Origin: Sycon ciliatum
Lineage: Eukaryota; Porifera; Calcarea; Leucosolenida; Sycettidae
Length of the DNA stretch: 64,000 nucleotides
Direction: 5' to 3'
Assembly (NCBI RefSeq): GCF_964019385.1
Contig: NC_088645.1
Location: forward strand, 44,993,029 to 45,057,028
Numbering within the stretch: the first letter of the stretch is position 1; every line of letters begins with the position of its first letter. Shown one piece after another: positions 1-64,000 of this stretch. A program made the position numbers and the translations under genes. Below the pieces are notes generated by a model. The model searched no databases and was not told where the DNA came from. It was given only the letters and a program-made list of their open reading frames with translations.

Positions 1-130
1 ACTGGACAACAAGACAAAGGGGATTATGGGGCGATGTGCCGATGTGGTTGGCGAGACTCATCCGACTGGAGGTCTCGGAATCATAGCCTACGACCAGGCA
101 TCAATAGGAATGCAGCTAGGGAGGGAGGGA
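1..130. repeat. LINE 3'-UTR-like repeat fragment
   Basis: The stretch shares a run of motifs with the 3' untranslated part of the LINE copy around 57,775-57,870: an ACAAGACA..GGGGAT start, a GACGTGCCGATGT-like box, and a GGTCTCGG box spaced alike. A third, weaker match with GGTCTCGGCGT lies near 54,370. It is probably the 3' end of another copy whose body lies to the left of the window. Matching was by eye and the right edge is uncertain. Confidence 0.4.
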
Positions 131-206
131 GATGTATTACTCCGCCACGAGCAGAACACAGGTGCAGAGACACATCAAAGATATTAACACCATGTTCCTT
201 AGGGTG

Positions 207-870
207 GTTCAGACTGGCGTAAAAAGCAACCGGAATGTGAAAGTTGTCATGGTGAATCGCTCACGTGACGTTCCCGCCAGCGTAAACACGGAAAAGGTTT
301 CCCACCACTGTGCAGGCCGGTGGAATGCAGATTCCGGCGGCACGCGGGAGCACTTTTGATATCCTTGCACCGCATGTTCCGTCTTGTCTTTTGATTTCAG
401 CCTCTACTCTCTGAGCCTGACTGCATGCTTGAGTTTTGAGTTTGGACTTCTAGACTGCCAACTTCTTCCATCATGCCGAAATCTTTGTTCGACTCAGTAA
501 TGAAGAGGGAGCTGATGGACCTGTATGTTGTGATTTTTGCAGGCTCTGCAGGCAAAATGTTGACTGCAAACGAGAAGCATAATCTCATCGCTGAGCGGAT
601 GAATGCCACCCAAGCACCAAACACTCCGGACATCGTATTCTTTCCGTCGACAAGCACATGCAAAAGCACAATGAGCCAGTATCTCTCCCGACTGAATTAG
701 TTTATTTTGATGTTCAACTCAAACTGAGTCAAATCAAATTTTTCCTATGTCGATTGATTATGTAAAGGTATGTGTCGTACTGGCCATTCCAGCGGGATAC
801 ACGTGCAGTGTGATTGCGATTCCCGTAATTACCCTGTAGCATTCCGGCGGCTATTCACGCCAGTCTGAAC
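207..870. mobile_element. Non-autonomous DNA transposon with imperfect TIRs (664 bp)
   Basis: The left end GTTCAGACTGGCGT (207-220), then CCGGAATG, is mirrored at the right end by CATTCCGG then ACGCCAGTCTGAAC (to 870). This gives a TIR of about 31 bp with a mismatched middle. No convincing target-site duplication is visible, so the superfamily is unassigned. The interior has no transposase domain. It holds one 75-codon open frame (473-700) that I do not recognise. Confidence 0.6.
473..700 (+). CDS. Short unrecognised ORF inside a TIR element
   Basis: A 75-codon ATG-initiated frame lies inside the 664-bp TIR element. The predicted product has no motif, signal peptide or repeat that I recognise. 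Another frame of similar length is open on the opposite strand, so this may be chance. It could be a remnant of the element's own coding capacity. It is listed only because it is the longest ATG frame in the element. Confidence 0.12.
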   Translation: MPKSLFDSVMKRELMDLYVVIFAGSAGKMLTANEKHNLIAERMNATQAPNTPDIVFFPSTSTCKSTMSQYLSRLN

Positions 871-1019
871 TGATGCTAAATGCACATAATACCCAAAGTC
901 ACTATATTGCAGTTCTCATGGCCAATTTTCTTAGTAATGGTAGTGAATAGAGTTCCTATGGCCGAGCACATACAACACGCCATAATAGGTTGCGCACGTG
1001 TGAAATTTCTAGTAGTGGG

Positions 1020-1416
1020 TAGGCCCCCGTGTAATATGCCGGCATTTTCGGTACAATCCGCGAACCCAGCACTTTGGGCTCGTGATGCAGCATTTTGGGG
1101 GAAACGGAGCACTTGGCCGTTGTGTATCAAAAGTTGAGAGAAGAAAAACTTCCCAAACAAGAACGTCACTTCCGCATTCCGTGGGTTAGCTTCTTGTTGA
1201 GTAGTTTATGAATTGTTTACCATGGCAGACTCGAGCAAGTCTCTTATTGAGTATTTTCTGACTCCCTGCTTTTGACGGCGTGTGCTGAGGATGACAAAAA
1301 AGTGAGCATATTCCGAGCATTTTCGGCACGCCGGTTTGGGAGCTTTTTCGGCAAGGTTTACGAGAATTTCCCAAAAGCATTTCGGCAAAGTTTCTGGCAT
1401 ATTACACCGGGGCCTA
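1020..1416. mobile_element. hAT-like non-autonomous element, 397 bp, 8-bp TSD
   Basis: The ends are TAGGCCCC(C/G)GTGTAATATGCC, a 21-bp TIR with one mismatch. The 8-bp direct repeat GTAGTGGG flanks the element (1012-1019 and 1417-1424). TAGG ends with an 8-bp target duplication are typical of the hAT superfamily. There is no open transposase. Internal motifs such as GCCGGCA, TTCGGTAC and TTTTCGGCA recall the two 200-bp MITEs at 13,611 and 35,974, so the three may be related. Confidence 0.75.
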
Positions 1417-1424
1417 GTAGTGGG

Positions 1425-2961
1425 TCGACCCGGCGTCCGCACGGGTGTGAAGAGTAAGGACAGGGAGTTGTAAAAATATCAATATTTTAGTACTCCAAGT
1501 GACGAAAAATATTTTCGTCGATCTGCACTGTTTCGGCCACGTTTGGACGGATCTTCGTAGCAACTTACTTTCACTCGAACCCGGACGGTCGAAATCTTAC
1601 GAAGTTTCGTTGTGCGCAACCTCTCTATTGTCTATTCACTGTCATTCGTAACAAACTTGCAAGCGTGGAGTTTCGAAGAGAATACAGCAATAGGCAGGCC
1701 TAAGTTTCTTGTACTTCGAAATTATCCTTGAAGCTTGGTATTAAGCCCTGGACTCTTTTATCAGCGATCGCTGATAAACCACACGTACACACAGTAGAAT
1801 CCTATCCTACAAGTAAAAAAACACGACGCTGTTTCTATGCTCGCGCGCGTGCCGTAATTTCGCCAAAATAAATCAAGTAACGCATCTCCATGAAACGAAA
1901 GAAGTGACAACTTGCTTACCTGTGATACGGAGAGAGCAGGTCAGGTCTGTGCTAACATTATCAAGGCCAGTCCAACCAGCTGAACTTCACGGCTTATTAT
2001 CGTTCTCCGAACGGCAAAATACTTCAGACAAACGTACCCTTCACTGCACCGCCGCGCCGTCAAGCAGAGCAAAATGTCCGCAACGAATGACTATCATCTC
2101 TGACAAACATTATTTTTTGCCTCGCCGCCCCTGCACTCAATCGAGCAGTAGATCTACGCATGCAGAATCAGGTGATATCATGAGGCGTCCATAAACAAGG
2201 ACTCTTCCCTTGGTATTATTCAATACCTCATCCATTTATGGTCGCCCAAACGCTTTCGCACAGTGATGTCATAAACTGATAGGTCCATAAATATGCAATA
2301 ATCAAGAGTTCAGACATGGCACGTGCTTGTTGCCAGGAGACGGCAAATGAGCGGCCAGAATAAGCAGTCAAGATCAGTCGATCTTGACCGCTTAGCCGGT
2401 CAAGAACAGCAGTCGCACAGCATCGCGCCGCACATGCGCATTTACCATTTTTCGAAGTCCTTGCCTTGGGCAACATCTCCGACGACGAGGACTAAAATTT
2501 GTCTCCCTTCTCCAAAATGATTATATACTCACTACTGTCTTGAACGTCTGCAGGGAGACCAGAAACGCCAACCGACCTTGCAGCTGGTCCTGTTTCTCGC
2601 GGCGAAACGTACACAAGGGAAGCAGACCTCCACAAGTACATTTTGTACCTGCCCTAAGGCTGCAGCTTCTCAGCACTCGCATTTGAACCTTACTCTGGCA
2701 ATCATCTAACTCGAAGAATGGGTTTATTCCGAATCCGTCATATTACTGGTACTAACGTTACTACTGCCTTCACTGTACTTGAATACTTTCATCTCAAAAC
2801 TGGAAAGTTCCGACCGTTGAAACAAATAGCTGTTTGTGATGGTCACTGCACACAATGTGACATCAACTCATTTGCCGTCAATAATACAAGGCTTTCTTTC
2901 TGTTTGAATCTCTCTACTGTACTGGGCCTTGTTGTTTGTGAGGTGGGCCTTGTCTGAAGCG
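1425..2961. other. No gene recognised
   Basis: About 1.5 kb of moderately AT-rich DNA. All open frames on both strands are short and lack recognisable domains. No TIR pair or tandem repeat was noticed apart from short local palindromes such as the TCAAGATC/GATCTTGA pair near 2,370. Confidence 0.4.
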
Positions 2962-3142
2962 CAATCCTACACAGTTGCGTCGGGCATGCCGCTCTGATCA
3001 GGCCCTCGGTCATGTGAGTGATCTTGCCCTCGGTCGCGACGCCCTCGGGGCTACGCCCCTTGGGCGTCGCGACCTCGGGCAAGATCACTCACAGACCTCG
3101 GGCCTGATCAGAGCATCATGCCCTCGGAACTGTGTAGGATTA
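2962..3142. repeat. Foldback palindrome, about 180 bp
   Basis: The left arm starts AATCCTACACAGTT and the right arm ends AACTGTGTAGGATT. Between them, CTGATCAGGCC / GGCCTGATCAG, TGAGTGATCTTGCCC / GGGCAAGATCACTCA and CGCGACGCCC / GGGCGTCGCG pair in register around a short centre near 3,045-3,060. The whole unit would fold into one long GC-rich hairpin with several mismatches. It is likely a foldback or MITE insertion, but no target duplication was identified. Confidence 0.75.
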
Positions 3143-3262
3143 TGTATTTCATAATGAACTCTTGCCATAATCCGGCTGTAGTAAAATTAATAGTAATCTA
3201 TGCATATATGGACCATGCATGCATGACTCACGACCACGAGCTGGAAAACTGACGTATGACGT

Positions 3263-3286
3263 TGTTTGTTTGTTTGTTTGTTTGTT
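3263..3286. repeat. (TTTG)n microsatellite
   Basis: About six perfect TTTG units. The following TTCTGCTTTTATTTTTGGAAATAATTATAG stretch resembles the 3' tail of a LINE or SINE, but no coding part is attached. Confidence 0.7.
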
Positions 3287-3599
3287 CTGCTTTTATTTTT
3301 GGAAATAATTATAGTCGTTCAACCAAACAGGCATGGTGCAGCCCCGGTGCGTTCTCACAAGGAGACGATTTAGAAAAGGAGTGGACAGAAAGAAACTGGG
3401 AAGGACGTTGCCAAAATTGATGTGAAATTGCGCATCACCGTCAGAAAAAACGCTCTATCACCAACTTGCACCGCGATACTCGTACTCTTCAAAGCCCATC
3501 TCCATGAAAGACTTGGTGGTACGAGTGTTCACAACCATTAGAGCCGTCAGATGCGAAAACCGACCGTATTTTAATATATTTTTGAACTTCATGCTGTTC

Positions 3600-3775
3600 G
3601 TCTTAGTCGGAGCGTCCAGGAGCAAAGGAATCTTGGGTTTTCACTGGAATCTAGTTCCTCCATCATCGTGTAGCCCACCGTCGGCGAATGGCCGTCCAGA
3701 AAGGTTGAACATGGTCTTCTGCAGCATCTCGCAGTCCTGCGAGTCACACTGAATATGCCTGTCATGTATTCTACA
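3600..3775 (-). repeat. Older repeat, copy 1, distal part
   Basis: In reverse complement this stretch matches 7,190-7,365 on the plus strand: GAGATGCTGCAGAAG, then GGTTGAAC..TTTCTGGAC, then GGGCTACACGATG, then AAAACCCAAGATTCC. It is separated from the rest of the same repeat (4,446-4,890) by a block of foldback elements. No protein function is evident. Confidence 0.6.
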
Positions 3776-4445
3776 ATTATACCTCACTCCATATACACCC
3801 ACACTCATATACCAGATCTCCAATGAAGTTTATAAATTCCATATACACTGTTCAATATACACCACTAAGGAGGTATGTACACCACTGAGGAAAACCATCA
3901 CAAAAAAACCCACTGAGGAGCTTTCTTTCTCTGAAAAGGAGTGTATATAGCTTTCTCTCTAAAGCTATATTCACTCCTTTCTAGGGAAAGAAAGCTATAT
4001 TCCCTCCTTATTGCTCTGGAGCTTGCGCATGGAGAGGTATAAATACCTCGTGTCTATCGAGAAGTATTGACCAGTTATAAAAACCTCGGCTACGCCTCGG
4101 TTTTTATACTGGTCTATATTTCTCGATACACACTCGGTCCCTTGTTATAATATTATACATTGATCACTCCCTTAGTATTGACTCACATAGATTTTTGCCA
4201 TACCTAAGCAGTCAAATATTCCTGCATATTACACTCCTTAGGGCTATGTTGACCGCTTATATTTGACTCCTTTTTAGCGATTGAACACATGCTTTGGTCA
4301 GTCGTGATAAATCTAATAATAATATTGACTTCGCACTTGGTCAGTATAGGAAATAAAAGACCTCGTAAAAGATCTCCGCTTCGCCTCAGTCTTTTACTCG
4401 GCTTTTATTTCCTATATTGACCTCGTACTCAGTCAATATTAGATA
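3776..4445. repeat. Cluster of three foldback palindromes inserted in an older repeat
   Basis: Three palindromic units sit side by side. The first (about 3,905-4,008) has arms with AGCTTTCTTTC and AGGAGTGTATATAGC. The second (about 4,060-4,130) is centred on ACCTCGGCTACGCCTCGGT with TATCGAGAA arms. The third (about 4,325-4,444) has AATATTGAC..GGAAATAAAAG arms. The block falls between two parts of a repeat that is contiguous at 6,864-7,370, so it is a later insertion or set of insertions. Confidence 0.65.
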
Positions 4446-4890
4446 CATAAATCGGTAGTGGACTCTATAGTGATGAGTCTATCCTGTATGCTGTAAAAGA
4501 CGCAGGAAATGTGACTGGTGTCTGTACACTGGTCGCCAGTATCCCAGTCTTCTCCTGCAGGATCTGTTTGACATTGACATACCGGTATGCAGTGGGTCGA
4601 CATTGGCCTGGTTTGGCAGCTATCTGCCTGGGTGGATGTAGCAGGTTTGCATTGGCTCGTCGTCCAGTCCGACATTTTTCTTGTAACTGTGGAGTACCGG
4701 CAGGGTTTGAGAGGTTGCTCATGCTGTGAACACATCTCCACTGCCTGTCTCGTCCTTGACTGAGTGCCGTCTCGCCGCTTCCTGGCTCTACAGTTATGCT
4801 TATTTCGCTTTGTTTCGTGGTGCAGCTCAAAACCTGCCCAAACAACTGTGAGCTCGCAACATGGTATGGACAAATTGCGCCACTCATGCT
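4446..4890 (-). repeat. Older repeat, copy 1, proximal part
   Basis: In reverse complement this matches about 6,890-7,175: CTGGACGACGAGC, then CAACCTGC..GCTACATCCA, then CAGTGTACAGACACCAG, then the TCACATTTCCTG..GTCTTTT block. Two minus-strand frames of about 140 codons are open across it, but neither contains a known domain. The inverted partner copy is also open only in pieces, so I treat it as non-coding repeat DNA. Confidence 0.6.
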
Positions 4891-5770
4891 GGATGACTAA
4901 AAGCGGCGAGTAAGCGAGTTTACTCCCTGGGCCATGGCAAGATCTGTTCAGCGCGTGCTATTCCAACATCTAAGTGCATAGTCACCGATCGATCCATGCG
5001 ATGGTGGTTGACCTACAAAGAGCCAAGGGCTATGACTGAGCACTACTAGTGGATGATGCTGTCTACATGCAGTCAACAAAATTAATCAAAGTACTAGTAC
5101 CTCAGTATGCCCCAGAATAGGGCATGTGCATCTATAGCACGACACAACAGGGGTTCTGGCGGCACATGTCAAACAAGCAGTAGCGACTAGTGCCAGCTAC
5201 CTATTAGAGGCTAGCCGCTACAGTCCGTCACTGGAGATAATTATTATGTTCACTGTTTGGACTGAGCAGAATCAATGATGCCCGATCAATCTGCCCAATG
5301 TGTGTTCTGTTCCCCCTAATTATACCGTCCCATTGCATCAACCCTACTACACGTACATGTCGTCACTCTTGCATGACTTGTGTTACTATTGTTTATTTTC
5401 ATCCGTACGATAAATAGAGCACAATAAACGTTAACTTGACCGAAGGATAAATGCGACTGCAGATAGAGGAACACGTCGAGGTACAGGTACCAGCATCAAT
5501 ACAGTATCAGAGAGAAACAAACAAAAATGAGAGGCACGCAGAAAAAACTCGCGTAAGCCCAAGTCTGAAAGGGGAAGTGGTTGATGAGGGATGAATGCAC
5601 TGTCCACGCTCATCAACACTGTTCGTGGAAATGCACACATACATACAATAATATCCAACACAGCAAGCACAGAACCAAACAATTTCATGTTCACATGCAA
5701 GTACAGACTTGAACGTTAGTACCAAAAGCCGATACAGACAATATCCCCATACACACAGACAAACATGCAC
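4891..5770. other. No gene recognised
   Basis: Nothing is recognised except a short imperfect palindrome at about 5,180-5,224 (GTAGCGACTAGTGCC against GGCTAGCCGCTAC). Confidence 0.35.
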
Positions 5771-5772
5771 GC

Positions 5773-5774
<2 letters not shown>

Positions 5775-5858
<84 letters not shown>
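5775..5858. repeat. (CA)n microsatellite
   Basis: About 40 nearly uninterrupted CA units. The cysteine/valine-rich and threonine/histidine-rich open frames across it are repeat artefacts. Confidence 0.95.
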
Positions 5859-5864
<6 letters not shown>

Positions 5865-5982
5865 ACAATGTCCCATGTATGCACCCGTGGCGAGAAAAGC
5901 ACACAAATCTACAAAAGCACTGGATGTGAACCCACAGATTTTCTCTTATAGCAACGATAGCGGATCTGATTCTGAATGAAAC

Positions 5983-5984
5983 AT

Positions 5985-6035
<51 letters not shown>
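5983..6035. repeat. (CA)n microsatellite
   Basis: A second CA tract with one AAACAC interruption, 125 bp from the first. Confidence 0.95.
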
Positions 6036-6037
<2 letters not shown>

Positions 6038-6863
6038 ACAATAATTCCCACCCGCAGATGATGGCAGGTCCTGAAAGGACAGGCAGTGTTTCAGTCATGG
6101 GGAACAGAACTTAGAGTGGCGAGTGAGGTATACACACACAAACACATGTGCGCGCGTGGGCACACACTAAAGTATGCAGAAAAAGAATCGACGTTGTAGT
6201 ATTCATTGGTTGGGGAATGGAAAGGAAAATAAAACATTGCAGTAGGTTATTGCTGTATGGACACTATGAGCACAACAGAAAGGTAAGCAACTTGCTTTGA
6301 AGCAAAGAAAGTTAATTTATTATTCCACGGATCTCAGAAGGAAAGAACGTTCCAGAATGCTGCACTGGCAACAGGCAGACTGCATGTGCGTGGCCCCTGC
6401 AGTCAGTCCAGCTGCCGGCCTTGCAGTGCTAAAAAGAACGTGAAGTACAGCATGTCACGTCGTATCGCAGCCTGGAAAAATAGGCGCTGGGAAGTCCTAG
6501 TTATATGCTCACCTACACCACAATTCACCAATCTTCTGAGCTACTTTGGCAACAACTTTGTCCACTTGAGACTCCCATGGGCTGAGCCAGTTGTTCAGGG
6601 CTGCACCAAGGTGAACGGCAATGACCGCTGATGGCAATGCAATCCATGACACACAGTCACTAGGGCATCGGTAACATGGCGCTGAGGCTGGATCGATAAA
6701 ATCTGCCTTTAGGCTGGGTCGACAACGAGGCCGCTGTCTTGAAGCTAGTCAGTCAGCCTGGTCACCGACATTGACGAACCAGTCGCCACCGTCAGCAGTG
6801 GCGGTAGGTTGTGACAAGTGTGGTGCAATATTGTCAGGAAATTCAGTACTCGGGATAAGATGA
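6036..6863. other. No gene recognised
   Basis: Short frames only. A purine-rich AAAGAAAGTTAATTTATTATT stretch near 6,305 may be a retroelement tail, but nothing supports a call. Confidence 0.3.
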
Positions 6864-7370
6864 GTGACAAAGGGAATGTTGTGTTTGTATAATATTGAAG
6901 TGAACAAGGATGATCACAAACCCTGCGCGTGCTCCACCGTGATTTACAAGAAAATTCTGGACTGGACGACGAGCAAACGCCAACCTGCGCAGCTGCTACA
7001 TCCAACCAGGCAGATACTATTACGATGGCTGCCAAATCAGGTCAATGTCGACCCACTGCATAATGTCAGGAGAAGACTGGGGTGTTGGCGTCCAGTGTAC
7101 AGACACCAGTCACATTTCCTGTGTCTTTTGCAGCATACAGGCTGAGACTCGTCACTGTAGAGTCCACTACTGCATGAGTTTTATTTGTACAATACATGGC
7201 AGGCGTACACCATGGTACACGGTGTGCCTCGCAGAACTGCGAGATGCTGCAGAAGACCAGGTTCAACCTTTCTGGACAGCCATTCACCGACGGTGGGCTA
7301 CACGATGCTGGAGGAAGTAGATTCCATTGAAAACCCAAGATTCCTTTGCTCCTGGACGCTTAGACGTGTT
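6864..7370 (+). repeat. Older repeat, copy 2 (uninterrupted)
   Basis: This is the inverted counterpart of 3,600-3,775 plus 4,446-4,890, without the foldback block. Shared landmarks in order are CTGGACGACGAGC, CAGATACTA..GGCTGCCAAA, CAGTGTACAGACACCAG, GAGATGCTGCAGAAG and AAAACCCAAGATTCC. It shows where the copy-1 insertion lies, near GTCCACTAC..TACATG at about 7,165-7,200. Confidence 0.6.
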
Positions 7371-7604
7371 GTGATATCTGCCAGGTGCGCAGTAACTAGT
7401 ATTTTCATCGTTATAGCGAGGACGACGCCGACCGGCAAATTCTCGCTCACAGCCATCACCAGCCTCTCAAAACCATCACTTGACACCCCCCAGAGGTATA
7501 GGAGAAAGCCAAAACAGCTCACTACAAACAAAAGCTAAGGACGATGGAAAGAGAGCATGTCAAAAAGAAGACGAACAGTATAAAGTTCAAATGGTTTTGA
7601 ACAC

Positions 7605-7855
7605 TAGTTCCACCAGGGAGTCGTATAGACCCGGGAGGCGACACGAGGCCTTCCGGGCCGACTATGATTGACTCGCGGCACTTTCTCCCACTTTTCCCTC
7701 AGATATCCCCGGTGCGTGCCCTGAGTTATAAACCAACTACTCCGCGTACTTATGCCATGGGACTTTGGGAGTGCACTCCTTGGCCTGAGGAACGGACTCG
7801 TGCAGGATCGATAGGATCGTGGGAAATCGTAGCTCGAAAAGAAGAAGAAGAATGA
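7605..7855. repeat. Retroelement 3'-end-like repeat with GAA tail
   Basis: The segment GGGAGTCGTATAGACCCGGG followed by GGCGACAC and ATGATTGACTC recurs inverted at about 11,845-11,930. The plus-strand end runs into CGAAAAGAAGAAGAAGAA, a simple trinucleotide tail as found at LINE or SINE 3' ends. No coding part remains. Confidence 0.5.
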
Positions 7856-7876
7856 ACTACTTTTCCAAGTAATTAG

Positions 7877-8034
7877 TTGCATTTGATGATCGTGATTGAG
7901 GCAGAGAGTGCTGCTGATCGCGATCCAGATCCGGGTCAAGAATCACCTCCTGATCCTAAGGAAACCTCAGCTGACGTAGATCTACGTTCTCTTCGCGTGA
8001 ACGCTCAGTCTGTCATGATTGGCTTGGGCCACAG
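7877..8034 (+). other. Candidate exon followed by a splice donor
   Basis: An ATG frame of about 53 codons, rich in D, E and P, ends at an AG|GTATGG donor-like junction at 8,034/8,035. The frame continues beyond it only into AT-rich DNA. A coding-like segment begins near 8,204 after a TTTCTACAG acceptor-like sequence, but joining the two at these exact sites does not keep one reading frame, so the gene model is not resolved. No protein family is recognised. Confidence 0.2.
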
Positions 8035-8203
8035 GTATGGTTTGAATTCTAATTTTCTATGTTATTATATTTTTCAATTTGTCTTGAAACTTTCAACCTT
8101 GCTACTTAGCGGCTTCTGATCTGGTGCACGTACTGCATAAAAAGTTGCGAATAATCATGAATTGGAAGAAATACTTGTGGGTTGATAGAGTGCAGTACTT
8201 GTT

Positions 8204-8508
8204 CAATGGTTTCTACAGAGCGTTCCGAATCCCAGCCGCTAAAGACCCACAGAAGGCAAGAAGCTTGCGTTGCAAAGCTGCTGTCCCGCCTGACTGCGGA
8301 GAAAGAAGACTCGTTTATGGTTGTTCTACAGCCGCTGCTGACGTCCATCAGCTCTGTCCTGCTCCCAGCTGCAGATAGGCCTGGATTTCAATGAGTCGTG
8401 TCCCAACTCCGGTGTGAACGATTTCCCGACGTCAAGACGAAGTGGGGTCAAGTCATGGGTGTTGCAAGGAAGCTGTCACAAGATGATCCGGTATTGAACG
8501 GTAGGTTT
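8204..8508 (+). pseudogene. Broken coding segment of unknown family
   Basis: One frame reads as plausible protein across about 100 codons. It contains a leucine-rich helical stretch (LLSRLTAEKEDSFMVVLQPL) and, after one in-frame TGA at 8,392-8,394, continues with the charged stretch VKTKWGQVMGVARKLSQDDP. It ends at an AACG|GTAGGT donor-like site at 8,508/8,509. The stop makes it a decayed exon, or an exon pair with an unrecognised boundary. It could belong to a host gene or to a transposon accessory gene. I do not recognise the domain. Confidence 0.3.
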
Positions 8509-8509
8509 T

Positions 8510-9939
8510 GTAAAACTGCTCTAACATTTGGATCCTATAAATTATAACATTAAATTATTATTTGTATTCACGAAGCCATGCCCAAGACGTGCGACATAGC
8601 GTGCGTTCGTGTGTATGTGTGTGCGTGCATGTGTATATTGTGTGCGTGTGTGCGCGCTTGTGTATGTCGTAAAATCCCGCCAGAGCATCCCTACCTCCGG
8701 AACCATTCGAGTAGATCCATTTGGGGAGGGGCGGATGGGCGAGTCCTGCTTGCCGCATTCAGTACTACATGAAAAGTACTCACCCTAAGAAAACTGTGCG
8801 TGCGTCTCGTACACCCAACAAAAGTCAAGAGCTGGGAGTCGTAAAAACCCATCAAAACCCTAGGGTGTGTGCGATCTCTGGTCAAGAGGGTGGGAACTGT
8901 TGCGTACATTTCCAACCAGGTCGTAGACGCGTCTGCAGTACAGTACGACCTCACACTTCACATAGTCATACGAGGATACAACTCTATTGATAGATAAGAT
9001 AACGTGCTTGTAGATCTCTGCCATGCCAAAGTTGCATTCAGTAGAGGTAGTAGTCTCTGTCAAACGTGTTTGCCATTGGCTCACGGCACTTGTAGCAGCT
9101 GATCGGACGATGCAAATGGACGCCCAGTCCACATTAGCTGGTTCTTGTTATGCCTTCGAAAATATACCATGGCACGCACTTTCCACTGTTGTTACATAGG
9201 GCCGGACGTGTGTTGCCCTGAGCTTGCCACGATACTTTCCGATCTGTCCATCTCCTCTCTTTGTTAAGTTGAAATTATTGGAAGAGCTGATGGCTGGTAA
9301 CTTGCTGGTCAGCTGGTAGGAATACGTTTGCAAGTGTTGCTGCTGATTTGTACATTAAATTGCCGGAGTGACGTGGCCTTGAGTAGTCTTCCCCAGCAAT
9401 GAACTGAAGAGTAGCATGCGTATTGAATTCTCTTGTTGCCGGTTCATCGGCCCCTCTCCATGACACCGGACTAGACTGAATTACTGGCGTCCCTTCATCG
9501 GCCTGCTTTTCGCCTCGAACTTCACGAGTCTTGAAATCTGGACCCAACATAATAAAGTGGGACTCAATTGCGCAGTTCAGACGATAAATTGATGCAATAA
9601 GGGGTCATCGCAAAAGTGATTAGTCATCCCTGAAAAAAACATTCATTTCGTACTCGGACCTCCTCTCCACCCTCCGAAATGAATGGACGACGAAAATCGC
9701 ATGCATGTACATGTGTATGCATAGCGTCAGTCGACTGAGATTTTAGCTCGCTCCCCCCCCCCCCCCCCCCCCCCTGGAACGATCTTCGTTTCAGGGACGA
9801 CCAAAAACTTGTGTGACCACTGACTTTCTTTCTCTGATATCAAGCAGTATGCATTATTTGTAACAGTAATTACTTGTCTGTGTCATGTGGATGCATTGTC
9901 TTATTTCCTTTTTCAGGCTACAGCACAACCGAGAGAACG
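8510..9939. other. No gene recognised
   Basis: This contains a degenerate GT-rich patch (8,605-8,670) and a run of about 22 C at 9,753-9,774. Open frames are short on both strands and lack known domains. Confidence 0.35.
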
Positions 9940-10520
9940 AAATGTACGTCGCAATCAAGCTATGTCGTTGCCATCTTCTATGTGCCATGCGTTACCTGAT
10001 GTGCCAGCCTGCTATGTCGGATACCGCTAACCATGCATCGACTAGGCGCCAGGCGCGAACTGATGGTGGTGGTGGTGGTGGTGGTGAGAAGGAGAGCTCT
10101 GTGCCAGGATAACTTTGCAGTTTAGAGAGCGTGTCTGGGCAGGCGTGTATTTACCCCCATATTGCCAGGTGTATATTTACCACCATATGAACCAACCATA
10201 AGTGCAGTTGCAGTGGAGTCTTCAACTTCATTCTCCTGAGTCAAGCTCCTTGTGAAGACATCTAAGAAGAAGATTGCCTGATGAGTCCAGCCGGGACGAA
10301 AGGTACGTCGCAATCAAGCTATGTTGTTGCTGTGTCATCTGCTATGCGCCATACGCTACCTGATGTACCAGCCTGCTATGTCGGACACCACTCACCCTGC
10401 ATCGACTAGGCGCCAGACGCGAACTGATGATGGTGGTGGTGGCGGGAAGGAGAGCTCTGTGCCAGAATAACTTTTCAGTTTAGAGAGCGTGTGTAGGCAG
10501 GTGTGTATTTACCGCCGTAT
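9940..10520 (+). repeat. Direct duplication, offset 359 bp
   Basis: Blocks at about 9,942-10,195 and 10,301-10,530 share GTACGTCGCAATCAAGCTATG, CCTGATGT.CCAGCCTGCTA, GCATCGACTAGGCGCCAG, a (TGG)n run, GGAGAGCTCTGTGCCAG and GTGTATTTACC. The copies differ by scattered substitutions and short indels. Both are open in one frame over about 50 codons up to the (TGG)n run, which raises the possibility of a duplicated exon, but no domain is recognised. Confidence 0.7.
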
Positions 10521-10530
10521 GAATCAACCA

Positions 10531-11065
10531 CAGTACGATCAGCTGACGTTATAACTTATAAGGATGATCTCGTGCAGCGATATTATTGATATTTTTTAAG
10601 TCTTTTCTAAGGACTCTCCACTGCAGCGTTTTCTTTCCACTCGGTTCTCTTCTTTTCATCGCTCAGCTTGCACTTGCAATGCTTATACATACTGATCAAT
10701 CCCGTTCAATTTTCCGTACATTTTTCTCAAAATCCATAGCGTGGACGAAGTAGTGATTTTCCGTACAAATATGGAAAATACGGAAGGTTGATAGCACTGT
10801 GTTGAGGCAGCTATTGTTGACTTTATTTGGAATTAATTCTGTCGTATTTGCACACATTCCTGAGTGCATTGTATTACTATTAGCATCCAATGTGTGTTAT
10901 CTGTGCGAGCTTCTAACCTTGTGAACATTCACCGAAGGTTCGGTTGGTGGCGCACAAGATCATCCGGGATGGCTCTTGCGGGCTCTCAGCCCTGCGTTCA
11001 CTGCATAAAACTTGGCAGAACAGTTCAAGTTTCAATTTAGGCCATTTCCTCACTCTGTGACTCCC
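10531..11065. other. No gene recognised
   Basis: AT-rich DNA with short frames only. Confidence 0.3.
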
Positions 11066-11570
11066 AATATTTCACATGTGCAATGATTATAAGTATTGTA
11101 GATCACTGGGACAGCGCCACTTTGTTAGCCGATGTTAGTCCTGAGAAAAATTCACTCCATTGCCCTAAAGGTGAGAAGAAATTGGGATTATTTGTGAAGG
11201 AAAACTTTGGAAAATGTAATTTCGAATAAAAGTCATTTCGTTTATCTGGATAGGTCCAATATTTCACAAATATGCAATATAAGTATTGTAGATCACTGGG
11301 ACAGGGCAACTTGGTCTGTCGAAGTTAGTCACGAGGAAAAAAATTACTTCATTGCCCTAAAGGTGAGAACAAATTGGGACTATTTGTGAAGGAAAACTTT
11401 GGAAAATGTAATTTCGAATATAAGTCATTTCGTTTATCTGGATAGGTCCAATATTTCACAAATGTGCAATATAAGTATTGTAGATCACTGGGACAGGGCA
11501 ACTTGGTCGGTCGAAGTTAGTCACGAGGAAAAAAATTACTTCATTGCCCTAAAGGTGAGAAAATATTGAG
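11066..11570. repeat. Tandem satellite, unit about 191 bp, about 2.6 copies
   Basis: The landmark GTAGATCACTGGGACAG recurs at about 11,099, 11,289 and 11,481, giving periods of 190 and 192 bp. Each unit carries TTGCCCTAAAGGTGAGAA, GGAAAACTTTGGAAAATG and GTCATTTCGTTTATCTGG. Units 2 and 3 are almost identical by eye, while unit 1 has diverged. Confidence 0.85.
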
Positions 11571-12387
11571 GCAATTTGTAAAGAAAGGATTACCTCATGT
11601 TAGGTGGTCAAAGTGCCTCAGAGTTCGAGTGGCAGTGCAAAGCCAGTGAGTAAGCCAGTGAACAAGACCCTTTATTAGTGAACTCCTCAGCGATGGCCAC
11701 AGATGGCTGTATTTCGGCAATGGAGATCGAAAGTCTGACCACAATTGTTCAGCGAAAGGACGAAGACGACGCTATGTACGGATTTCCCGGGCGCTATGAC
11801 CTATGTACGGACTTGTCCCACACCGAGCAGGTCGTAATATTTTGAATCGTTGAGTCGATCATGGTTGTGCACAAGTGATGCGCGTGTCGCCTCCCGGGTC
11901 TATACGACTCCCTGGTTCCATCAACTATAATTATCACTTTCAATAAATCGTGACGCCATTTTGTTTTAACACGCATATCACAGGTTCCAGCGTAAGGTAA
12001 GGGAAAGAGAAGACAAGAAGCAGTCGGCGCCTGGTGAATTACGCCTGCATTGACGATTTTAGGCCATCGCTGCCCTCCCTCTCGCTCCTGTTTGGAGAGC
12101 GAATACTGCGATGGGATCAGCGATAGAAATTTGCAATTTCGAGTCGCATTCCGTGCGGACATCGCCACAGCCGATCTCTCCAAGCGTCCACCACATCTAG
12201 AACTGAAGACGTCGACATTACCTGGAACAAGCTACATCTTCCGTACAAGCAGCGAAACTGAGCGAGAACACGATCGAAATAGGGAAAATCGTTTGCGCTG
12301 AAAAGCATACTTTTTTTTCGGCCACAACGCCTGCACAAATACATACGATGACATAACAAGGCCCTAAAAATATATAATTATATTATT
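11571..12387. other. No gene recognised; one inverted repeat fragment
   Basis: About 11,845-11,930 is an inverted fragment of the repeat at 7,605-7,690 (GTGTCGCCTCCCGGGTCTAT). The overlapping frames at 11,794-12,359 have no known domain. Confidence 0.35.
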
Positions 12388-12474
12388 ACTCAATCTGCGG
12401 ACAGAACTGTTTCGTCCTTTGTGGATTCGTCAGCGCAGCACAGAGGAAATGAGGCCGAACCTGATAGCAATGGA
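12388..12474 (-). mobile_element. Retrozyme-like repeat, first part, split by a LINE
   Basis: These 87 bp are repeated without change at 15,633-15,719. The 226-bp unit resumes at 15,488-15,632 after the LINE. Left flanking DNA is AT-rich (TATATTATT). The last six bases, AATGGA (12,469-12,474), are duplicated at 15,488-15,493 as the LINE target-site duplication. The minus strand carries a hammerhead ribozyme. Confidence 0.75.
12395..12438 (-). ncRNA. Type I hammerhead ribozyme motif, copy A
   Basis: Read on the minus strand, the order is: stem I CTGCG; core CTGACGA; stem II ATCC with loop ACAAA and GGAC; core GAA; stem III ACAG with a TT loop and CTGT; cleavage base C; then stem I partner CGCAG. 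All core positions of the hammerhead consensus (CUGANGA, GAAA, UH) are present. The pair next to the core in stem II (10.1/11.1) is A.C instead of G-C, which may weaken activity. A possible outer stem I pairs CTCA with TGAG. The very short stem III is like that of small metazoan type I hammerheads, which often act as dimers. Confidence 0.8.
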
Positions 12475-13479
12475 CTACACAAGCGGAATAGGTTGCACCG
12501 AAAGTGGCTCTCTGCTAAGACACAGGAGACTTATGATGAATTTAGTACAGCCAGACGCGCGGCAACTAGCTACAACAGGACCCGGAAACAGGAATTCTAC
12601 AACTCCAAATTTCAGCAATGTACTGGAAATGCCAGAGAGACTTGGAAAATAATCAAGGAGTTGACAGGCAAACAGTCGACGTACAGGGATCCACAGTGCA
12701 CGGTGGATGCGATTCGAGACACTTTTTCGAAAGTTGTGGAAGATCCAGCTCGCCCTGCACAGCTACGCCTACCCCTTGGGCCTCCACCTGCGGTGCACTT
12801 CTCGGAATTCTTGCCAGTCTCCATTGCAACTACTCGGAAAATGTTGGAACAGTTGGACACCAGAAAAGCCACTGGGAGTGATGATATTCCAGCAAGTCTC
12901 CTCCAGATGCATGCTGACATCCTGGCACCGTCACTCACGCTACTATTTAATAAGTCATTGAGAGAAGGACAGTTTCCTGCGGCAATGAAGGTGGGTAAGA
13001 TACGGCCTCTGTTCAAGGCTGGAGACCCCAGCCAACCCAAGAATTACCGACCAGTCTCCCTATTGCCGATAGTGTCGAAAGTGCTTGAACGTATTGTTCA
13101 TAAGCAGCTTCTGCAGTACCTCAACACGAACAATTTCTTGCCTACTAGTCAGTTTGGTTACAGACACCAGCATTCCACAGCAGATGCCTTAGCGCTAGCT
13201 GTAGAGAACATCAATGAAGCACAAGCCGCTGGGCAGCACACAGGAGTAGCATTTGTCGACATGTCTAAAGCCTTCGACAAGGTAAAGCATAGCATTCTGG
13301 TTGAGGACCTCTTTGAACTGGGTCTCACTAGCACTGCTTTGCAATGGTTTTCAGACTACTTGATGTGTCGCCGGCAATACGTGGAGACAGGAAAAACCAG
13401 AAGTACAACTTATGACAGCCAGTCAGGGGTTCCTCAAGGGTCAGTTCTCGGACCTTTGCTCTTCGTTCTGTATGTGAGG
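12475..13479 (+). pseudogene. LINE ORF2 fragment: RT N-terminal half
   Basis: This is the N-terminal half of a non-LTR reverse transcriptase, which copies LINE RNA at the nicked target. The RT0/1 region (KIRPLFKAGDPSQPKNYRPV, about 13,000-13,060), motif A (FVDMSKAFDKV, about 13,255) and motif B (SGVPQGSVLGPLLF, about 13,430) are present. The frame has no internal stop. The open frame drawn from the GTG at 12,421 is composite: its first 18 codons come from the ribozyme repeat and its last 36 or so from the nested element, so 12,421-13,587 is not a real gene. The catalytic half resumes at 14,423 beyond the insertion. Confidence 0.85.
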
Positions 13480-14422
13480 CAGTGGCGGATCCAGGACTTG
13501 GCCGAAGAGGGGGCCCAAGGTATCCGCCGCCCCCCCCCCCCCCAAAACAAAACAACAAAAATTAATACAACAACAACAAAGTCCTGAAGTTGTGAAGAGC
13601 TGTTGTATTTTAGGGTCCGGCGGATTCTGCCGGCAGAAAAATTGGCAGAATTCGGTACTTTTTCTGGTTTCATGCATGTTTGGTATGTGGATAAAAAAAT
13701 GGAGCAGAATTCGAGGAATTGCCCGCCATAAGGTTTGTATGGTTCTGCCAATTTCACTGCTTTTCGAGCAGAATATGCCACCTTTTCGAGCAGAATCCGC
13801 CGGTCCCTAGTTTTATTCCATTCTCACGACATTTTCAAACTGCACTGGAACATTTCCACTCGATCGACAGCGGCCGCGACGGACCTTTGGACGGCTCTTC
13901 AACGCGAGCTCTCTTATCTACCGCCAGTACCGGTCCACTGAAGAACGACCTGATGTCAGACGCTTTCCTCTTCATCGCATATCTGAAGGTAACCCGTTGG
14001 CTACAAGCGAAGTAGAGAGCTAGCTAGAGAGCGTTTAGTTTCTGACAAGTGGAAAAGAAAAAAGGAAGGACGAAGTCGACAGCACCGTGCACCATACAGG
14101 ACTTCAGCCCAACGCGATCACTGCGCTATGCATAATAAAAAAAAGTACCAGGCCCTGCATTTTTGGCACGTTTTTCACATGTTTGAAGTGCGGCCGTGTC
14201 TACAGGTCGCAGTGCGTACAGTAGTTGTACACAGCGCGCTGACTACAATGCTAGTGCGTGACCCCGGACACGTATAAAAATACCCAGCACGCGTGACCCA
14301 CTTGATACGCCAAGTCATTTCGAGCGCTCATTCTACAGTCTACTGTTATCCTAGACCAAGGTCGAAATTTTCAAAGGGGGGGGGGCCCAGGCCCCCTGGG
14401 CCCCCCCCTGGATCCGCCACTG
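13480..14422. mobile_element. Non-autonomous TIR element (hAT-like), 943 bp, inside LINE RT
   Basis: Both ends read CAGTGGCGGATCCAGG inwards (13,480-13,495 and its complement at 14,407-14,422). The direct repeat TGTGAGG flanks the element (13,473-13,479 and 14,423-14,429), and the RT reading frame matches across the two flanks when one copy of the repeat is counted. The subterminal DNA is extremely G/C-rich, with a C run near 13,530 and G/C runs at 14,371-14,408. The ends resemble hAT elements, but I see 7 rather than 8 duplicated bases. There is no transposase. A 199-bp MITE is nested inside. Confidence 0.85.
13611..13809. mobile_element. 199-bp MITE, copy 1 (nested)
   Basis: The ends read TAGGGTCCGGCGGATTCTGC and, on the other side, TAGGGACCGGCGGATTCTGC, with one mismatch. 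The body (GGCAGAATTCGGTACTTTTT, GCCCGCCATAAGGTTTGTAT, and others) is nearly identical to 35,974-36,175, whose ends differ. The flanks GTTGTATTT and GTTTTATTC are only similar, so the target duplication is uncertain. It lies inside the 943-bp element. Confidence 0.75.
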
Positions 14423-15299
14423 TGTGAGGGATATTGCCGGCGACCTTGCCCCTCATGACGTCACCACTATTCAGTTTGCTGATGACATCTCGCTGCGTGC
14501 GAGCAGTCCACAGCCAGAAGTTGTCTCCCAGCGCCTCACTGCAGCAGTTCAGTACCTGGCCACTTGGTTGAAGAAACGTGGACTGATCCTTAACGAGACC
14601 AAGACGCAGATACTCGCCATACCACACCATAGAGCTGCAGCCCTCGACATCAATGTTGTATGCAATTCACAAGTCCTACCAGTAGTCACATCTGCCAAAT
14701 ACCTTGGCCTGCATTTTGACTCGGACATGAGTTGGACCACAATGGTGGACCATGTTGCTCGTCGTGTTGCCGGCAAAATTGCTGTCCTGCTGCGACATGC
14801 TTCCTCGCTGCCGTATCCATGCCGACTCACCTACTTCAGATCTATCGTTTTGCCTGAATTTTTGTATGCTTCTATTAGTTACTACCCGTATTTGACAGTT
14901 GCCCAGGAACAACGGCTACATAGGCTGTTCAAACGTGCCGCTCGGGCAGTCTGCAAGTCGCCACCGTGGACCAGTACTGCTCCCCTGCTAAATCGAATGC
15001 ATGTATGTGATCTACAGGTTTCTGTGCACTTGAATATGTTTTGTTTCATCTGGCGATGTTTGCATGATGCATGTAGCACCCTGTTTGAGTCCTTTTTTGC
15101 TGTCGTGCCCTCAACTCGCACTCGGGGAGGCCAAAGCAACTTGCTTGTGGTCCCACCTGCTAGCACTGCTCGTTCTGCTAAGCGCCTAACGCACGCTGGA
15201 GCCATTATGTGGAATAGATTGCCACCAGCAGCAAAATGTTCAAATAGGTATTTGGATTTTAAATCTCAAGCCTTGCAGTATATATTATCAGCGACATAG
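14423..15299 (+). pseudogene. LINE ORF2 fragment: RT palm motif C to C-terminus
   Basis: This is the C-terminal half of the RT begun at 12,475. The catalytic box is intact (QFADDISL, about 14,470-14,495). The thumb region has TKTQILAIPHH and a KYLGLHFD box. The conserved C-terminal part shows RLFKRAARAV and an IMWNRLPPAAK motif before a stop at 15,297-15,299. The only break between the two halves is the nested TIR element. The family looks like the Jockey/CR1 branch of APE-type LINEs, but the endonuclease is missing here because of 5' truncation. Confidence 0.85.
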
Positions 15300-15487
15300 G
15301 TTTTCCAATGCTCACTGGATTGATATCTGTTCGTTGCAACCAACCTTCCGTCATTTTTCCTTTCTCTTTTTCTCTTGTATCTACTTTTTTTCCACAATAT
15401 CCTTTAACATGTTATTCACAGTGGGTCCAATGTTATTAGGCATTTTGCCTGTTTTGATTTCCACTATAAATAAAGTATACAACAACA

Positions 15488-15745
15488 AATGGAAATAAAA
15501 ATTTCCAATCAGGCCCGAACGTACCTTGCCAGAGTGCTCAAACTGACAAGTCAGTGAGCTCTGCATAAAGCAAACAGCAAAGGCACTACCCCACGCAAGA
15601 GTGCTCAACTGCTACAAGAGCAGGAGCGAAATACTCAATCTGCGGACAGAACTGTTTCGTCCTTTGTGGATTCGTCAGCGCAGCACAGAGGAAATGAGGC
15701 CGAACCTGATAGCAATGGAAATAAAAATTTCCAATCAGGCCCGAA
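15488..15745 (-). mobile_element. Retrozyme-like repeat, rest of unit 1 plus half of unit 2
   Basis: Unit 1 continues from the LINE junction to 15,632, and unit 2 starts with ACTCAATCTGCGG at 15,633. AATGGAAATAAAAATTTCC recurs with a 226-bp offset (15,488 and 15,714), both followed by AATCAGGCCCGAA. The array stops at 15,745 and AT-rich DNA follows. Together with 12,388-12,474 the array is 339 bp, exactly 1.5 units, which fits copying from a circular or multimeric RNA. Confidence 0.75.
15640..15683 (-). ncRNA. Type I hammerhead ribozyme motif, copy B
   Basis: This is base-for-base identical to copy A (12,395-12,438), 3,245 bp away, and has the same architecture. A self-cleaving RNA transcribed from the minus strand through both copies would release a 226-nt monomer once the LINE is ignored. 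The A.C mismatch at 10.1/11.1 is shared, so it predates the array or is the family state. Confidence 0.8.
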
Positions 15746-15767
15746 TTATTATATAATACAAATTTTA

Positions 15768-16289
15768 CTAAACAGCAATAGCTGCCTCTGAAACCGCCAG
15801 CGTGGCGGGAGGCTCTTGTTGATCAATTCTTTGTTGATATTTTCCAAATAATGTTCTGGACCCTCTAAGGCACATTATACATGACCTTAGGAGGGCAAAG
15901 AATATGCGGCACCTGACAAATGCCATGACATGTGAATATGGTTCATTACGTCTGTCAGCCAGCAGCGATGCGATTCTCTTATACAGGCTGATTGCCGAAC
16001 GCACAAAACCACATGACGCCGTCATGACCACCGGGGCAAACGACGCATTCTCGACATTCCGAACCCGCTCTTCATACTTTCTCCGTTTTTCCTGTTCATG
16101 TCGGTGATAGACAGTGGCCAGTGGTGCAGTGCGGTTCGAGGCAGCATGAGGGTTAAACACCCGTACATCAATGAGTGTGCGCTCGAAACGACTGCCCCAC
16201 AATCCACTGACACCGATATCGAGACGCGCCTGGTCCTCGCGGAGGACATTCTCCATACTTTTAAATGGCAACCTACTGTCATACATCAA
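15768..16289 (-). pseudogene. C-terminal nuclease-like segment of a retroelement ORF
   Basis: A 173-codon frame with a composition and motif order that I recall from the C-terminal part of many invertebrate retroelement proteins: a DVRVFNPHA box near residue 42, a KRRKYEERVRNVE helix near 68, a block around YSHVMAFVRCRIFFALLRS, and a final CLRGSRT. The D..DVR arrangement could be a PD-(D/E)xK-type nuclease core. No RT domain is attached and the start is arbitrary, so it is a fragment. It lies directly beyond the ribozyme array. The family assignment comes from memory only. Confidence 0.4.
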
Positions 16290-16414
16290 AGCTGGTGACT
16301 TGTTTTTGGCTCTCTGTGAGTTGTTTGTGACTGATGACTGGTATTAGAGGATTTGTGACTGTATGACTGGTAGTACAATTAATGTACTATTAGGGGCAGT
16401 GACTGCTACGAGAG

Positions 16415-16888
16415 TAGCCCTTTCCCAAAGGTGCTTTTTTAATTCGCACTTAGTGCTTTTCGCGTCCCTCAAAATATGCTGAAAAAGTGCTCTTTTTTCA
16501 GTGAAAACAGGCAGAAAGTGCACTTTTTCAGTAAAGCATAGCCATGATACATGTTCAGATATGAACTCAAGATGAGAAATGAATACGCACTCTTCCATTT
16601 ATGGGTCCTAGAAAGGCAAACCAGGAAGTAAAGTTCAAAAAACCCATTGTATCCACCGGGTACAAGCTTCACCAACTTGTTACCCCCCCCCCCCAAAAGC
16701 GGCGTGCCAAGGCCCATCGCGATATCGAGCACTCGGAAACTGTGATCGCATGCATGAGCAAACAGGTTTTAGCACTTTTTCAGCTAAAAAAGCTCAAAAA
16801 GGGCGATATTCACCAAAAAACGCAATAAAGTGCGAAAGAAACGGCCAACAAGGGCGAAAAAAGGGCGAGCACCTTTGGGAAAGGGCTA
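16415..16888. mobile_element. hAT-like non-autonomous element, 474 bp
   Basis: Both ends read TAGCCCTTTCCCAAAGGTGC, a perfect TIR of 20 bp. The flanks TACGAGAG (16,407-16,414) and TATGAGAG (16,889-16,896) match in 7 of 8 positions, an aged 8-bp target duplication. The interior has repeated AGTGCTTTT/AAAAGTGC motifs and a C run at 16,681-16,694. No transposase is present. Confidence 0.8.
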
Positions 16889-16896
16889 TATGAGAG

Positions 16897-18002
16897 CCCT
16901 GACTGCTGTCAGAGTCCTATACATAATAATGTCAAAGGCATTTGACCGTGTACGCCATGATCATTGTTCGAACTGTATTCTGTTGCTGCGTGTTGGCCTA
17001 TCTTGTAAAGCCTTGGAATGGTTCATGAGCTGCCTTTTTTAATTTTTAATTTTTTTAATTTGTTTTATTGAAAAACCACAAACCTTCAGACATGTGAATG
17101 TGCACATGATATACAGTGTACAAACGTATGTATCGAGAAGGCAGCACAGAAACGGCAGTGGTGGTGAGGCTACCTGTCTGGTCGTTACCAGGAAGTTCGT
17201 ATCGGAAGGACATTATCCAAACCAGTAGATTTACCTTGTTCCCGAGGTGTTCCCCAGGGTAGTGTGCTTGGCACACTCGGACTTGAACGTATCAAAGGAT
17301 AGTGGCTGCTTCTGTGAAGAGCTGATCAGTGCTGGCCGCACTGTAATAACAGGTAGGTGATATTGAGAGGTCCACGCAGTGCACATGAACAAGGCATCTG
17401 ATTGTCAAACCTGACTGAAAAGCAAGTGGCGACTATAAAGATCACATATAGCAGATATGTCGGTTCAGTTTGGGCTGAACAGAATCAGTCCTCCCATAGC
17501 CAACTCCTGAAGAACTCTAAAACGAAGAGGAGACAAAGCGGGGGGGGGGGGGGGGACAGGGAGTAGAGAAATCCTTCCTAGTAGCATAGTTCACCAAGAG
17601 TTCGCTGATGGCATTGTCCTGGAGGCCTGGAGTCGTGATGCACAAGCCGTGTGCTCATGTGTGACTGATGGACTCACTAGTGTTTCTGCCTGACTGGGTG
17701 ATCTAGGTCTACTTCTAAACACCAAGAAGACACAAGTGATGTTCATAAAGCCCCGTGGTCTCCAAGACATCCATCATCCAGTACAGTGTGATGAGGACGT
17801 TCTAAAATTTGTACATTGTGTGAAGTACTACCTTGGAGTTCACGTCGATGACAACATGTTTTGGGATGTACATGTTGATCACCTGGCCCAGAAAGCCCGA
17901 CAAGCAATCGGTAAGCTATGGCGGCATGGACAAGGCTTGACAGTGAATATCCGCAGCACATGGTACATTGGCATGATTCAGTCCATACTCTGCTATGCTA
18001 GT
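16897..18002 (+). pseudogene. Decayed LINE RT fragment with motif C mutated
   Basis: Pieces of one RT appear in order in different frames: motif A (MSKAFDRVRH, about 16,930), motif B (SRGVPQGSVLGT, about 17,240), motif C with FADG where FADD is expected (about 17,605), and a thumb region (TKKTQVMFIKPRG, then LGVHVDD, 17,720-17,850). An AT-rich stretch interrupts at about 17,040-17,090, and a non-coding stretch with a G run lies at 17,280-17,590. The last part ends at a CYAS motif, where the Gypsy sequence starts. It is non-functional. Confidence 0.65.
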
Positions 18003-18708
18003 TAAAAAGTCTGATGGCTCATTGTGCATGGTTTGTGATTGGCGGAATTTGAACATGATCACCATCAAAAACAAAACTTGCCTCCCAAACATTGATGACC
18101 TGTTTGATACCATTCAAGGTAGCTCATACTTCAGTAAGCTGGATTTACGCTCGTGATACAATCAGTTTAGGATCCGTCAGGAAGATGTACCTAAGACGGC
18201 TATCAATACTCCCTTCGGTCATTTCCAGTTCCGGGTCATGAGCTTTGGATTAACTAACGCCCCTGCCACGTTTCAGTCACTGATGAACAGTATTCTCCAA
18301 CCGTACTTACGGCAGTTTGTGGTAGTGTTTCTGGATGATATTCTTATCTTCAGCGAATCCTGGCAAGATCATCTTGAACATATCCAGACAGTTCTTGAGA
18401 CGCTCCGGAAAAATAGGCTATTCTGTAAGCAGTCGAAATGTGAGTTTGGTGTCAAGGATGTTCTGTTTCTAGGGCATCGCATCGCCGGTAAATGTATCGC
18501 TCCAGATCCAAAGAAGCTTAAAGCAGTGAGGGAATGGCAGCCACCGACGACAGTTACGGAGGTGAGACAGTTCCTTGGTTTTACGAACTACTTTAGAAGA
18601 TTTATTGAGCACTACTCTACTATATCGCGGCCATTAGAGGAGATCACTGGCAAACATGCCAGGTTCGAATGGAGTGGCCCCCGTCAGCATGTCAGCATGA
18701 ATCCCTGA
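18003..18708 (+). pseudogene. Gypsy reverse transcriptase (partial, broken)
   Basis: This is the RT of the Gypsy element, which makes cDNA in cytoplasmic particles. The frame holds a SYFSKLDLRS block (motif A) near 18,140, followed at once by an in-frame TGA, and then an FRVMSFGLTNAPATFQ block. The catalytic FLDDILIFS box is near 18,330 and the connection-region FLGFTNYFRRFI box near 18,575. The open part from 18,238 ends at 18,708, where a shift occurs before the RNase H region. The aspartates of FLDD are kept. Confidence 0.85.
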
Positions 18709-18715
18709 GACAGGC

Positions 18716-19135
18716 CTTGTTGAGTGCACCGCTGTTGAAACTAGCAAGCGTGCAGAAGCCTTTCAGAGTTGCAACAGACGCAAGTTATTGTGCAATAGCA
18801 GACGTCCTTCTCCAACAGGGGGAAAGGCGATAGTGCTTGGCATCCTGTGGCATATGCCAGTCGTAAGCTGCCACAAGCGGAGCGAAATTACACTGCTGCA
18901 GAACGCGAAACCCTGGCGGTGGTGTTTGCACTGCGATCCTGGAGAATTTATCTATTCCAGCATTTTGAAGTGTTCAGTGACAGCATGGCCGTAGTCTACT
19001 TGAGCACAAAAGCCAATCTCACTTAGCGCGAAGCTAGATGGGTTGAATTTCTTGCAGACTATGACTTCACAGTTAATCACAAGCCCGGCAAGGAAAATAT
19101 GGCTGATGCGTTATCCCGCCGCCCTGATCTGCGCG
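18716..19135 (+). pseudogene. Gypsy RNase H region (frameshifted)
   Basis: RNase H motifs appear in pieces: an FRVATDAS-type first catalytic box near 18,765, an ERNYTAAERETLAVVFAL box near 18,880, and a DYDFTVNHKPGKENMADALS box near 19,065. At least one frameshift and one stop (TAG at 19,024) interrupt it. The last box is continuous with the integrase frame that begins at 19,099. Confidence 0.75.
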
Positions 19136-20664
19136 GATCAGCAATTGGCAATGTAGTTGAGAAAAAGGATTGCCCACCCATCCTACCAGCACCCCATTTG
19201 AATACGATTGAGTTTGCTTTGGAACTGAGTGATAGTGTTGCTGAGATGATTTCGGAAGCATATCAGAATGACGAGCAGCTTTCCCCAATAATTCAGCGGC
19301 TGCGCGGCGATTCCTCTGATAATCTACACGAGCGGTACTATTGGGATGAAGAGTCCAGGTACCTATACCTCCGTGCAGCACCAAACAATCGCTTGTGTGT
19401 ACCCAAGTGTGCAGTAAGGCTTCAGCTCCTGCAGGAGTACCACGACTGTGTTACGGCAGGCCATCAGGGACGGGATCGTACATATTTCCGGCTTCGTCAA
19501 TTCTTCTATTGGCCCAAGATGGGCCTTGACGTGAAGAAATTTGTTAAATCTTGCGGCATATGTCAGCGCACTAAGGGTGGGTTGCCTAGATCCGGTTTGC
19601 TGCAATCGCTCCCAGTACCAGACACCCCCTGGAAAGATATTTCCATGAACTTTATCGTTGGCTTACCCCAGACCCCTCAGGGCCTTGATGCAATTTATAC
19701 ATTTGTTGACCGGCTTACAAAATGTGTCCATTTAGTCCCCACGACTTCCAAAATTGACGCTAAGGGTTCTGCTGATTTGTATCTCCAGAATGTGTTTAGA
19801 TTACACGGTTTGAGTTCCACTATTGTTTGTGATCGGGACCCAAGATTTACTTCTGAATTTTTCCGGGAATTGTTTCATCAATTAGGTACCACCTTGTCGT
19901 TTAGTACTGCCAATCACCCACAGACCGATGGGCAGACTGAGAGAATGAATAGAGTAATTGAGGATGTGCTTAGAGCGTTTGTTAACCACAAACAAGATAA
20001 TTGGGACAAGCTTCTGCCTCTTTGCGAATTTGCAATTAATAGTTCATATCAGTCTTCCACTTCTAGCACGCCGGTTTATCTAAATTATGGACTTAATCCC
20101 AAGTCCCCACCAGATTTCCTGGCACGGAGGGGAGGAGGGAGTGCCCCAGACTGGATCCAGGATCGGGCGGATGCCGTCAAGTTGGCAAAGGATGCCATGA
20201 TTGCCGCTCAGGCTAGACAAGCTCAGCATGCAGACAGGGGAAGGGTGCCCAGCAACCCGAAGGTTGGCGACATGGTGCTGGTGTACAAGGATTTCCTAAG
20301 AACCGCAGAAGCTCAGCCTTCAAAGAATCTACGCCCTAAGTGGTTCGGGCCCTACCCAATCATCAAGAAGATCGGACCCAACGCCTATCAGCTGGATCTA
20401 CCCAGCGCTATTCGGTGCCACCCTGTCTTCAATGTCACTGCTCTGCGCCGATATGAGCAGAATACTACTCCCGACAGGCGGCAGCTACCCCCGCCACGTT
20501 CCCTGACTTGCACGGTCAGACCAGATACATGGTGGAGAAGATTCTTGACGATCACCAGCGAAGGCATCAGACTCAGTACCTTGTCAAGTGGCAAGGGTAC
20601 CCAGACGACGAAGCCACCTGGGAGCCAGAAGGGAACTTGCTGGACGAGGCCGGTAGGCCGATAG
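19099..20664 (+). pseudogene. Gypsy integrase with mutated first catalytic Asp
   Basis: This is the 521-codon continuation of pol. It has the end of RNase H (MADALSRRPD), an integrase HHCC zinc-binding domain (His115, His122, Cys152, Cys155) and a catalytic core with boxes ISMNFIVGLP, CDRDPRF and HPQTDGQTERMN. The first catalytic residue, normally Asp in the SMDF box of chromovirus integrases, is Asn at residue 184. Asp245 and Glu281 are present. The C-terminal domain reaches a PYPIIKKIGPNAY box near residue 416. The chromodomain lies in another frame (20,508-20,702), so a frameshift near 20,500 makes the last 50 or so codons of this frame spurious. The copy is inactive. Confidence 0.9.
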
Positions 20665-20702
20665 TTGCTCTGAAGCGTTACAAGGCGTCCAGGGCATGTT
20701 AG
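20508..20702 (+). pseudogene. Gypsy C-terminal chromodomain (out of frame)
   Basis: The 64-codon frame shows YMVEKILDD, then YLVKWQGYPDDEATWEPE, a typical chromodomain with the aromatic and WEP residues that bind methylated histone tails. In chromoviruses this domain directs integration. It overlaps the end of the integrase frame, so one indel separates it from pol. It ends 148 bp before the predicted LTR start. Confidence 0.85.
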
Positions 20703-20850
20703 TGACACTATGGTTACGGCGAAATGTTACTCGCTCAAATTCAATTGGATGAGCGTTGTTGGGTTGACACGATTTCATTTGATTATTCCCTTTCCACATA
20801 TTCCTCGACTCCCTGGAGGCACCTGTGCCTCGCTTAGGAGGGAGGGATGG

Positions 20851-21000
20851 TGTAACAGTTCCCTGTTAGCGCTAACCTTATCTGCCCTCTAGCTCTGTAT
20901 CTTGCACCTTTCCCTATCCTGTCAGCACTCGCGTTATCACTTTAGGGCACGAAGTGCCCTATACCAGTTGTGTTGCCTTGAGCAAGCATTGTCTTTTCCA
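20851..21000 (+). repeat. Probable Gypsy 3' LTR (partial, end undefined)
   Basis: The stretch starts TGTAACAGTTCCC directly after a polypurine tract, as chromovirus LTRs do. No 5' LTR is in the window for comparison, so the right end cannot be set. It is taken as somewhere before the LINE segment that starts by about 21,030. Confidence 0.5.
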
Positions 21001-21029
21001 AGAATACCTTCAAACGCTTACAGGAGCCG

Positions 21030-21721
21030 TTTGGAGGAAAATCGCGTAGATAAGGAGCTTACCTTCATGTGGCTGAAATCAAGAACACTGAAACCTTCAA
21101 CTGAAGGCATGATTATGGCAGCACAAGACCAATCCCTCAAAACGAAAAATTACCAATACGCCATAATGAAGTCGAACTGATGCCAATTGCAGGCTTTGCA
21201 ACGGCAGCTTAGTTCATGCTCGGACCAGTTACATCGAACGTCATAACCGGATAGTAAAGTATGTGCACTTCGAAATGTGTAGAGCACGAGATCTACCTAC
21301 TGGTGCTTCACGATTCGACCACCAGCTCATGGCATTGGTCAAAAGTGATCGGTGTCGGCTCTATTGGGAGTATTCGGTCTCAACTGACCTGAAACTATCA
21401 GCAAACAGGCCCGATCTGCTCCTTGTTGATGACAAGGAGCGCATCGCATACATTATAGACATCAGCGTTCCTGGTGAGAACAACATCAATAAGAAAATGG
21501 CTGAAAAGCGCTCGAAATATTATGACTTGAAGCGGGAGATTTCCAGAATTTGGTCCCTCACCCAGTTTGACGTGGTCCCTGTGGTTGCCGGTGCCCTGGG
21601 AGGCTTGGTGGGGGAGACTCATCAATGCCTTCGGACTGTGCAGGGAGGAGACCTGGCTATTGTGCAACAGGAGGCTATCCAAGGTTCGGTTAAAATAATA
21701 CGAACTGTCCTTAACATGTAG
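21030..21721 (+). pseudogene. C-terminal endonuclease part of an RLE-type LINE
   Basis: Two frames (to 21,180 and 21,263-21,721) carry the end of a LINE with a restriction-like endonuclease, as in R2/NeSL-type elements. The first has FMWLKSRTLKPSTEGMIMAA followed by QDQSL. The second has NRPDLLLVD, IIDISVPGENN, KKMAEKRSKYYDLKREI and PVVAGALGG. The NRPD and D-I-S-V-P boxes correspond to the PD-(D/E) part of the nuclease, which nicks the target for reverse transcription. A frameshift between the frames removed the CCHC region. The RT is absent. It follows the Gypsy LTR directly. Confidence 0.65.
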
Positions 21722-21860
21722 ATGCACATCTACTGCGTTTTCATGTTCAATAGCCAAGAGACTTGAATAACGACTGATAAAGATATTTCCTTTGTAATCC
21801 CATAACAACATCAACGTCCTTATCATTTGTACAATACCTGTCTTTGTACAATACCTGTCG

Positions 21861-22430
21861 TTGCAAATTCTTTATTATAACATGTGGAATGCCATGAATG
21901 TTTTTCTCGCAGATGTACCCTGGTCTCAGGTCCTTGCCTCCCACTGCATCGACACGGCTGTCTCCGCATTCACTGACATCCTTGAAGGTGCCTTGGACCT
22001 ATATATAGGAAGATCATCACCTCCTCGTCGGAAATCACGCCACAAATCATGCCCCTGGATGACTCCATCACTGAAAGCAGCTATTAAAGTCAAGAGCGAT
22101 CTCTACAGCATCTACCGGAAATACCCATCCCCTACTAATTTCAACAAATACAAACACCAACGTAACTATGTAAAATGCCTTTCCAGATCCTGCCATCGCT
22201 GCTACATCCGCAACCTCCGTGCCACGATATCTCCCACAAACACTCGCCTCCCATCCCTCCCTGTGCTCATTCGTCAACTGCGAAATCCTACCAGCGCCCG
22301 GGTCATACCTTCGAAGATGGTGGGCCCCAATGGTCGAACAAGCACCTCTCCGGCATCCATTGGTAACTTATTGAACCACCACTTCGTCAGTTCTGGCTTA
22401 CAAAGTTACAGGTTGACCCCGATGCTTCTA
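21861..22430 (+). pseudogene. LINE-1 of this cluster: endonuclease-RT linker
   Basis: A 190-codon frame of the type found between endonuclease and RT in Jockey/CR1-like LINEs: PWMTPSLKAAIKVKSDLYS, KYKHQRNYVKCLSRSCHRCY, and SPASIGNLLNHHFVSSG. It is cut by the DNA transposon at 22,431. Coding similarity resumes at 28,209 (PTISSLPPQ and onward) after a small frame change near the break. The same LINE therefore continues at 28,209-28,487 and 29,385-29,718. Confidence 0.7.
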
Positions 22431-22603
22431 TAGACCCTTTGCATATGCGGCCAAAAAGGCTGCGTTTTGTACGTCACGCATCATACCCATGACTCACCAT
22501 TGTCACGTGCACGGTGTTTCTTCAAAATGGGACATGCCGTGAAGGAGATTGTATGTTTGGCAATTGAGAATGCTACTTTGACGTCCATATTTCCACTTTC
22601 ATC

Positions 22604-25024
22604 GTGCTCTACCACTGGTCTGTATTGATTGTTATGATGGACACGGAGCCTGTAGTCTCATCTGACCCACTGCAGCCAGTAGTTACCCCCAAGTTATCTG
22701 TGTATGCCGAGAAATTGGATTCCATTGGGAAGAAACGATATGAAGAGAAATTGTCTTTGCTTTCTGGATTCGACCCAATGCTGGGCATTCCTCGTGGTGC
22801 GAAACCTGTTGAGCCGTGTGTGGAAATGTCTGACCTTATGTCCTACTTGGTCCATGAAACGAGTTTCTGCTCCAAAAAGCCGTTTAAGTTACGGCCTGTT
22901 GAAGTCTCACAGTCGAATGTGTAGAATTCTACACATTCAAGTATGGGTCGGCTCTCAAAGGGTTTAAAAAGCAAAGAAGGGCCTTGATGCATATAACCAG
23001 TTCGTATCAGGCTGGGTGAAGGCTGGGTGAAGTCGTTCGAGTGCTGCGGGAAACATGTCACTGTAGCACGGGTAAGAGCTTTGCTCATCACAATAAATAA
23101 TCACTCTTCATCGGTAACACTAGTATGGCAGAACTGACAAAACTGATTCTGCTGAGTTGGCTATTTACTCCTGATTAGTATGTGTGTATGAAAGTGGTTC
23201 AAATTTTGAACTTATAGGGGAATAATTGATAAACAAATTTTAGCACATGCACTAGATGCGCCACTTACTGTGCCATGAGATTGTGACTTGACGTAGTACT
23301 TACTATACCCTTCTTGCGGACATGTCCAGGGCTATATTTCTCAGTATGCATATGTACAAATTGTTCCAAATTGTTGGTGAGTGATGAACGTGCATTCCAT
23401 GTGTTCCATGTGCTCCATGTCTCTCACAGGTCCGTCACTCACAAAGGTTCAGCGAAACACCACTACACTGTTGGCTTATCACAGGCCCCGATGGTGTTGT
23501 CTGCTGTGCGCACTGCAACTGTATGGCAGGCTTGGGAGAAACGTGCACACATGTTGCTGCTACTCTGTTTTTCCTGGAGGCTGTTCATATCGGCATAAGG
23601 AACCCGCCGCGACCGTAACTGGAGTACCATGCCAGTGGAAGGTCCCAACCTTTCAGAAGGAAATGGAGTATGCCAGGGTAGCAGACATTGATTTCTCGTC
23701 GCCTCAGCAGAGGCAGGAAGCACTTGATCGAGATGTGTCACCCCCCCCCCAAGCCCAAAGCGGCTCTGTGTGAAGCTACCCTCAGACGACGAGAAGCAGT
23801 GCTTCTATAAGACCCTTGCGTCCCTGAAAACGAAGCCCGCCGTCCTGTCCGTCATCAAGCCTTTCCTATCAGGGAATGCACCAGCATCAACTTCACCCAC
23901 CCTCCCGAAGCCACTGAATAGCCTTTATCAAGAGGAATGCCTCGCTATGAGCCATGAGCAGCTTCTTGATGTGTGTGCACAGAGTAATGTGGACAGAAGT
24001 GGCAGCTGTTGAGATTGCTACAAGGATGCAGTCTGGCAGCAGAGTGTGGTTTGAACAAAGAGCCGGCAGTGTGACGGCTTCCCGAATGTATGATATATGT
24101 CACACATCTGCGCAGTCTCCATCCAGGAGCCTCATCCAGGCTATATGCTACCCTGATCACCTGCCAAAGGGTGCTCCCTCCACACGGTGGGGACAAGAAC
24201 ACGAAGGCCCTGCACGGGAGCGGTACACTGCTATGATATCTGCCAATCACATGAATTTCGAGGTGTCTGATTCTGGTTTAGTCATCAGCAAGGAGCTGCC
24301 ATTCATCGCTGCCTCACCGGATGGCATTGTCCAATGTGATTGTTGTGGATCCGGTCTGGTGGAGGTGAAGTGCCCTTATACTCATCGGGGGACTCCATTG
24401 GATTCGGCTTCCCAGGACAAGCAGTTTTGCCTGGAAATGGTTGGGAGCAAGTTACAGCTCAAGCGGACTCACGCTTATCATTTGCAAATCCAGAACCAGC
24501 TGTATGTTACGGGAGCAGATTTCTGTGATTTGTGTTTGTGCCTCTTCTGTGAGGATGGCAAGAATGATTTACATGTTGAACGCATCTACCCGGACTGTGA
24601 TGCCTGGAAGGACTTCATTACAAAGGCGAAGAAGTTCTTCTTTGGGTGCATCTTGCCAGAGCTCGTTGGGAAATGGTATACGTCCAAGGGTGCTCGTCTT
24701 AGTATTGGCACTACCATGGGCCCTCAACAACCACCACCCATGTTGTCGCCTGCAAGAGAAGCCACATCTTCCTCGACTGTCCAAATGACGACGCAAAGCC
24801 TCTCTCTTCAGTCAACTGCGAGCATCGCCCAAGTCCAGTATCCGATGGCGTCGAGTCTGGCACTTCATTCGCCGTCAATGGTGAAGGCCTGCTGCAAGAG
24901 TGGATGCTCCTATTCTTTAGATCTTCGTCCTTGCCGCTGTGGTCACCACTTTCATCGTATATGTACGACTGATGAGGATGGAAAGCTGTGTGCTTGCTGT
25001 TATACACCGTACCCCTTTTTATAG
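22604..25024 (+). pseudogene. SWIM zinc finger / YqaJ nuclease gene, multi-exon, frameshifted
   Basis: Pieces of one protein lie in order. An N-terminal block (KRYEEKLSLLSGFDP, SDLMSYLVHETSF; 22,700-22,870) leads to GLDAYNQFVSGWVKAG (about 22,985). A donor GTAAGA lies near 23,071 and an acceptor CTCACAG near 23,429. The next exon opens VRHSQRF and has a SWIM-type zinc finger (CAHCNCMAGLGETCTHVAA, about 23,505-23,560). A block with PCQWKVPTF, a block with KPAVLSVIKPFLSG and the YqaJ nuclease follow. Frameshifts near 23,600, at the C run at 23,741 and near 23,995 break the frame. The role in transposition is not established. The nuclease end is intact. Confidence 0.75.
24003..25024 (+). CDS. 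YqaJ-type nuclease domain segment
   Basis: The open part of the gene above (frame from 23,954, 356 codons; the first 15 or so codons are out of phase with the upstream part). It shows the lambda-exonuclease/YqaJ fold signatures: WFEQRAGSVTASR near residue 32, Glu84 in GQEHEGPAR, SPDGIV with Asp123, LVEVKCP with Glu137 and Lys139, and HLQIQNQLYVTG. These are the metal-binding acidic residues and the catalytic lysine of the PD-(D/E)xK superfamily. The C-terminus (residues 310-350) is a cysteine/histidine-rich RING- or PHD-like module (CKSGC, CRCGHHFHRIC, CACC). The stop is at 25,022-25,024. Confidence 0.85.
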
Positions 25025-25126
25025 TCATTGACGTATTCGTCATTTTGTGTTATTTATGGTGGTAGTGCCACTCATTAACCACTATAGTTTCCCTTGCCAC
25101 TGGAAATTACCTTAGCATATATAGCT

Positions 25127-25133
25127 CGCGCGC

Positions 25134-25184
<51 letters not shown>

Positions 25185-25330
25185 CGCGTGTGTGTGTGTG
25201 TGTGTGCACATGTTTGTGTGTGTGTGCGTGCGTGTGTGTCTGTACGCACAATGAACGAACAGCTTTTCGCTATCATTGCTGTTGCAATGGGCAAGTAACG
25301 GGTGTGTGTGTGTGTGTGTGTGTATGTGTT
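25127..25330. repeat. (GT)n microsatellite inside the DNA transposon
   Basis: GT tracts at about 25,135-25,235 with CG interruptions, and again at 25,301-25,328. They lie about 110 bp downstream of the nuclease gene, between the two convergent genes. Confidence 0.9.
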
Positions 25331-26237
25331 TATGAAGAAGGATTCCGGTTGTATACCCCAGTGACACAGTACTCTCTTGGCTGCCTGGCCCCTAACTACT
25401 GTACTGCGGGCATGACCATTACAAGTTAGTCTAGTAGGATGTTTTTGTTTATAACTTGAGAATGTGGAGAGCATGAACGCAAATGTTTTCTGATTTTCTG
25501 AATTTCATTGCTAAATTTGATTTCTTCTTTGCCTGCCTAACGTACGAGTAGTAGTTTTGTACAAGTATCTCTCCACATCTGCTAATATTAGCCCGTAAAA
25601 GGGGCATCCTTTCTTGGCTGCTCCCTAGTCCGATACAATACCACTACCTCACAAAGCATTGTGTTTGCTTGTCTCAACCATGCAGGGAGTGAAAATATAT
25701 CCCATGCTCTGCTTGCTGTATGTGGAAGTCAAACGAGAAGTAGGTATTGCTGCATGCTAAGAAGCCCCTGGTGTATTGTCACAAGCTAACATTACAGCGG
25801 ATATAGGGACAAGATTTTGAGGCCCGGAGGCATGTCCTTGTAACCAATGTTGTCTGTACATGTATGTGGGACACAAGACGAGTAAATCGTTATAATTTTA
25901 TTCAAACTGTATCTACGGGACTGCATGGCAGCTCTCAGAATGTGGGATATGATCAGAAGATACAAGCAACAGAGGAAAAAGCCCACAGCCAACATGTTCG
26001 GTGTCTCCGTCGTCACCGTGAACAAATCAAGTGAAGCGAAAAAAGATCATGACATGGCAGTGTCATTACAATGAAGGTAACTTGCAAATCTGGAAACTGT
26101 AAAAAGGACAACTGTGATTTCAGCAACAACAAAACACACACACACACTCTACAGCCATCACGTTCGGGCTCTCCACCGTCTCCGTGGACAAGTCAAGTGA
26201 AGTCGAAACGGGTCATCGGCGCAGGCAACAGGTGTAG
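25331..26237. other. Intergenic part of the DNA transposon
   Basis: There is no coding domain between the two convergent genes. The direct repeat GTCTCCGTCGTCACCGTG (26,003) / CACCGTCTCCGTGGACAAG (26,168) marks a partial local duplication of about 160-bp period upstream of the transposase stop. Confidence 0.5.
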
Positions 26238-27125
26238 TCACTCGAAAGGCACAACCGAATCACAGAGATTGGTCAGGGCACAACATACAGGAATGATACG
26301 GCAAATCAAAGGTCGGTCATCTCCAGAGCGACTACGCAGGAAATCAATCGGCAGTATTCCTCGCAAAATAGAATATTTCTTGCGGAGATTCCCAATAACT
26401 CGTTCGACGTGGATGCGCACGTTTGCGATGCTGCGGGTGGTATGCACATCATCGGCCGACAGTTGCTTCTTACCCCTTGTGAACGCTGGGATGTGGAGCT
26501 TGGCTCCCTGCACGGCAACTAGCTCCTGGATGTCAAAGCCACGGTCTGCAAGGACAATGTCTCCAGGTAAAAGGTTTGACAATAACTGAGAGTGCTGGGT
26601 TAGATACTTGTCACTGACGCGCCCGCCGCACGGCTCGGAGATGAAGGAGATGACACCTTGCGGAGTGATCCCAATCAGCACTTTAATCGTGTTGTGTGGT
26701 TTGTAGTTCGACCATGTCTGGGCACGGGTGTACAAGTTTGAAGGCCTGTCTATGAACACTTCGAAGCAGTCGATGATTGATGACACTTTCACGCCAAACG
26801 CCTCCCTGAAACAAACTGGTGTTGTCGCTTGTAGCTCCTCCCTCCCTGGCCAGACAACCAAATGTGATAGTCGACGGTCCATGGCTGTATACCATTTGGT
26901 AAGAATGCGGGAAATGGTGCCAGCCGATACACCCATCCGATGGCCCAGGTCTTGTAATGATGAGTCCAACCGTAACTTCACAAGGGCAACAACCATCTCT
27001 TGAAACGGGGACAAGGCACAGCCAAATGAGTCTGGCATTCCCTCACGCACATGCTCGTACACAGCCAGTAACATCTCGAAGGTTGGCAAACCCGTAAAGA
27101 ACCGCACATCGCCATCATTTTGCAA
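26238..27125 (-). CDS. DDE transposase domain (DDE_Tnp_4 / IS5-like)
   Basis: A 295-codon frame. An HTH (SSLQDLGHRMGVSAGTISR, residues 55-73) precedes an RNase H-fold catalytic core. First Asp119 in IIDCFEVFI, second Asp194 in VLADRGF and Glu241 in RIHVERVIGNLRKKY are all present, the triad of the PIF/Harbinger-ISL2EU transposase family. The core has no stop. The N-terminal THAP DNA-binding part is in another frame immediately upstream (27,126-27,965), so one frameshift near 27,125 separates the domains. The protein would bind the TIRs and cut and rejoin the transposon in the nucleus. It is convergent with the nuclease gene. Confidence 0.88.
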   Translation of the reverse strand: MQNDGDVRFFTGLPTFEMLLAVYEHVREGMPDSFGCALSPFQEMVVALVKLRLDSSLQDLGHRMGVSAGTISRILTKWYTAMDRRLSHLVVWPGREELQATTPVCFREAFGVKVSSIIDCFEVFIDRPSNLYTRAQTWSNYKPHNTIKVLIGITPQGVISFISEPCGGRVSDKYLTQHSQLLSNLLPGDIVLADRGFDIQELVAVQGAKLHIPAFTRGKKQLSADDVHTTRSIANVRIHVERVIGNLRKKYSILRGILPIDFLRSRSGDDRPLICRIIPVCCALTNLCDSVVPFE

Positions 27126-27965
27126 CTTGGCTTGCGTGAACTGGCCAATTTGCCTTCAAGCACCTTGTATTCCGCTGTCAGCTTGGTCAGCCTATCTTGC
27201 AAGCCCTTGTTCTCTGTAGATAGCCTGGCCAGCTGCACCTGGACGTCCAAGTTGTTGGAGTTAGCCGTTGGAGCATGGAGGGAAGAAGGTGAGAAGGTGG
27301 CTTCCGTTAGGGATTGAAAGGCAAATGTTATATCATCACCAGATAACAACGTCCCCACGCATTTGTCATTGGTGTCCTTACTGCCTTCTTCAGAAAAGTC
27401 TAGCTCTTGAACCAGTTGGCCAGGTGGAAAATTGGATAAATCCATGCTCTCCTCCACAAGGACGTCACTCTCATCATCAACATCATGTGGCGGTGACAGA
27501 TCTAAAGCAGCAGGCCCAGCATCAGGTGATGGTGGTGGTTGTGACGAGGCAACGCCAACATCACACAGATGTGGCGGATCATTGACATCCAATGAAGCTG
27601 CAGCCTCTGAATGGGCCTCCTCCACTCTCTGTCTGGCTTTGCGACGGGCATAACGCTCCACTACCTGCTCCTCACTCGCCTTCCTTTTGCCAGGACCAGG
27701 CAAATTCTTCGAAGGAACCCAATCTGGGTTTGTTTTGTCCCAGGGTTCAGAAGGGCGGCCGGAAATGAAATGATCGCTGCAAACACGAGCATCATCCAAT
27801 GTCTTCCCAACTAGGTCTGCTCTGGCTATCGCTGCAATCCACAGCCGTCGCCTCTCCTTGACCAGTTCGATGTCAGCACTTTTCGTTTTCGAGTTCACAT
27901 TGGGAAGAGAAAACCTCTTGATTTTATCTCGACCCGTCCGCTTCGTACAGCGGGCAATAGAACAT
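27126..27965 (-). pseudogene. THAP-domain N-terminal part of the transposase, frameshifted
   Basis: This frame encodes a C2CH THAP zinc finger: a Cys-x4-Cys pair near 27,950-27,965 (CSIARCTKRTG), then RRRLWIAAIARADL, VCSDHF, and DWVPSKNLPG. An acidic and proline-rich linker follows, then a coiled-coil segment (QVQLARLSTENKGLQDRLTK, near residue 225 of the GTG frame). THAP domains give TIR-specific DNA binding in several transposases. The first Cys pair lies upstream of the first in-frame GTG and an in-frame TGA sits just before it, so the true start or a 5' exon is not resolved. The frame shifts into the DDE domain near 27,125. Confidence 0.8.
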
Positions 27966-28072
27966 AATACCCATCACCACAATGGACACAGACTACAGAA
28001 ATGCAAAAAGCGGACTGCTTGGCAAGGAACAAGCGCAAGAAGGGGAAGAAAACTCTAATACAGTTTTTTTTT

Positions 28073-28116
28073 CTCGATTATATTGTTTTCAATTATTTGA
28101 AAACAATATAATCGAG
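28073..28116. repeat. Perfect 20-bp hairpin near the transposon right end
   Basis: CTCGATTATATTGTTTTCAA (28,073-28,092) and its exact complement (28,097-28,116) are separated by TTAT. It lies between the THAP gene start and the right TIR. It could be a promoter-proximal structure, a transposase-binding palindrome or a small insertion. Confidence 0.9.
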
Positions 28117-28208
28117 GATAGGACATGTCACAAGTTGCTTCCAACCTAGCACGTGTCCCTGACGTCATGATAATGATGACATAATGCGTACGCTGTGCAA
28201 AGGGTCTA

Positions 28209-28487
28209 TTCCCACCATTTCCTCCCTACCTCCACAAGCAACTACATTGCACTCCCTGATCATCACCTCATCGACTGTTCACAAGTATATTGCAAGACTG
28301 CCCCTGAACAAATCCCCCGGAGCTGATAGGAACACCAATGAGATCCTCAGGAAACTGAGCTACTCAATTGCCCGCCCACTCTCCATTCTTTTTAACCTTT
28401 CCCTCTCCTCCGGCACATTCCCGTCACGATGGAAGTCAGCCACTGTCATTCCAGTGTACAAAAATAAAGGCGACACGAACAACCCTG
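28209..28487 (+). pseudogene. LINE-1 of this cluster, continued: RT fingers start
   Basis: After the DNA transposon, the LINE interrupted at 22,430 continues with YIARLPLNKSPGADRNTNEI, FNLSLSSGTFPSRWKSATV and PVYKNKGDTNNP, the RT0/1 region. It breaks again at about 28,487 within the NNP codons. The next part of the same RT, beginning NNPSKNRPISLLSC, lies at 29,385, after a second insertion. Confidence 0.75.
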
Positions 28488-29384
28488 ATAAGACACAATT
28501 TCTGCTACTACGTCGCCCAACTAGTCCCTTACCCACCACTGTGTCCATATCATGCCGCAACTCCACTCTCTATCCTGCGCACACAGCCAAATACCTGGGC
28601 CTCATTGTGGATGAGCACTTGGCATTCGATGCTCAAGTAGAGCGAGTTTGCATTGCCGTCAAGCAGAAGGTCGGAGCCTACAAGCATGCCAGGCAGAACC
28701 TGAACCACAGAGCGCGTCGTCTTTTCTATCTATCTATTATTCAATCCACCCTTGAGTATGCTAGCTCTGCCTACATTAACTGTCTATCTCACCGTTCATA
28801 CAACCAGCTGATCACAGCCAGCCGTACTAGTCTTAAAAGAATATTTGCCCTTGACCGCAGAACTCCCACTGAGACCCTGTACGCTTACACCAAGATCTAC
28901 ACACTAGAGCAACGCTTAAATTTCAAGCAATACGTCTTTGTCTTTCGCTGTCTGCATGGTTTATCTAGCCCACTTCTCAGCCTCCTATTCACTCCCCGCT
29001 GCACTGGCCCACATTCTGCTGCCACAACTCGGGGCCAAGCTACAGCTGCTCTTGTCTTGCCTGCCTGCCACTCCCGGTATGGTTTCCATTCCATTGCGTA
29101 TCTTGGTGCCGACAGGTGGAATGCGCTGCCTCCATCTTGTCGCCTGGCCGAGTCGCCTGCTTTGTTTCGCGCTCACACAAAGTCTCATTTAGGGTTCCCA
29201 GTAAAAAGGCAACATTGCCTGTTGGGAAATCCCTAACAAAATAAGAAAAGCATCGCTGGCTACAAGCGAGGGTCCCTGGTTCGAGTCCTGGTGGTGACAG
29301 TCAATTTTTTCTTCAGACTTTTCCCGTTTGTCTCTTTCCCTCAAAATCAGTCAATAAAATAAGAAAAAATAATAATAATAATAA
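28488..29384 (+). mobile_element. 5'-truncated LINE 3' end with (AAT)n tail
   Basis: The open frame running through 29,236 switches here from the RT fingers directly to the C-terminal part of a related LINE: AKYLGLIVDEHLAFD, RARRLFYLSIIQSTLEYASS and ADRWNALPPSCRLAE, with a stop at 29,234-29,236. A 3' tail ending in (AAT)8 or so (29,369-29,390) follows. AACCC on both sides (28,480s and 29,39x) may be the target duplication. The 350-codon frame is therefore a chimera of host LINE and inserted LINE. Confidence 0.7.
29250..29355 (+). mobile_element. Short tRNA-derived SINE-like insertion
   Basis: About 106 bp flanked by the 12-bp direct repeat AAAATAAGAAAA (29,238-29,249 and 29,356-29,367). It contains GGTTCGAGTCC (about 29,279), an exact pol III B box, followed by a T/C-rich body. 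The A box is weak (TGGCTACAAGCGAGG). It sits in the 3' tail of the LINE above. Confidence 0.6.
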
Positions 29385-29718
29385 TAATAATAACCCGTCT
29401 AAAAACCGACCAATCTCCCTCCTGTCCTGCGTCTCCAAACTGCTAGAGAGAATAGTGTACGACCGCTTTTACGACCATATCTTCTCTCTTCTTCACCCCG
29501 CACAATCTGGCGTCCGTCGTAAGGACAACACATCCCTGCAATTGTCCCGCATAATCCAAGACCTCTGCTCCCTAAAAGACCAGCGGCAGGTCTCCTGCAT
29601 CTGTTTCTTCGACCTCTCCAAGGCCTTCGACACCGTGTGGCACAAGGGCCTGATCGCCAAACTTCGTGCCCATGGTGTCTCCGGCTCCCTACTCGCCTGG
29701 ATAACTAGATTTTTTACG
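29385..29718 (+). pseudogene. LINE-1 of this cluster, continued: RT motif A region
   Basis: The RT continues with KNRPISLLSCVSKLLERIVY, HPAQSGVRRKDNTSLQLS and motif A (CFFDLSKAFDTVWHKGL, about 29,605-29,655), ending at LLAWITRFF near 29,718. Motifs B and C are not found in this stretch. The next LINE starts here, so this one is cut a third time. Confidence 0.75.
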
Positions 29719-29850
29719 ATGTCGAGAGTGGTTAGCAATTTTTGCGTCGTGCTAAAAGCCCCACCCACGCTGGTGGCGGAGGGCATATGTCTAGCAGCAG
29801 CAGCAGTGGAACAGATATTGTACCACCGACACCGAGTCCTGTCAGGATGA

Positions 29851-30276
29851 ATGGCAATAAAGCCAAGGCACCTAGCCCTGCCGAGAGTTTGTGCAGTGTG
29901 CAGTGCGAAGCTACGGACCTTTTGCAAGCTGGTGCGAGGAAAGGGATACGCGACGCTCCGGATTGCGGCTTACAACCGGTGGGGAGTATCAATGTATCAA
30001 TGTATCAATGCAGAAGGTGTTGTTTCGCTTGATTTACTAATCTCGGAATTCAGAAAAACAATGAACGAAGTTCTTGATGATAGAATGGCGGCCATAATTG
30101 TTGAAGTTGAAGAATTGAAGAATACATGCAAAGAACTCAAGGAAAGAGCAGAGGTGCTTGAGCACCGCAACTGCAAACTGACATGCACCGTGGAGTCTCT
30201 TGGGAGATCCGATGCATCCAGAACGCACCCGCGTACCCGTCACCTGTTGCAGGGCCCCAACTCGACCACACCGTAG
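29851..30276 (+). pseudogene. LINE ORF1, N-terminal and coiled-coil part
   Basis: The frame has a Cys-rich start (CAVCSAKLRTFCK), then a predicted coiled coil (FRKTMNEVLDDRM, VEVEELKNTCKELKERAEVL, near residues 68-100). ORF1 proteins bind LINE RNA and form trimers or higher multimers through such coils. The frame ends at 30,276, but the RNA-binding part lies in the frame 30,183-30,644, so an indel near 30,200 breaks the protein. An alternative upstream frame (29,742-30,032) shares the region before about 29,950, indicating a second indel. Confidence 0.6.
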
Positions 30277-30644
30277 GTCTACGGGAAATCGTCCTGGAAG
30301 AGCGCCGGCAACATGACCTCCAAGATAACGTGATCATCTCAGGACTTCCGGAGTCCGATGGGGAAAATCTCACCCAGCTTGTGAGCGGGCTGGTGCCCGA
30401 AGTGAACCCAACTGCCATTACCGTGAGACGAATCGGGAAGCCCTTGGAGAACAAACGCCGGCTGGTTCACGTTCGAACTGACCCAGGATCAAAAGCTAGG
30501 CTTCTGATGCGCCGTTTTGGGCTCAAACATGGTACGCACAGTATCTACATCAATCATGATTTTACAAGGCAGCAGCAAGACACTAGACGACGTGCCTTGC
30601 CTACCTTCAAGCAGCTCCGTGCCAAAAGGTACCCTTCCGCTTGA
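30183..30644 (+). pseudogene. LINE ORF1, RRM-like RNA-binding part
   Basis: The frame reads ERRQHDLQDNVIISGLPESD, then TAITVRRIGKPLENKRRLVH and SIYINHDFTRQQQDTRRRAL. This is the layout of the L1-ORF1p-like RRM plus C-terminal domain: an RxxNxxIxGLPE box, a GxP box and a DxTxxQ box. The stop at 30,642 comes after a possible frame change, because coding-like sequence (TLPLDIILVEGKPV) continues in another frame to 30,720. Confidence 0.65.
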
Positions 30645-30829
30645 CATAATTCTTGTTGAGGGAAAGCCGGTATCCCAGCAGGATATCCAGCGACTTTTGT
30701 CAGGTAATTCTTCTGCATAGGACCTACGGGGATCTCCAAAAACCGCATTTAGAGCAATAACACTGTGCACTATTAACTGCTGCAGCCTTATAAGCAAGCA
30801 AGCGGAAATCATACAGTTAGTCAAGTCAG

Positions 30830-31197
30830 AATCGGTCAACATTATCTGCTTGACAGAAACCTGGCTCAAGCCCAATATACCAGATGCGGCTATTGCGATT
30901 CCTGGTTACACATTGTACCGTTTTGACCGCGCCAACACATCCCTGCCATGGTCCCAACTTGATGGGGGTGGAGTGGCGCTATTTGTAAAGGAACAATATA
31001 CCTGCAGTGTTCGACAACAGCCTGGGAATAACAGCTGTGAAATGCTATTGGTTGAGGTAATGCTTCCTGGTAGACCTCTGTTTGTATCTGTTTGGTACAG
31101 ACCTCCACGACAACCAATTGCTGCAATTACGAATTTATTTAACGAGCTCTCTCATGTATTCGATGACCACAACTGTGTAATGTATTATGTTAGGTGA
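30830..31197 (+). pseudogene. LINE APE-type endonuclease, first half
   Basis: This begins in mid-domain with SIICLTETWL-like sequence (MTETWLKPNIPDAA). It has GGGVALFVKEQYTC and VSVWYRPPRQP. The TETWL glutamate is the metal-binding residue of the exonuclease-endonuclease-phosphatase fold that nicks target DNA. A stop at 31,195-31,197 interrupts just before the GDFN box, which is in another frame. Confidence 0.75.
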
Positions 31198-31636
31198 TTT
31201 CAATGCAAGAAATTGTGCACGGAAGGACTCTGACGTCACTGACAGTAGTGGTAGAGCACTGGCATTTGTGCAATATGGATTCACGGTTATCAATAAGGAT
31301 GGTACACGCCCCAATATGCGCAGTGGTTGCACTCCTCTACTTGACATCGTAGCAACCAATATTCCAGATATCATCTCGTCTACCACCACTCTTCCACCCC
31401 TGTCAGACCACTGCCCCGTTATCGTTTTTCTTACACTACGTGCACCAACACCACAACGGACAACTCTACTGCATCGAACAATTGATTTTAATAGGCTTTG
31501 TTTCCTGATGGAAAGGGAACCATTCCTTGAGCGCCTCTATGGATGTGAAACTGTTGATGCTTCTTGGAAAGCATGGGAATCCCATTTCCTATATTTAGTT
31601 GAAAGGTCATCAACCTGGGTGCGTAGGCGTCATTAG
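31187..31636 (+). pseudogene. LINE APE-type endonuclease, second half and linker
   Basis: The frame starts at MLGDFNARN, the catalytic Asp/Asn box, and includes TPLLDIVATN and LSDHCPVIV with the catalytic SDH. These complete the endonuclease signatures. It continues into the linker (ASWKAWESHFLYLVERSS) and stops at 31,636. The RT resumes at about 31,709 in another frame. Confidence 0.8.
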
Positions 31637-31708
31637 CGAAATCAGACATGGGACACACCTGACCTGCGTCACTTTCAGCGGCGACAGAATAGACTGTACC
31701 ACGCTTAT

Positions 31709-32935
31709 TTGCGAAATCCACAATCAACTGAAGCAAAGGCAGCGTACTGTGTATCCAGGAATATTTATCGTAAGAAAATCAGTGCTGCCAGATCTGCCTT
31801 TCTTGATCGCAACGCTGCCAGTATCTCGAAGGGTTGCACGAAAGGTGGATATGCGTGGTGGAGGAGAGTTAAGGACTTTTGCAACATTTCAACTCGTAAA
31901 CCATTGATACCTGATTTGCAAGATGGCGATCGTCGGACTAACACGCAATTGGAAAAGGTGAACCTTCTTGCACAGCATTTCGCCAATCAGTGTACGTTAC
32001 CACAAGAAGCAACTCAATTCCCTTGTTTAGATTCCTCCCTTGACACTACCACTCCTCGGTTCCAGATGCCAACATTTTCACCAGGTCAAGTCCACTATGA
32101 CCTTACACATCTTTCGTCGTCTCGAAAATCGACTTCAAGTAATTATATTATTCCAGTACTCCGGTCCATGGCTGATTTAGTATGCGAGTCCTTGTCTTAC
32201 TTGTTCAACTCCAGTCTATCCACATCACAATTTCCCACTGCATGGAAATCAGCAACGGTTATTCCTCTTTTTAAGGGTAAAGGAAGTGCTTCTTTGCCCA
32301 CGAACTACCGTCCAATTTCACTGCTCCATCCCATCAGCGGCCTCTTCGAATCCCGCATAGCCCATCACCTGAACAGCTTTCTTTACCGTAATTGCATAAT
32401 TTCGCCCAGTCAATTTGCTTACGTTCCACAACGATCAGCTACGGATCAACTCATTCTTTTGACCCATCAGATTGCCCGTCTCTCTGATAGAGGCCAGAGA
32501 TTTGACTGTGCATTTCTCGACTTCCAGAAAGCGTTTGATAAAGTACATCATCCTACGCTCCTGCGCCACATGAATGCATTCATGGCACCAGAGGCACACG
32601 CCTGGTTTGGGTCCTACTTGCTTGACCGTAGCCTAAATGTAAAGCTGGATGGAACTCACTCTTCTCAATATATGCTAAACTGTGGTGTTCCCCAGGGTTC
32701 GTACCTTGCCCCTCCGCTTTTTCTTTTGTATATCGATTCCCTTCCTGACATAGTAAACCACACCTCACCCTTTCTCTTTGCTGCTGATGCCACTCTTCAA
32801 AATGCTCATAATGTATCCCTCTCCTTAGATGAGAACATGTCCCACCTCCAGCAGGATCTGGCCAGCTGCCAGAATTGGGCTCAGAATATCCATGGGAAAT
32901 GTTCTCCAGAAAAACTTTCATCTTTCGAATCATGA
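31709..32935 (+). pseudogene. LINE RT with damaged catalytic box
   Basis: A 408-codon frame. The linker (RNIYRKKISAARSAFL, WWRRVKDF) leads into the RT: SATVIPLFKGKGSASLPTNY, motif A CAFLDFQKAFDKVHH (about 32,510), motif B NCGVPQGSYLAPPLF (about 32,685) and motif C FLFAADATLQN (about 32,775). The last should read FADD; here the first catalytic aspartate is Ala, so polymerase activity is lost even where the frame is open. The frame ends at 32,935 and the thumb/C-terminal part follows in 32,829-33,233. Confidence 0.85.
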
Positions 32936-33233
32936 CATTCCTGACTCCTGCTCTGTTTTAATGGACGGCGTTCCTATTGCCTTTGGACGTTCTGCTAAGC
33001 ATCTCGGCGTCAACCTGTTATGTTTCATGGGCAGACATTTACCATCGTCCCATATTCTCCTCTTGTATAAGTCTTATGTGCGTCCGGCAATTGAATATGC
33101 CATTCCTGTCTGGTCATTTAGGATCACATCCGCTCAGTTAGAGTCCCTTGATGTACTCCAGGCTACGGTTTGCCGGCGACTCCTGAAGTCTGCAAAAATA
33201 ACCTTTGATATCTATGAATCAAAATCCAATTAG
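32829..33233 (+). pseudogene. LINE ORF2 C-terminal part
   Basis: The frame overlaps the RT frame end and carries AKHLGVNLLCF, LLYKSYVRPAIEYAIPVW and LESLDVLQATVCRRLL, the conserved thumb and C-terminal boxes. Further pieces (RRIFISLVVLFKYINF; NSHGRIFHPFSYRK) continue in other frames to about 33,460. Confidence 0.75.
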
Positions 33234-33462
33234 AATAGATTGTGTCACTTAGAATCTCTGCAATTTCGCCGTATCTTTATTTCTCTTGTTGTTTTATTTA
33301 AGTACATCAATTTCACCCAGAATATCTCTCTCGCTTTGCGATAACCATATCACGTAGTGCCCGTAGGCCCAAAAAGCTCATTTTTAACTCACATGGTCGT
33401 ATTTTTCATCCCTTTTCCTACAGAAAACTGGTTCTCTTTGGAATTGTCTTCCACCCCCCCAT

Positions 33463-33792
33463 TTGATGAAAACCAGTTTGGATTCAGGAAACATCGTTCC
33501 ACCGTGCAGCTGCTAACGAAAGTCACGAATGACTGGCTCCATGCCCGTGATGGAGGCCTTTCCACAGTTCTCGCCTGCATAGATCTACGGAAGGCGTTTG
33601 ACACAGTCCGCCGCCAAATACTCCTCGAGTCCCTCTCCAGCGCAGGAATTGGTGGAATACCACTGCACTGGTTTGCGTCGTATCTGTCGGAAAGGACACA
33701 GCGGGTTGTAACCCAACGTGGATGTTCCAGTACCTTGGTCGTCTCAAGTGGAGTTCCTCAGGGCACTGTCCTGGGGCTTGTGCTGTTCAAGT
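33463..33792 (+). pseudogene. Another LINE RT fragment
   Basis: From FDENQFGFRKHRSTVQLL it has motif A (ACIDLRKAFDTVRRQILLES) and motif B (SSGVPQGTVLGLVLF), then stops before motif C. The open frame begins at 33,357, but its first 35 or so codons belong to the end of the preceding LINE, so the junction at about 33,463 is a fusion of two elements. Confidence 0.75.
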
Positions 33793-33909
33793 AAGTTGTA
33801 TGTCCCTGAGCTCCCCAAGACCGCAGAAGCGCATGGTTGTCATCTCCCTGGTATGAACCCGTCATTACGTTGCTCCCATATGTGGGAACGCACCTCTACC
33901 TAGTAGGTA

Positions 33910-34497
33910 CAGGTCGTCCCTCGTTAATACATAATCTCTGGGACTTGACAAATGTTATGTATTAACAGGGTTTATGTACTAAACGAAAGTGTACATAACT
34001 TGCTTGTGTACCAGAATTTTTCACTTTTTTCAACTTTTCTGAGTGTTTCTTGCTACCACGACTAGAGAGCGAGATAATCTTGATTCCCTCGATATAACAT
34101 AAAAATTATGTTATAACAGTCACAGTCAGCGACAATTCTACAGTTTACATGATACATGCCCAGCCGCGCCTAGCCCAGCGCCTGTACAGTCACTCGAAAA
34201 AAAACAGAGATTTGTCGGTTCGTGATGTGCGCTCTGATTTCTGTCCACAAGTAGAAACTAGAACACGATGTGCCTCCACTGGAAGGCAAAAAGACCAACA
34301 AATGATGTACTATTGAGGTAGGTGGCATGCGGGTACGGAGAAATGTTATGTACTAACGGGGGTTATGTACTAACGAATTATGTACTAACCGACAAAATTT
34401 GTATGGAAGTGACCACGTTTCGTCCGGGACTTGAGATTTCTTATGTACTAACGGGGTTTATGTACTAACCGGACTCGTATTAACGGGGGACGACCTG
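33910..34497. mobile_element. TA-flanked MITE (Tc1/mariner-pogo-like), 588 bp
   Basis: The ends read CAGGTCGTCCC(T/C)CGTTAATAC inwards, with TA on both sides (33,908-33,909 and 34,498-34,499). CAGG ends and a TA target suggest the Tc1/mariner/pogo group. Both ends carry several subterminal copies of TTATGTACTAAC or TTATGTATTAAC (seven or more in total). No transposase frame is present. Confidence 0.85.
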
Positions 34498-34499
34498 TA

Positions 34500-35506
34500 C
34501 TAGGTACCTCTATCCGGGATATCCAAGCTACTCTTTTTTTCGAACACGTTCGTATTTGGACACTGAGACGACAACATCAACCCCCCTACCGTATACCCCC
34601 GACCCCATTTCGATGCATCATGCATCAACACACCGGATACCTGTAAGGAATCCTTGCGAATTTCAAAATACAAACGTCTTGTGTCTACAGGCTGATGATG
34701 ATAGGATTTGATTGATTGTTTGATCTTTATAATAAGGATTGTCCAAAGGAGAACAGTCTTTGTAGACTGGCTGCTGTAGATCTGAAGTTCGCGGAGACTG
34801 TGCAACTTTGTCACCTGGCACATACCCAGCTCTCAAGCACGTAGTCTGAAGCGGTGAGTTCATATATTCTCTTACTATTGTGTTCGCATGTCTAGTGATT
34901 TGTAGCAAAGGTGTTGTTTAGACGGGTATGGGTTCCTGTTGTACCCACGCGCAGCTGTCATGTAGGGGGGAGGGGGTGTGTGCAGCCGATTTGGTGCCTT
35001 TTGCTGTGGCCTTGTGCTTGGGTGGAGCGCTTGGAAATGATGCATCAAATCGCTTTTCCCTGCACGTCAAGCAGTTAGTAGTAGTCAGTATTTTGGTCGT
35101 CGTGACCGGCATACGAACATCGGTGTTGGTCCCGTGTGGCGACTAAATTAAAGACGGAACTGACATTGTTCTGGCTGTAGCTATCCATGTTGCTGTGGTT
35201 AACGGTGTTGATGTTGTCGGCTCTGTCAATGCTGTGTCAAATCGTTATTCTTTAACTGGGACTATGGCCTATGGCGTAAAAGAGTGAGAGATAATAATAT
35301 CATATGGAGGGCAGGACATGCTTGATTATACGAGTGTATTGTGAGAGGTGAGCAAAATAGTCGTAAGCGTGAGCGTGGCTGGTGCTTGAGCAGATTGACT
35401 TTATCAGCAGTTGTTGTTGTTGTTGTTGACTTTTAAATCTGTATTCTCTCGATGGCCAATGGACAGTAAGAGATAACAGTGTGCAACAGGACAAATAGTT
35501 AATGTT
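34500..35506. other. No gene recognised
   Basis: A (TTG)n run at 35,411-35,430 is the only repeat seen. Frames are short. Confidence 0.35.
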
Positions 35507-35674
35507 TAATTAATCGTACCGGGGGCATCGGAAGGTGTTCAACATTGGAACGGCCTCAAGCGGTGCAGGGAGCAGGCTATTGGGGGTGTCTAATTAATCG
35601 TACCGGGGGCATCGGAAGGTGTTCAACGCTGGAACGGCCTGAAGCGGTGCAGGGAGCAGGCTACTGGGAGCCCG
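35507..35674 (+). repeat. 84-bp tandem duplication upstream of hammerhead copy C
   Basis: TAATTAATCGTACCGGGGGC starts at 35,507 and again at 35,591. Both units run through GGTGTTCAAC, GGAACGGCCT and AAGCGGTGCAGGGAGCAGGC, with four or so substitutions. It lies about 90 bp upstream of the ribozyme and may be part of the same transcribed repeat. Confidence 0.8.
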
Positions 35675-35689
35675 GTTTAAATTTAGATA

Positions 35690-35816
35690 GGCCTGGTTTA
35701 AATCTGGCTTTGGAAAATTTATTTTTCATTGCTATCAGGTTAGGCCTCTTTTCCTCTGTGCTGCGCTGATGAGTCCACAAAGGACGAGACAGTTCTGTTC
35801 GCAGATTGAGTAAAAT
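35690..35816 (+). repeat. Diverged retrozyme-like unit fragment
   Basis: In the plus orientation, CATTGCTATCAGGTT, GGCCTC, TTTCCTCTGTGCTGCGCTGA and CGCAGATTGAGT match the reverse complement of the 226-bp unit at 15,633-15,745. The remaining 110 bp or so of that unit has no match here. The 84-bp duplication stands in its place. Confidence 0.65.
35761..35804 (+). ncRNA. Type I hammerhead ribozyme motif, copy C (A14G)
   Basis: The order is stem I CTGCG, core CTGATGA, stem II GTCC-ACAAA-GGAC (all paired, including G-C at 10.1/11.1), core GAG, stem III ACAG-TT-CTGT, cleavage base T, then CGCAG. The core should be GAA. The third base (A14) is G, which is expected to abolish or strongly reduce cleavage. 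It complements copies A and B, where A14 is kept but the 10.1/11.1 pair is lost. Confidence 0.75.
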
Positions 35817-35973
35817 TTAGACCAAAATAACATTTTGTAGAAAGGAAAAGGATATATGGATACGAGTTAAGAGTAACTCTCCATCACTGTAACTGGATAC
35901 CATATGCAGTCAGAAAGTGCTATAACTAGGCACAAAACTGACAGAGTGCTGAGACATCCATATGTATCCATAT

Positions 35974-36175
35974 TAGGCATATGCGGATAATGCCGGCAGA
36001 AAAATTGGCAGAATTCGGTACTTTTTCTGGTAAGGTTCATGCATGTTTGGTTGTGGATAAAGAAGTGGAGCAGAATTCGAGGAATTGCCCGCCATAAGGT
36101 TTGTATGGTTCTGCCAATTTCACTGCTTTTCGAGCAGAATCTGCCACTTTTTCGAGCATTATCCGCCAATGCCTA
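35974..36175. mobile_element. 202-bp MITE, copy 2
   Basis: The ends read TAGGCATATGCGGATAATGC and, on the other side, TAGGCATTGGCGGATAATGC. They are flanked by ATCCATAT (35,966-35,973 and 36,176-36,183), an 8-bp hAT-like target duplication, although ATCCATATG is also common in the local DNA. The body is nearly identical to the nested MITE at 13,611-13,809, while the outer ends are different. Confidence 0.75.
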
Positions 36176-36295
36176 ATCCATATGGATTCATATGTATACA
36201 TATTATGTATCCATATGACCTTTTCCTTTCTACAGTACATGTATCCATATGTATCCATATGTAACCGTATGTCCTTTCCCTTTCTACATTTATTT
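36176..36295. repeat. ATCCATATG-rich simple repeat
   Basis: Several copies of (T)ATCCATATG and its palindromic variants CATATG occur here and just left of the MITE (35,955-35,975), together with CCTTTTCCTTTCTACA twice. Confidence 0.6.
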
Positions 36296-36411
36296 ATGGC
36301 TCAACATCCGAGTTTCAAATAATACTATCTTATTATTTCAAAAATGACTACTTCGAAGTAGATCAAATCGTTGGTGCGTCTTTCGCCGCACCTGCCGCAC
36401 CGGTTTCCGAC

Positions 36412-37085
36412 GCCCCTGTGTGCGTGGAGGGGTGGGCACTACACGAGCATACAGCGTTTGAGAAGAGCACCTCTGTACATGGAGGGGTGGGCGCTACACG
36501 AGCATACAGTGTTTAAGAAGAGCCCTGTGTACGTGGAGGGCTGGGCGCTACACGAGCATACACTAGGGAGGTTTAGTTCCCACGTAACGGAAACGCGTAC
36601 GTGGGTGATACACTTAAAGTGGATGAAGGACATCCACGTTGCAATGTTATGTTTAGTCACACGGAACAAACAAAAGCATGAAGCGAAAGGCCCAAACCTG
36701 GTCAAAGACGAAGCTACCCGGGCCTAAGAAGCTCATCGAATATTTTTATTTCGTGCTTTGGAAATTTCTTCAGCTGAGCACCCTCACAGCTCGCAAAATG
36801 CGCTCCATTCTGATTTTCACCCACGTTCTGGCGGAACGTGGGTGAGTCTCCATACACGGTATGTCGTGAATCAGAAAATGTCTGTAGGTGGGTCACTGAG
36901 TATCACGTGGTACACACACGTAAAGTACCCACAGATTACGTGGGACTAAACCTCCCTAGTGTTTGAGAAGAGCCCCTGTGTGCGTGGAGGGCTGGGCGCT
37001 ACATGAACATACAGTGTTTGAGAAGAGCCCCTGTGTACATGGAGGGGTGGGCGCTACACGAGCATACAGTGTTCGAGGAGAGCAG
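36412..37085. repeat. About 58-bp minisatellite, split by a TIR element
   Basis: The unit contains GGAGGG(G/C)TGGGCGCTACACGAG, CATACAGTGTTTGAGAAGAGC and CCCTGTGTACGT. About three units lie to the left (36,412-36,563) and about two to the right (36,959-37,085) of the inserted element. Confidence 0.85.
36564..36958. mobile_element. TIR element of 395 bp in the minisatellite
   Basis: The ends are TAGGGAGGTTTAGT(T)CCCACGTAA inwards from both sides (24-bp TIR with one indel). The minisatellite sequence on each side shows the exact position. The flanks are CAC and GTG, which extend the palindrome, and no 8-bp duplication is apparent. A second inner palindrome, CCCACGTTC/GAACGTGGG, lies at 36,820-36,842. 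No transposase is present. Confidence 0.8.
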
Positions 37086-37343
37086 GACTATCTGGGATTA
37101 ATATTAAAGAGAGTACGGGAAGGGATACTATTTAAGTAGGGTAGGTAAACGTTTGAAGTAATCAAGAGTCCTATACATAGGTGTGGTGGTGGTGGTGGTG
37201 GTGGCGGCGGCCATCTTATTCCATGGGTCTGGTTTACTTATTCTATTTCATTCCCTACCACCACCCCCCCCCCCCCACATCCCCCCGATGACTGTATTAT
37301 GCTCTCATGATCAGAATGATAATGTTGCCTCTGTTGCTGCCAC
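37086..37343. other. Simple repeats, no gene
   Basis: (GTG)n at 37,180-37,203 and a C run at 37,264-37,277 are the only structure seen. Confidence 0.6.
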
Positions 37344-37391
37344 TGCGTGTGCGTGCGTGTGTGTGTGTGTGTGTGCAGGTGTGTGTGCGCG

Positions 37392-37440
<49 letters not shown>
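37344..37440. repeat. (GT)n microsatellite at SINE left flank
   Basis: About 48 GT units with GC interruptions directly upstream of the SINE copy. Confidence 0.95.
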
Positions 37441-37441
<1 letters not shown>

Positions 37442-37802
37442 TCATATGGCGCAGTGGTATGTGCAGCGATTTCAGCGGTTACCAACAACCAGTGCATGCC
37501 GGAGTATGTGGTGTGATGTGTGTGCGTGAAAAAAAGAAAAAAAAGAAGAAAGAAAAAGATCCAAAAGTAGGGATTCACTGGCCAGAAAAAGCCACGACAT
37601 AGCTCTGCGGTATAGACCATTTGGTTTGCGATGTAGAATAAAACTTCAAACAAACTTCAAACAAAACAAAAAGACCAGGCTTAATAGTGGCGGTCAATTC
37701 TTCAGCCTTGCAAGTTGTTGAATGGTGCAATCCCAGCACAAGTTGCTATGGCTTTTGCTGTAGCATTCGCTATCATCGCTTCCGGCGATGGGCGTCAAAT
37801 GG
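37441..37802 (+). mobile_element. tRNA-derived SINE, copy 1, B box deleted
   Basis: The A-box-like TGGCGCAGTGG (37,447) is followed by GTATGTGCAGCGATTT. About 100 bp including the B box present in copy 2 (40,803) are then missing. The rest matches copy 2: ACCAACAACCAGTGCATGCC, GGGATTCACTGGCCAGAAAA, GGTGCAATCCCAGCACAAG and GGCGATGGGCGTC. The 3' end and its GT tail are split off by a TTAA-flanked element (37,807-38,286) and resume at 38,291. Confidence 0.75.
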
Positions 37803-37806
37803 TTAA

Positions 37807-38286
37807 CCCATTGAACGCTGATGACGTCTATAGACGTCATTGAAAATGCCCCCCATGCGCGGGATGACGTCTATAGACGTCATGGGATATATAGTGATTT
37901 CTGGCACTGTTTGATGTGTAAAAGCACTGTTAGTCAGTTGGATCATGATCCTGCCTCTTGTACGATAGGTCGTTGGTTCGAATCCCGCTTGGAAACACTA
38001 CGCGTCTTTTTTTCTTCTCTTTTCAGCGATCTTTCAGCTGCAATTTCACGCATTTGGCGTATTTCACGCAATTTGAGCAAACTTGCGTCCCCTATTGTGA
38101 GGCGCTATTCTTTTTGGGGACTGTATCGATTCTGTCACCCTGTGGTTGATAGTCTTGGCAATCCTTTCCAAAATATTTGAGGACCCCAGTTGCCAGAACC
38201 CTGGAGTTTTAGAACTTGCTTTTGGCCCTGTTTTTAGCATTTTATATGCAGAGTACCATAGGCAAGGACCAGTAGCGCTGAATGGG
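37807..38286. mobile_element. piggyBac-like MITE, 480 bp, TTAA target
   Basis: TTAA lies on both sides (37,803-37,806 and 38,287-38,290). The ends are CCCATTGAACGCT and, opposite, CCCATTCAGCGCT. TTAA target and CCC ends are the piggyBac signature. The left part has two copies of the palindrome GATGACGTCTATAGACGTCA. The interior contains a tRNA-like promoter. It is inserted in a SINE. Confidence 0.85.
37932..37990 (+). promoter_or_regulatory. tRNA-like pol III promoter (A and B boxes) inside the MITE
   Basis: TTAGTCAGTTGG resembles an A box, and GGTTCGAATCC (about 37,974) is an exact B box with normal tRNA spacing. CGTCTTTTTTTC downstream would be an early pol III stop. It is probably a captured SINE head; the 3' part resembles SINE copy 2 (CACGTCTTTCTTCTCTTT). 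Confidence 0.6.
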
Positions 38287-38323
38287 TTAATGGTGTGTGT
38301 TTGTCTGTGTGTGTGTGTGTGCG

Positions 38324-38374
<51 letters not shown>

Positions 38375-38410
38375 ATGCATGCATGAGTGTGTGCATGCAT
38401 GTGCATACTA
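38287..38410. repeat. (GT)n microsatellite, SINE 3' tail
   Basis: A GT tract with GC interruptions and a GCATGCATGCATG end. It corresponds to the GT/AT-rich tail of SINE copy 2. Confidence 0.9.
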
Positions 38411-39210
38411 ACCCCTGTATAATTATGTGTGTTTGTCCATGAATAGATATTTGCCAGACATCCATAGGACTTTTGAGCGCACCTTGAACTTCTTAAAAGG
38501 CTATTTCCAATTCCTAGAAATTTCAAAAAATGGTACAGCAGGTATGTACATCTTTAAAGCTGACTGCAGTTTTCTAGTATCACAAAGCGTAGTCATAGAT
38601 TATCGGAGTACTATGGGATTTGTGTGTGTGTGCATGTGTGTGGACGTATGTTTTCTACACCTTGTCCTCACCCATGTACGGTTTGGCAAGTCCATAAGTG
38701 GGATCATTTCAAGTACACCCAAGATTTGGAGATTTCAGGAGGTGTCGGCCGTTAGGTTGGTTCAATAGCCAAAAAGAGTCATCTTTCCAAGATTCCTTTT
38801 GAGCCTCTCTCCCCTCTCCCGGGCAGACGCACACGACCAGTTTTGGGTGGGATTCCAGGATAAAATTCAAATTCACAATTCAAGCTAACTTGTTCTTGGA
38901 CAATGTCACCCAGGTTATAAGAAATCCAATGGTAACAATTTTATCGAAATCGGTCCAGGCATTCAAAAGCTATAGCCATTTTTCTACAGCGAAATGGGTG
39001 TACTTTTCTCTGGCGATCAAATGGGAAATCGGCTCAAAACATGGTGAAACTACTGCACAGCAACCACCTAGCTACATACACTTTCACACGAATCAGGTGA
39101 AATTTGGTTCACAGCCGGCCTCTTATCCTTGCCTTGAGCAGATGGAATACTCACGTTTTGATTTGGCTAACCTACCCCTCTTCTTCACACGGCTTTGGCC
39201 GACAAGGACG
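38411..39210. other. No gene recognised
   Basis: There is a small GT patch at 38,620-38,640. Open frames on + (38,427-38,768; 38,890-39,246) have no known domain. Confidence 0.3.
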
Positions 39211-39549
39211 TCAAGTCACCAGCATAGCTTTGGCCATTGCCGATAAGGACGGCAAGTCACCAACACACCAATGTTGATGTTGCCAATGCCGCCTTCTGTA
39301 GAGCTTGCGATTCAAGTTGCGAACGAAATCCAGAAGACACGCGATGTCGATGGGAGCTGGGATCAGGCTGATCATGGTGAGAGATACTGCTTCAGCTCCG
39401 ACACCAACCAGTTTGATCGGTAATGACGGCAGATCACTGTTCTCCGCCAGCGCACGAGTCGTAAATCCAAGCCGCCGCGCCTGCTCTCCTTGTACCTCGC
39501 AAACAGGAAATAGTACGGAATCGTGTACTACGTTGTGCTCACTAGGCAC
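39211..39549 (-). CDS. Unrecognised ORF, 112 codons
   Basis: This frame has protein-like composition, for example SVLFPVCEVQGEQARRLGFT and SLTMISLIPAPIDIACLLDF. It lacks a recognisable family motif. It might be an exon of a host gene or a transposon fragment. A near-direct repeat GACAAGGACGTCAAGTCACC / GATAAGGACGGCAAGTCACC lies at its 3' end (39,199-39,260). The start codon is arbitrary. Confidence 0.25.
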   Translation of the reverse strand: MPSEHNVVHDSVLFPVCEVQGEQARRLGFTTRALAENSDLPSLPIKLVGVGAEAVSLTMISLIPAPIDIACLLDFVRNLNRKLYRRRHWQHQHWCVGDLPSLSAMAKAMLVT

Positions 39550-40055
39550 TCATGCTGCTTGATACTCTCGATCAGCTGCCTGCGCTGGCAGTAACACCTA
39601 GTTTCTAGCGTACATCTATTCTTCTTCTACGCACTTGAAAAAATCGACATGTCGGAGGTTCTTTTAATCCTACTCGGCGCTGACTCAAATTTTGTTGCGC
39701 TGCTCTACCTTGCTTGAGAAAAACACCGGCATGGGTGATTCCGAAAGGTTTTAGGGTGCTGAAGCTGAAAATCGGTTTAAGAATCCTCTAAGATGCCATT
39801 TTGAACTTGAAAATCGCCATCAATTTCTTCTTTGACTGATCGCAATGGCCTATTTTCGCTGCATGGCGACCAAAACCCCAACATTGGACAGCTGAAAACC
39901 TCAGAAATCCACTGGTGACTTCTAAAATCCTCCAAAACTAACAATATCCCAGCGCACTGGCCTAGAATGAGCCATCATCGCGTGACCAAACCTTACTGTT
40001 TAGCGCGCGAAGAAAGTCCTCGAACCCAGTCGGCCAGATCCTGGAATCCCTAGTT
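39550..40055. other. No gene recognised
   Basis: AT-rich DNA with no motif seen. Confidence 0.3.
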
Positions 40056-40660
40056 TTGGCAATGTAGGTAGGTAGGTACATTTGTATTTGAATTCGCAGA
40101 ACCAAACGGGCGGTGTCGCCCAATTACATGGAAGCGAATGGAAACAGTAAAATATTGTAGGAAATAGCCTAACACGATAGCAGGGTGTAGTACAAAGCAA
40201 AGAACGCTCAGTCAATGAATAACGTTAACGTTAGAATACAACAACGGGGAGGCGGTAAACAGCACATGACTGGTACTGTGGAGTACCGCAAACGTTCAAA
40301 GATTCCTGTAGTGGTCCGTAGTGGGTGCTACTGCTAGCAAGACAGAACGGGAGGCAGGCTTGTTTGAACTGGTGGTACTGGGTAATACCACGCACGTCGG
40401 ATGGCAGGGTGTTCCATAAAATGGACCCGCGAGCGGTTGGACGGTCGTGGCCGGCTTTGGAGGCAGATTTGGGCACTTGAAGGCCCAAGCTGCGTTTGCG
40501 CGCGTGTTGTTCGAGTACTGGGATGCTCCAGAAGGGCTTGCAGTGCATTGCTTGCCCGACCATTCGAGCAACACCAGATCATAATAAGGGTCTTTTGCTT
40601 GTGGAGCTCTTCGACGCCATACAGCTGCAGACGAGCAAGCAGAGGTTGGGCGTGCAAGTA
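40056..40660 (-). pseudogene. LINE ORF2 C-terminal end and 3' UTR
   Basis: A minus-strand frame carries ARGSILWNTLPSDVRGITQY and HQFKQACLPF (about 40,340-40,440), the conserved C-terminal WNxLPxxVR region of APE-type LINEs, with LQLYGVEELHKQKTLIMIWC further upstream in another frame. The 3' end lies at 40,056, where TACCTACCTAC forms a short tandem tail. It is 5'-truncated next to the GT-rich flank of the SINE. Confidence 0.6.
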
Positions 40661-40667
40661 CAAGTAC

Positions 40668-40802
40668 AAATATGTGTGTGCACATGGGTGTATGCGTGTA
40701 TATGTGTGTGTATGTGTGTGTATGTGTGTGCACTTGGGTGTATGTGTGTGTGTATGTGTGTGCACATGGGTGTATGTGTGTGTGTATGTTATTGCATGTG
40801 TG
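40668..40802. repeat. GT-rich microsatellite (TGTGTATG variants)
   Basis: Imperfect repeats of GTGTGTATGTGTG, GTGCACATGGGTGTATG and similar, at the left flank of SINE copy 2. Confidence 0.85.
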
Positions 40803-41215
40803 TCCCATATGGTGCAGTGGTATGTGCAGCGATTTCCAATCGATAGGTTGCGGGTTCGATTCCCGACGATTATGGTCACACACGTCTTTCTTCTCTTTCT
40901 CAGACTCTTCCTGACTTTTCTTTCATTCTCCTGGGTGGTTACCAACAGCCAGTGCATGCCGGAGTATGTGGTGTGATGTGTGTGCGGGAAAAAATAAATA
41001 AATAAAAAGACCAAAAAGTAGGGATTCACTGGCCAGAAAAAAGCCACTTCAAAGCTGTGTGGTGTAGACCAGGCTGAATAGTGGTGGTCAATTCTTCAGC
41101 CTTGCAAGCTGTTGAATGGTGCAATCCCAGCACAAGTTGCTATGGCTTCTGCTGTAGCATCGCTATCATTGCCTCTGGCGATGGGCGTCCAATGGTCCAA
41201 TGGTCCAATGGCATG
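40803..41215 (+). mobile_element. tRNA-derived SINE, copy 2 (A and B boxes present)
   Basis: The A-box-like TGGTGCAGTGG (40,811) and exact B box GGTTCGATTCC (about 40,852) are 41 bp apart. The body matches copy 1 (CCAGTGCATGCCGGAGTATG, GGGATTCACTGGCCAG, GGTGCAATCCCAGCACAAG). The 3' end has a triple TCCAATGG repeat and then a GT/AT-rich tail (to about 41,290). Internal pol III promoters of this kind drive SINE transcription. Confidence 0.75.
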
Positions 41216-41290
41216 TGTGTACATGTATGTGTGTGTATGTGTGTATGTGTGTATGTGTGTATGTGCATGCACATGCGTGTATGCGTGAGT
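41216..41290. repeat. GT/ATGT microsatellite tail
   Basis: Imperfect GTGTATGTGTGTATG repeats form the 3' tail of SINE copy 2. Confidence 0.8.
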
Positions 41291-41400
41291 AAGAAATACA
41301 GTAAAAGCCAGGACAGTGGTGATAACTTGGAAATTGATACTTTTAAATGCAACGGTGGAGCTCAGTTTGTTTCATTCTTGTAACCGAAATATATGTAATA

Positions 41401-41742
41401 GAGAGGTTCCGCACTACGTAAAGTTGAGCAACTTTACGTTAGTGGGCGGGAAAACCCCGTGAATTCACGATTTTGCACTCCACTTACGGAAAGTTGTATA
41501 CGGAGAGTATGTAGATAGGGCTCTGATAACGTAGCTGGTCCGTAAGTGGATTGGGGTACAAATTTATGACTCTCTCCCCAGGTCGATCTGGTCGTACACT
41601 GCCGCGTTCGGAGTTGCCAAGGGCAGCTACGTGATTTGAAAACTCCGTATGGCGGAACCCAGATTCGCATGCAGTTTATGTAAGACTTTCCGTAGATCGA
41701 CTACGTTTTTTACTAACGTAATTACGTTATGCGGAACCTCTC
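41401..41742. mobile_element. TA-flanked MITE, 342 bp
   Basis: The ends read GAGAGGTTCCGCA, then AACGTAA on the right and CTACGTAA on the left, flanked by TA (41,399-41,400 and 41,743-41,744). This is the pattern of Tc1/mariner-type MITEs. A short inner palindrome, AAAGTTGAGCAACTTT, follows the left end. No transposase is present. Confidence 0.8.
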
Positions 41743-41869
41743 TAATAACTGCAGGAAGGCAATTCCACAGGGCACTGCAGATTCTGTGTAGATAGAGTAA
41801 TGACAGGGTTTGTGTCGATATTTTGGCCTGCAAAAAGATAGTCAGTAACATGTGGTTTCTGTTGCTGGT

Positions 41870-42545
41870 AATACTGCCCTTGCTGCTATAACTGCTGGTG
41901 CTGCTGTTGTTACTGCTGGTGCTGCTGCTGCTGCTGTTACTGCTGCTGCTATTACTGCTGCTGCTACTAATACTGCTGTTGCTGCTAATACTGCTGTTGC
42001 TGCTATAACTGCTGCTGTTGCTGCTATAACTGCTGGTGCTGCTGTTGTTACTGCTGGTGCTGCTGCTGTCACTGCTGCTGCTGCTGCTGCTGCTGTTACT
42101 AATACTGCTGTTACTGCTGCTGCTACTAATACTGCTGCTGCTGCTGTTACTGCTGCTGCTGTTACTGCTGCTGCTACTAATACTGCTGTTGCTGCTAATA
42201 CTGCTGTTGCTGCTATAACTGATGCTATAACTGCTAGTGCTGCTGCTGCTGCTGCTGTTGCTGCTGCTGTTACTGCTGTTGCTGCTAATAATGCTGTTGC
42301 TGCTATAACTGCTGTTGCTGCTATAACTGCTGCTATAACTGCTGGTGCTGCTGCTTTTACTGCTGCTGCTGTTACTGCTGGTACCGCTGCTTTTACTGCT
42401 GGTGCTGCTGTTGTTACTGCTGATGCTGCTACTGTTGCTGGGGCTGGTGCTGCTGTTACTGCTGCTGCTGCTGTTGTTAATGCTGGTACCGCTGCTGCTG
42501 CTGCTGTTACTGCTGGTGCTGCTGCTGTTACTGCTGGTGCTCGAC
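41870..42545. repeat. CTG/CTA/CTT triplet-repeat locus, about 680 bp
   Basis: Long array of TGCTG, TGTTA and TGGTG triplets in irregular order. The triplet period leaves poly-Ala, poly-Leu and poly-Ser/Asn frames open on both strands for up to 306 codons. These are artefacts of the repeat, not genes. Confidence 0.9.
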
Positions 42546-42761
42546 ATGTTTTATTCAAAGTCCCACATATTAAAAGTGGATATTAGCAAGAAGGTACAAG
42601 AGAAGAGCTAGAGAGAAAAGGGAAACCAAGGAGGGGTCATGCAAGCAGAAAAGGGAAACCCCCAAGGAGGAGTCATGCAGGTAGAAAAGAAAAAGTACAG
42701 ATTAGAGCATTGAAAGGATCGGTCACGCAATACGCAATACGGTCTTTACGGTTAATTCCCA

Positions 42762-42905
42762 TCTGCTGCTGCTGGGGCTGGTGCTGCTGCTCTTGCTGCC
42801 ATGTCCATTGTGGCCACTACTGCTCCCGTGGCTGCTGCTGTTGTTGCTGCTGTTGTTGGTGGTGCTACTGTTGGTGCTGCTGTTGTTGGTGCTACTGCCT
42901 CTTTT
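42762..42905. repeat. Second CTG-type triplet repeat
   Basis: Irregular TGCTG/TTGTTG array about 220 bp beyond the main one. Between them is the direct repeat AGGAGG(G/A)GTCATGCA.GCAGAAAAG (42,630-42,690). Confidence 0.85.
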
Positions 42906-43756
42906 GTCCTGTACAGGGGCTCACCATCAGCTTCTTCAATGTCGTAGCAATCTGGCTTATCTTCCCAGGTGCGTGTTTGTCGTGCTGTACAAGATGGAGC
43001 GAAAGGCTTTTCTCAACTCTTTTGAGGGTATATATATATTGCGAGAATTAGAGAAGGATTTTCGATCAATCTGGAAAATTCTTGTTTAACACTTGGAGAG
43101 GTGGCGAAGGCACAGCTGAAAACGATAAGAAACAAATCTGAGATCTTGGAGAAGCAATCAGCAATGTGAACCAGCCACCAATGCTTTTGTTGAAACTCAA
43201 CGACTTCCATAATCATATACGCGATAAAACAAGAACGTTCATACATGTGTATACACTGTACAACAAGGGAATTCAAGGCTAGTTAATCGCTACTTAAATG
43301 TCTGTAAGAACCACACTATGCCAGACATGGCCAAATTTCCGATTTCACTCAAAGTTGGCTGCTTTTATCCCTAGGTGGACCTCATTCACCAACTATGACA
43401 GTTTGGTCCAGAAATCCTCCGTTCTTAAGATATTGACCAAAATCTACAATCGATAAGAAAAGGACCTGAAACACCTTGAAACAAGGTACAAGAACGAGTG
43501 GTTACTCCTGCTCACAACAACACAGCCCAGCCAAACCAAGTGCCTCCATATACCTTTTCGCTATACTGCCAGCACTGAGATATCAAGGGAATAATCCCTG
43601 CTTTCGCAGAAACTCGAACGAAGCTGCCACGAAACTTCACTTGCTGAACAACAGCCCACCATGACGAGAAAGAAGACCAGCTCCATACCAGCAAATCAAC
43701 AAGGACTGCAACAGCAGCGCAATATTTTCCAAACATGTTCTCTTCTATTGGGCAGC
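42906..43756. other. No gene recognised
   Basis: Short frames without domains. The minus-strand frame from 43,512 overlaps the foldback element and has no known motif. Confidence 0.3.
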
Positions 43757-44089
43757 TAGTGCACATGAGTTTCACCAAGAGTAGACAAACAAGAGTGTGC
43801 AACTCGCAGATGGGTTGGCCCACGGCGGAATTTTTTGTTGACGTAATCTTTTCGACGACGCACGCGCTATGAGTCTTTTGGTTAGTTTTCCATCGTTCAT
43901 TTGGCCGCATTTGCACTACAAAGTCGGTGCCCAGCACGTGCTCTCACATTGCTCTGCAGCAAAATGCGCGTTCTTCTGAAAAAAGGTGACGTCAACAAAA
44001 AATTCCGACGTGGGCGGGGTATCTGCAGATTGTGCAGGGGAGATCCGGAGTTGCACACTCTTGTTTATCTACTTTTGGTTTCACGTGTG
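43757..44089. mobile_element. Foldback element with arms of about 100 bp
   Basis: The left arm (43,757-43,860) and the right arm (43,976-44,089) are inverted copies. Landmarks are GACAAACAAGAGTGTGCAACT / AGTTGCACACTCTTGTTTAT and CGGAATTTTTTGTTGACGT / GACGTCAACAAAAAATTCCG. The 115-bp spacer has no gene. The right arm ends in GTGTGCATCAATGCC, which is also the start of the adjoining 14-bp minisatellite. Confidence 0.75.
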
Positions 44090-44397
44090 CATCAATGCCT
44101 CGTCATCAATGCTCCGTCATCAATGCCCCGTCATCAATGCCCCGTCATCAATGCTCCGTCATCAATGCCTCGTCATCAATGCCCCGTCATCAATGCCCCG
44201 TCATCAATGCCCCGTCAGCAATGCCGCGTCATCAATGCCCCGTCATCAATGCCCCGTCATCAATGCCCCGTCATCAATGCCCCGTCATCAATGCCTCGTC
44301 ATCAATGCCCCGTCATCAATGCCCCGGCATCAATGCGCCGTCATCAATGCCCCGTCATCAATGCCCCGTCATCAATGCCTCGTCATCAATGCCTCGT
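44090..44397. repeat. 14-bp minisatellite, 22 copies
   Basis: Twenty-two contiguous units of CATCAATGCCCCGT with single-base variants (CCTCGT, CTCCGT, CCGCGT, GCGCCGT). There are no spacers, so it is not a CRISPR array. The 14-bp period opens three overlapping long frames (PSSMPRHQC-type repeats) that are artefacts. Confidence 0.95.
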
Positions 44398-44962
44398 CGT
44401 TCAGGTCGACCTGAAGTGGAATGCCCACATCCAGCACATCAAGAGCAAAGTTGTGGGCACTCTCCACCTCTTGAGACGGATTCGTGGACGTCTTTCACCC
44501 ACCGGCCTGTCAGCACTGTACACCGCGTATATACGCCCCGCTATCGCATATGGTTCTCTGGCTATGTCAGCTATGAATGTACAGCAACAAGATGCCCTCG
44601 AACGTCTCCAACGGCGGTCAGCAAAACTCTGCCTCTGACTCCCCCTCTTCAGTCCTTGCCACCACAGTTCGTTACTCCACCACGTCACTTGGCCAACCCT
44701 CTCATCCCGCAGGAAGCTCAAGCAGCTACTCTTTGCACACACCATCGCTGTCAAACGATCCCCGCCACACATCCAGCTTGCGACCTCAGGCTACATCACC
44801 GAGCCACCAAGCCGAGAATTGAGGCGTCATCGAGTCTTTGCCCTCCCCACCACCCACTCCACCCGCCTTCAACGTTCACCCTTGTACTCAGCATGCACTA
44901 AGTACAACCACCTGCCACCACACTGTTACTCCCTCCGAGAAATAAATGCATTCAAAAGATAA
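44398..44962 (+). pseudogene. LINE ORF2 C-terminal fragment
   Basis: Directly after the minisatellite the frame reads VQVDLKWNAHIQHIKSKVV, LHLLRRIRGRLSPTGLSALY, YIRPAIAYGSLAMS and DALERLQRRSAKLCL, the thumb/C-terminal LINE region, with a stop at 44,638. The C-terminus continues in another frame (WPTLSSRRKLKQLLFAHTIA, then SGYITEPPSRELRRHRVFAL, ending SLREINAFKR at 44,962). One frameshift near 44,640-44,690 separates them. No catalytic RT part is present. Confidence 0.75.
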
Positions 44963-46265
44963 GTTACCCCGATAATAGAATCATCATTATTCTATTTCCA
45001 CATGCTCCAACCCCCGCTGTAGCCCAGCCTAAGTATAGTATTTTAATCAAGGTCTATCGCCTACCTGCCCTCGCAATGGATATACTTCCCTACTAGTCTT
45101 TACTTAAATGAAGCACCCAAACCACGGCTGCCACTAGCCACTGTTTCTCCCGGTTTATTTCACCCACTCTGATTGATAACACAATCATAGTACTGCCTAT
45201 CTCTCTTATTGGCTACGGCCACCGTGAGAATAAAGATAAACTTGCTCGACTAGCGCCGTCGGCTAAGGTCTCGACAATATGCGGCCGCCAGCAGGAGGTT
45301 AAGGCGGGCCTAGACCCAGAACAGCATCTTCTGGTTGAGGTCTACGAAGAGAAGGGACTCTCATCTTGGCTTACGGTGGCCCCCAGCTTCCAGGACGGAA
45401 CAGTTTGGAAGAAGACTGATTTCAGAGATGCACTCTGCATTCGCCATTGCTGACGTTTGGCGAGCCTCCCAGATACATATTTATGTGGTGCGGAACTGAT
45501 CGCATGGCATGCGCTCACCTGTGCAACCGGTGGCTATACGATAGCGCGCCATAACGAGGTGCACTATTTGATCGCCCACCTGCTCCAAGACAGGCGAAGC
45601 GCCAGCACCGAAAAAGAGCCCTAAAAGTTGCACTTTTATTTTCCAAATCCGAGCAAAGGCCCGGGAAATTTGAAACTCAGCTCAATATCGCCAAAAAGAG
45701 ACTATTTTATCCCTTGCTCGCAAGAGCTTCCCTGGTGGTATCGTCTTGTTCCGAGGCAATGTTTGGGAAGGTGCGGGCATTCGCTGCCCTAGGTTTCGCG
45801 GAAAGCTCCAAGCGACATCATTTTCCTCGCTTTCTCGCCAGAGTTTTCAAGACCGACGCAACTCGTCGTCAAAAAGTACTCAGTGTGGATTTCGTGCCGA
45901 ATTCCGCCCCAAACAATTTAGGCTGACCTCTCGCCACCAATCGAACCCACTGATATGTATCTACCTATACACGAGCAATGGTTTGAGCCCAAAGAAGGAC
46001 AACTTCACAACGAGCACACTTTCTAATAATATTTTCGATGTATATCAGTATTAGAATACCATCAAAACGACAAATTGACCAGCAGAAAGACATAAAGTTG
46101 CACTACAAATACAGCAGCTGTATAAACATAAATAATTGAACAGAACACTATGTAATTGGATCCCTCCAAAAACAGTCAAGCATCCCAAATAGTATGCGCA
46201 TACACATATACATGAAGGAAGGCTATGTTGCCACCATACACTGGCTACGCACACGGACATCATTC
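44963..46265. other. No gene recognised
   Basis: About 1.3 kb without domains or clear repeats. The overlapping frames at 45,714-46,054 are not conserved proteins that I recognise. Confidence 0.3.
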
Positions 46266-46520
46266 TGGAGAGCTGAGCATCAGCGTGCGCACACCCCCCA
46301 CACATCTGCATGCACGCGCGCACACCCACACATGCGCATGAACACGCGCGCGCACACACACACCCATACACCCACATATACACATGCACGCGCGCACACT
46401 CCTTCCCTGTGCTGTCGAGCCACTGCCACAAGGGTTGCGTGGGCCTCGAAGGCACCGGAGAGAGAATAGGAGAACGCAGTCCCATAGATACACACACACG
46501 CACAAACACACATGTACACA
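46266..46520. repeat. CA/CGCA-rich low-complexity DNA
   Basis: Imperfect CACA/CGCGCACA tracts at 46,290-46,400 and 46,490-46,520. They explain the His/Thr- and Cys/Val-rich frames on both strands. Confidence 0.8.
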
Positions 46521-49420
46521 ACACGTGCAAGTACACACGTGGCAGCTTACTACAAGAGAACCACACAAGTTCACATGTGGGCATGAACTGTATTCACAGT
46601 TGGTCATACTGTCTTGGGGATATGAGGGAGGAGCAGGAGAGTGAGCGCGTGACTCAGACACAATGCGCTTCGACATGCTAGCACAGGCACCGGATTTTTA
46701 GGACTGGTTTGGCACTAGCTTCCGTCTCATTGGCGTGTGCCCAGCCAGTTTTGGAAAGAAAGAGTAGACGTTCATTCCTCGTTCAACCTGCAATGAACTG
46801 GAGACAACACAAACCAACAAGACGACGATGGTTGTCATCAGCTCATGTGTTCACCACCGCAGTGCTACCATTCACTTTCCTGCTCCAAATGCACTACCAG
46901 GCTGCATGGTACTACTGTCGTGGACATGGAAATCCGGTCGCACGTATAGCGGCCCCAGGGCGCTGGCCATGCAGCCGTAGCACGGTTTATCATGCGCTAC
47001 TGATGGTCACATTGGATCAACATGTGCACTGCATGCAATGTTCTGTACGCGCTGAGGGCGCCGGCCCCGGTCAGTCGACTGGATTTCCATGTCCGTGACA
47101 GTACGATGTGTCGATAATAGACCGTGATTTGCATTTTCCAATGATTAGGACTGGTATTATTTCTAATTTTCACACTTAGAAAGAAAACAAGGGGCAAGAT
47201 TTGATATGGATTATGTGGTTGTTGGCTATGTCAACATTTGAAAGAGGGTTGCAACCGTGATAGCACTGCAACATGAGTTTAAACCTACGTATTGCATGGT
47301 ATACTCAACAGTTGGCGAACAGAGAATTTCGTGCCAAATTCCGCCCCAAGGTTGTGCACAGCAAACAACTTGATATATCATTAGCCCTACCCTTGTGCTA
47401 TACGTACCCGTTTTGCCGATGGAGCCTGAGCCCCCTACTCGACTCCACGGTCCAATGACATTCGGTCATCATGGCCAATTCAAGTCACTCAAGTGTTGAG
47501 AAGTGTCTACGTCGTCGCACACAGCATGTGTCGACATACAAAAATATGTGTACGATAGAGAAAGAACTACTGAAGAGCAACCAACTGGTTTCAGCATTCT
47601 CCTTCAAAGGATAGGTCGGTGGCAGAGGACCAAAGCCGGACAATAGTTGGAAATTCTCAGCGTTGAATTTCTACAGGCTGTAGATAACTGGAAAAGCTCG
47701 ATTTCCCGCTACGGAAAATAAAAAAAGTCTTGATTTGGGGTGCTGGCGCTTCGCCTGAAGAGGCCGGGACCATGGACTTTGGAACGGAGAGCTCTCTTTT
47801 CTCATATTTTCTTTTCATCTGTGTCTCCTTTCCAAGTTTTCCATGCCTGAGTCACTTGGACTTCATTCGCTTCCTTGTCATTGGACATGTTCAGTACGTT
47901 CGGTTTGCAAATTCAAATAAACACAACACCCTTCCCCCCCCCCCCTCCACCTCCCCCCCCCCCCCAGAGCCGAGATTGTTGCCTTGTGCCGGCGGTGACA
48001 TCCCGAGTGAGCAATCCGTCAACAGGTCTACTGAAGCCTGCCTCAACATGCGGGCTCGGGGCTAATCTGCAGAGCCATTTTTAGGATCACGGAACACGAC
48101 GTCTGTCCCCTTCAGACATGCGTTGGTGTTCCATTAGCCTGCGAAGCCTCGGTTCATGCAATCACTTCCATGTTCGCTGGACCAAACACGGAAAGTATAT
48201 TGTTCGTGGACGTATGGAATGTGTTCAACTCGCTGAATCAAGTCAAGTAGCACTGCATAATATTCCTCACATCTCTCCCCGCTCTAGGCAAAGTGTTTAC
48301 CAACACCTACAGTTCGCCAATACATCCTTTGGTTGCTGGTGGCGGCAAGATCTTGTCACAGGGGGGGGGGGGGGGGGACATGCCAAGAGGACCTGTTGGC
48401 GATGGCAGTGTATGCTGTCGCCACAGCACCTCTCCCTTTGCGTTCTTTTCATATTCAGTTCCACTGTAGTTTGTGTTAAGTTTCCTTTCTTTTCATTCTA
48501 TTGAATTTCAAGCGATGTATTGCATTTTGGCTTGCATGTGCACTAAGCTGTTCCATGATGATGATAGATGAGGCATGAGCAGCAAAAACCAGGGTTGGGT
48601 GATATTTGAATGGGTTTTTGATGGCTTTGAACTGTCCACTAAATGAGTGATCTATGTTCCCATTTTTGGAGCTCTGAGCACCTTCCAGGATGGTAAAATA
48701 GAACACCCGAAATGATGGGTGAAGGTCAACAAAATGGTCAGCAAAAAGGCAAAAGGGAACGCAGTTACAGCTAGCTCTAATGGAGTGGTTGAGACTAATT
48801 TAGCATCATTATAGGTCTTCAAAGAAGCACAGAGTACTCTAGTTGATAATTATAGCAACATTGTTGCCTGCACTGGCTGCAATGTTACTTGAAAACTCAA
48901 TCCCTGTCAAGTGCAGGTCTGGTGTTGAAATGCAGACTTGTCAGACAGAAAGAACTGTGACGACGATGACAAATTATTGAAGCCACCAAGAGGAAGGCAC
49001 TTTCAAAACCATAGCACAATAAGTCTCCCCGCTTTGATCGCGGTGGCTAAAAAACGACATTGGTTCTGTTTTCGCAAATATTGGGGCATTTTGAAAAATC
49101 GCCAGGACCCCGGTTCTTGCTGCCGATGCCTCATATATAAAATATATCTGATGATTGATTCAGTTCGTGAAACTCAGAGTTACGAAACAGCACCTGCTCG
49201 TTCTTCTGTCTGTGTATTCCGCTCTTTGCCTTCAGCAAATTGAGACCCCTACGGATGTTGAATAACCTTCCCATGGTGTCTTTCTTGATTTTTTGTTGCT
49301 GTTTAGGCCACAAGAAGTTACTTGCAGATGTGCACCTCTTTGTCCATTCTGATTACGCATTCCTCCACTCTATCATGTTGCCATATAAGGATGCTCTGCT
49401 TACGTATTGATCTCTAACCC
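46521..49420. other. No gene recognised
   Basis: Almost 3 kb with short frames only. C runs at 47,934-47,965 and a G run at 48,361-48,377 are the visible structure. Confidence 0.3.
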
Positions 49421-49468
49421 AGCTAACCCTCTAGCCCAGCTAACCCTCTTACCCAGCTAACCAAGCTT
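49418..49468. repeat. Short minisatellite, CCCAGCTAACCCTCT, 3 copies
   Basis: The units CCCAGCTAACCCTCTAG, CCCAGCTAACCCTCTTA and CCCAGCTAACCAAGC are adjacent. This is 50 bp upstream of the exon-like segment. Confidence 0.75.
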
Positions 49469-49520
49469 TCAGCTATGTATAAAGATTATTAGTATTTTAC
49501 ATTATTTTATTTCCTTGCAG

Positions 49521-49610
49521 GTTTGACAACCTGGGTACTAGGCAGATACAAAGAAAGCGGACCCACACCATTGATGATGAGTTCAATTCCGTTGCGAGGT
49601 TATTCAAAAG
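49521..49610 (+). other. Candidate 90-bp coding exon of unknown gene
   Basis: A strong acceptor (TTTATTTCCTTGCAG, ending at 49,520) and a donor-like GTTAGT (from 49,611) bound 90 bp. The frame starting at 49,522 is open and basic/polar: FDNLGTRQIQRKR, then EFNSVARLFK. Its length is a multiple of three with matching phase at both ends, as in a skippable exon. I do not recognise the protein and no partner exon is identified. Confidence 0.3.
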
Positions 49611-51149
49611 GTTAGTTAGTTTGTTTGGCTTTAGTTAGAGTTGACATGATAATTATACCTTTGTGTCCTGATGTGATGAACCACGCAAACCTATTGGCTT
49701 TTCTTCCATGGGTCGGTGTTCAATATCTTGCTGCAAACTCATACTGACCAACCACCAAAACCTCAAACAATCCCTTGACAAGACGTGCAGAATCCCTGGA
49801 TTTCTCTCAAAGTCCCTGGATGGGACAAAACGTGACAGGTAAAAAAGAGCTTTTCCCGCCAAAAAAAAACGTTTGACTCTGCAGATCTGCATACAGCTCA
49901 GTTCGACTCCGCAGTGCAGTTAGATAAGTCGGCATCCCCCTGTCAATTTGCCAGTGTCAGTGCAGATCTTGCACGCTAGTTGATCAGGTCTTGTAAGTGC
50001 CGTGCACATTTCCAAGTGCGAATGGGCACCGTACATAATTTTGCAAAAACCGGGACACTCGGGACGGATACATAGAATTTTCAGGAAAATCCTGTATCAG
50101 AAAAAAACTGTGACTTTTCCGGTAGTCTGCTTGAAATCCCCGGGACCCCGGGAGTAGTGTGTAAGGGGAAATCCAGGAGGGTTGGCCAGTATACAAACTC
50201 TAAATCAACTTGCACACGCATCTGTTTCTCTCGCGGCATAGTTAAATCACCGGTGTTGGCAAATGCTCTTGATTTGTCGTATTCTCATATCACCATTACA
50301 TCCTTCCTTCAGAGGTGACGATTTCCTAACAAATCACAGTGACATGGCTGGTCCCGCCCTCAGGCACTGCACCGCCTCTTCTGAAAGTATGAATGCTGCA
50401 TTCATGGGGAGGACCATCCGAATTTGAGAGCAGCATCAATTGCTCTGGCAGGATCACGTTCGATGACAGCAGAAAGCAGGTACATGCTATAAACCAAACA
50501 GAAATCTCTGCTGCAACTCAGCCAGCATTGGAAAGTTGTCAGAATCCCGCTGGTCACTGCATGTACTGGGCTCTTTGTTTTGACTCAAGCTGAGGACTCA
50601 TACCAGTCACAGAATATGCCTGTCACTTGCTATCATGGACACAGCTAAGGAATGCATTTGTCGCCACGGAACTCCCCACTCGCAGTGTGAAAGCTGGGAG
50701 CTCAAGCAGAAACAGTGTGCCGAGTTACGACCAGGAAACGCTGATTTCTACTTCTTGCCTTATTATTATTATTATGACTATGCAGTTATGCGTCAACGTC
50801 AGCGGTGGTAAACCACCCACAAATTCGCACGTGCTGAATGGACTTGGAAAATGAAAAATAAAAATAAAAAAGAGCAACAACAACAGAAATAGAAATACAA
50901 TACAAGATGAACCTGCTAAGGGGCACATGACAGCATTGCTCAGATTGAACAGAGGACGCAGACACAGGATAAAGGGCATTGTCGACTCCGTTTTGAGAAT
51001 AATCCAGTAAAATGGTGGCAGGTGGATGCAGATCCACGCACTACGTTAAGAGAGGAATTTTGTTGGTATTTAAAAACGATGTTAATTATTATTACCGCAG
51101 CAGTTATGAAAAGCAGTACTGTGATATTTCGGAGCAATATTATTTGGCC
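49611..51149. other. No gene recognised
   Basis: Short frames. (TTA)n at 50,760-50,776 and an A-rich tract at 50,850-50,905 could be retroelement tails. A CAG|GTACAT donor-like site follows an open frame at about 50,479, but no exon is supported. Confidence 0.3.
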
Positions 51150-52030
51150 TTAGTCGTAGACGCCACTATTGGACTTGCAGACGTCCTTGCAAAGGTCCTT
51201 CAACTCCCCTCTGCCCTGTGCAATCTCCCGTGGGGAGAGGAGATCAGACAACATATTGAATCCCCTCCGCCCCACTCTCTGCAGGTCACGGGATAGCACA
51301 ATAGGATGAGTCGTTCTTGGTCGTCCTCTCCACACTGTTTCCTTCACCTGGTAGTAGTTAATCATAGCCGCCACAGCAGGACATCCGTCAGGCATGTGCA
51401 GTGTATGGTCAAAGAGTCTCCATCTGGCTAGGCGAACAAAGTTAGATATCGGTTGTGCTTTGCACCTCTTGTAGAGAGCAGCATTGCTTATTGTTTGTGG
51501 CCACCTAAAACCGATGAGACTACGCAACTGCCTGCGGTGAAACGAATCCAGTTGGGCCTCGGCCACTGAAGTGGGTGCCCAGGTGCCGCTGTTGTACAGT
51601 AAGACTGGCATCACGAATGCGTTGTACAGCCTCAGTCTCAATTCCTCACACACTAATGTTCTCCGTTTCCAAAGACTGTACATTGCTCTGTAGGACGCTG
51701 TGGCGAGCTGTTTTCGCCTGGTGATGTCTTCGTCGTCACCAATCAGAGAACCTAACTTTTTCGTCATTGCCCATTCTTCCGAGACTCGATCCTGCTGCCG
51801 GGTGAGTTTTGTGTGTTCGGTCTTCTCTGCGTTGACATGGAGATTCCATTGTCTGAGAACTGTTGCGGCAAGAGGTTCAAGCTGTGCTAGCCAAGCAGAT
51901 GAGGTACTGACAAAATCGGTGTCGTCCGCGTAGATGATGTCGATTGGTAGAGTGCTATCTGCAGGACAGCGAGGTGGGGCTGTGGCGAGGACATCGCGCA
52001 GTACTGGGTCTAGATAGACTACAAATAGCA
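51150..52030 (-). pseudogene. LINE RT C-terminal half, YADD intact
   Basis: A 293-codon frame starts inside motif B (VLFVVYLDPVL) and has an intact catalytic box (IDIIYADDTDFVS, about 51,930). The thumb contains NLHVNAEKTEHTKL and LGSLIGDDEDI. The C-terminal region has LRLYNAFVMPVLLYNSGTW and LDSFHRRQLRSLIGFRWPQ, then a Cys-poor tail with RDLQRVGRRGFNMLSDL. The N-terminal half is in the overlapping frame 52,049-52,570, with a one-base shift near 52,050 in the PQGDSLSP region. It is a different LINE family from the others here. Confidence 0.85.
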
Positions 52031-52048
52031 CAGGGGAAAGTGAGTCTC

Positions 52049-52570
52049 CTATGGAGTGCCAATTGTTGTGTGGAAAGGGGTAGACTCAAAACTTCCAAGT
52101 CGAACACTCAGCATCGTGTTAGCGATGAGCAACCTTACCAAACGTAGGTCATCCGGAAGTAGGAAGGTCTCCAAAGCGGCCAGAAGTCGGTGTCGCTGAA
52201 TGGTGTCAGATGCTTTTGACATGTCTATACCGAGAATTTCAATGACATACTTATATTTCTGGACTGTTGCTGCAAGCCATTTGTGACACCAAACTGCATC
52301 TGCCGTTGATCGTCCAGCCCGGAATCCACTCTGGTTGTCACTGAGAAAGGTATTAACTCTATGTGAGATGCGTTTCAGGGTGAGAAGTGACACCGCCTTC
52401 CTGAGGGCAGTTAGAAGCACTATGGGACGAAGATTTCCAGGTGGTCCCTTCTTTTTGTTAGGTTTTTGAAGAGCAATCAGTGTGCCTAGGTCGAGGTCTA
52501 ATGGCTGATGGGTTTCGAATACCCTGTTCAACAGGTGGATCATAGCCTCCATGAGTTCTTGCCTTGGCAT
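52049..52570 (-). pseudogene. LINE RT N-terminal half
   Basis: This frame carries RT0/1 (LGTLIALQKPNKKKGPPGNL, RPIVLLTALRKAVSLLTLKR), the QSGFRAGRSTADAV box, motif A (ILGIDMSKASDTIQRHRLL) and the start of motif B (TTIGTP). It ends where the C-terminal frame begins, so the RT is split by one frameshift. No endonuclease is found upstream (above 52,570), so the element is 5'-truncated. Confidence 0.85.
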
Positions 52571-54060
52571 GGAATGTTCTTGTAGATGCCAGAGCTGGCA
52601 GTCATCAGTACCTCACAGGCATATATTGGTCACCGTGTCACCGACTGGAGGATTGAAAAGAATGACCAAGATGGTTATCAGATTCGAAGGATGTTTTTAA
52701 CAGTATCAAACAACAAGTTTCACTTTGGTCACTGTTCCTTTGCTCGACATTGCTCTACACCGCTGTAAAGCGATCCACATGAACTTGGCCGTGTAGCTGC
52801 TATAACTGCACAAAACTATGGCCTCTGCGGCTGGCCCCATTTTTTTTTCTCAAAATGGTGGTACATGCTTTCGTAGCCAGCAATCGCATGTCCCCGCGTA
52901 CATTGAAAATCGAAATATTTTTGTGCGAATTGGGCCTTTTTCAGCATAACCTTTCAGCGAGCGCGAAAAAGAGTCAGCCGAACAAAGCCTAGAAGAGGAG
53001 AATCATATTACAATCATCATAGTTACAAAACACAACTAAAAAATCCACAAGAAAACTGTACGCCCATTGCCGCGCTGGCTTTGGTCGGGCAATTTTCTAT
53101 TTCATTCAAAATGTATGAGGATGAGCTACTGACGTAACTTTGTCACTCTCTACTCATTTTCAAGGAACGCAGGTCATCTCCCCTCGTTCAAACCGGAAAC
53201 AAAAAATTACTAATCGTCCCTTTCAGCTGCCCTAATCGCGCAGGCAATCAACGCCACACTCCGTCCAGCAGCATCCGTTCTCGGGCCCAAAACAGCCAAC
53301 ATGCAAGTGAAACAGCATCCCTGAGCACATGAGTACGCCCAGTAAAATTAGTAGTCAATTTCTACATGTCTGATCCAAACAGCAAATATGTTTTGATTTT
53401 ACTCTGCCTAGCTACAAAGATTACATGAAAGGGTCAAACAACAGCCATTTTAGAGTAAAGAAAAAATAAAAATAAAATAAATAAATTCGACGGGTTCGCG
53501 TACCGGGTAGGTCAAGAACAAGGAGTCGTACAACTCCCTGGTCAAGAACCACCTTTCTGCTTCCGTGGGACGCCACCACCCCATGATCAGGCATCAGATG
53601 CGGCTCCTAAACGGTGGGGGAGGATAGATCAGATCCACCCACCAGAGGCCAAAGGCCTCAATCCCACTTGCCACACCCGAGTAAAGAAAAAAGAACCAAG
53701 AAACTACAAGTTGCGCTATAATGTAAATTTATCCTTCGCTCTCCATCGGAGTCCATTCTAACAACCATTTTCTTCGTTTTTCGGCAGGAGGCTTCTCCTT
53801 GTGCCTGGCCCAGGCTAGTAATCACACCTCGGAGGAGTACAAAAATTACAACTCCCTGAAGTGTTGAGGAGTGATGTGTACAGTAGTATACAGATATATG
53901 GATCGGACTGTTTCAGCAGAGGCTCCGTATGTGTCTAAGTGGCAGGCCAAAGACTGACTGGGATCCATGGTCGTTTGCTACCTAGGTGTGTCATACGTTC
54001 AGAATGACTGGTGCCTAGCATCATGGTCATTATGTGCAACCCGAACCTAGGTTTAAATAA
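52571..54060. other. No gene recognised
   Basis: About 1.5 kb, AT-rich, with an AAATAAAATAAATAAA tail-like stretch at 53,460-53,487. It is followed by a GGAGTCGTACAACTCCCTGG palindrome (53,522-53,541) that resembles the repeat at 7,617. Confidence 0.35.
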
Positions 54061-54119
54061 TTAGGCCGGGCGGGGGGGGGGGGGGGGGGGGGTGCAAGTG
54101 CCCCCCCCCCCCTACCCGC
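54061..54119. repeat. G-run/C-run inverted repeat
   Basis: GGCGGG with about 20 G is followed by TGCAAGTG and about 12 C, then TACCCGCC. It could form a hairpin or G-quadruplex. It marks the 3' boundary region of the adjacent LINE. Confidence 0.7.
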
Positions 54120-54517
54120 CATGCGGGCATATACAGTGATACGTATTGCACACAATTGTGGGTGCTGAAGAGGGAAGTGCAGAGATAGCAGGTGCAGGAT
54201 CGTGCATGATGATTGAATTAACATTTTGTTTTACTATGTTCACACAACCAGCACGAAAAGAATAAGGAAAGACAATGGTACGGAGACTAGGACAAACTGA
54301 CAAGTAATGAGCAGGCGCTGTGCCGAGACGCAGCAGTGATGGTGGGGCATTGATGACTCTGCCGACCTGAGGTCTCGGCGTCACGGCCAAAAACACGCAC
54401 CAAAACAAGGAAAAAAAGAAGATAGAGCTGTACAGGTCAGAAAGATGCGAAAAACCCGCAAAACCCAAGGCTTACCACGAGTGAGTGTGGGGAGAAACTA
54501 TCATAGCATCATACTAT

Positions 54518-54967
54518 TCATAGGGAATCGACTGCCCAGAGCCAGTTTGTGCTGCGAAGATGGCGATAAACGTTCGTTTTGAATGATTGCATTGTCTTGC
54601 TGTGAGGAGGCTGGGACAGGAGAGCGGCAGGGAGGGAGTTCCAATCGCTGATGCTGCAGTGTGGGAACGAGCGCTTCAGCGCCAGCGGGGCTGATGCAGG
54701 CAGCTGGTGTTGGAGATGGTGGCCATGGCCACCGACACTACCGTGCTCGCTGCGGGTTCTGGGGTTGGCAGAGGTGATATGGCGCGGTGGCAACACAGAG
54801 AGCAGCTGCAGTGGACCAGGCAAGTAGTGCAGCTTGCACAGGCAGGCAAGCGAGGCAACAGTACGGCGGATGGCCAAGCTGGGTATGCCCCAGGGCCGAT
54901 AGCGTGGAGTGCGCGGCGCTGAACATTGTTCAGACGCTGGAGGTGACTCTGCACAGCTCCCATCCAT
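54518..54967 (-). pseudogene. LINE A ORF2 C-terminus
   Basis: The last frame of LINE A has AIRRTVASLACLCKLHYLPG, SAPLALKRSFPHCSISDWNS and LPAALLSQPPHSKTMQSFKT, ending at a stop at 54,518. The SDWNSLP box is the typical C-terminal LINE motif. It matches LINE copy B (MVAALSYLYKLHYIPGPPQV at 58,400). Confidence 0.75.
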
Positions 54968-55317
54968 ACAAGAAGCGCATACTCCATGAATGGTCGTACA
55001 AACACCTTATACACTGTCATCCGGCCGGCGGGGTGAGGATGTGGGCGGCTCTGTTCAAGAGCCCAAGCCGTTGGAGTGCACGGGTGGATACGGAGCGTAG
55101 GTGATCGCCAAAGGTCAACTTGGTGTTCACCTTCACCCCAAGGAGGGTGATTCTGGTTGTCTCGGGCACCGGTGTGCCACAAAACAGGAGTGGTGGGAGG
55201 GGGGGGGGGGACATCTAAGCCGGCGCGTCTGAGGGTGGCTGTCATGGCCTGGGATTTAGTTGGTTCAAAAGTCACTTTCCACGTACGGCCCCACTCGTGC
55301 AGTCGGTCAACGGACAC
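54676..55317 (-). pseudogene. LINE A ORF2 thumb region
   Basis: The frame begins LHEWGRTWKVTFEPTKSQAM and later has MTVYKVFVRPFMEYALLVW and LQRLNNVQRRALHAIGPGAY, the thumb and post-RT boxes. The middle is out of frame (Pro-rich), so indels lie near 55,210 and 55,030. Equivalent boxes in copy B are VTVYKGFVRPLLEYAPLAWS and LDNIQQRALHLLGPGT. Confidence 0.75.
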
Positions 55318-55338
55318 CTGCAGTGACTGCGCTGTGAC

Positions 55339-55830
55339 TTACGGGGTCTGCTGGGAGGTGACTATGCTGTATAAGGTTGTGTCATCAGCATAGGCCTCCA
55401 AGCTGGCGCCGTCAGAGAGAACGTCTGGCGCGTTGTTGACGTACGCCAGGAAAAGCGTTGGACCAAGAATGCTTCCCTCGGGGACTCCAGCGGAGGTCGT
55501 ATACGAAGCTGACATATGCCCTCCAACAAGGCACTGTAAGAAATGGGTGTCCAGGTACGAGGCAAGCCATCTCTGGAGCGGACCATCGATGACTAGGCTA
55601 CGCACCTTGTGGAGGAGGCCTACATGTGAGACACGGTCAAGCGCTCCTGCGATGTCCACAGCAAGGATACGAGCCGCCCCTCCACAGCCCACAGCGCTTG
55701 CCCAGGCAGTTTGGAGAGCTTGCAAAGCGTCTGATGTGCAGAGGCCTCTGCGAAATCCAAACTGGTGCGATGTGAGCAGATGGTGGTCCTCAAAATAGTT
55801 TACGATGTGTCTGTTGACTAGAGTTTCCAT
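55339..55830 (-). pseudogene. LINE A RT, catalytic box intact
   Basis: The frame runs from METLVNRHIVNYFEDHHLL, through SHQFGFRRGLCTSDAL, motif A (ILAVDIAGALDRVSHVGLL) and motif B (TSAGVPEGSILGPTLFLAYV; Glu replaces the usual Gln), to motif C (EAYADDTTLYSIV). Both catalytic aspartates of YADD are kept. It ends at 55,339. The frame upstream (55,834-56,238) holds the fingers. Confidence 0.85.
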
Positions 55831-55833
55831 GAA

Positions 55834-56238
55834 TCAGATCAGAACCACGTTGGCCGTCTTCCACATCCTAGGTTGGACTCCAGACCGGAAGCGTAAATCA
55901 AATAGCTTGGACAGTGGCTCTGCGAGCTCGTGGGCACATTCATTAAGGACGCGAGCAGAAATACCGTCTGGCCCTGTAGCCTTGGAGACGTCGAGCTTCG
56001 CCAGGAGGCGGCGCACAGCCTCTGGACGGAAGTGGATGGTGCGAAAAGGTGGAGCATCTGAGGGAGCAGGGTCCGGTAGGTTAGCCTCCACAAGGTCCGG
56101 ATCAGCAAAGCTGCATTTCTTCGAGAAGAAGCGAGCGAATGCCTCTGCTTTCTCTGAGCTCGTTGCCCACTCGCGGCCGTCAGAGTCGACAATTAGGGGA
56201 ATTTCGGGCTGTGCGCGGTTGCCAGCAGCGCTCTTCAA
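55834..56238 (-). pseudogene. LINE A linker and RT fingers
   Basis: The frame shows EKAEAFARFFSKKCSF, VRRLLAKLDVSKATGPDGIS and PLSKLFDLRFRSGVQPRMWK, the conserved RT0 region (L..L...KA.GPDGI). A stop at 55,834-55,836 separates it from the RT frame by only a few bases. Confidence 0.8.
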
Positions 56239-56322
56239 CTTCGTCCACCACTGTTTGTCTCTGAGGGGCCCAGTTGAAAGGCTGCGATGGAGGCTGTCCT
56301 CCTTTGCACGTTGTGATCGGAA

Positions 56323-57243
56323 CTAGGTGGCGATCGCTACAGTCACGGAATTGGTGAATGCCTGCTGAAGTGCTTGGTCATAAGGGTGTTTTCTCCAGTG
56401 GCGCCAGCGCTTCTCCTTCTCCCTCTCGGTCTGGGTGCATTCAGGCGTCCACCATACCGAATCGGAAGGCCTCGTTTCCAGAACTTTGGATGGGACAAAC
56501 TGTGCAACAGCTGCAGTTATCGAAGCGGTAACCTGCTCACACGAAGTTTCTGGGTCGTCCGTGATGATATCACCCCATTCCAGGTTGCGAAGGTACGCCC
56601 TGAGGCGATCCCAGTCTGCCCTGTTGTAGCAAAATACTGTTCGCTTAACAGGGGGTTCACGTCTAGGGAGCACAGAAGAAAAGTCTGACAGTACAACTGC
56701 ATGATCAGATCGACCGAGTGGCGGAAGTATACATGTAGTTACTGGGGATGTGAACGTTGACATTATGAGGTCTAGCGGGTTGTCTCCACGGGTCGGTACT
56801 GTGACGTGCTGAAAAAGAAGATGGGCAGCGCAGGTATCTTCGAGAGCCTTGCCTGCAGGCATAGTTTTTGAGCTGTTCAACCAAGCCCGGTTGTACAAGT
56901 TGAAATCGCCAGCTAGGATAATGTGGGGGCCCTGGTGTCTAGCTTCTGGGAGGATGGTGTCGAGATGATCAATTAGGATGAGATCGCTAGAGGCACAGGA
57001 CCCCGGCGGATGCACTGCTCCCAAGACGGTGCGGAGACCTGGGCCCAGCTGAAGAGAGACCCAGATGATCTCATGTGCGGGGGACATGAGTTCAGGGATG
57101 AGGATGGAGGGGAGTGACGACTTCACCCAGATGGCTACCCCTCCCCCATGTGCCGTTCTGTCGAACCGAAATCGTGAGCTGTATCCAGGGAAACTAATGT
57201 CAGAGGAAAGCACTTTCTCCGCAGTGAACTTCATTTCTGGCAC
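56323..57243 (-). pseudogene. LINE A APE-type endonuclease
   Basis: A 306-codon frame opens with MPEMKFT, where the conserved ET(W/K) glutamate box lies. It continues with HGGGVAIWVKSSLP, HIILAGDFNLYNRAW, NPLDLIMSTF and LGRSDHAVVLSDF, the metal-binding and SDH catalytic boxes of the EEP nuclease. The end is linker (VWWTPECTQTEREKEKRWRH). The N-terminal beta strand (LPDLQHALLQHQPDVAIV) extends upstream to about 57,300. A stop at 56,323 separates it from the RT. Confidence 0.85.
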
Positions 57244-57471
57244 AATTGCGACGTCGGGCTGATGCTGCAGGAGTGCGTGCTGGAGGTCGGGAAGTTTGCT
57301 GTCTAGGCCAAAAGTGTGCAGAGAATGCGAAGATGCTTGCTACCCTTCATTGCAGGAGGAAGTAATAATGAAATACGTAAAAGGTGTGGAGAACAACGTC
57401 ACTGTAGGCTAGGATTGAGTATCCTGTGACACCAGTGGGCTGAAGCGTGAGCCCTGTGCTGGGGCAAGGGG

Positions 57472-57735
57472 TCAGCAGTGGCCAGGGTCGATGCTGTTGC
57501 TCTCTTTTTGTTTTTTGGAATTTTTGAAATCTGGCGAGGGTTCCGCACTGGGACTTGTTCTCCTGCGTCGTTCGGAGGTAATCCAGGGGTTAACTGGCTG
57601 GTCTTTGTTAGTCACCAGTGAGGAGAGGAGGTCTTCAGCACGCGCCGAATCTATGTGATTGCATGTTGTGGTGGTAGGAGTAGTTGTGTCGGTGTGCGGT
57701 GAGGTGGATGTTGTCGCACCTGTAGCTGTACCTGT
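57472..57735 (-). pseudogene. Possible LINE A ORF1 C-terminal tail
   Basis: The frame is Thr/Ser-rich and then basic (SERRRRTSPSAEPSPDFKNS), with a stop at 57,472 about 170 bp before the endonuclease. In position it matches the end of an ORF1, but no RRM or zinc knuckle is seen. The upstream part is replaced by the tail of LINE copy B. Confidence 0.3.
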
Positions 57736-59060
57736 GCTGCTTTTTTTATTTTTTATTTTATTTTTTTTTATTGGGAAAACACAAAACAAGACACAGGGGA
57801 TGTAGGGACGACGTGCCGATGTACAGGGAGCAACTCGACCGACCAGGGGTCTCGGCGTTAGCGTTGCAACCTGGCATCGAAAAAAGGGGGGTTGCATGGT
57901 CAAGAAGCAAAGATAATAATTTGGTGCGAGAAAGGGGCGCTAGTATTGCACCAAAACATATAAAAATATATAAATACGTGTAATAAGTAAACCAGAAGGC
58001 AAAAAGAAAAAAAGAGAACAATAATCATAAAAAGCAAGTACTAGTAGAAAAGTTAATACTAAATGGGTCTGAATATCATCGTCACAGGTACTGTGTAGAC
58101 CACAGCCATCTCTTTCGGATTAGGTCCTTACATACGTTCAACGTATGTAAACTTCAAGGTCAACGGTTGACCTTGAAGGTTTGGAGGCGTCTTGAGTGAG
58201 GTTCGTGAAGCAGGAGGTCCGCAGGCAGGTTGTTCCAGGGTGTGATGGCGAAGAAGGGGAAGGATCGCAGGAGGTAGTCAGGGCTGTGTGAGGGGGTGTC
58301 CACTTCAGCTGGAAGTCATGGTGCGTCTGACTTTTTGCCGTGTGCACATGCTAGCTATGGCAGGGGGCTTGGTTGGTGGCAGCATGGCCTTTACCTGGGG
58401 AGGCCCTGGGATGTAGTGCAGCTTGTACAAGTATGATAGTGCTGCCACCATCCGACGGAGCTGAAGACTTTGGAGGATGGTTCCAGGTCCCAGTAAATGC
58501 AGGGCACGTTGCTGAATATTGTCCAGCTGGGCTATGTTAGGTGCGGCTGCGCTCGACCAGGCCAGTGGAGCGTATTCAAGTAGGGGTCGTACGAATCCCT
58601 TGTAGACTGTCACTTGACCTTGGTCGCCCAGGATGGGTGCTGCCTTTCGTAGGAAACCCAGCCTTTGGGAGGCGCGCAGTGCAACACTGCGAGTGTGCGC
58701 TCTGTAGGAGAGAGTAGGGTCGAGCATGACTCCCAGTAGCTTCAGGGTATCTGTCTCCTGGAGTGCTTCACCTCCAAAGGTGACTGGTGGAGTGCAGGGG
58801 GGGGGGGGGGACGTGCTTGCAATGTAGAGTCATGCGCTGTGTCTGTGGCTGGCTCAAAACAGATACGCCACTTGCGGCCCCACTCCTCAAGACTGTTGAG
58901 GGACCCTTGGAGGGAGGCAGTGGTCTGTTGGAGATCGTCAGTTGGCTGTACTAAGCTGTAGAGTGTGGTGTCGTCTGCAAAGCTGCTCAACTGCGTTCCT
59001 GGAGTTAAACACTGTTCAATGTCACAGGTGTATAGAAGTGTTTTGACGGCTACAGATCAT
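57736..59060 (-). mobile_element. LINE copy B, 5'-truncated by the BEL element
   Basis: This belongs to the same family as LINE A. It starts at the RT catalytic box near 59,050 and runs to a 3' UTR (58,130-57,775) with an A-rich tail on its strand (57,775-57,736). The 3' UTR contains the GACGTGCCGATG and GGGGTCTCGGCGTT boxes seen at window positions 30-90. The 5' part is cut off by BEL/Pao sequence. Confidence 0.75.
58305..58990 (-). pseudogene. LINE B RT motif C, thumb and C-terminus
   Basis: The pieces are LSSFADDTTLYSLV (motif C intact, about 58,975) and SLEEWGRKWRICFEPATDT, in the frame 58,742-58,990. SYRAHTRSVALRASQRLGFL, VTVYKGFVRPLLEYAPLAWS and MVAALSYLYKLHYIPGPPQV follow in the frame 58,305-58,727. 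A G run at 58,797-58,811 sits at the frameshift. More C-terminal sequence (HPGTTCLRTSCFTNLTQD) is in another frame to 58,138. Confidence 0.8.
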
Positions 59061-59074
59061 ACACCTCGGCGAGG

Positions 59075-59490
59075 ATCGACACTCATGAATTGCTGTGGTG
59101 TTGGCTCGAAGAGCACTCGATTATTCCAACAAACTACAATACATGCAAAGAAAAAACTCTCCGGAAACAAAAAGGCAGCGCAGCCAAACAAAGGTACAGC
59201 TAAAACCTCATGCCGCACGCACAAGAACACAACAACCAAAAAAGGCTACACGGTGCCAAGGCTGGCTCAGCGAAACCGACCGCAGCGGAACCTAAAAGGT
59301 AGCCCGCTGTACAACTGCGATATTACATCAGGCATCAAGGTGCCCCCAAGGGGAGCACATGAAGACAGTAAGATGCCAGGAGATAAAGGTCAAATCACAG
59401 AGAACCGACAGCATGACCGCAATGGCAATCAGGAAGAGAAAGCAAATCGCAACTGAACATGACATGAACGTGTAGACTAACTCCGTGGCA
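59075..59490 (-). repeat. Possible 3' LTR of the BEL/Pao element
   Basis: On the minus strand, a purine-rich tract (AGGAAGGGGAGAATGG, about 59,517-59,502) lies about 200 bp after the pol stop and is followed by TGCCACGGAG. LINE B coding sequence resumes by about 59,050. The interval is therefore probably the 3' LTR, but without the 5' LTR in the window its ends are guesses. Confidence 0.35.
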
Positions 59491-59712
59491 TTCTCGCCAC
59501 GCCATTCTCCCCTTCCTGATGTGTCTACGGAGAGATACATCACCAACACTCGAAGCGGAAAAATGAAAGAAAAACAGAAAAGATTGCCGTAGTTGCTAGT
59601 GCTCAAGCAAACAGAAACAAAAAAAAAGAGAGAAGCAAGAGAGAAGCAAGAGAGTGAAAAGACATGACCATACGTCAATGGCGATGGTCCAATGCTGTTG
59701 CCACTCAGTAAC

Positions 59713-62700
59713 TCACTGACATGCTTCCAGCGGGCAGATCTTGCTTATTGGGCGACGTAGCGTGGTGTTCTTCACCTTTACGTCCACGACTCGTACCAGC
59801 CCGTCACGTCCTGGGTGAACATCGACAACTCGTCCCAGCTGCCACTGACCACGTGGTGTGTCTTTGGCGAGTAGGATAACAACATCACCGACTTGCACGT
59901 TGTTGTAGGGTTTCTTCCATTTGGCACGACCACTCAGCATGGGCAGCCATTCTTGCATCCATCTTGCCCAGAAATGTCTGACCAGCTCCTGGACTCGTCT
60001 CCAGCGTCTCCTCAGGCTAGCTGCTGGGTCATCACCGGGTACATCAATACTGTGGCTCGCGTCGCCTAGCAGCAAGTCACTTGGAGAGATAGGAGTACAG
60101 TCTCTGGCATCTGAAGATACAGTTGTCAAGGGCCGACTGTTGATCAGGTGTTCTGCTCCAATCGTTGCCGTCACTAACTCCTCATCTGTGATGTCACCTG
60201 ACTTCAGAATGGCGTACAGTGCTCGTTTGGCAGCCTTCACCATGACCTCAAATGGTCCTCCGAAGTGCGGTGCTGCGGGTGGGTTGAAGTGCCACTGAAT
60301 CCGTTGACCGTTGGTTGCCTTGATGATCTTCTTCTCGTCCAGTTCTCTTCTCAACTCGCGTAGCTCGGTTACTGCACCAACAAAGTTCGTGCCATTGTCA
60401 GTGAGCACCTCGTGTGGGGCGCCACGTCGTCCGACCATTCGGAAGAAGCAGTTCAGAAAGCTTCCAGTATCAAGACCATACGCTACTTCGATGTGGATAG
60501 CGCGTGTGGCAAGACAGGTGAAGATGCACAGCCATCTCTTTGCCTGCGCTCGGCGTCCCTGCTTGGTGTACATTGGTCCTGCAAAGTCGATTCCAACCCT
60601 TTCAAACGCACGGGTGCCGGGTTCAATCCGGAGTGTTGGCAGTGGCGCCATGAGCTGCTTAGCAGGCTTGGCCTTTCGGCGTTGGCATTCAGGACATTGA
60701 CGATCCACTTCCTTGACTGCTTCGCGTGCACCGACAACCCAGAACCGCTTTACTAACTCGTTCAGAACTTGATTGTTGCCGAGTGCGTGATGACCGTTGC
60801 CATGGATCCGCGTGATCACAAGCTTAGTCGTTGGATGCGTCCTGGGAAGGATGATCGGTGAGATCGTGTCAGAGGGCAAGAAGTCCGCGTACTGAAGTCG
60901 ACTCCTTGCACGCAGCAAACCACTGTCATCTAACTGTGGATGGAGTGCTGCAATCTTGCTCTGGGAACTCACAGGTTGTCCCTTCTTGATGGCCTTGATC
61001 TCATCTCGGAACTCAGACTCTTGCGCTGATTTCACCAGTATCAACTCAGACTCACTCAATTCGTCCACTGTCAATTCACCCAGTTCGCGGCGTTCATGTG
61101 GCGCTCGAGCGTTGTGAAGAAATCTCATCACCCACGCCTGCACACGAATCAAGCGCTCCAAATCAGAGTATCGCTGCGGTTCCAGTCGCCAAACACTGGG
61201 CTCCGTTGCGCCTGTGCCCTCATCATCAGTACCCGTCTCAGTGCTGCTCATCAGAACGGTCTCCTTCATGGACTTTGTTTCCTTTACTTGGGCTGTAGGT
61301 AACTGTCGTACTGGCCAGTCATCAGACGGCTTGGCCATGAAGCTAGGACCGGTCCACCACATACTGTCCGGCGTGAGCGATGTTGGGGCGCATCCTCTCG
61401 ACACAATATCAGCCGGGTTCTCTGCCGTAGGGACATACCGCCATTGATCTGGGCTGCTTGCCTGGTGAATCGTGCTCACTCTGTTGGCAACGAACGTCTT
61501 GAACAAGCGACTCCGGCCACGGATCCACCAGATCACGTCCATACTGTCAGTCCAGTAGATGATGTTCTGCGGGTTGATCTGCAACACCTTGGCTACTTCG
61601 TTGGCCATTTCGACTCCCAGCACAGCAGCCATCAATTCGAGCCGTGGGATGCTTGTGGCGGTAGTTGGCGAAACTCGTGACTTAGCAGACACAAATACGG
61701 TGCTGATCTCGCCGGAGGCGTAGCGGATACGTTGGTAGATGACGGCACCATACGCTAACTCTGATGCGTCGCCAAATACGTGAAGCTCGACATCTTGCGG
61801 TGTAGCGCCTGCAATGGCCTGCAAGCAGCGTGGCACTTGAATTGAGCTCAGTGCAAGGAGATCCTGGAACCACTGTCTACAACGTGAGCTCAGTTCGACG
61901 GGAAGCACTTCGTCCCAAGTTGCACCGCTAGCCCAGATCTCTTGCATCAGTATCTTGGCACGGATGATCACCGGTGCCAGAAATCCTAGCGGGTCGAAGA
62001 TCGTCGCGATCTTTCGGAGGATGTTCCTCTTCGTCATCATCATATCGTCAGGTGGTATGACAGCCTGAAAGCTGAACATGTCGCTGTCGCTCAACCAACT
62101 GATCCCTAGAGTCTTAATCTGGGATGGGCCGTCTCCGTTCAGGCTGAGTTGCGTTGCCTGATCTTCTCTGGGTATGTGACCCAACAGCTCCGGAGCATTC
62201 GACAGCCACTTCCTCACTGCCATGCCTGCTCCCTTCCATGCTGCTGTCACACTCTTGTACAGGGCCACACCCTCGGCAATTGTAGAGACTGAGTCCATAC
62301 CGTCGTCCATGTAAGTTGATTCGAGCATCATCTCGGCTGCACGGGCGAATTCTGGATCTAGTGTCTTAGCGTGCTCTCGCGCGACCAGTTGCGCTAAGAA
62401 CGGGGAGCAGTTCAGACCGAATACCACCCGGTTGAATTCGTACACATCTGGAGCTGACTGCGAGTCTGTATTCCACAGGAATCTCAGATATGGCCGATCT
62501 GATTTTCTGACTTCAACCTGTAGATACATCTCCGTAACATCACAGCCAATGCAGATCGGATGCCGCCGAAATCTGAGCAGAACAGCCGATAGATCACGTT
62601 GTAACCGGTGTGCAGCAGGTCGTACCTTCACCACGTACCCTTTTCTCACGTAACTCTCAATGGTCTCTGCATAGTGCTCTGCAATTTCTGGGACCCGTTT

Positions 62701-64000
62701 CAGCCTCTTCTGTGTTTGCGCAAGTCTCTTCGCTGCCATGTCGTAATTGTTGGTGGGCCGTGATGCATCTGCCCGCCATGGCATCCCGACACAGTAGCGA
62801 CCATTGGTGAACGTCATTCGTTTCTTTGTCGCTGTCAGGACGTCCAGGTTTTCCGGTGACATGGGGTGTTCTGGGCTGGTCACTTGCTCAATTTCCCAGA
62901 ACTGTCGCAAAGTCTTATCCACACTCAGAAGGGTCTCGCTGCTGGCGATGATAGCGCTGCAGCAGTGGTTTGTGCCCCCGCCACGGCTAACCCCTGCTCC
63001 GACGCAGGTCCATCCGAGAGGTGTGAGACGCGCGATGGGCTCTCCGGCTGGTCCAGACACTTCATACAACGCACGGTGAAGCTCGGCATTGTCGACGCCA
63101 ATGAGCAGCTCGATCCTTTCAGGGGTGGCCGGTTCCGGAAACGGTATATCAGCCAAGTGCTCATAGCCAATCTTCTTGCTACTCCAGTCCGTTAGCTGCA
63201 GACGTCCTGTTACTTGGTTGGGAGTTGTGAGTCCGACTACGGTTGTCCATGATTGACCGTTAATATTGGCGATATCGAACTCCACTTCCATGGATTTGAA
63301 AGTGCTCCGCTTTCCATTCAGCATATTGATAGTCATGTCATGCTGCTCACCACTCATTCCTAGCGCTGTGGCAACGTCTTCATGGATGAAGGTGTTGGTA
63401 CTTCCGTCGTCCAGAAGCGCATTGACGACGAGCCGCTTACTACCGGACCTGAGAGCGACAGGCACAGTGCGTAAACTGGTGTAGCTCTTCTCGGCTGTTG
63501 CATTGCTGCATTGCTGGGGGGACTCCCCTTCCGTTGGAGTCTCATGCGCTGTTGCGACGCCACAGTGTCCTTGTTCAGCCTTGGTGTTTGCTTTGTCATA
63601 ATTCCTTTCCTTGCCATCGGCTCTCGGCTTCTTCCTGATCTCAAAATCTGATCGTGCCAAGCCGTGTAGTAGACGATGATGATTCCGTTGGCAACCATCG
63701 ACGCCACAAGTGCGAGTTCGAGGACACTTGTCGCCTCTGTGCCCTGTTCCCAGGCAGCGATAGCACAGGCTTAATTCCTTTGCTCTTGTCCACCGTCGGC
63801 CTGTGTCGTGTCCTTTGAAGGTGGAGCATTCCCAAATGCCATGGCTCCCGCTGCATTCTGGACAAGTGGCGCGAGAGGATATGAAAGAAGTCTCCTCGTC
63901 TCGTGCCGTCTGTCCGTCTGCCAAGTGTGTATGAGCATTGCTCTGCTGCAACGAGCGATGGCTACTTGGCCGGAATGATGGTCTGCTGCTGTCAAAGTGA
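59713..64000 (-). CDS. BEL/Pao retrotransposon pol polyprotein (partial, intact frame)
   Basis: One uninterrupted frame of 1,412 codons from the first in-frame TTG at 63,951. The frame stays open to the window end, so the start and gag lie outside. Domains in order: Cys/His-rich zinc knuckles (residues 30-90: CPECSGSHGIWEC, CYRCLGTGHRGDKC); a retropepsin-like protease with ALLDDGSTNTF (near 181); RT with TYMDDGMDS (near 547); RNase H with VFGDASELAYGAV (near 720) and YWTDSMDVIWW; an integrase zinc-binding domain (near 1,050-1,080, CPECQRRKAK); and an integrase core with IDFAGP (Asp near 1,122), LTDNGTNF (Asp near 1,184) and GGPFEVM (Glu near 1,233), then a C-terminal DUF5641-like end. All catalytic residues are present, so the copy may be young. 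No env follows. Confidence 0.95.
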   Translation of the reverse strand, partial: HFDSSRPSFRPSSHRSLQQSNAHTHLADGQTARDEETSFISSRATCPECSGSHGIWECSTFKGHDTGRRWTRAKELSLCYRCLGTGHRGDKCPRTRTCGVDGCQRNHHRLLHGLARSDFEIRKKPRADGKERNYDKANTKAEQGHCGVATAHETPTEGESPQQCSNATAEKSYTSLRTVPVALRSGSKRLVVNALLDDGSTNTFIHEDVATALGMSGEQHDMTINMLNGKRSTFKSMEVEFDIANINGQSWTTVVGLTTPNQVTGRLQLTDWSSKKIGYEHLADIPFPEPATPERIELLIGVDNAELHRALYEVSGPAGEPIARLTPLGWTCVGAGVSRGGGTNHCCSAIIASSETLLSVDKTLRQFWEIEQVTSPEHPMSPENLDVLTATKKRMTFTNGRYCVGMPWRADASRPTNNYDMAAKRLAQTQKRLKRVPEIAEHYAETIESYVRKGYVVKVRPAAHRLQRDLSAVLLRFRRHPICIGCDVTEMYLQVEVRKSDRPYLRFLWNTDSQSAPDVYEFNRVVFGLNCSPFLAQLVAREHAKTLDPEFARAAEMMLESTYMDDGMDSVSTIAEGVALYKSVTAAWKGAGMAVRKWLSNAPELLGHIPREDQATQLSLNGDGPSQIKTLGISWLSDSDMFSFQAVIPPDDMMMTKRNILRKIATIFDPLGFLAPVIIRAKILMQEIWASGATWDEVLPVELSSRCRQWFQDLLALSSIQVPRCLQAIAGATPQDVELHVFGDASELAYGAVIYQRIRYASGEISTVFVSAKSRVSPTTATSIPRLELMAAVLGVEMANEVAKVLQINPQNIIYWTDSMDVIWWIRGRSRLFKTFVANRVSTIHQASSPDQWRYVPTAENPADIVSRGCAPTSLTPDSMWWTGPSFMAKPSDDWPVRQLPTAQVKETKSMKETVLMSSTETGTDDEGTGATEPSVWRLEPQRYSDLERLIRVQAWVMRFLHNARAPHERRELGELTVDELSESELILVKSAQESEFRDEIKAIKKGQPVSSQSKIAALHPQLDDSGLLRARSRLQYADFLPSDTISPIILPRTHPTTKLVITRIHGNGHHALGNNQVLNELVKRFWVVGAREAVKEVDRQCPECQRRKAKPAKQLMAPLPTLRIEPGTRAFERVGIDFAGPMYTKQGRRAQAKRWLCIFTCLATRAIHIEVAYGLDTGSFLNCFFRMVGRRGAPHEVLTDNGTNFVGAVTELRELRRELDEKKIIKATNGQRIQWHFNPPAAPHFGGPFEVMVKAAKRALYAILKSGDITDEELVTATIGAEHLINSRPLTTVSSDARDCTPISPSDLLLGDASHSIDVPGDDPAASLRRRWRRVQELVRHFWARWMQEWLPMLSGRAKWKKPYNNVQVGDVVILLAKDTPRGQWQLGRVVDVHPGRDGLVRVVDVKVKNTTLRRPISKICPLEACQ

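Follow-up and report, generated by a model that had tools for sequence, protein, structure and literature searches.

A probable non-coding hammerhead retrozyme in Sycon ciliatum with a fixed 3' end, a variable 5' end and target-site duplications, probably copied from circular RNA by an enzyme acting in trans

The metazoan non-LTR retrozymes (Cervera and de la Pena 2020, PMC7229834) are described, in the available part of that account, as tandem repeats of 150–450 bp that carry a type I hammerhead, have a GC content below 50%, are flanked by target duplications longer than 4 bp and coexist with Penelope-like elements. The same part gives no fixed 3' end and leaves priming and the partner enzyme open. 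The primer and the enzyme for the return of animal retrozymes to the genome are left open in the available parts of three accounts (PMC7229834, PMC7761336, PMC11722881), and at the level of titles and abstract openings the literature announces no fixed retrozyme start. Internal initiation in vitro is reported for a Penelope-like protein in the portion available of Frangieh et al. 2024 (PMC11167929).

We analyzed a 64,000-nucleotide stretch of the Sycon ciliatum genome (hereafter the window) that contains an element resembling the metazoan retrozymes. Both have a type I hammerhead, a unit in the same size range (226 bp here) and a GC content under 50% (48.7% in the window's unit), and the family to which the element belongs likewise shows target duplications longer than 4 bp and coexisting Penelope-like elements; the likeness is one of features, the window element not being matched to a published sequence. 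Positions within the repeat are given as phases of the 226-nt unit, numbered in the RNA sense from the cleavage site. The features of the locus are the following.

12382..12388, no strand: target-site duplication ATTATTA at the RNA 3' end, overlapping the element's terminal TA; AT-rich and weak alone
12387..12474, minus strand: retrozyme, RNA 3' part, running from phase 152 of the 226-nt unit to phase 13 and containing the last ribozyme and the 3' end
12395..12438, minus strand: type I hammerhead closest to the RNA 3' end, with its cleavage site predicted between 12400 and 12399
12475..15487, plus strand: LINE fragment with reverse transcriptase (RVT_1 at 95.4 and 34 bits, two pieces searched apart)
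13480..14422, no strand: DNA transposon-like insert within the LINE, with inverted terminal repeats (CAGTGGCGGATCCAGG) and a 7-bp duplication, TGTGAGG
15488..15745, minus strand: retrozyme, RNA 5' part with the first partial unit and one ribozyme
15640..15683, minus strand: second, identical type I hammerhead, with its cleavage site predicted between 15645 and 15644
15745..15751, no strand: target-site duplication ATTATTA at the RNA 5' end; AT-rich and weak alone

The LINE fragment is bounded by a 6-bp duplication, AATGGA, such that retrozyme positions 15488–15493 repeat 12469–12474. It entered the retrozyme later and lies outside the retrozyme proper, and the DNA transposon-like insert is no part of the retrozyme either. 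With the LINE removed the array is 340 bp, and its overlap at period 226 is identical at 114 of 114 bp, which confirms the 226-bp unit proposed in a sequence-only reading of this DNA. The weight which that reading placed on a length of exactly 1.5 units finds no support; this length is not special, and arrays fetched from the genome span 0.1 to 24 units (20 to 5,339 nt). The longest stop-free run around the window's circular unit is 83 codons; with no longer run, a reverse transcriptase and a GIY-YIG domain in one frame are absent from the 226-nt unit. We noticed no separate LTRs.

The two 44-nt minus-strand motifs (12395–12438 and 15640–15683) are identical to each other. A scan that demands both the core and base pairing in all three stems yields two occurrences in the window and none in 200 Markov windows. 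The core pattern alone, a weaker test, is seen twice against 0.27 expected, and 4 of 100 shuffles reach two. Free folding of a 63-nt stretch did not choose the hammerhead (z −0.69), and at Rfam gathering thresholds there is no match in the window or in six whole family loci. Under an E-value threshold, in a search that covered 281 bases of the window with the 15640–15683 ribozyme only, this copy matches RF00163 (E 2.6e-4 for 281 bases). The covariance-model check proposed beforehand recovers the hammerhead, but at 25.7 bits, under Rfam's curated cut-off of 34. A common copy of the family scores 30.1 bits, also below the cut-off, and a copy of the second subfamily scores 28.8 bits against RF02275 (cut-off 52).

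It had further been claimed that every element of a type I hammerhead is present. This stands for the conserved core and the three stems of both motifs, but not for the pair that closes stem II, which is an A-C mismatch in each. Among 20 distinct ribozyme sequences tabulated from loci L031–L079, this pair is G-C in 18, G-U in one and A-C in one, the last being a single unit of L069. This mismatch at the stem II base is unusual, and with it in both copies the window ribozymes are probably weak. The G-to-A change occurs in both of them and at one other genomic place, on C11. As this A-variant belongs to just one unit within an array that has diverged, it was rejected as the source of the window copy.

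We identified 1,959 copies of the window ribozyme, within 3 mismatches, in the 538 Mb assembly; the reversed control gave none. Other genomic copies with conserved pairing, a check set in advance, exist, and covariation amounts to one compensatory pair, contributed by one subfamily. The family consists of short tandem repeats in many dispersed copies, from dimers to large multimers, the longest arrays reaching 23.6 units. The first count in a genome-wide terminal-versus-internal junction comparison gave 4,055 places (control: 1). The exact tail-to-tail junction pattern occurs at one place in the genome. Two of the loci, L049 and L050, resemble one duplicated region.

Four features can be read directly from the genomic copies: their 3' end is fixed, their 5' end varies, the target is duplicated, and the template spanned the cleavage junction. 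In 52 of 53 fetched arrays the RNA-sense 3' end falls 10–16 nt beyond the cleavage site, at phase 11–16. Chromosome-1 loci with one listed ribozyme end at phase 13–14 in all ten cases, two of which share flanks, and further chromosome-1 clusters end by phase 16 in 45 of 46, three with a substitution just before; in both of these samples the search pattern required bases to phase 5, such that earlier ends could not appear. About a hundred 3' junctions (53, 10 and 46) were read in total, some of them in duplicated loci. Exceptions to the fixed end are L058, at phase 152, and L069, at phase 117; L132 continues as an array, its 3' end not being reached. At the other end, no general preference is evident among the 5' phases of the 55 arrays examined (Rayleigh p 0.30). 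The cleavage junction is crossed in each of these 55, and not one of the 53 3' ends that could be read coincides with the cleavage site, so the template was not a linear RNA cut at that point.

Direct repeats of at least 7 nt flank 17 of 20 arrays compared with 31 of 376 mismatched flank pairs, so that target duplications exceed 4 bp in these 17; the 20 arrays are those in targets other than plain simple repeats, and 32 arrays in simple repeats were left out. Many insertions sit in AT-rich repeats, (TA)n among them. In 12 of the 20 testable arrays the first two bases of the duplicated target are TA, which overlap the UA of the RNA itself. The 3' junction bases are TA in 58 of 61 arrays, which proves nothing alone as the element's own sequence is also TA there. 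We saw no poly(A) or LINE-like tail by eye at the retrozyme 3' ends.

A fixed 3' end, a variable 5' end and flanking target duplications suggest that copying is target-primed, begins within a circular RNA and goes round it repeatedly. Arrays would be transcribed from the window's minus strand, and the hammerheads would cut the transcript into 226-nt units which, by analogy with published work on other animals, may be closed into circles. An enzyme supplied in trans would nick AT-rich DNA, with the nick serving as primer. Copying would then begin within the circle at a fixed place 10–16 nt past the cleavage site and run round it a variable number of times, giving multi-unit arrays. Judged from the genomic copies, it is quite probable that the element is a non-autonomous, non-coding retrozyme of the animal type that returns by such circle-templated, target-primed copying from a fixed start, and the case for a circular RNA as the template is strong. 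The original suggestion of a retrozyme-like element whose circular or multimeric RNA is copied back by an enzyme in trans is supported, and the other genomic copies fit it.

Penelope-like elements coexist in this genome at loci separate from the retrozyme. Nine 3' ends fetched from one group fall at two discrete places (four and five), approximately 79–115 nt downstream of the GAAA within a hammerhead-like core recognized by eye only, compared with 10–16 nt past cleavage in the retrozyme. An Rfam search with E up to 1 gave no match for two such loci (L080 and L081), and the retrozyme has no match of note in the fetched Penelope-like 3' regions (best E 0.24). The Penelope-like protein has no match among solved structures and one weak match in NCBIfam, far under the cut-off. 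A Penelope-like element is plausibly the source of the enzyme, and the likeliest one. More tentatively, each array may have been made in one step, by target-primed rolling-circle reverse transcription. A Penelope-like protein would hold the RNA circle close to the ribozyme and copy it from the fixed start just beyond the ribozyme at an AT-rich nick, in at most approximately 24 rounds and with an occasional switch to a second circle.

A LINE could instead supply the enzyme, a rather unlikely choice that could be combined with copying from a circle. The window has one LINE with reverse transcriptase matches and others recognized by eye, and target-primed copying is the LINE mechanism. However, the retrozyme 3' ends lack a visible LINE-like tail, and it is the Penelope-like elements here whose 3' ends are discrete, internal and located beyond a hammerhead-like core.

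Less likely still, the template may be a long uncut multimeric array transcript, with a target-primed start inside it at the same point. This would account equally well for a 3' end that is fixed and a 5' end that varies. Additionally, according to the available part of PMC11167929, Penelope-like hammerhead mutants insert as well as normal RNA in vitro, and the authors regard unprocessed RNA as the main substrate. However, a linear copy can be no longer than its source, such that arrays would only shrink without other growth, yet 23.6 units are reached. We compared unit variants in 26 arrays of 600 nt or more, and the variants shared by all units of an array favor the circle as template. Array-private variants, not found in the other arrays compared, occur in every unit of L048 (5 of 5), L041 (3 of 3), L045 (two sites, 3 of 3) and L063 (6 of 6), and a variant of L064 is in 10 of 11 units; an uncut multimer would require a source array already uniform for the variants found in every unit.

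Similarly improbable is a model in which a short founder copy is inserted first and most of the growth follows, as in satellite DNA, through unequal crossing-over or gene conversion. Some variants occupy only part of the units (L043, L060, L061, L066 and L067), two subfamilies are joined inside one array in L061, L064 and L067, which recombination can produce, and the resemblance between L049 and L050 also fits. However, partial units that share one 3' end terminate many of the dispersed arrays, with target duplications, and copying that is interrupted should leave partial units of variable extent at the 5' side. A Helitron-like or extrachromosomal-circle DNA mechanism would account for tandem arrays in (TA)n and AT-rich repeats but is highly improbable, as the duplications in most testable arrays and the unfixed 5' end depart from the Helitron pattern of no target duplication and fixed ends on both sides, and a DNA circle opened at one place predicts equal end phases and whole-unit lengths, toward which there is at most a weak tendency (Rayleigh p 0.09).

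What is new here is the insertion anatomy, namely a 3' end that is fixed, a 5' end that varies, and target duplications. A fixed start together with target duplications turns the question of how animal retrozymes return to the genome into a test with defined ends. If copying from a circle is correct, a circular RNA can be used as an endless template that writes tandem DNA into chromosomes, which would be one way for satellite DNA to arise and might be exploited as a tool to insert tandem DNA.

Among other hammerhead-bearing repeats, as far as the available part of PMC7229834 describes them, those of newts and salamanders share the tandem arrangement, the type I hammerhead and a short stem III, but have units of approximately 330–350 nt and a weaker stem III, and are active as dimers. 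The plant LTR retrozymes are likewise hammerhead-bearing non-coding retroelements that move via circular RNA. However, they carry type III hammerheads in long terminal repeats and form circles of 600–800 nt, and Gypsy machinery is proposed for them. The Penelope-like element of PMC11167929, in the part available, resembles the Sycon retrozyme in that reverse transcription begins within the RNA, beyond a hammerhead, on cut DNA that is AT-rich; its genomic ends agree with its start sites. It differs in encoding its own enzyme and in having two start sites, further past the hammerhead than that of the retrozyme. Its start lacks homology to the DNA that is cut; that of the retrozyme, by contrast, often overlaps the target by TA.

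The sequence-only reading placed two minus-strand hammerhead ribozymes in a 226-bp repeat, and both are present as described. With the LINE that splits it excluded, the array spans 340 bp, and its overlap is identical at 114 of 114 bp at period 226. The features of the locus are as follows.

12395-12438, minus strand: type I hammerhead, 44 nt, identical in sequence to the second copy
15640-15683, minus strand: type I hammerhead, 44 nt, identical in sequence to the first copy
12475-15487: LINE with the duplication AATGGA and reverse transcriptase matches on both its pieces
13480-14422: DNA-transposon-like element inside the LINE, 7-bp duplication TGTGAGG
12382-12388 and 15745-15751: flanking repeat ATTATTA on either side of the retrozyme array, AT-rich and weak alone

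Each ribozyme consists of a 5-bp stem I, CUGACGA, a stem II capped by a 5-nt loop, GAA, a stem III of 4 bp capped by a 2-nt loop, and the cleavage-site C. The claim that every hammerhead element is present holds for the layout, with a non-canonical stem II closing pair, which is A-C in both window ribozymes. The LINE inserted later than the retrozyme array, and the DNA-transposon-like element is younger than the LINE that contains it. By eye, this youngest element looks hAT-like (inverted repeats CAGTGGCGGATCCAGG, 7-bp duplication); it sits in the LINE, which in turn sits in the retrozyme. Directly left of the retrozyme is a separate tandem repeat (11088-11583, period 192, 2.6 copies, 91% matches), and 18157-20664 has frames for a reverse transcriptase and an integrase-like protein, by eye resembling a Gypsy-type LTR element.

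The bare hammerhead core pattern is not rare (2 in the window compared with 0.27 expected), and when stem pairing is also required there are 2 in the window and none in 200 Markov windows. A covariance-model search with the Rfam type I model does match the window ribozyme, but at 25.7 bits, below the cut-off of 34; a common family copy scores 30.1 bits. Further genomic copies had been anticipated, and a pattern search of the host genome for the 44-nt ribozyme with up to three mismatches finds 1,959 places, compared with 0 for the reversed pattern. On the basis of this count we judge the window hammerhead to be beyond chance.

The family pattern at loci L031-L079 yields 215 ribozymes with 20 distinct sequences. 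There are two main kinds, with C-G or U-A in stem II and a longer stem III loop in one. Among the 20 sequences, stem II is closed by G-C in 18, G-U in one and A-C in one. The exact window ribozyme occurs at three places genome-wide, two in the window and the third a single unit in a diverged array on C11. The stem II closing pair of the hammerhead is strongly conserved, and weaker cleavage is therefore expected of the window locus, which is probably a weakened copy. The same single change in both of its units would be the expected product of copying one circle. Across 10 of the 20 distinct ribozymes, hammerhead pairing is kept in 97.7% of cells. Both partners of one pair are changed in three sequences, all from a single subfamily. 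Covariation support for the fold is modest, because at least one such pair arises in 421 of 500 shuffles and the covariation score is reached in 13 of 500. With the family base (G closing stem II) the 226-nt circle folds at -76.4 kcal/mol; shuffled sequences average -62.4, and none of 200 reaches so low an energy (z -3.2).

A search of the genome with the unit, in which 40 of 198 candidate regions were scored, supplied 38 regions besides the window. Once the window was set aside, together with the whole of L050 (apparently a duplicate of L049), 55 arrays of 20 to 5,339 nt remained, including two cut off on the 3' side. The 3' end lies at phase 11-16, counted in the RNA sense from the cleavage site, in 52 of the 53 arrays with a readable end; the exception, L058, ends at phase 152. 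As these arrays were chosen by similarity, extra loci were taken from the list of ribozymes with up to three mismatches. On chromosome 1, the first ten clusters for which a single ribozyme is listed have their 3' ends at phase 13-14 without exception, two of them (L070 and L071) with shared flanks. Each of the other 46 clusters listed for this chromosome was read at its 3'-most listed ribozyme, which is terminal in 45, with the last exact match at phase 5-16. In the three that fall below phase 10, one substitution is followed by matching bases, and all 45 end at phase 10-16 when judged by eye. The exception, L132, runs on into another unit, and look-alike flanks in L112-L114 and in L127-L129 mean fewer independent events than 46. 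The pattern behind both chromosome-1 samples needs bases to phase 5, so earlier ends could not show. L069, fetched for the A-variant, ends at phase 117.

The 5' phases of the 55 arrays are spread (Rayleigh p 0.30) and somewhat uneven, with 11 at phases 7-17 and 10 at phases 77-78 (binomial 6e-5 and 6e-11, for ranges picked post hoc). Because the unit reads TAT or nearly so at both places, the sequence suggests that 5' ends are joined to TA targets by short homology.

A circular template would give array-wide variants and long arrays in one step. Among 26 arrays of at least 600 nt, array-private variants occur in every unit of L048 (an AG insertion, 5/5), L041 (3/3), L045 (two sites, 3/3) and L063 (6/6), and in 10 of 11 units of L064; the longest array has 23.6 units. 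Many arrays hold no informative variant, and in L043, L060 and L066 variants are confined to some of the units. Arrays may also grow after insertion. A linear RNA cut at the cleavage site is ruled out as template, since the junction from phase 226 to phase 1 is crossed in 55 of 55 arrays and no end lies at that site among the 53 that are readable. Separately, two subfamilies are joined in phase within single arrays (L061, L064 and L067), which may reflect template switching between circles or later recombination. One variant in L061 alternates over four units, a pattern that a two-unit circle would give.

Target duplications were examined in 52 arrays, leaving out L058, L050, the window and cut arrays. 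Simple-repeat targets, often (TA)n, hold 32 of these, and duplications were judged only in the remaining 20 arrays. Of these, 17 are flanked by a direct repeat of 7 nt or more, compared with 31 of 376 mismatched flank pairs; for repeats of 9 nt or more the counts are 11 of the 20 and 14 of 376, the repeats being less telling where short TA or ATT runs are present (L045, L046, L049, L056, L060, L062). The duplicated target starts with TA in 12 of 20, overlapping the RNA's own UA. The 3' junction reads TA in 58 of 61 arrays, a partly circular count as the element itself is TA there. Adjacent arrays lie tail to tail in 9 of 15 pairs, head to head in 4 and in tandem in 2. The tail-to-tail neighbours (L032, L033, L035, L038, L042, L049, L061, L065, L066) are 12-30 bp apart, mostly separated by (TA)n. 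In 7 of the 9 pairs the partners' identities to the unit are over 2 points apart, which suggests successive insertions.

The window element is an additional member of an already known kind of element. Copying of circles by an enzyme acting in trans, primed by target DNA or small RNA, is proposed in PMC7229834, which also names Penelope-like elements as strong candidates for that enzyme. PMC7761336 states that no conserved motif indicates the partner, and a 2024 review still gives LINEs or Penelope-like elements (PMC11722881). No fixed retrozyme start is announced in the titles and abstract openings searched. The value of the family is in its insertion ends, which open this standing question to direct test.

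Searching the genome for GIY-YIG yielded at least 13 matches (150 of 944 candidates scored). At one locus, L080, a frame of 807 codons matches GIY-YIG above the cut-off, with no reverse transcriptase match even at E 10; at another, L081, GIY-YIG is accompanied by a reverse transcriptase match slightly below the cut-off. From domain matches and motifs seen by eye, both are taken as Penelope-like. The L080 protein has at least 57 genomic matches, many with long open frames (56 of 3,573 candidates scored), and some on C1 and C7 are in tandem with period 2,935. A hammerhead-like core is visible by eye in the 3' regions of these relatives; Rfam reported no hammerhead in L080 or L081. We fetched 15 Penelope-like 3' regions, of which nine fall in the group set against the L082 spacer (within L082-L091). 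Relative to that spacer, four end at position 255-258 and five at 288-293, approximately 79-115 nt past the GAAA of the core, two exact runs being shortened by substitutions. A Penelope-like element is a plausible enzyme partner of the retrozyme. The retrozyme shows no noteworthy sequence match to the fetched Penelope-like 3' regions, and its start is closer to its ribozyme than the Penelope-like ends are to their core. An anole Penelope-like element is described in PMC11167929 as initiating internally at two sites in vitro, and these two start sites resemble the two discrete 3' ends found here.
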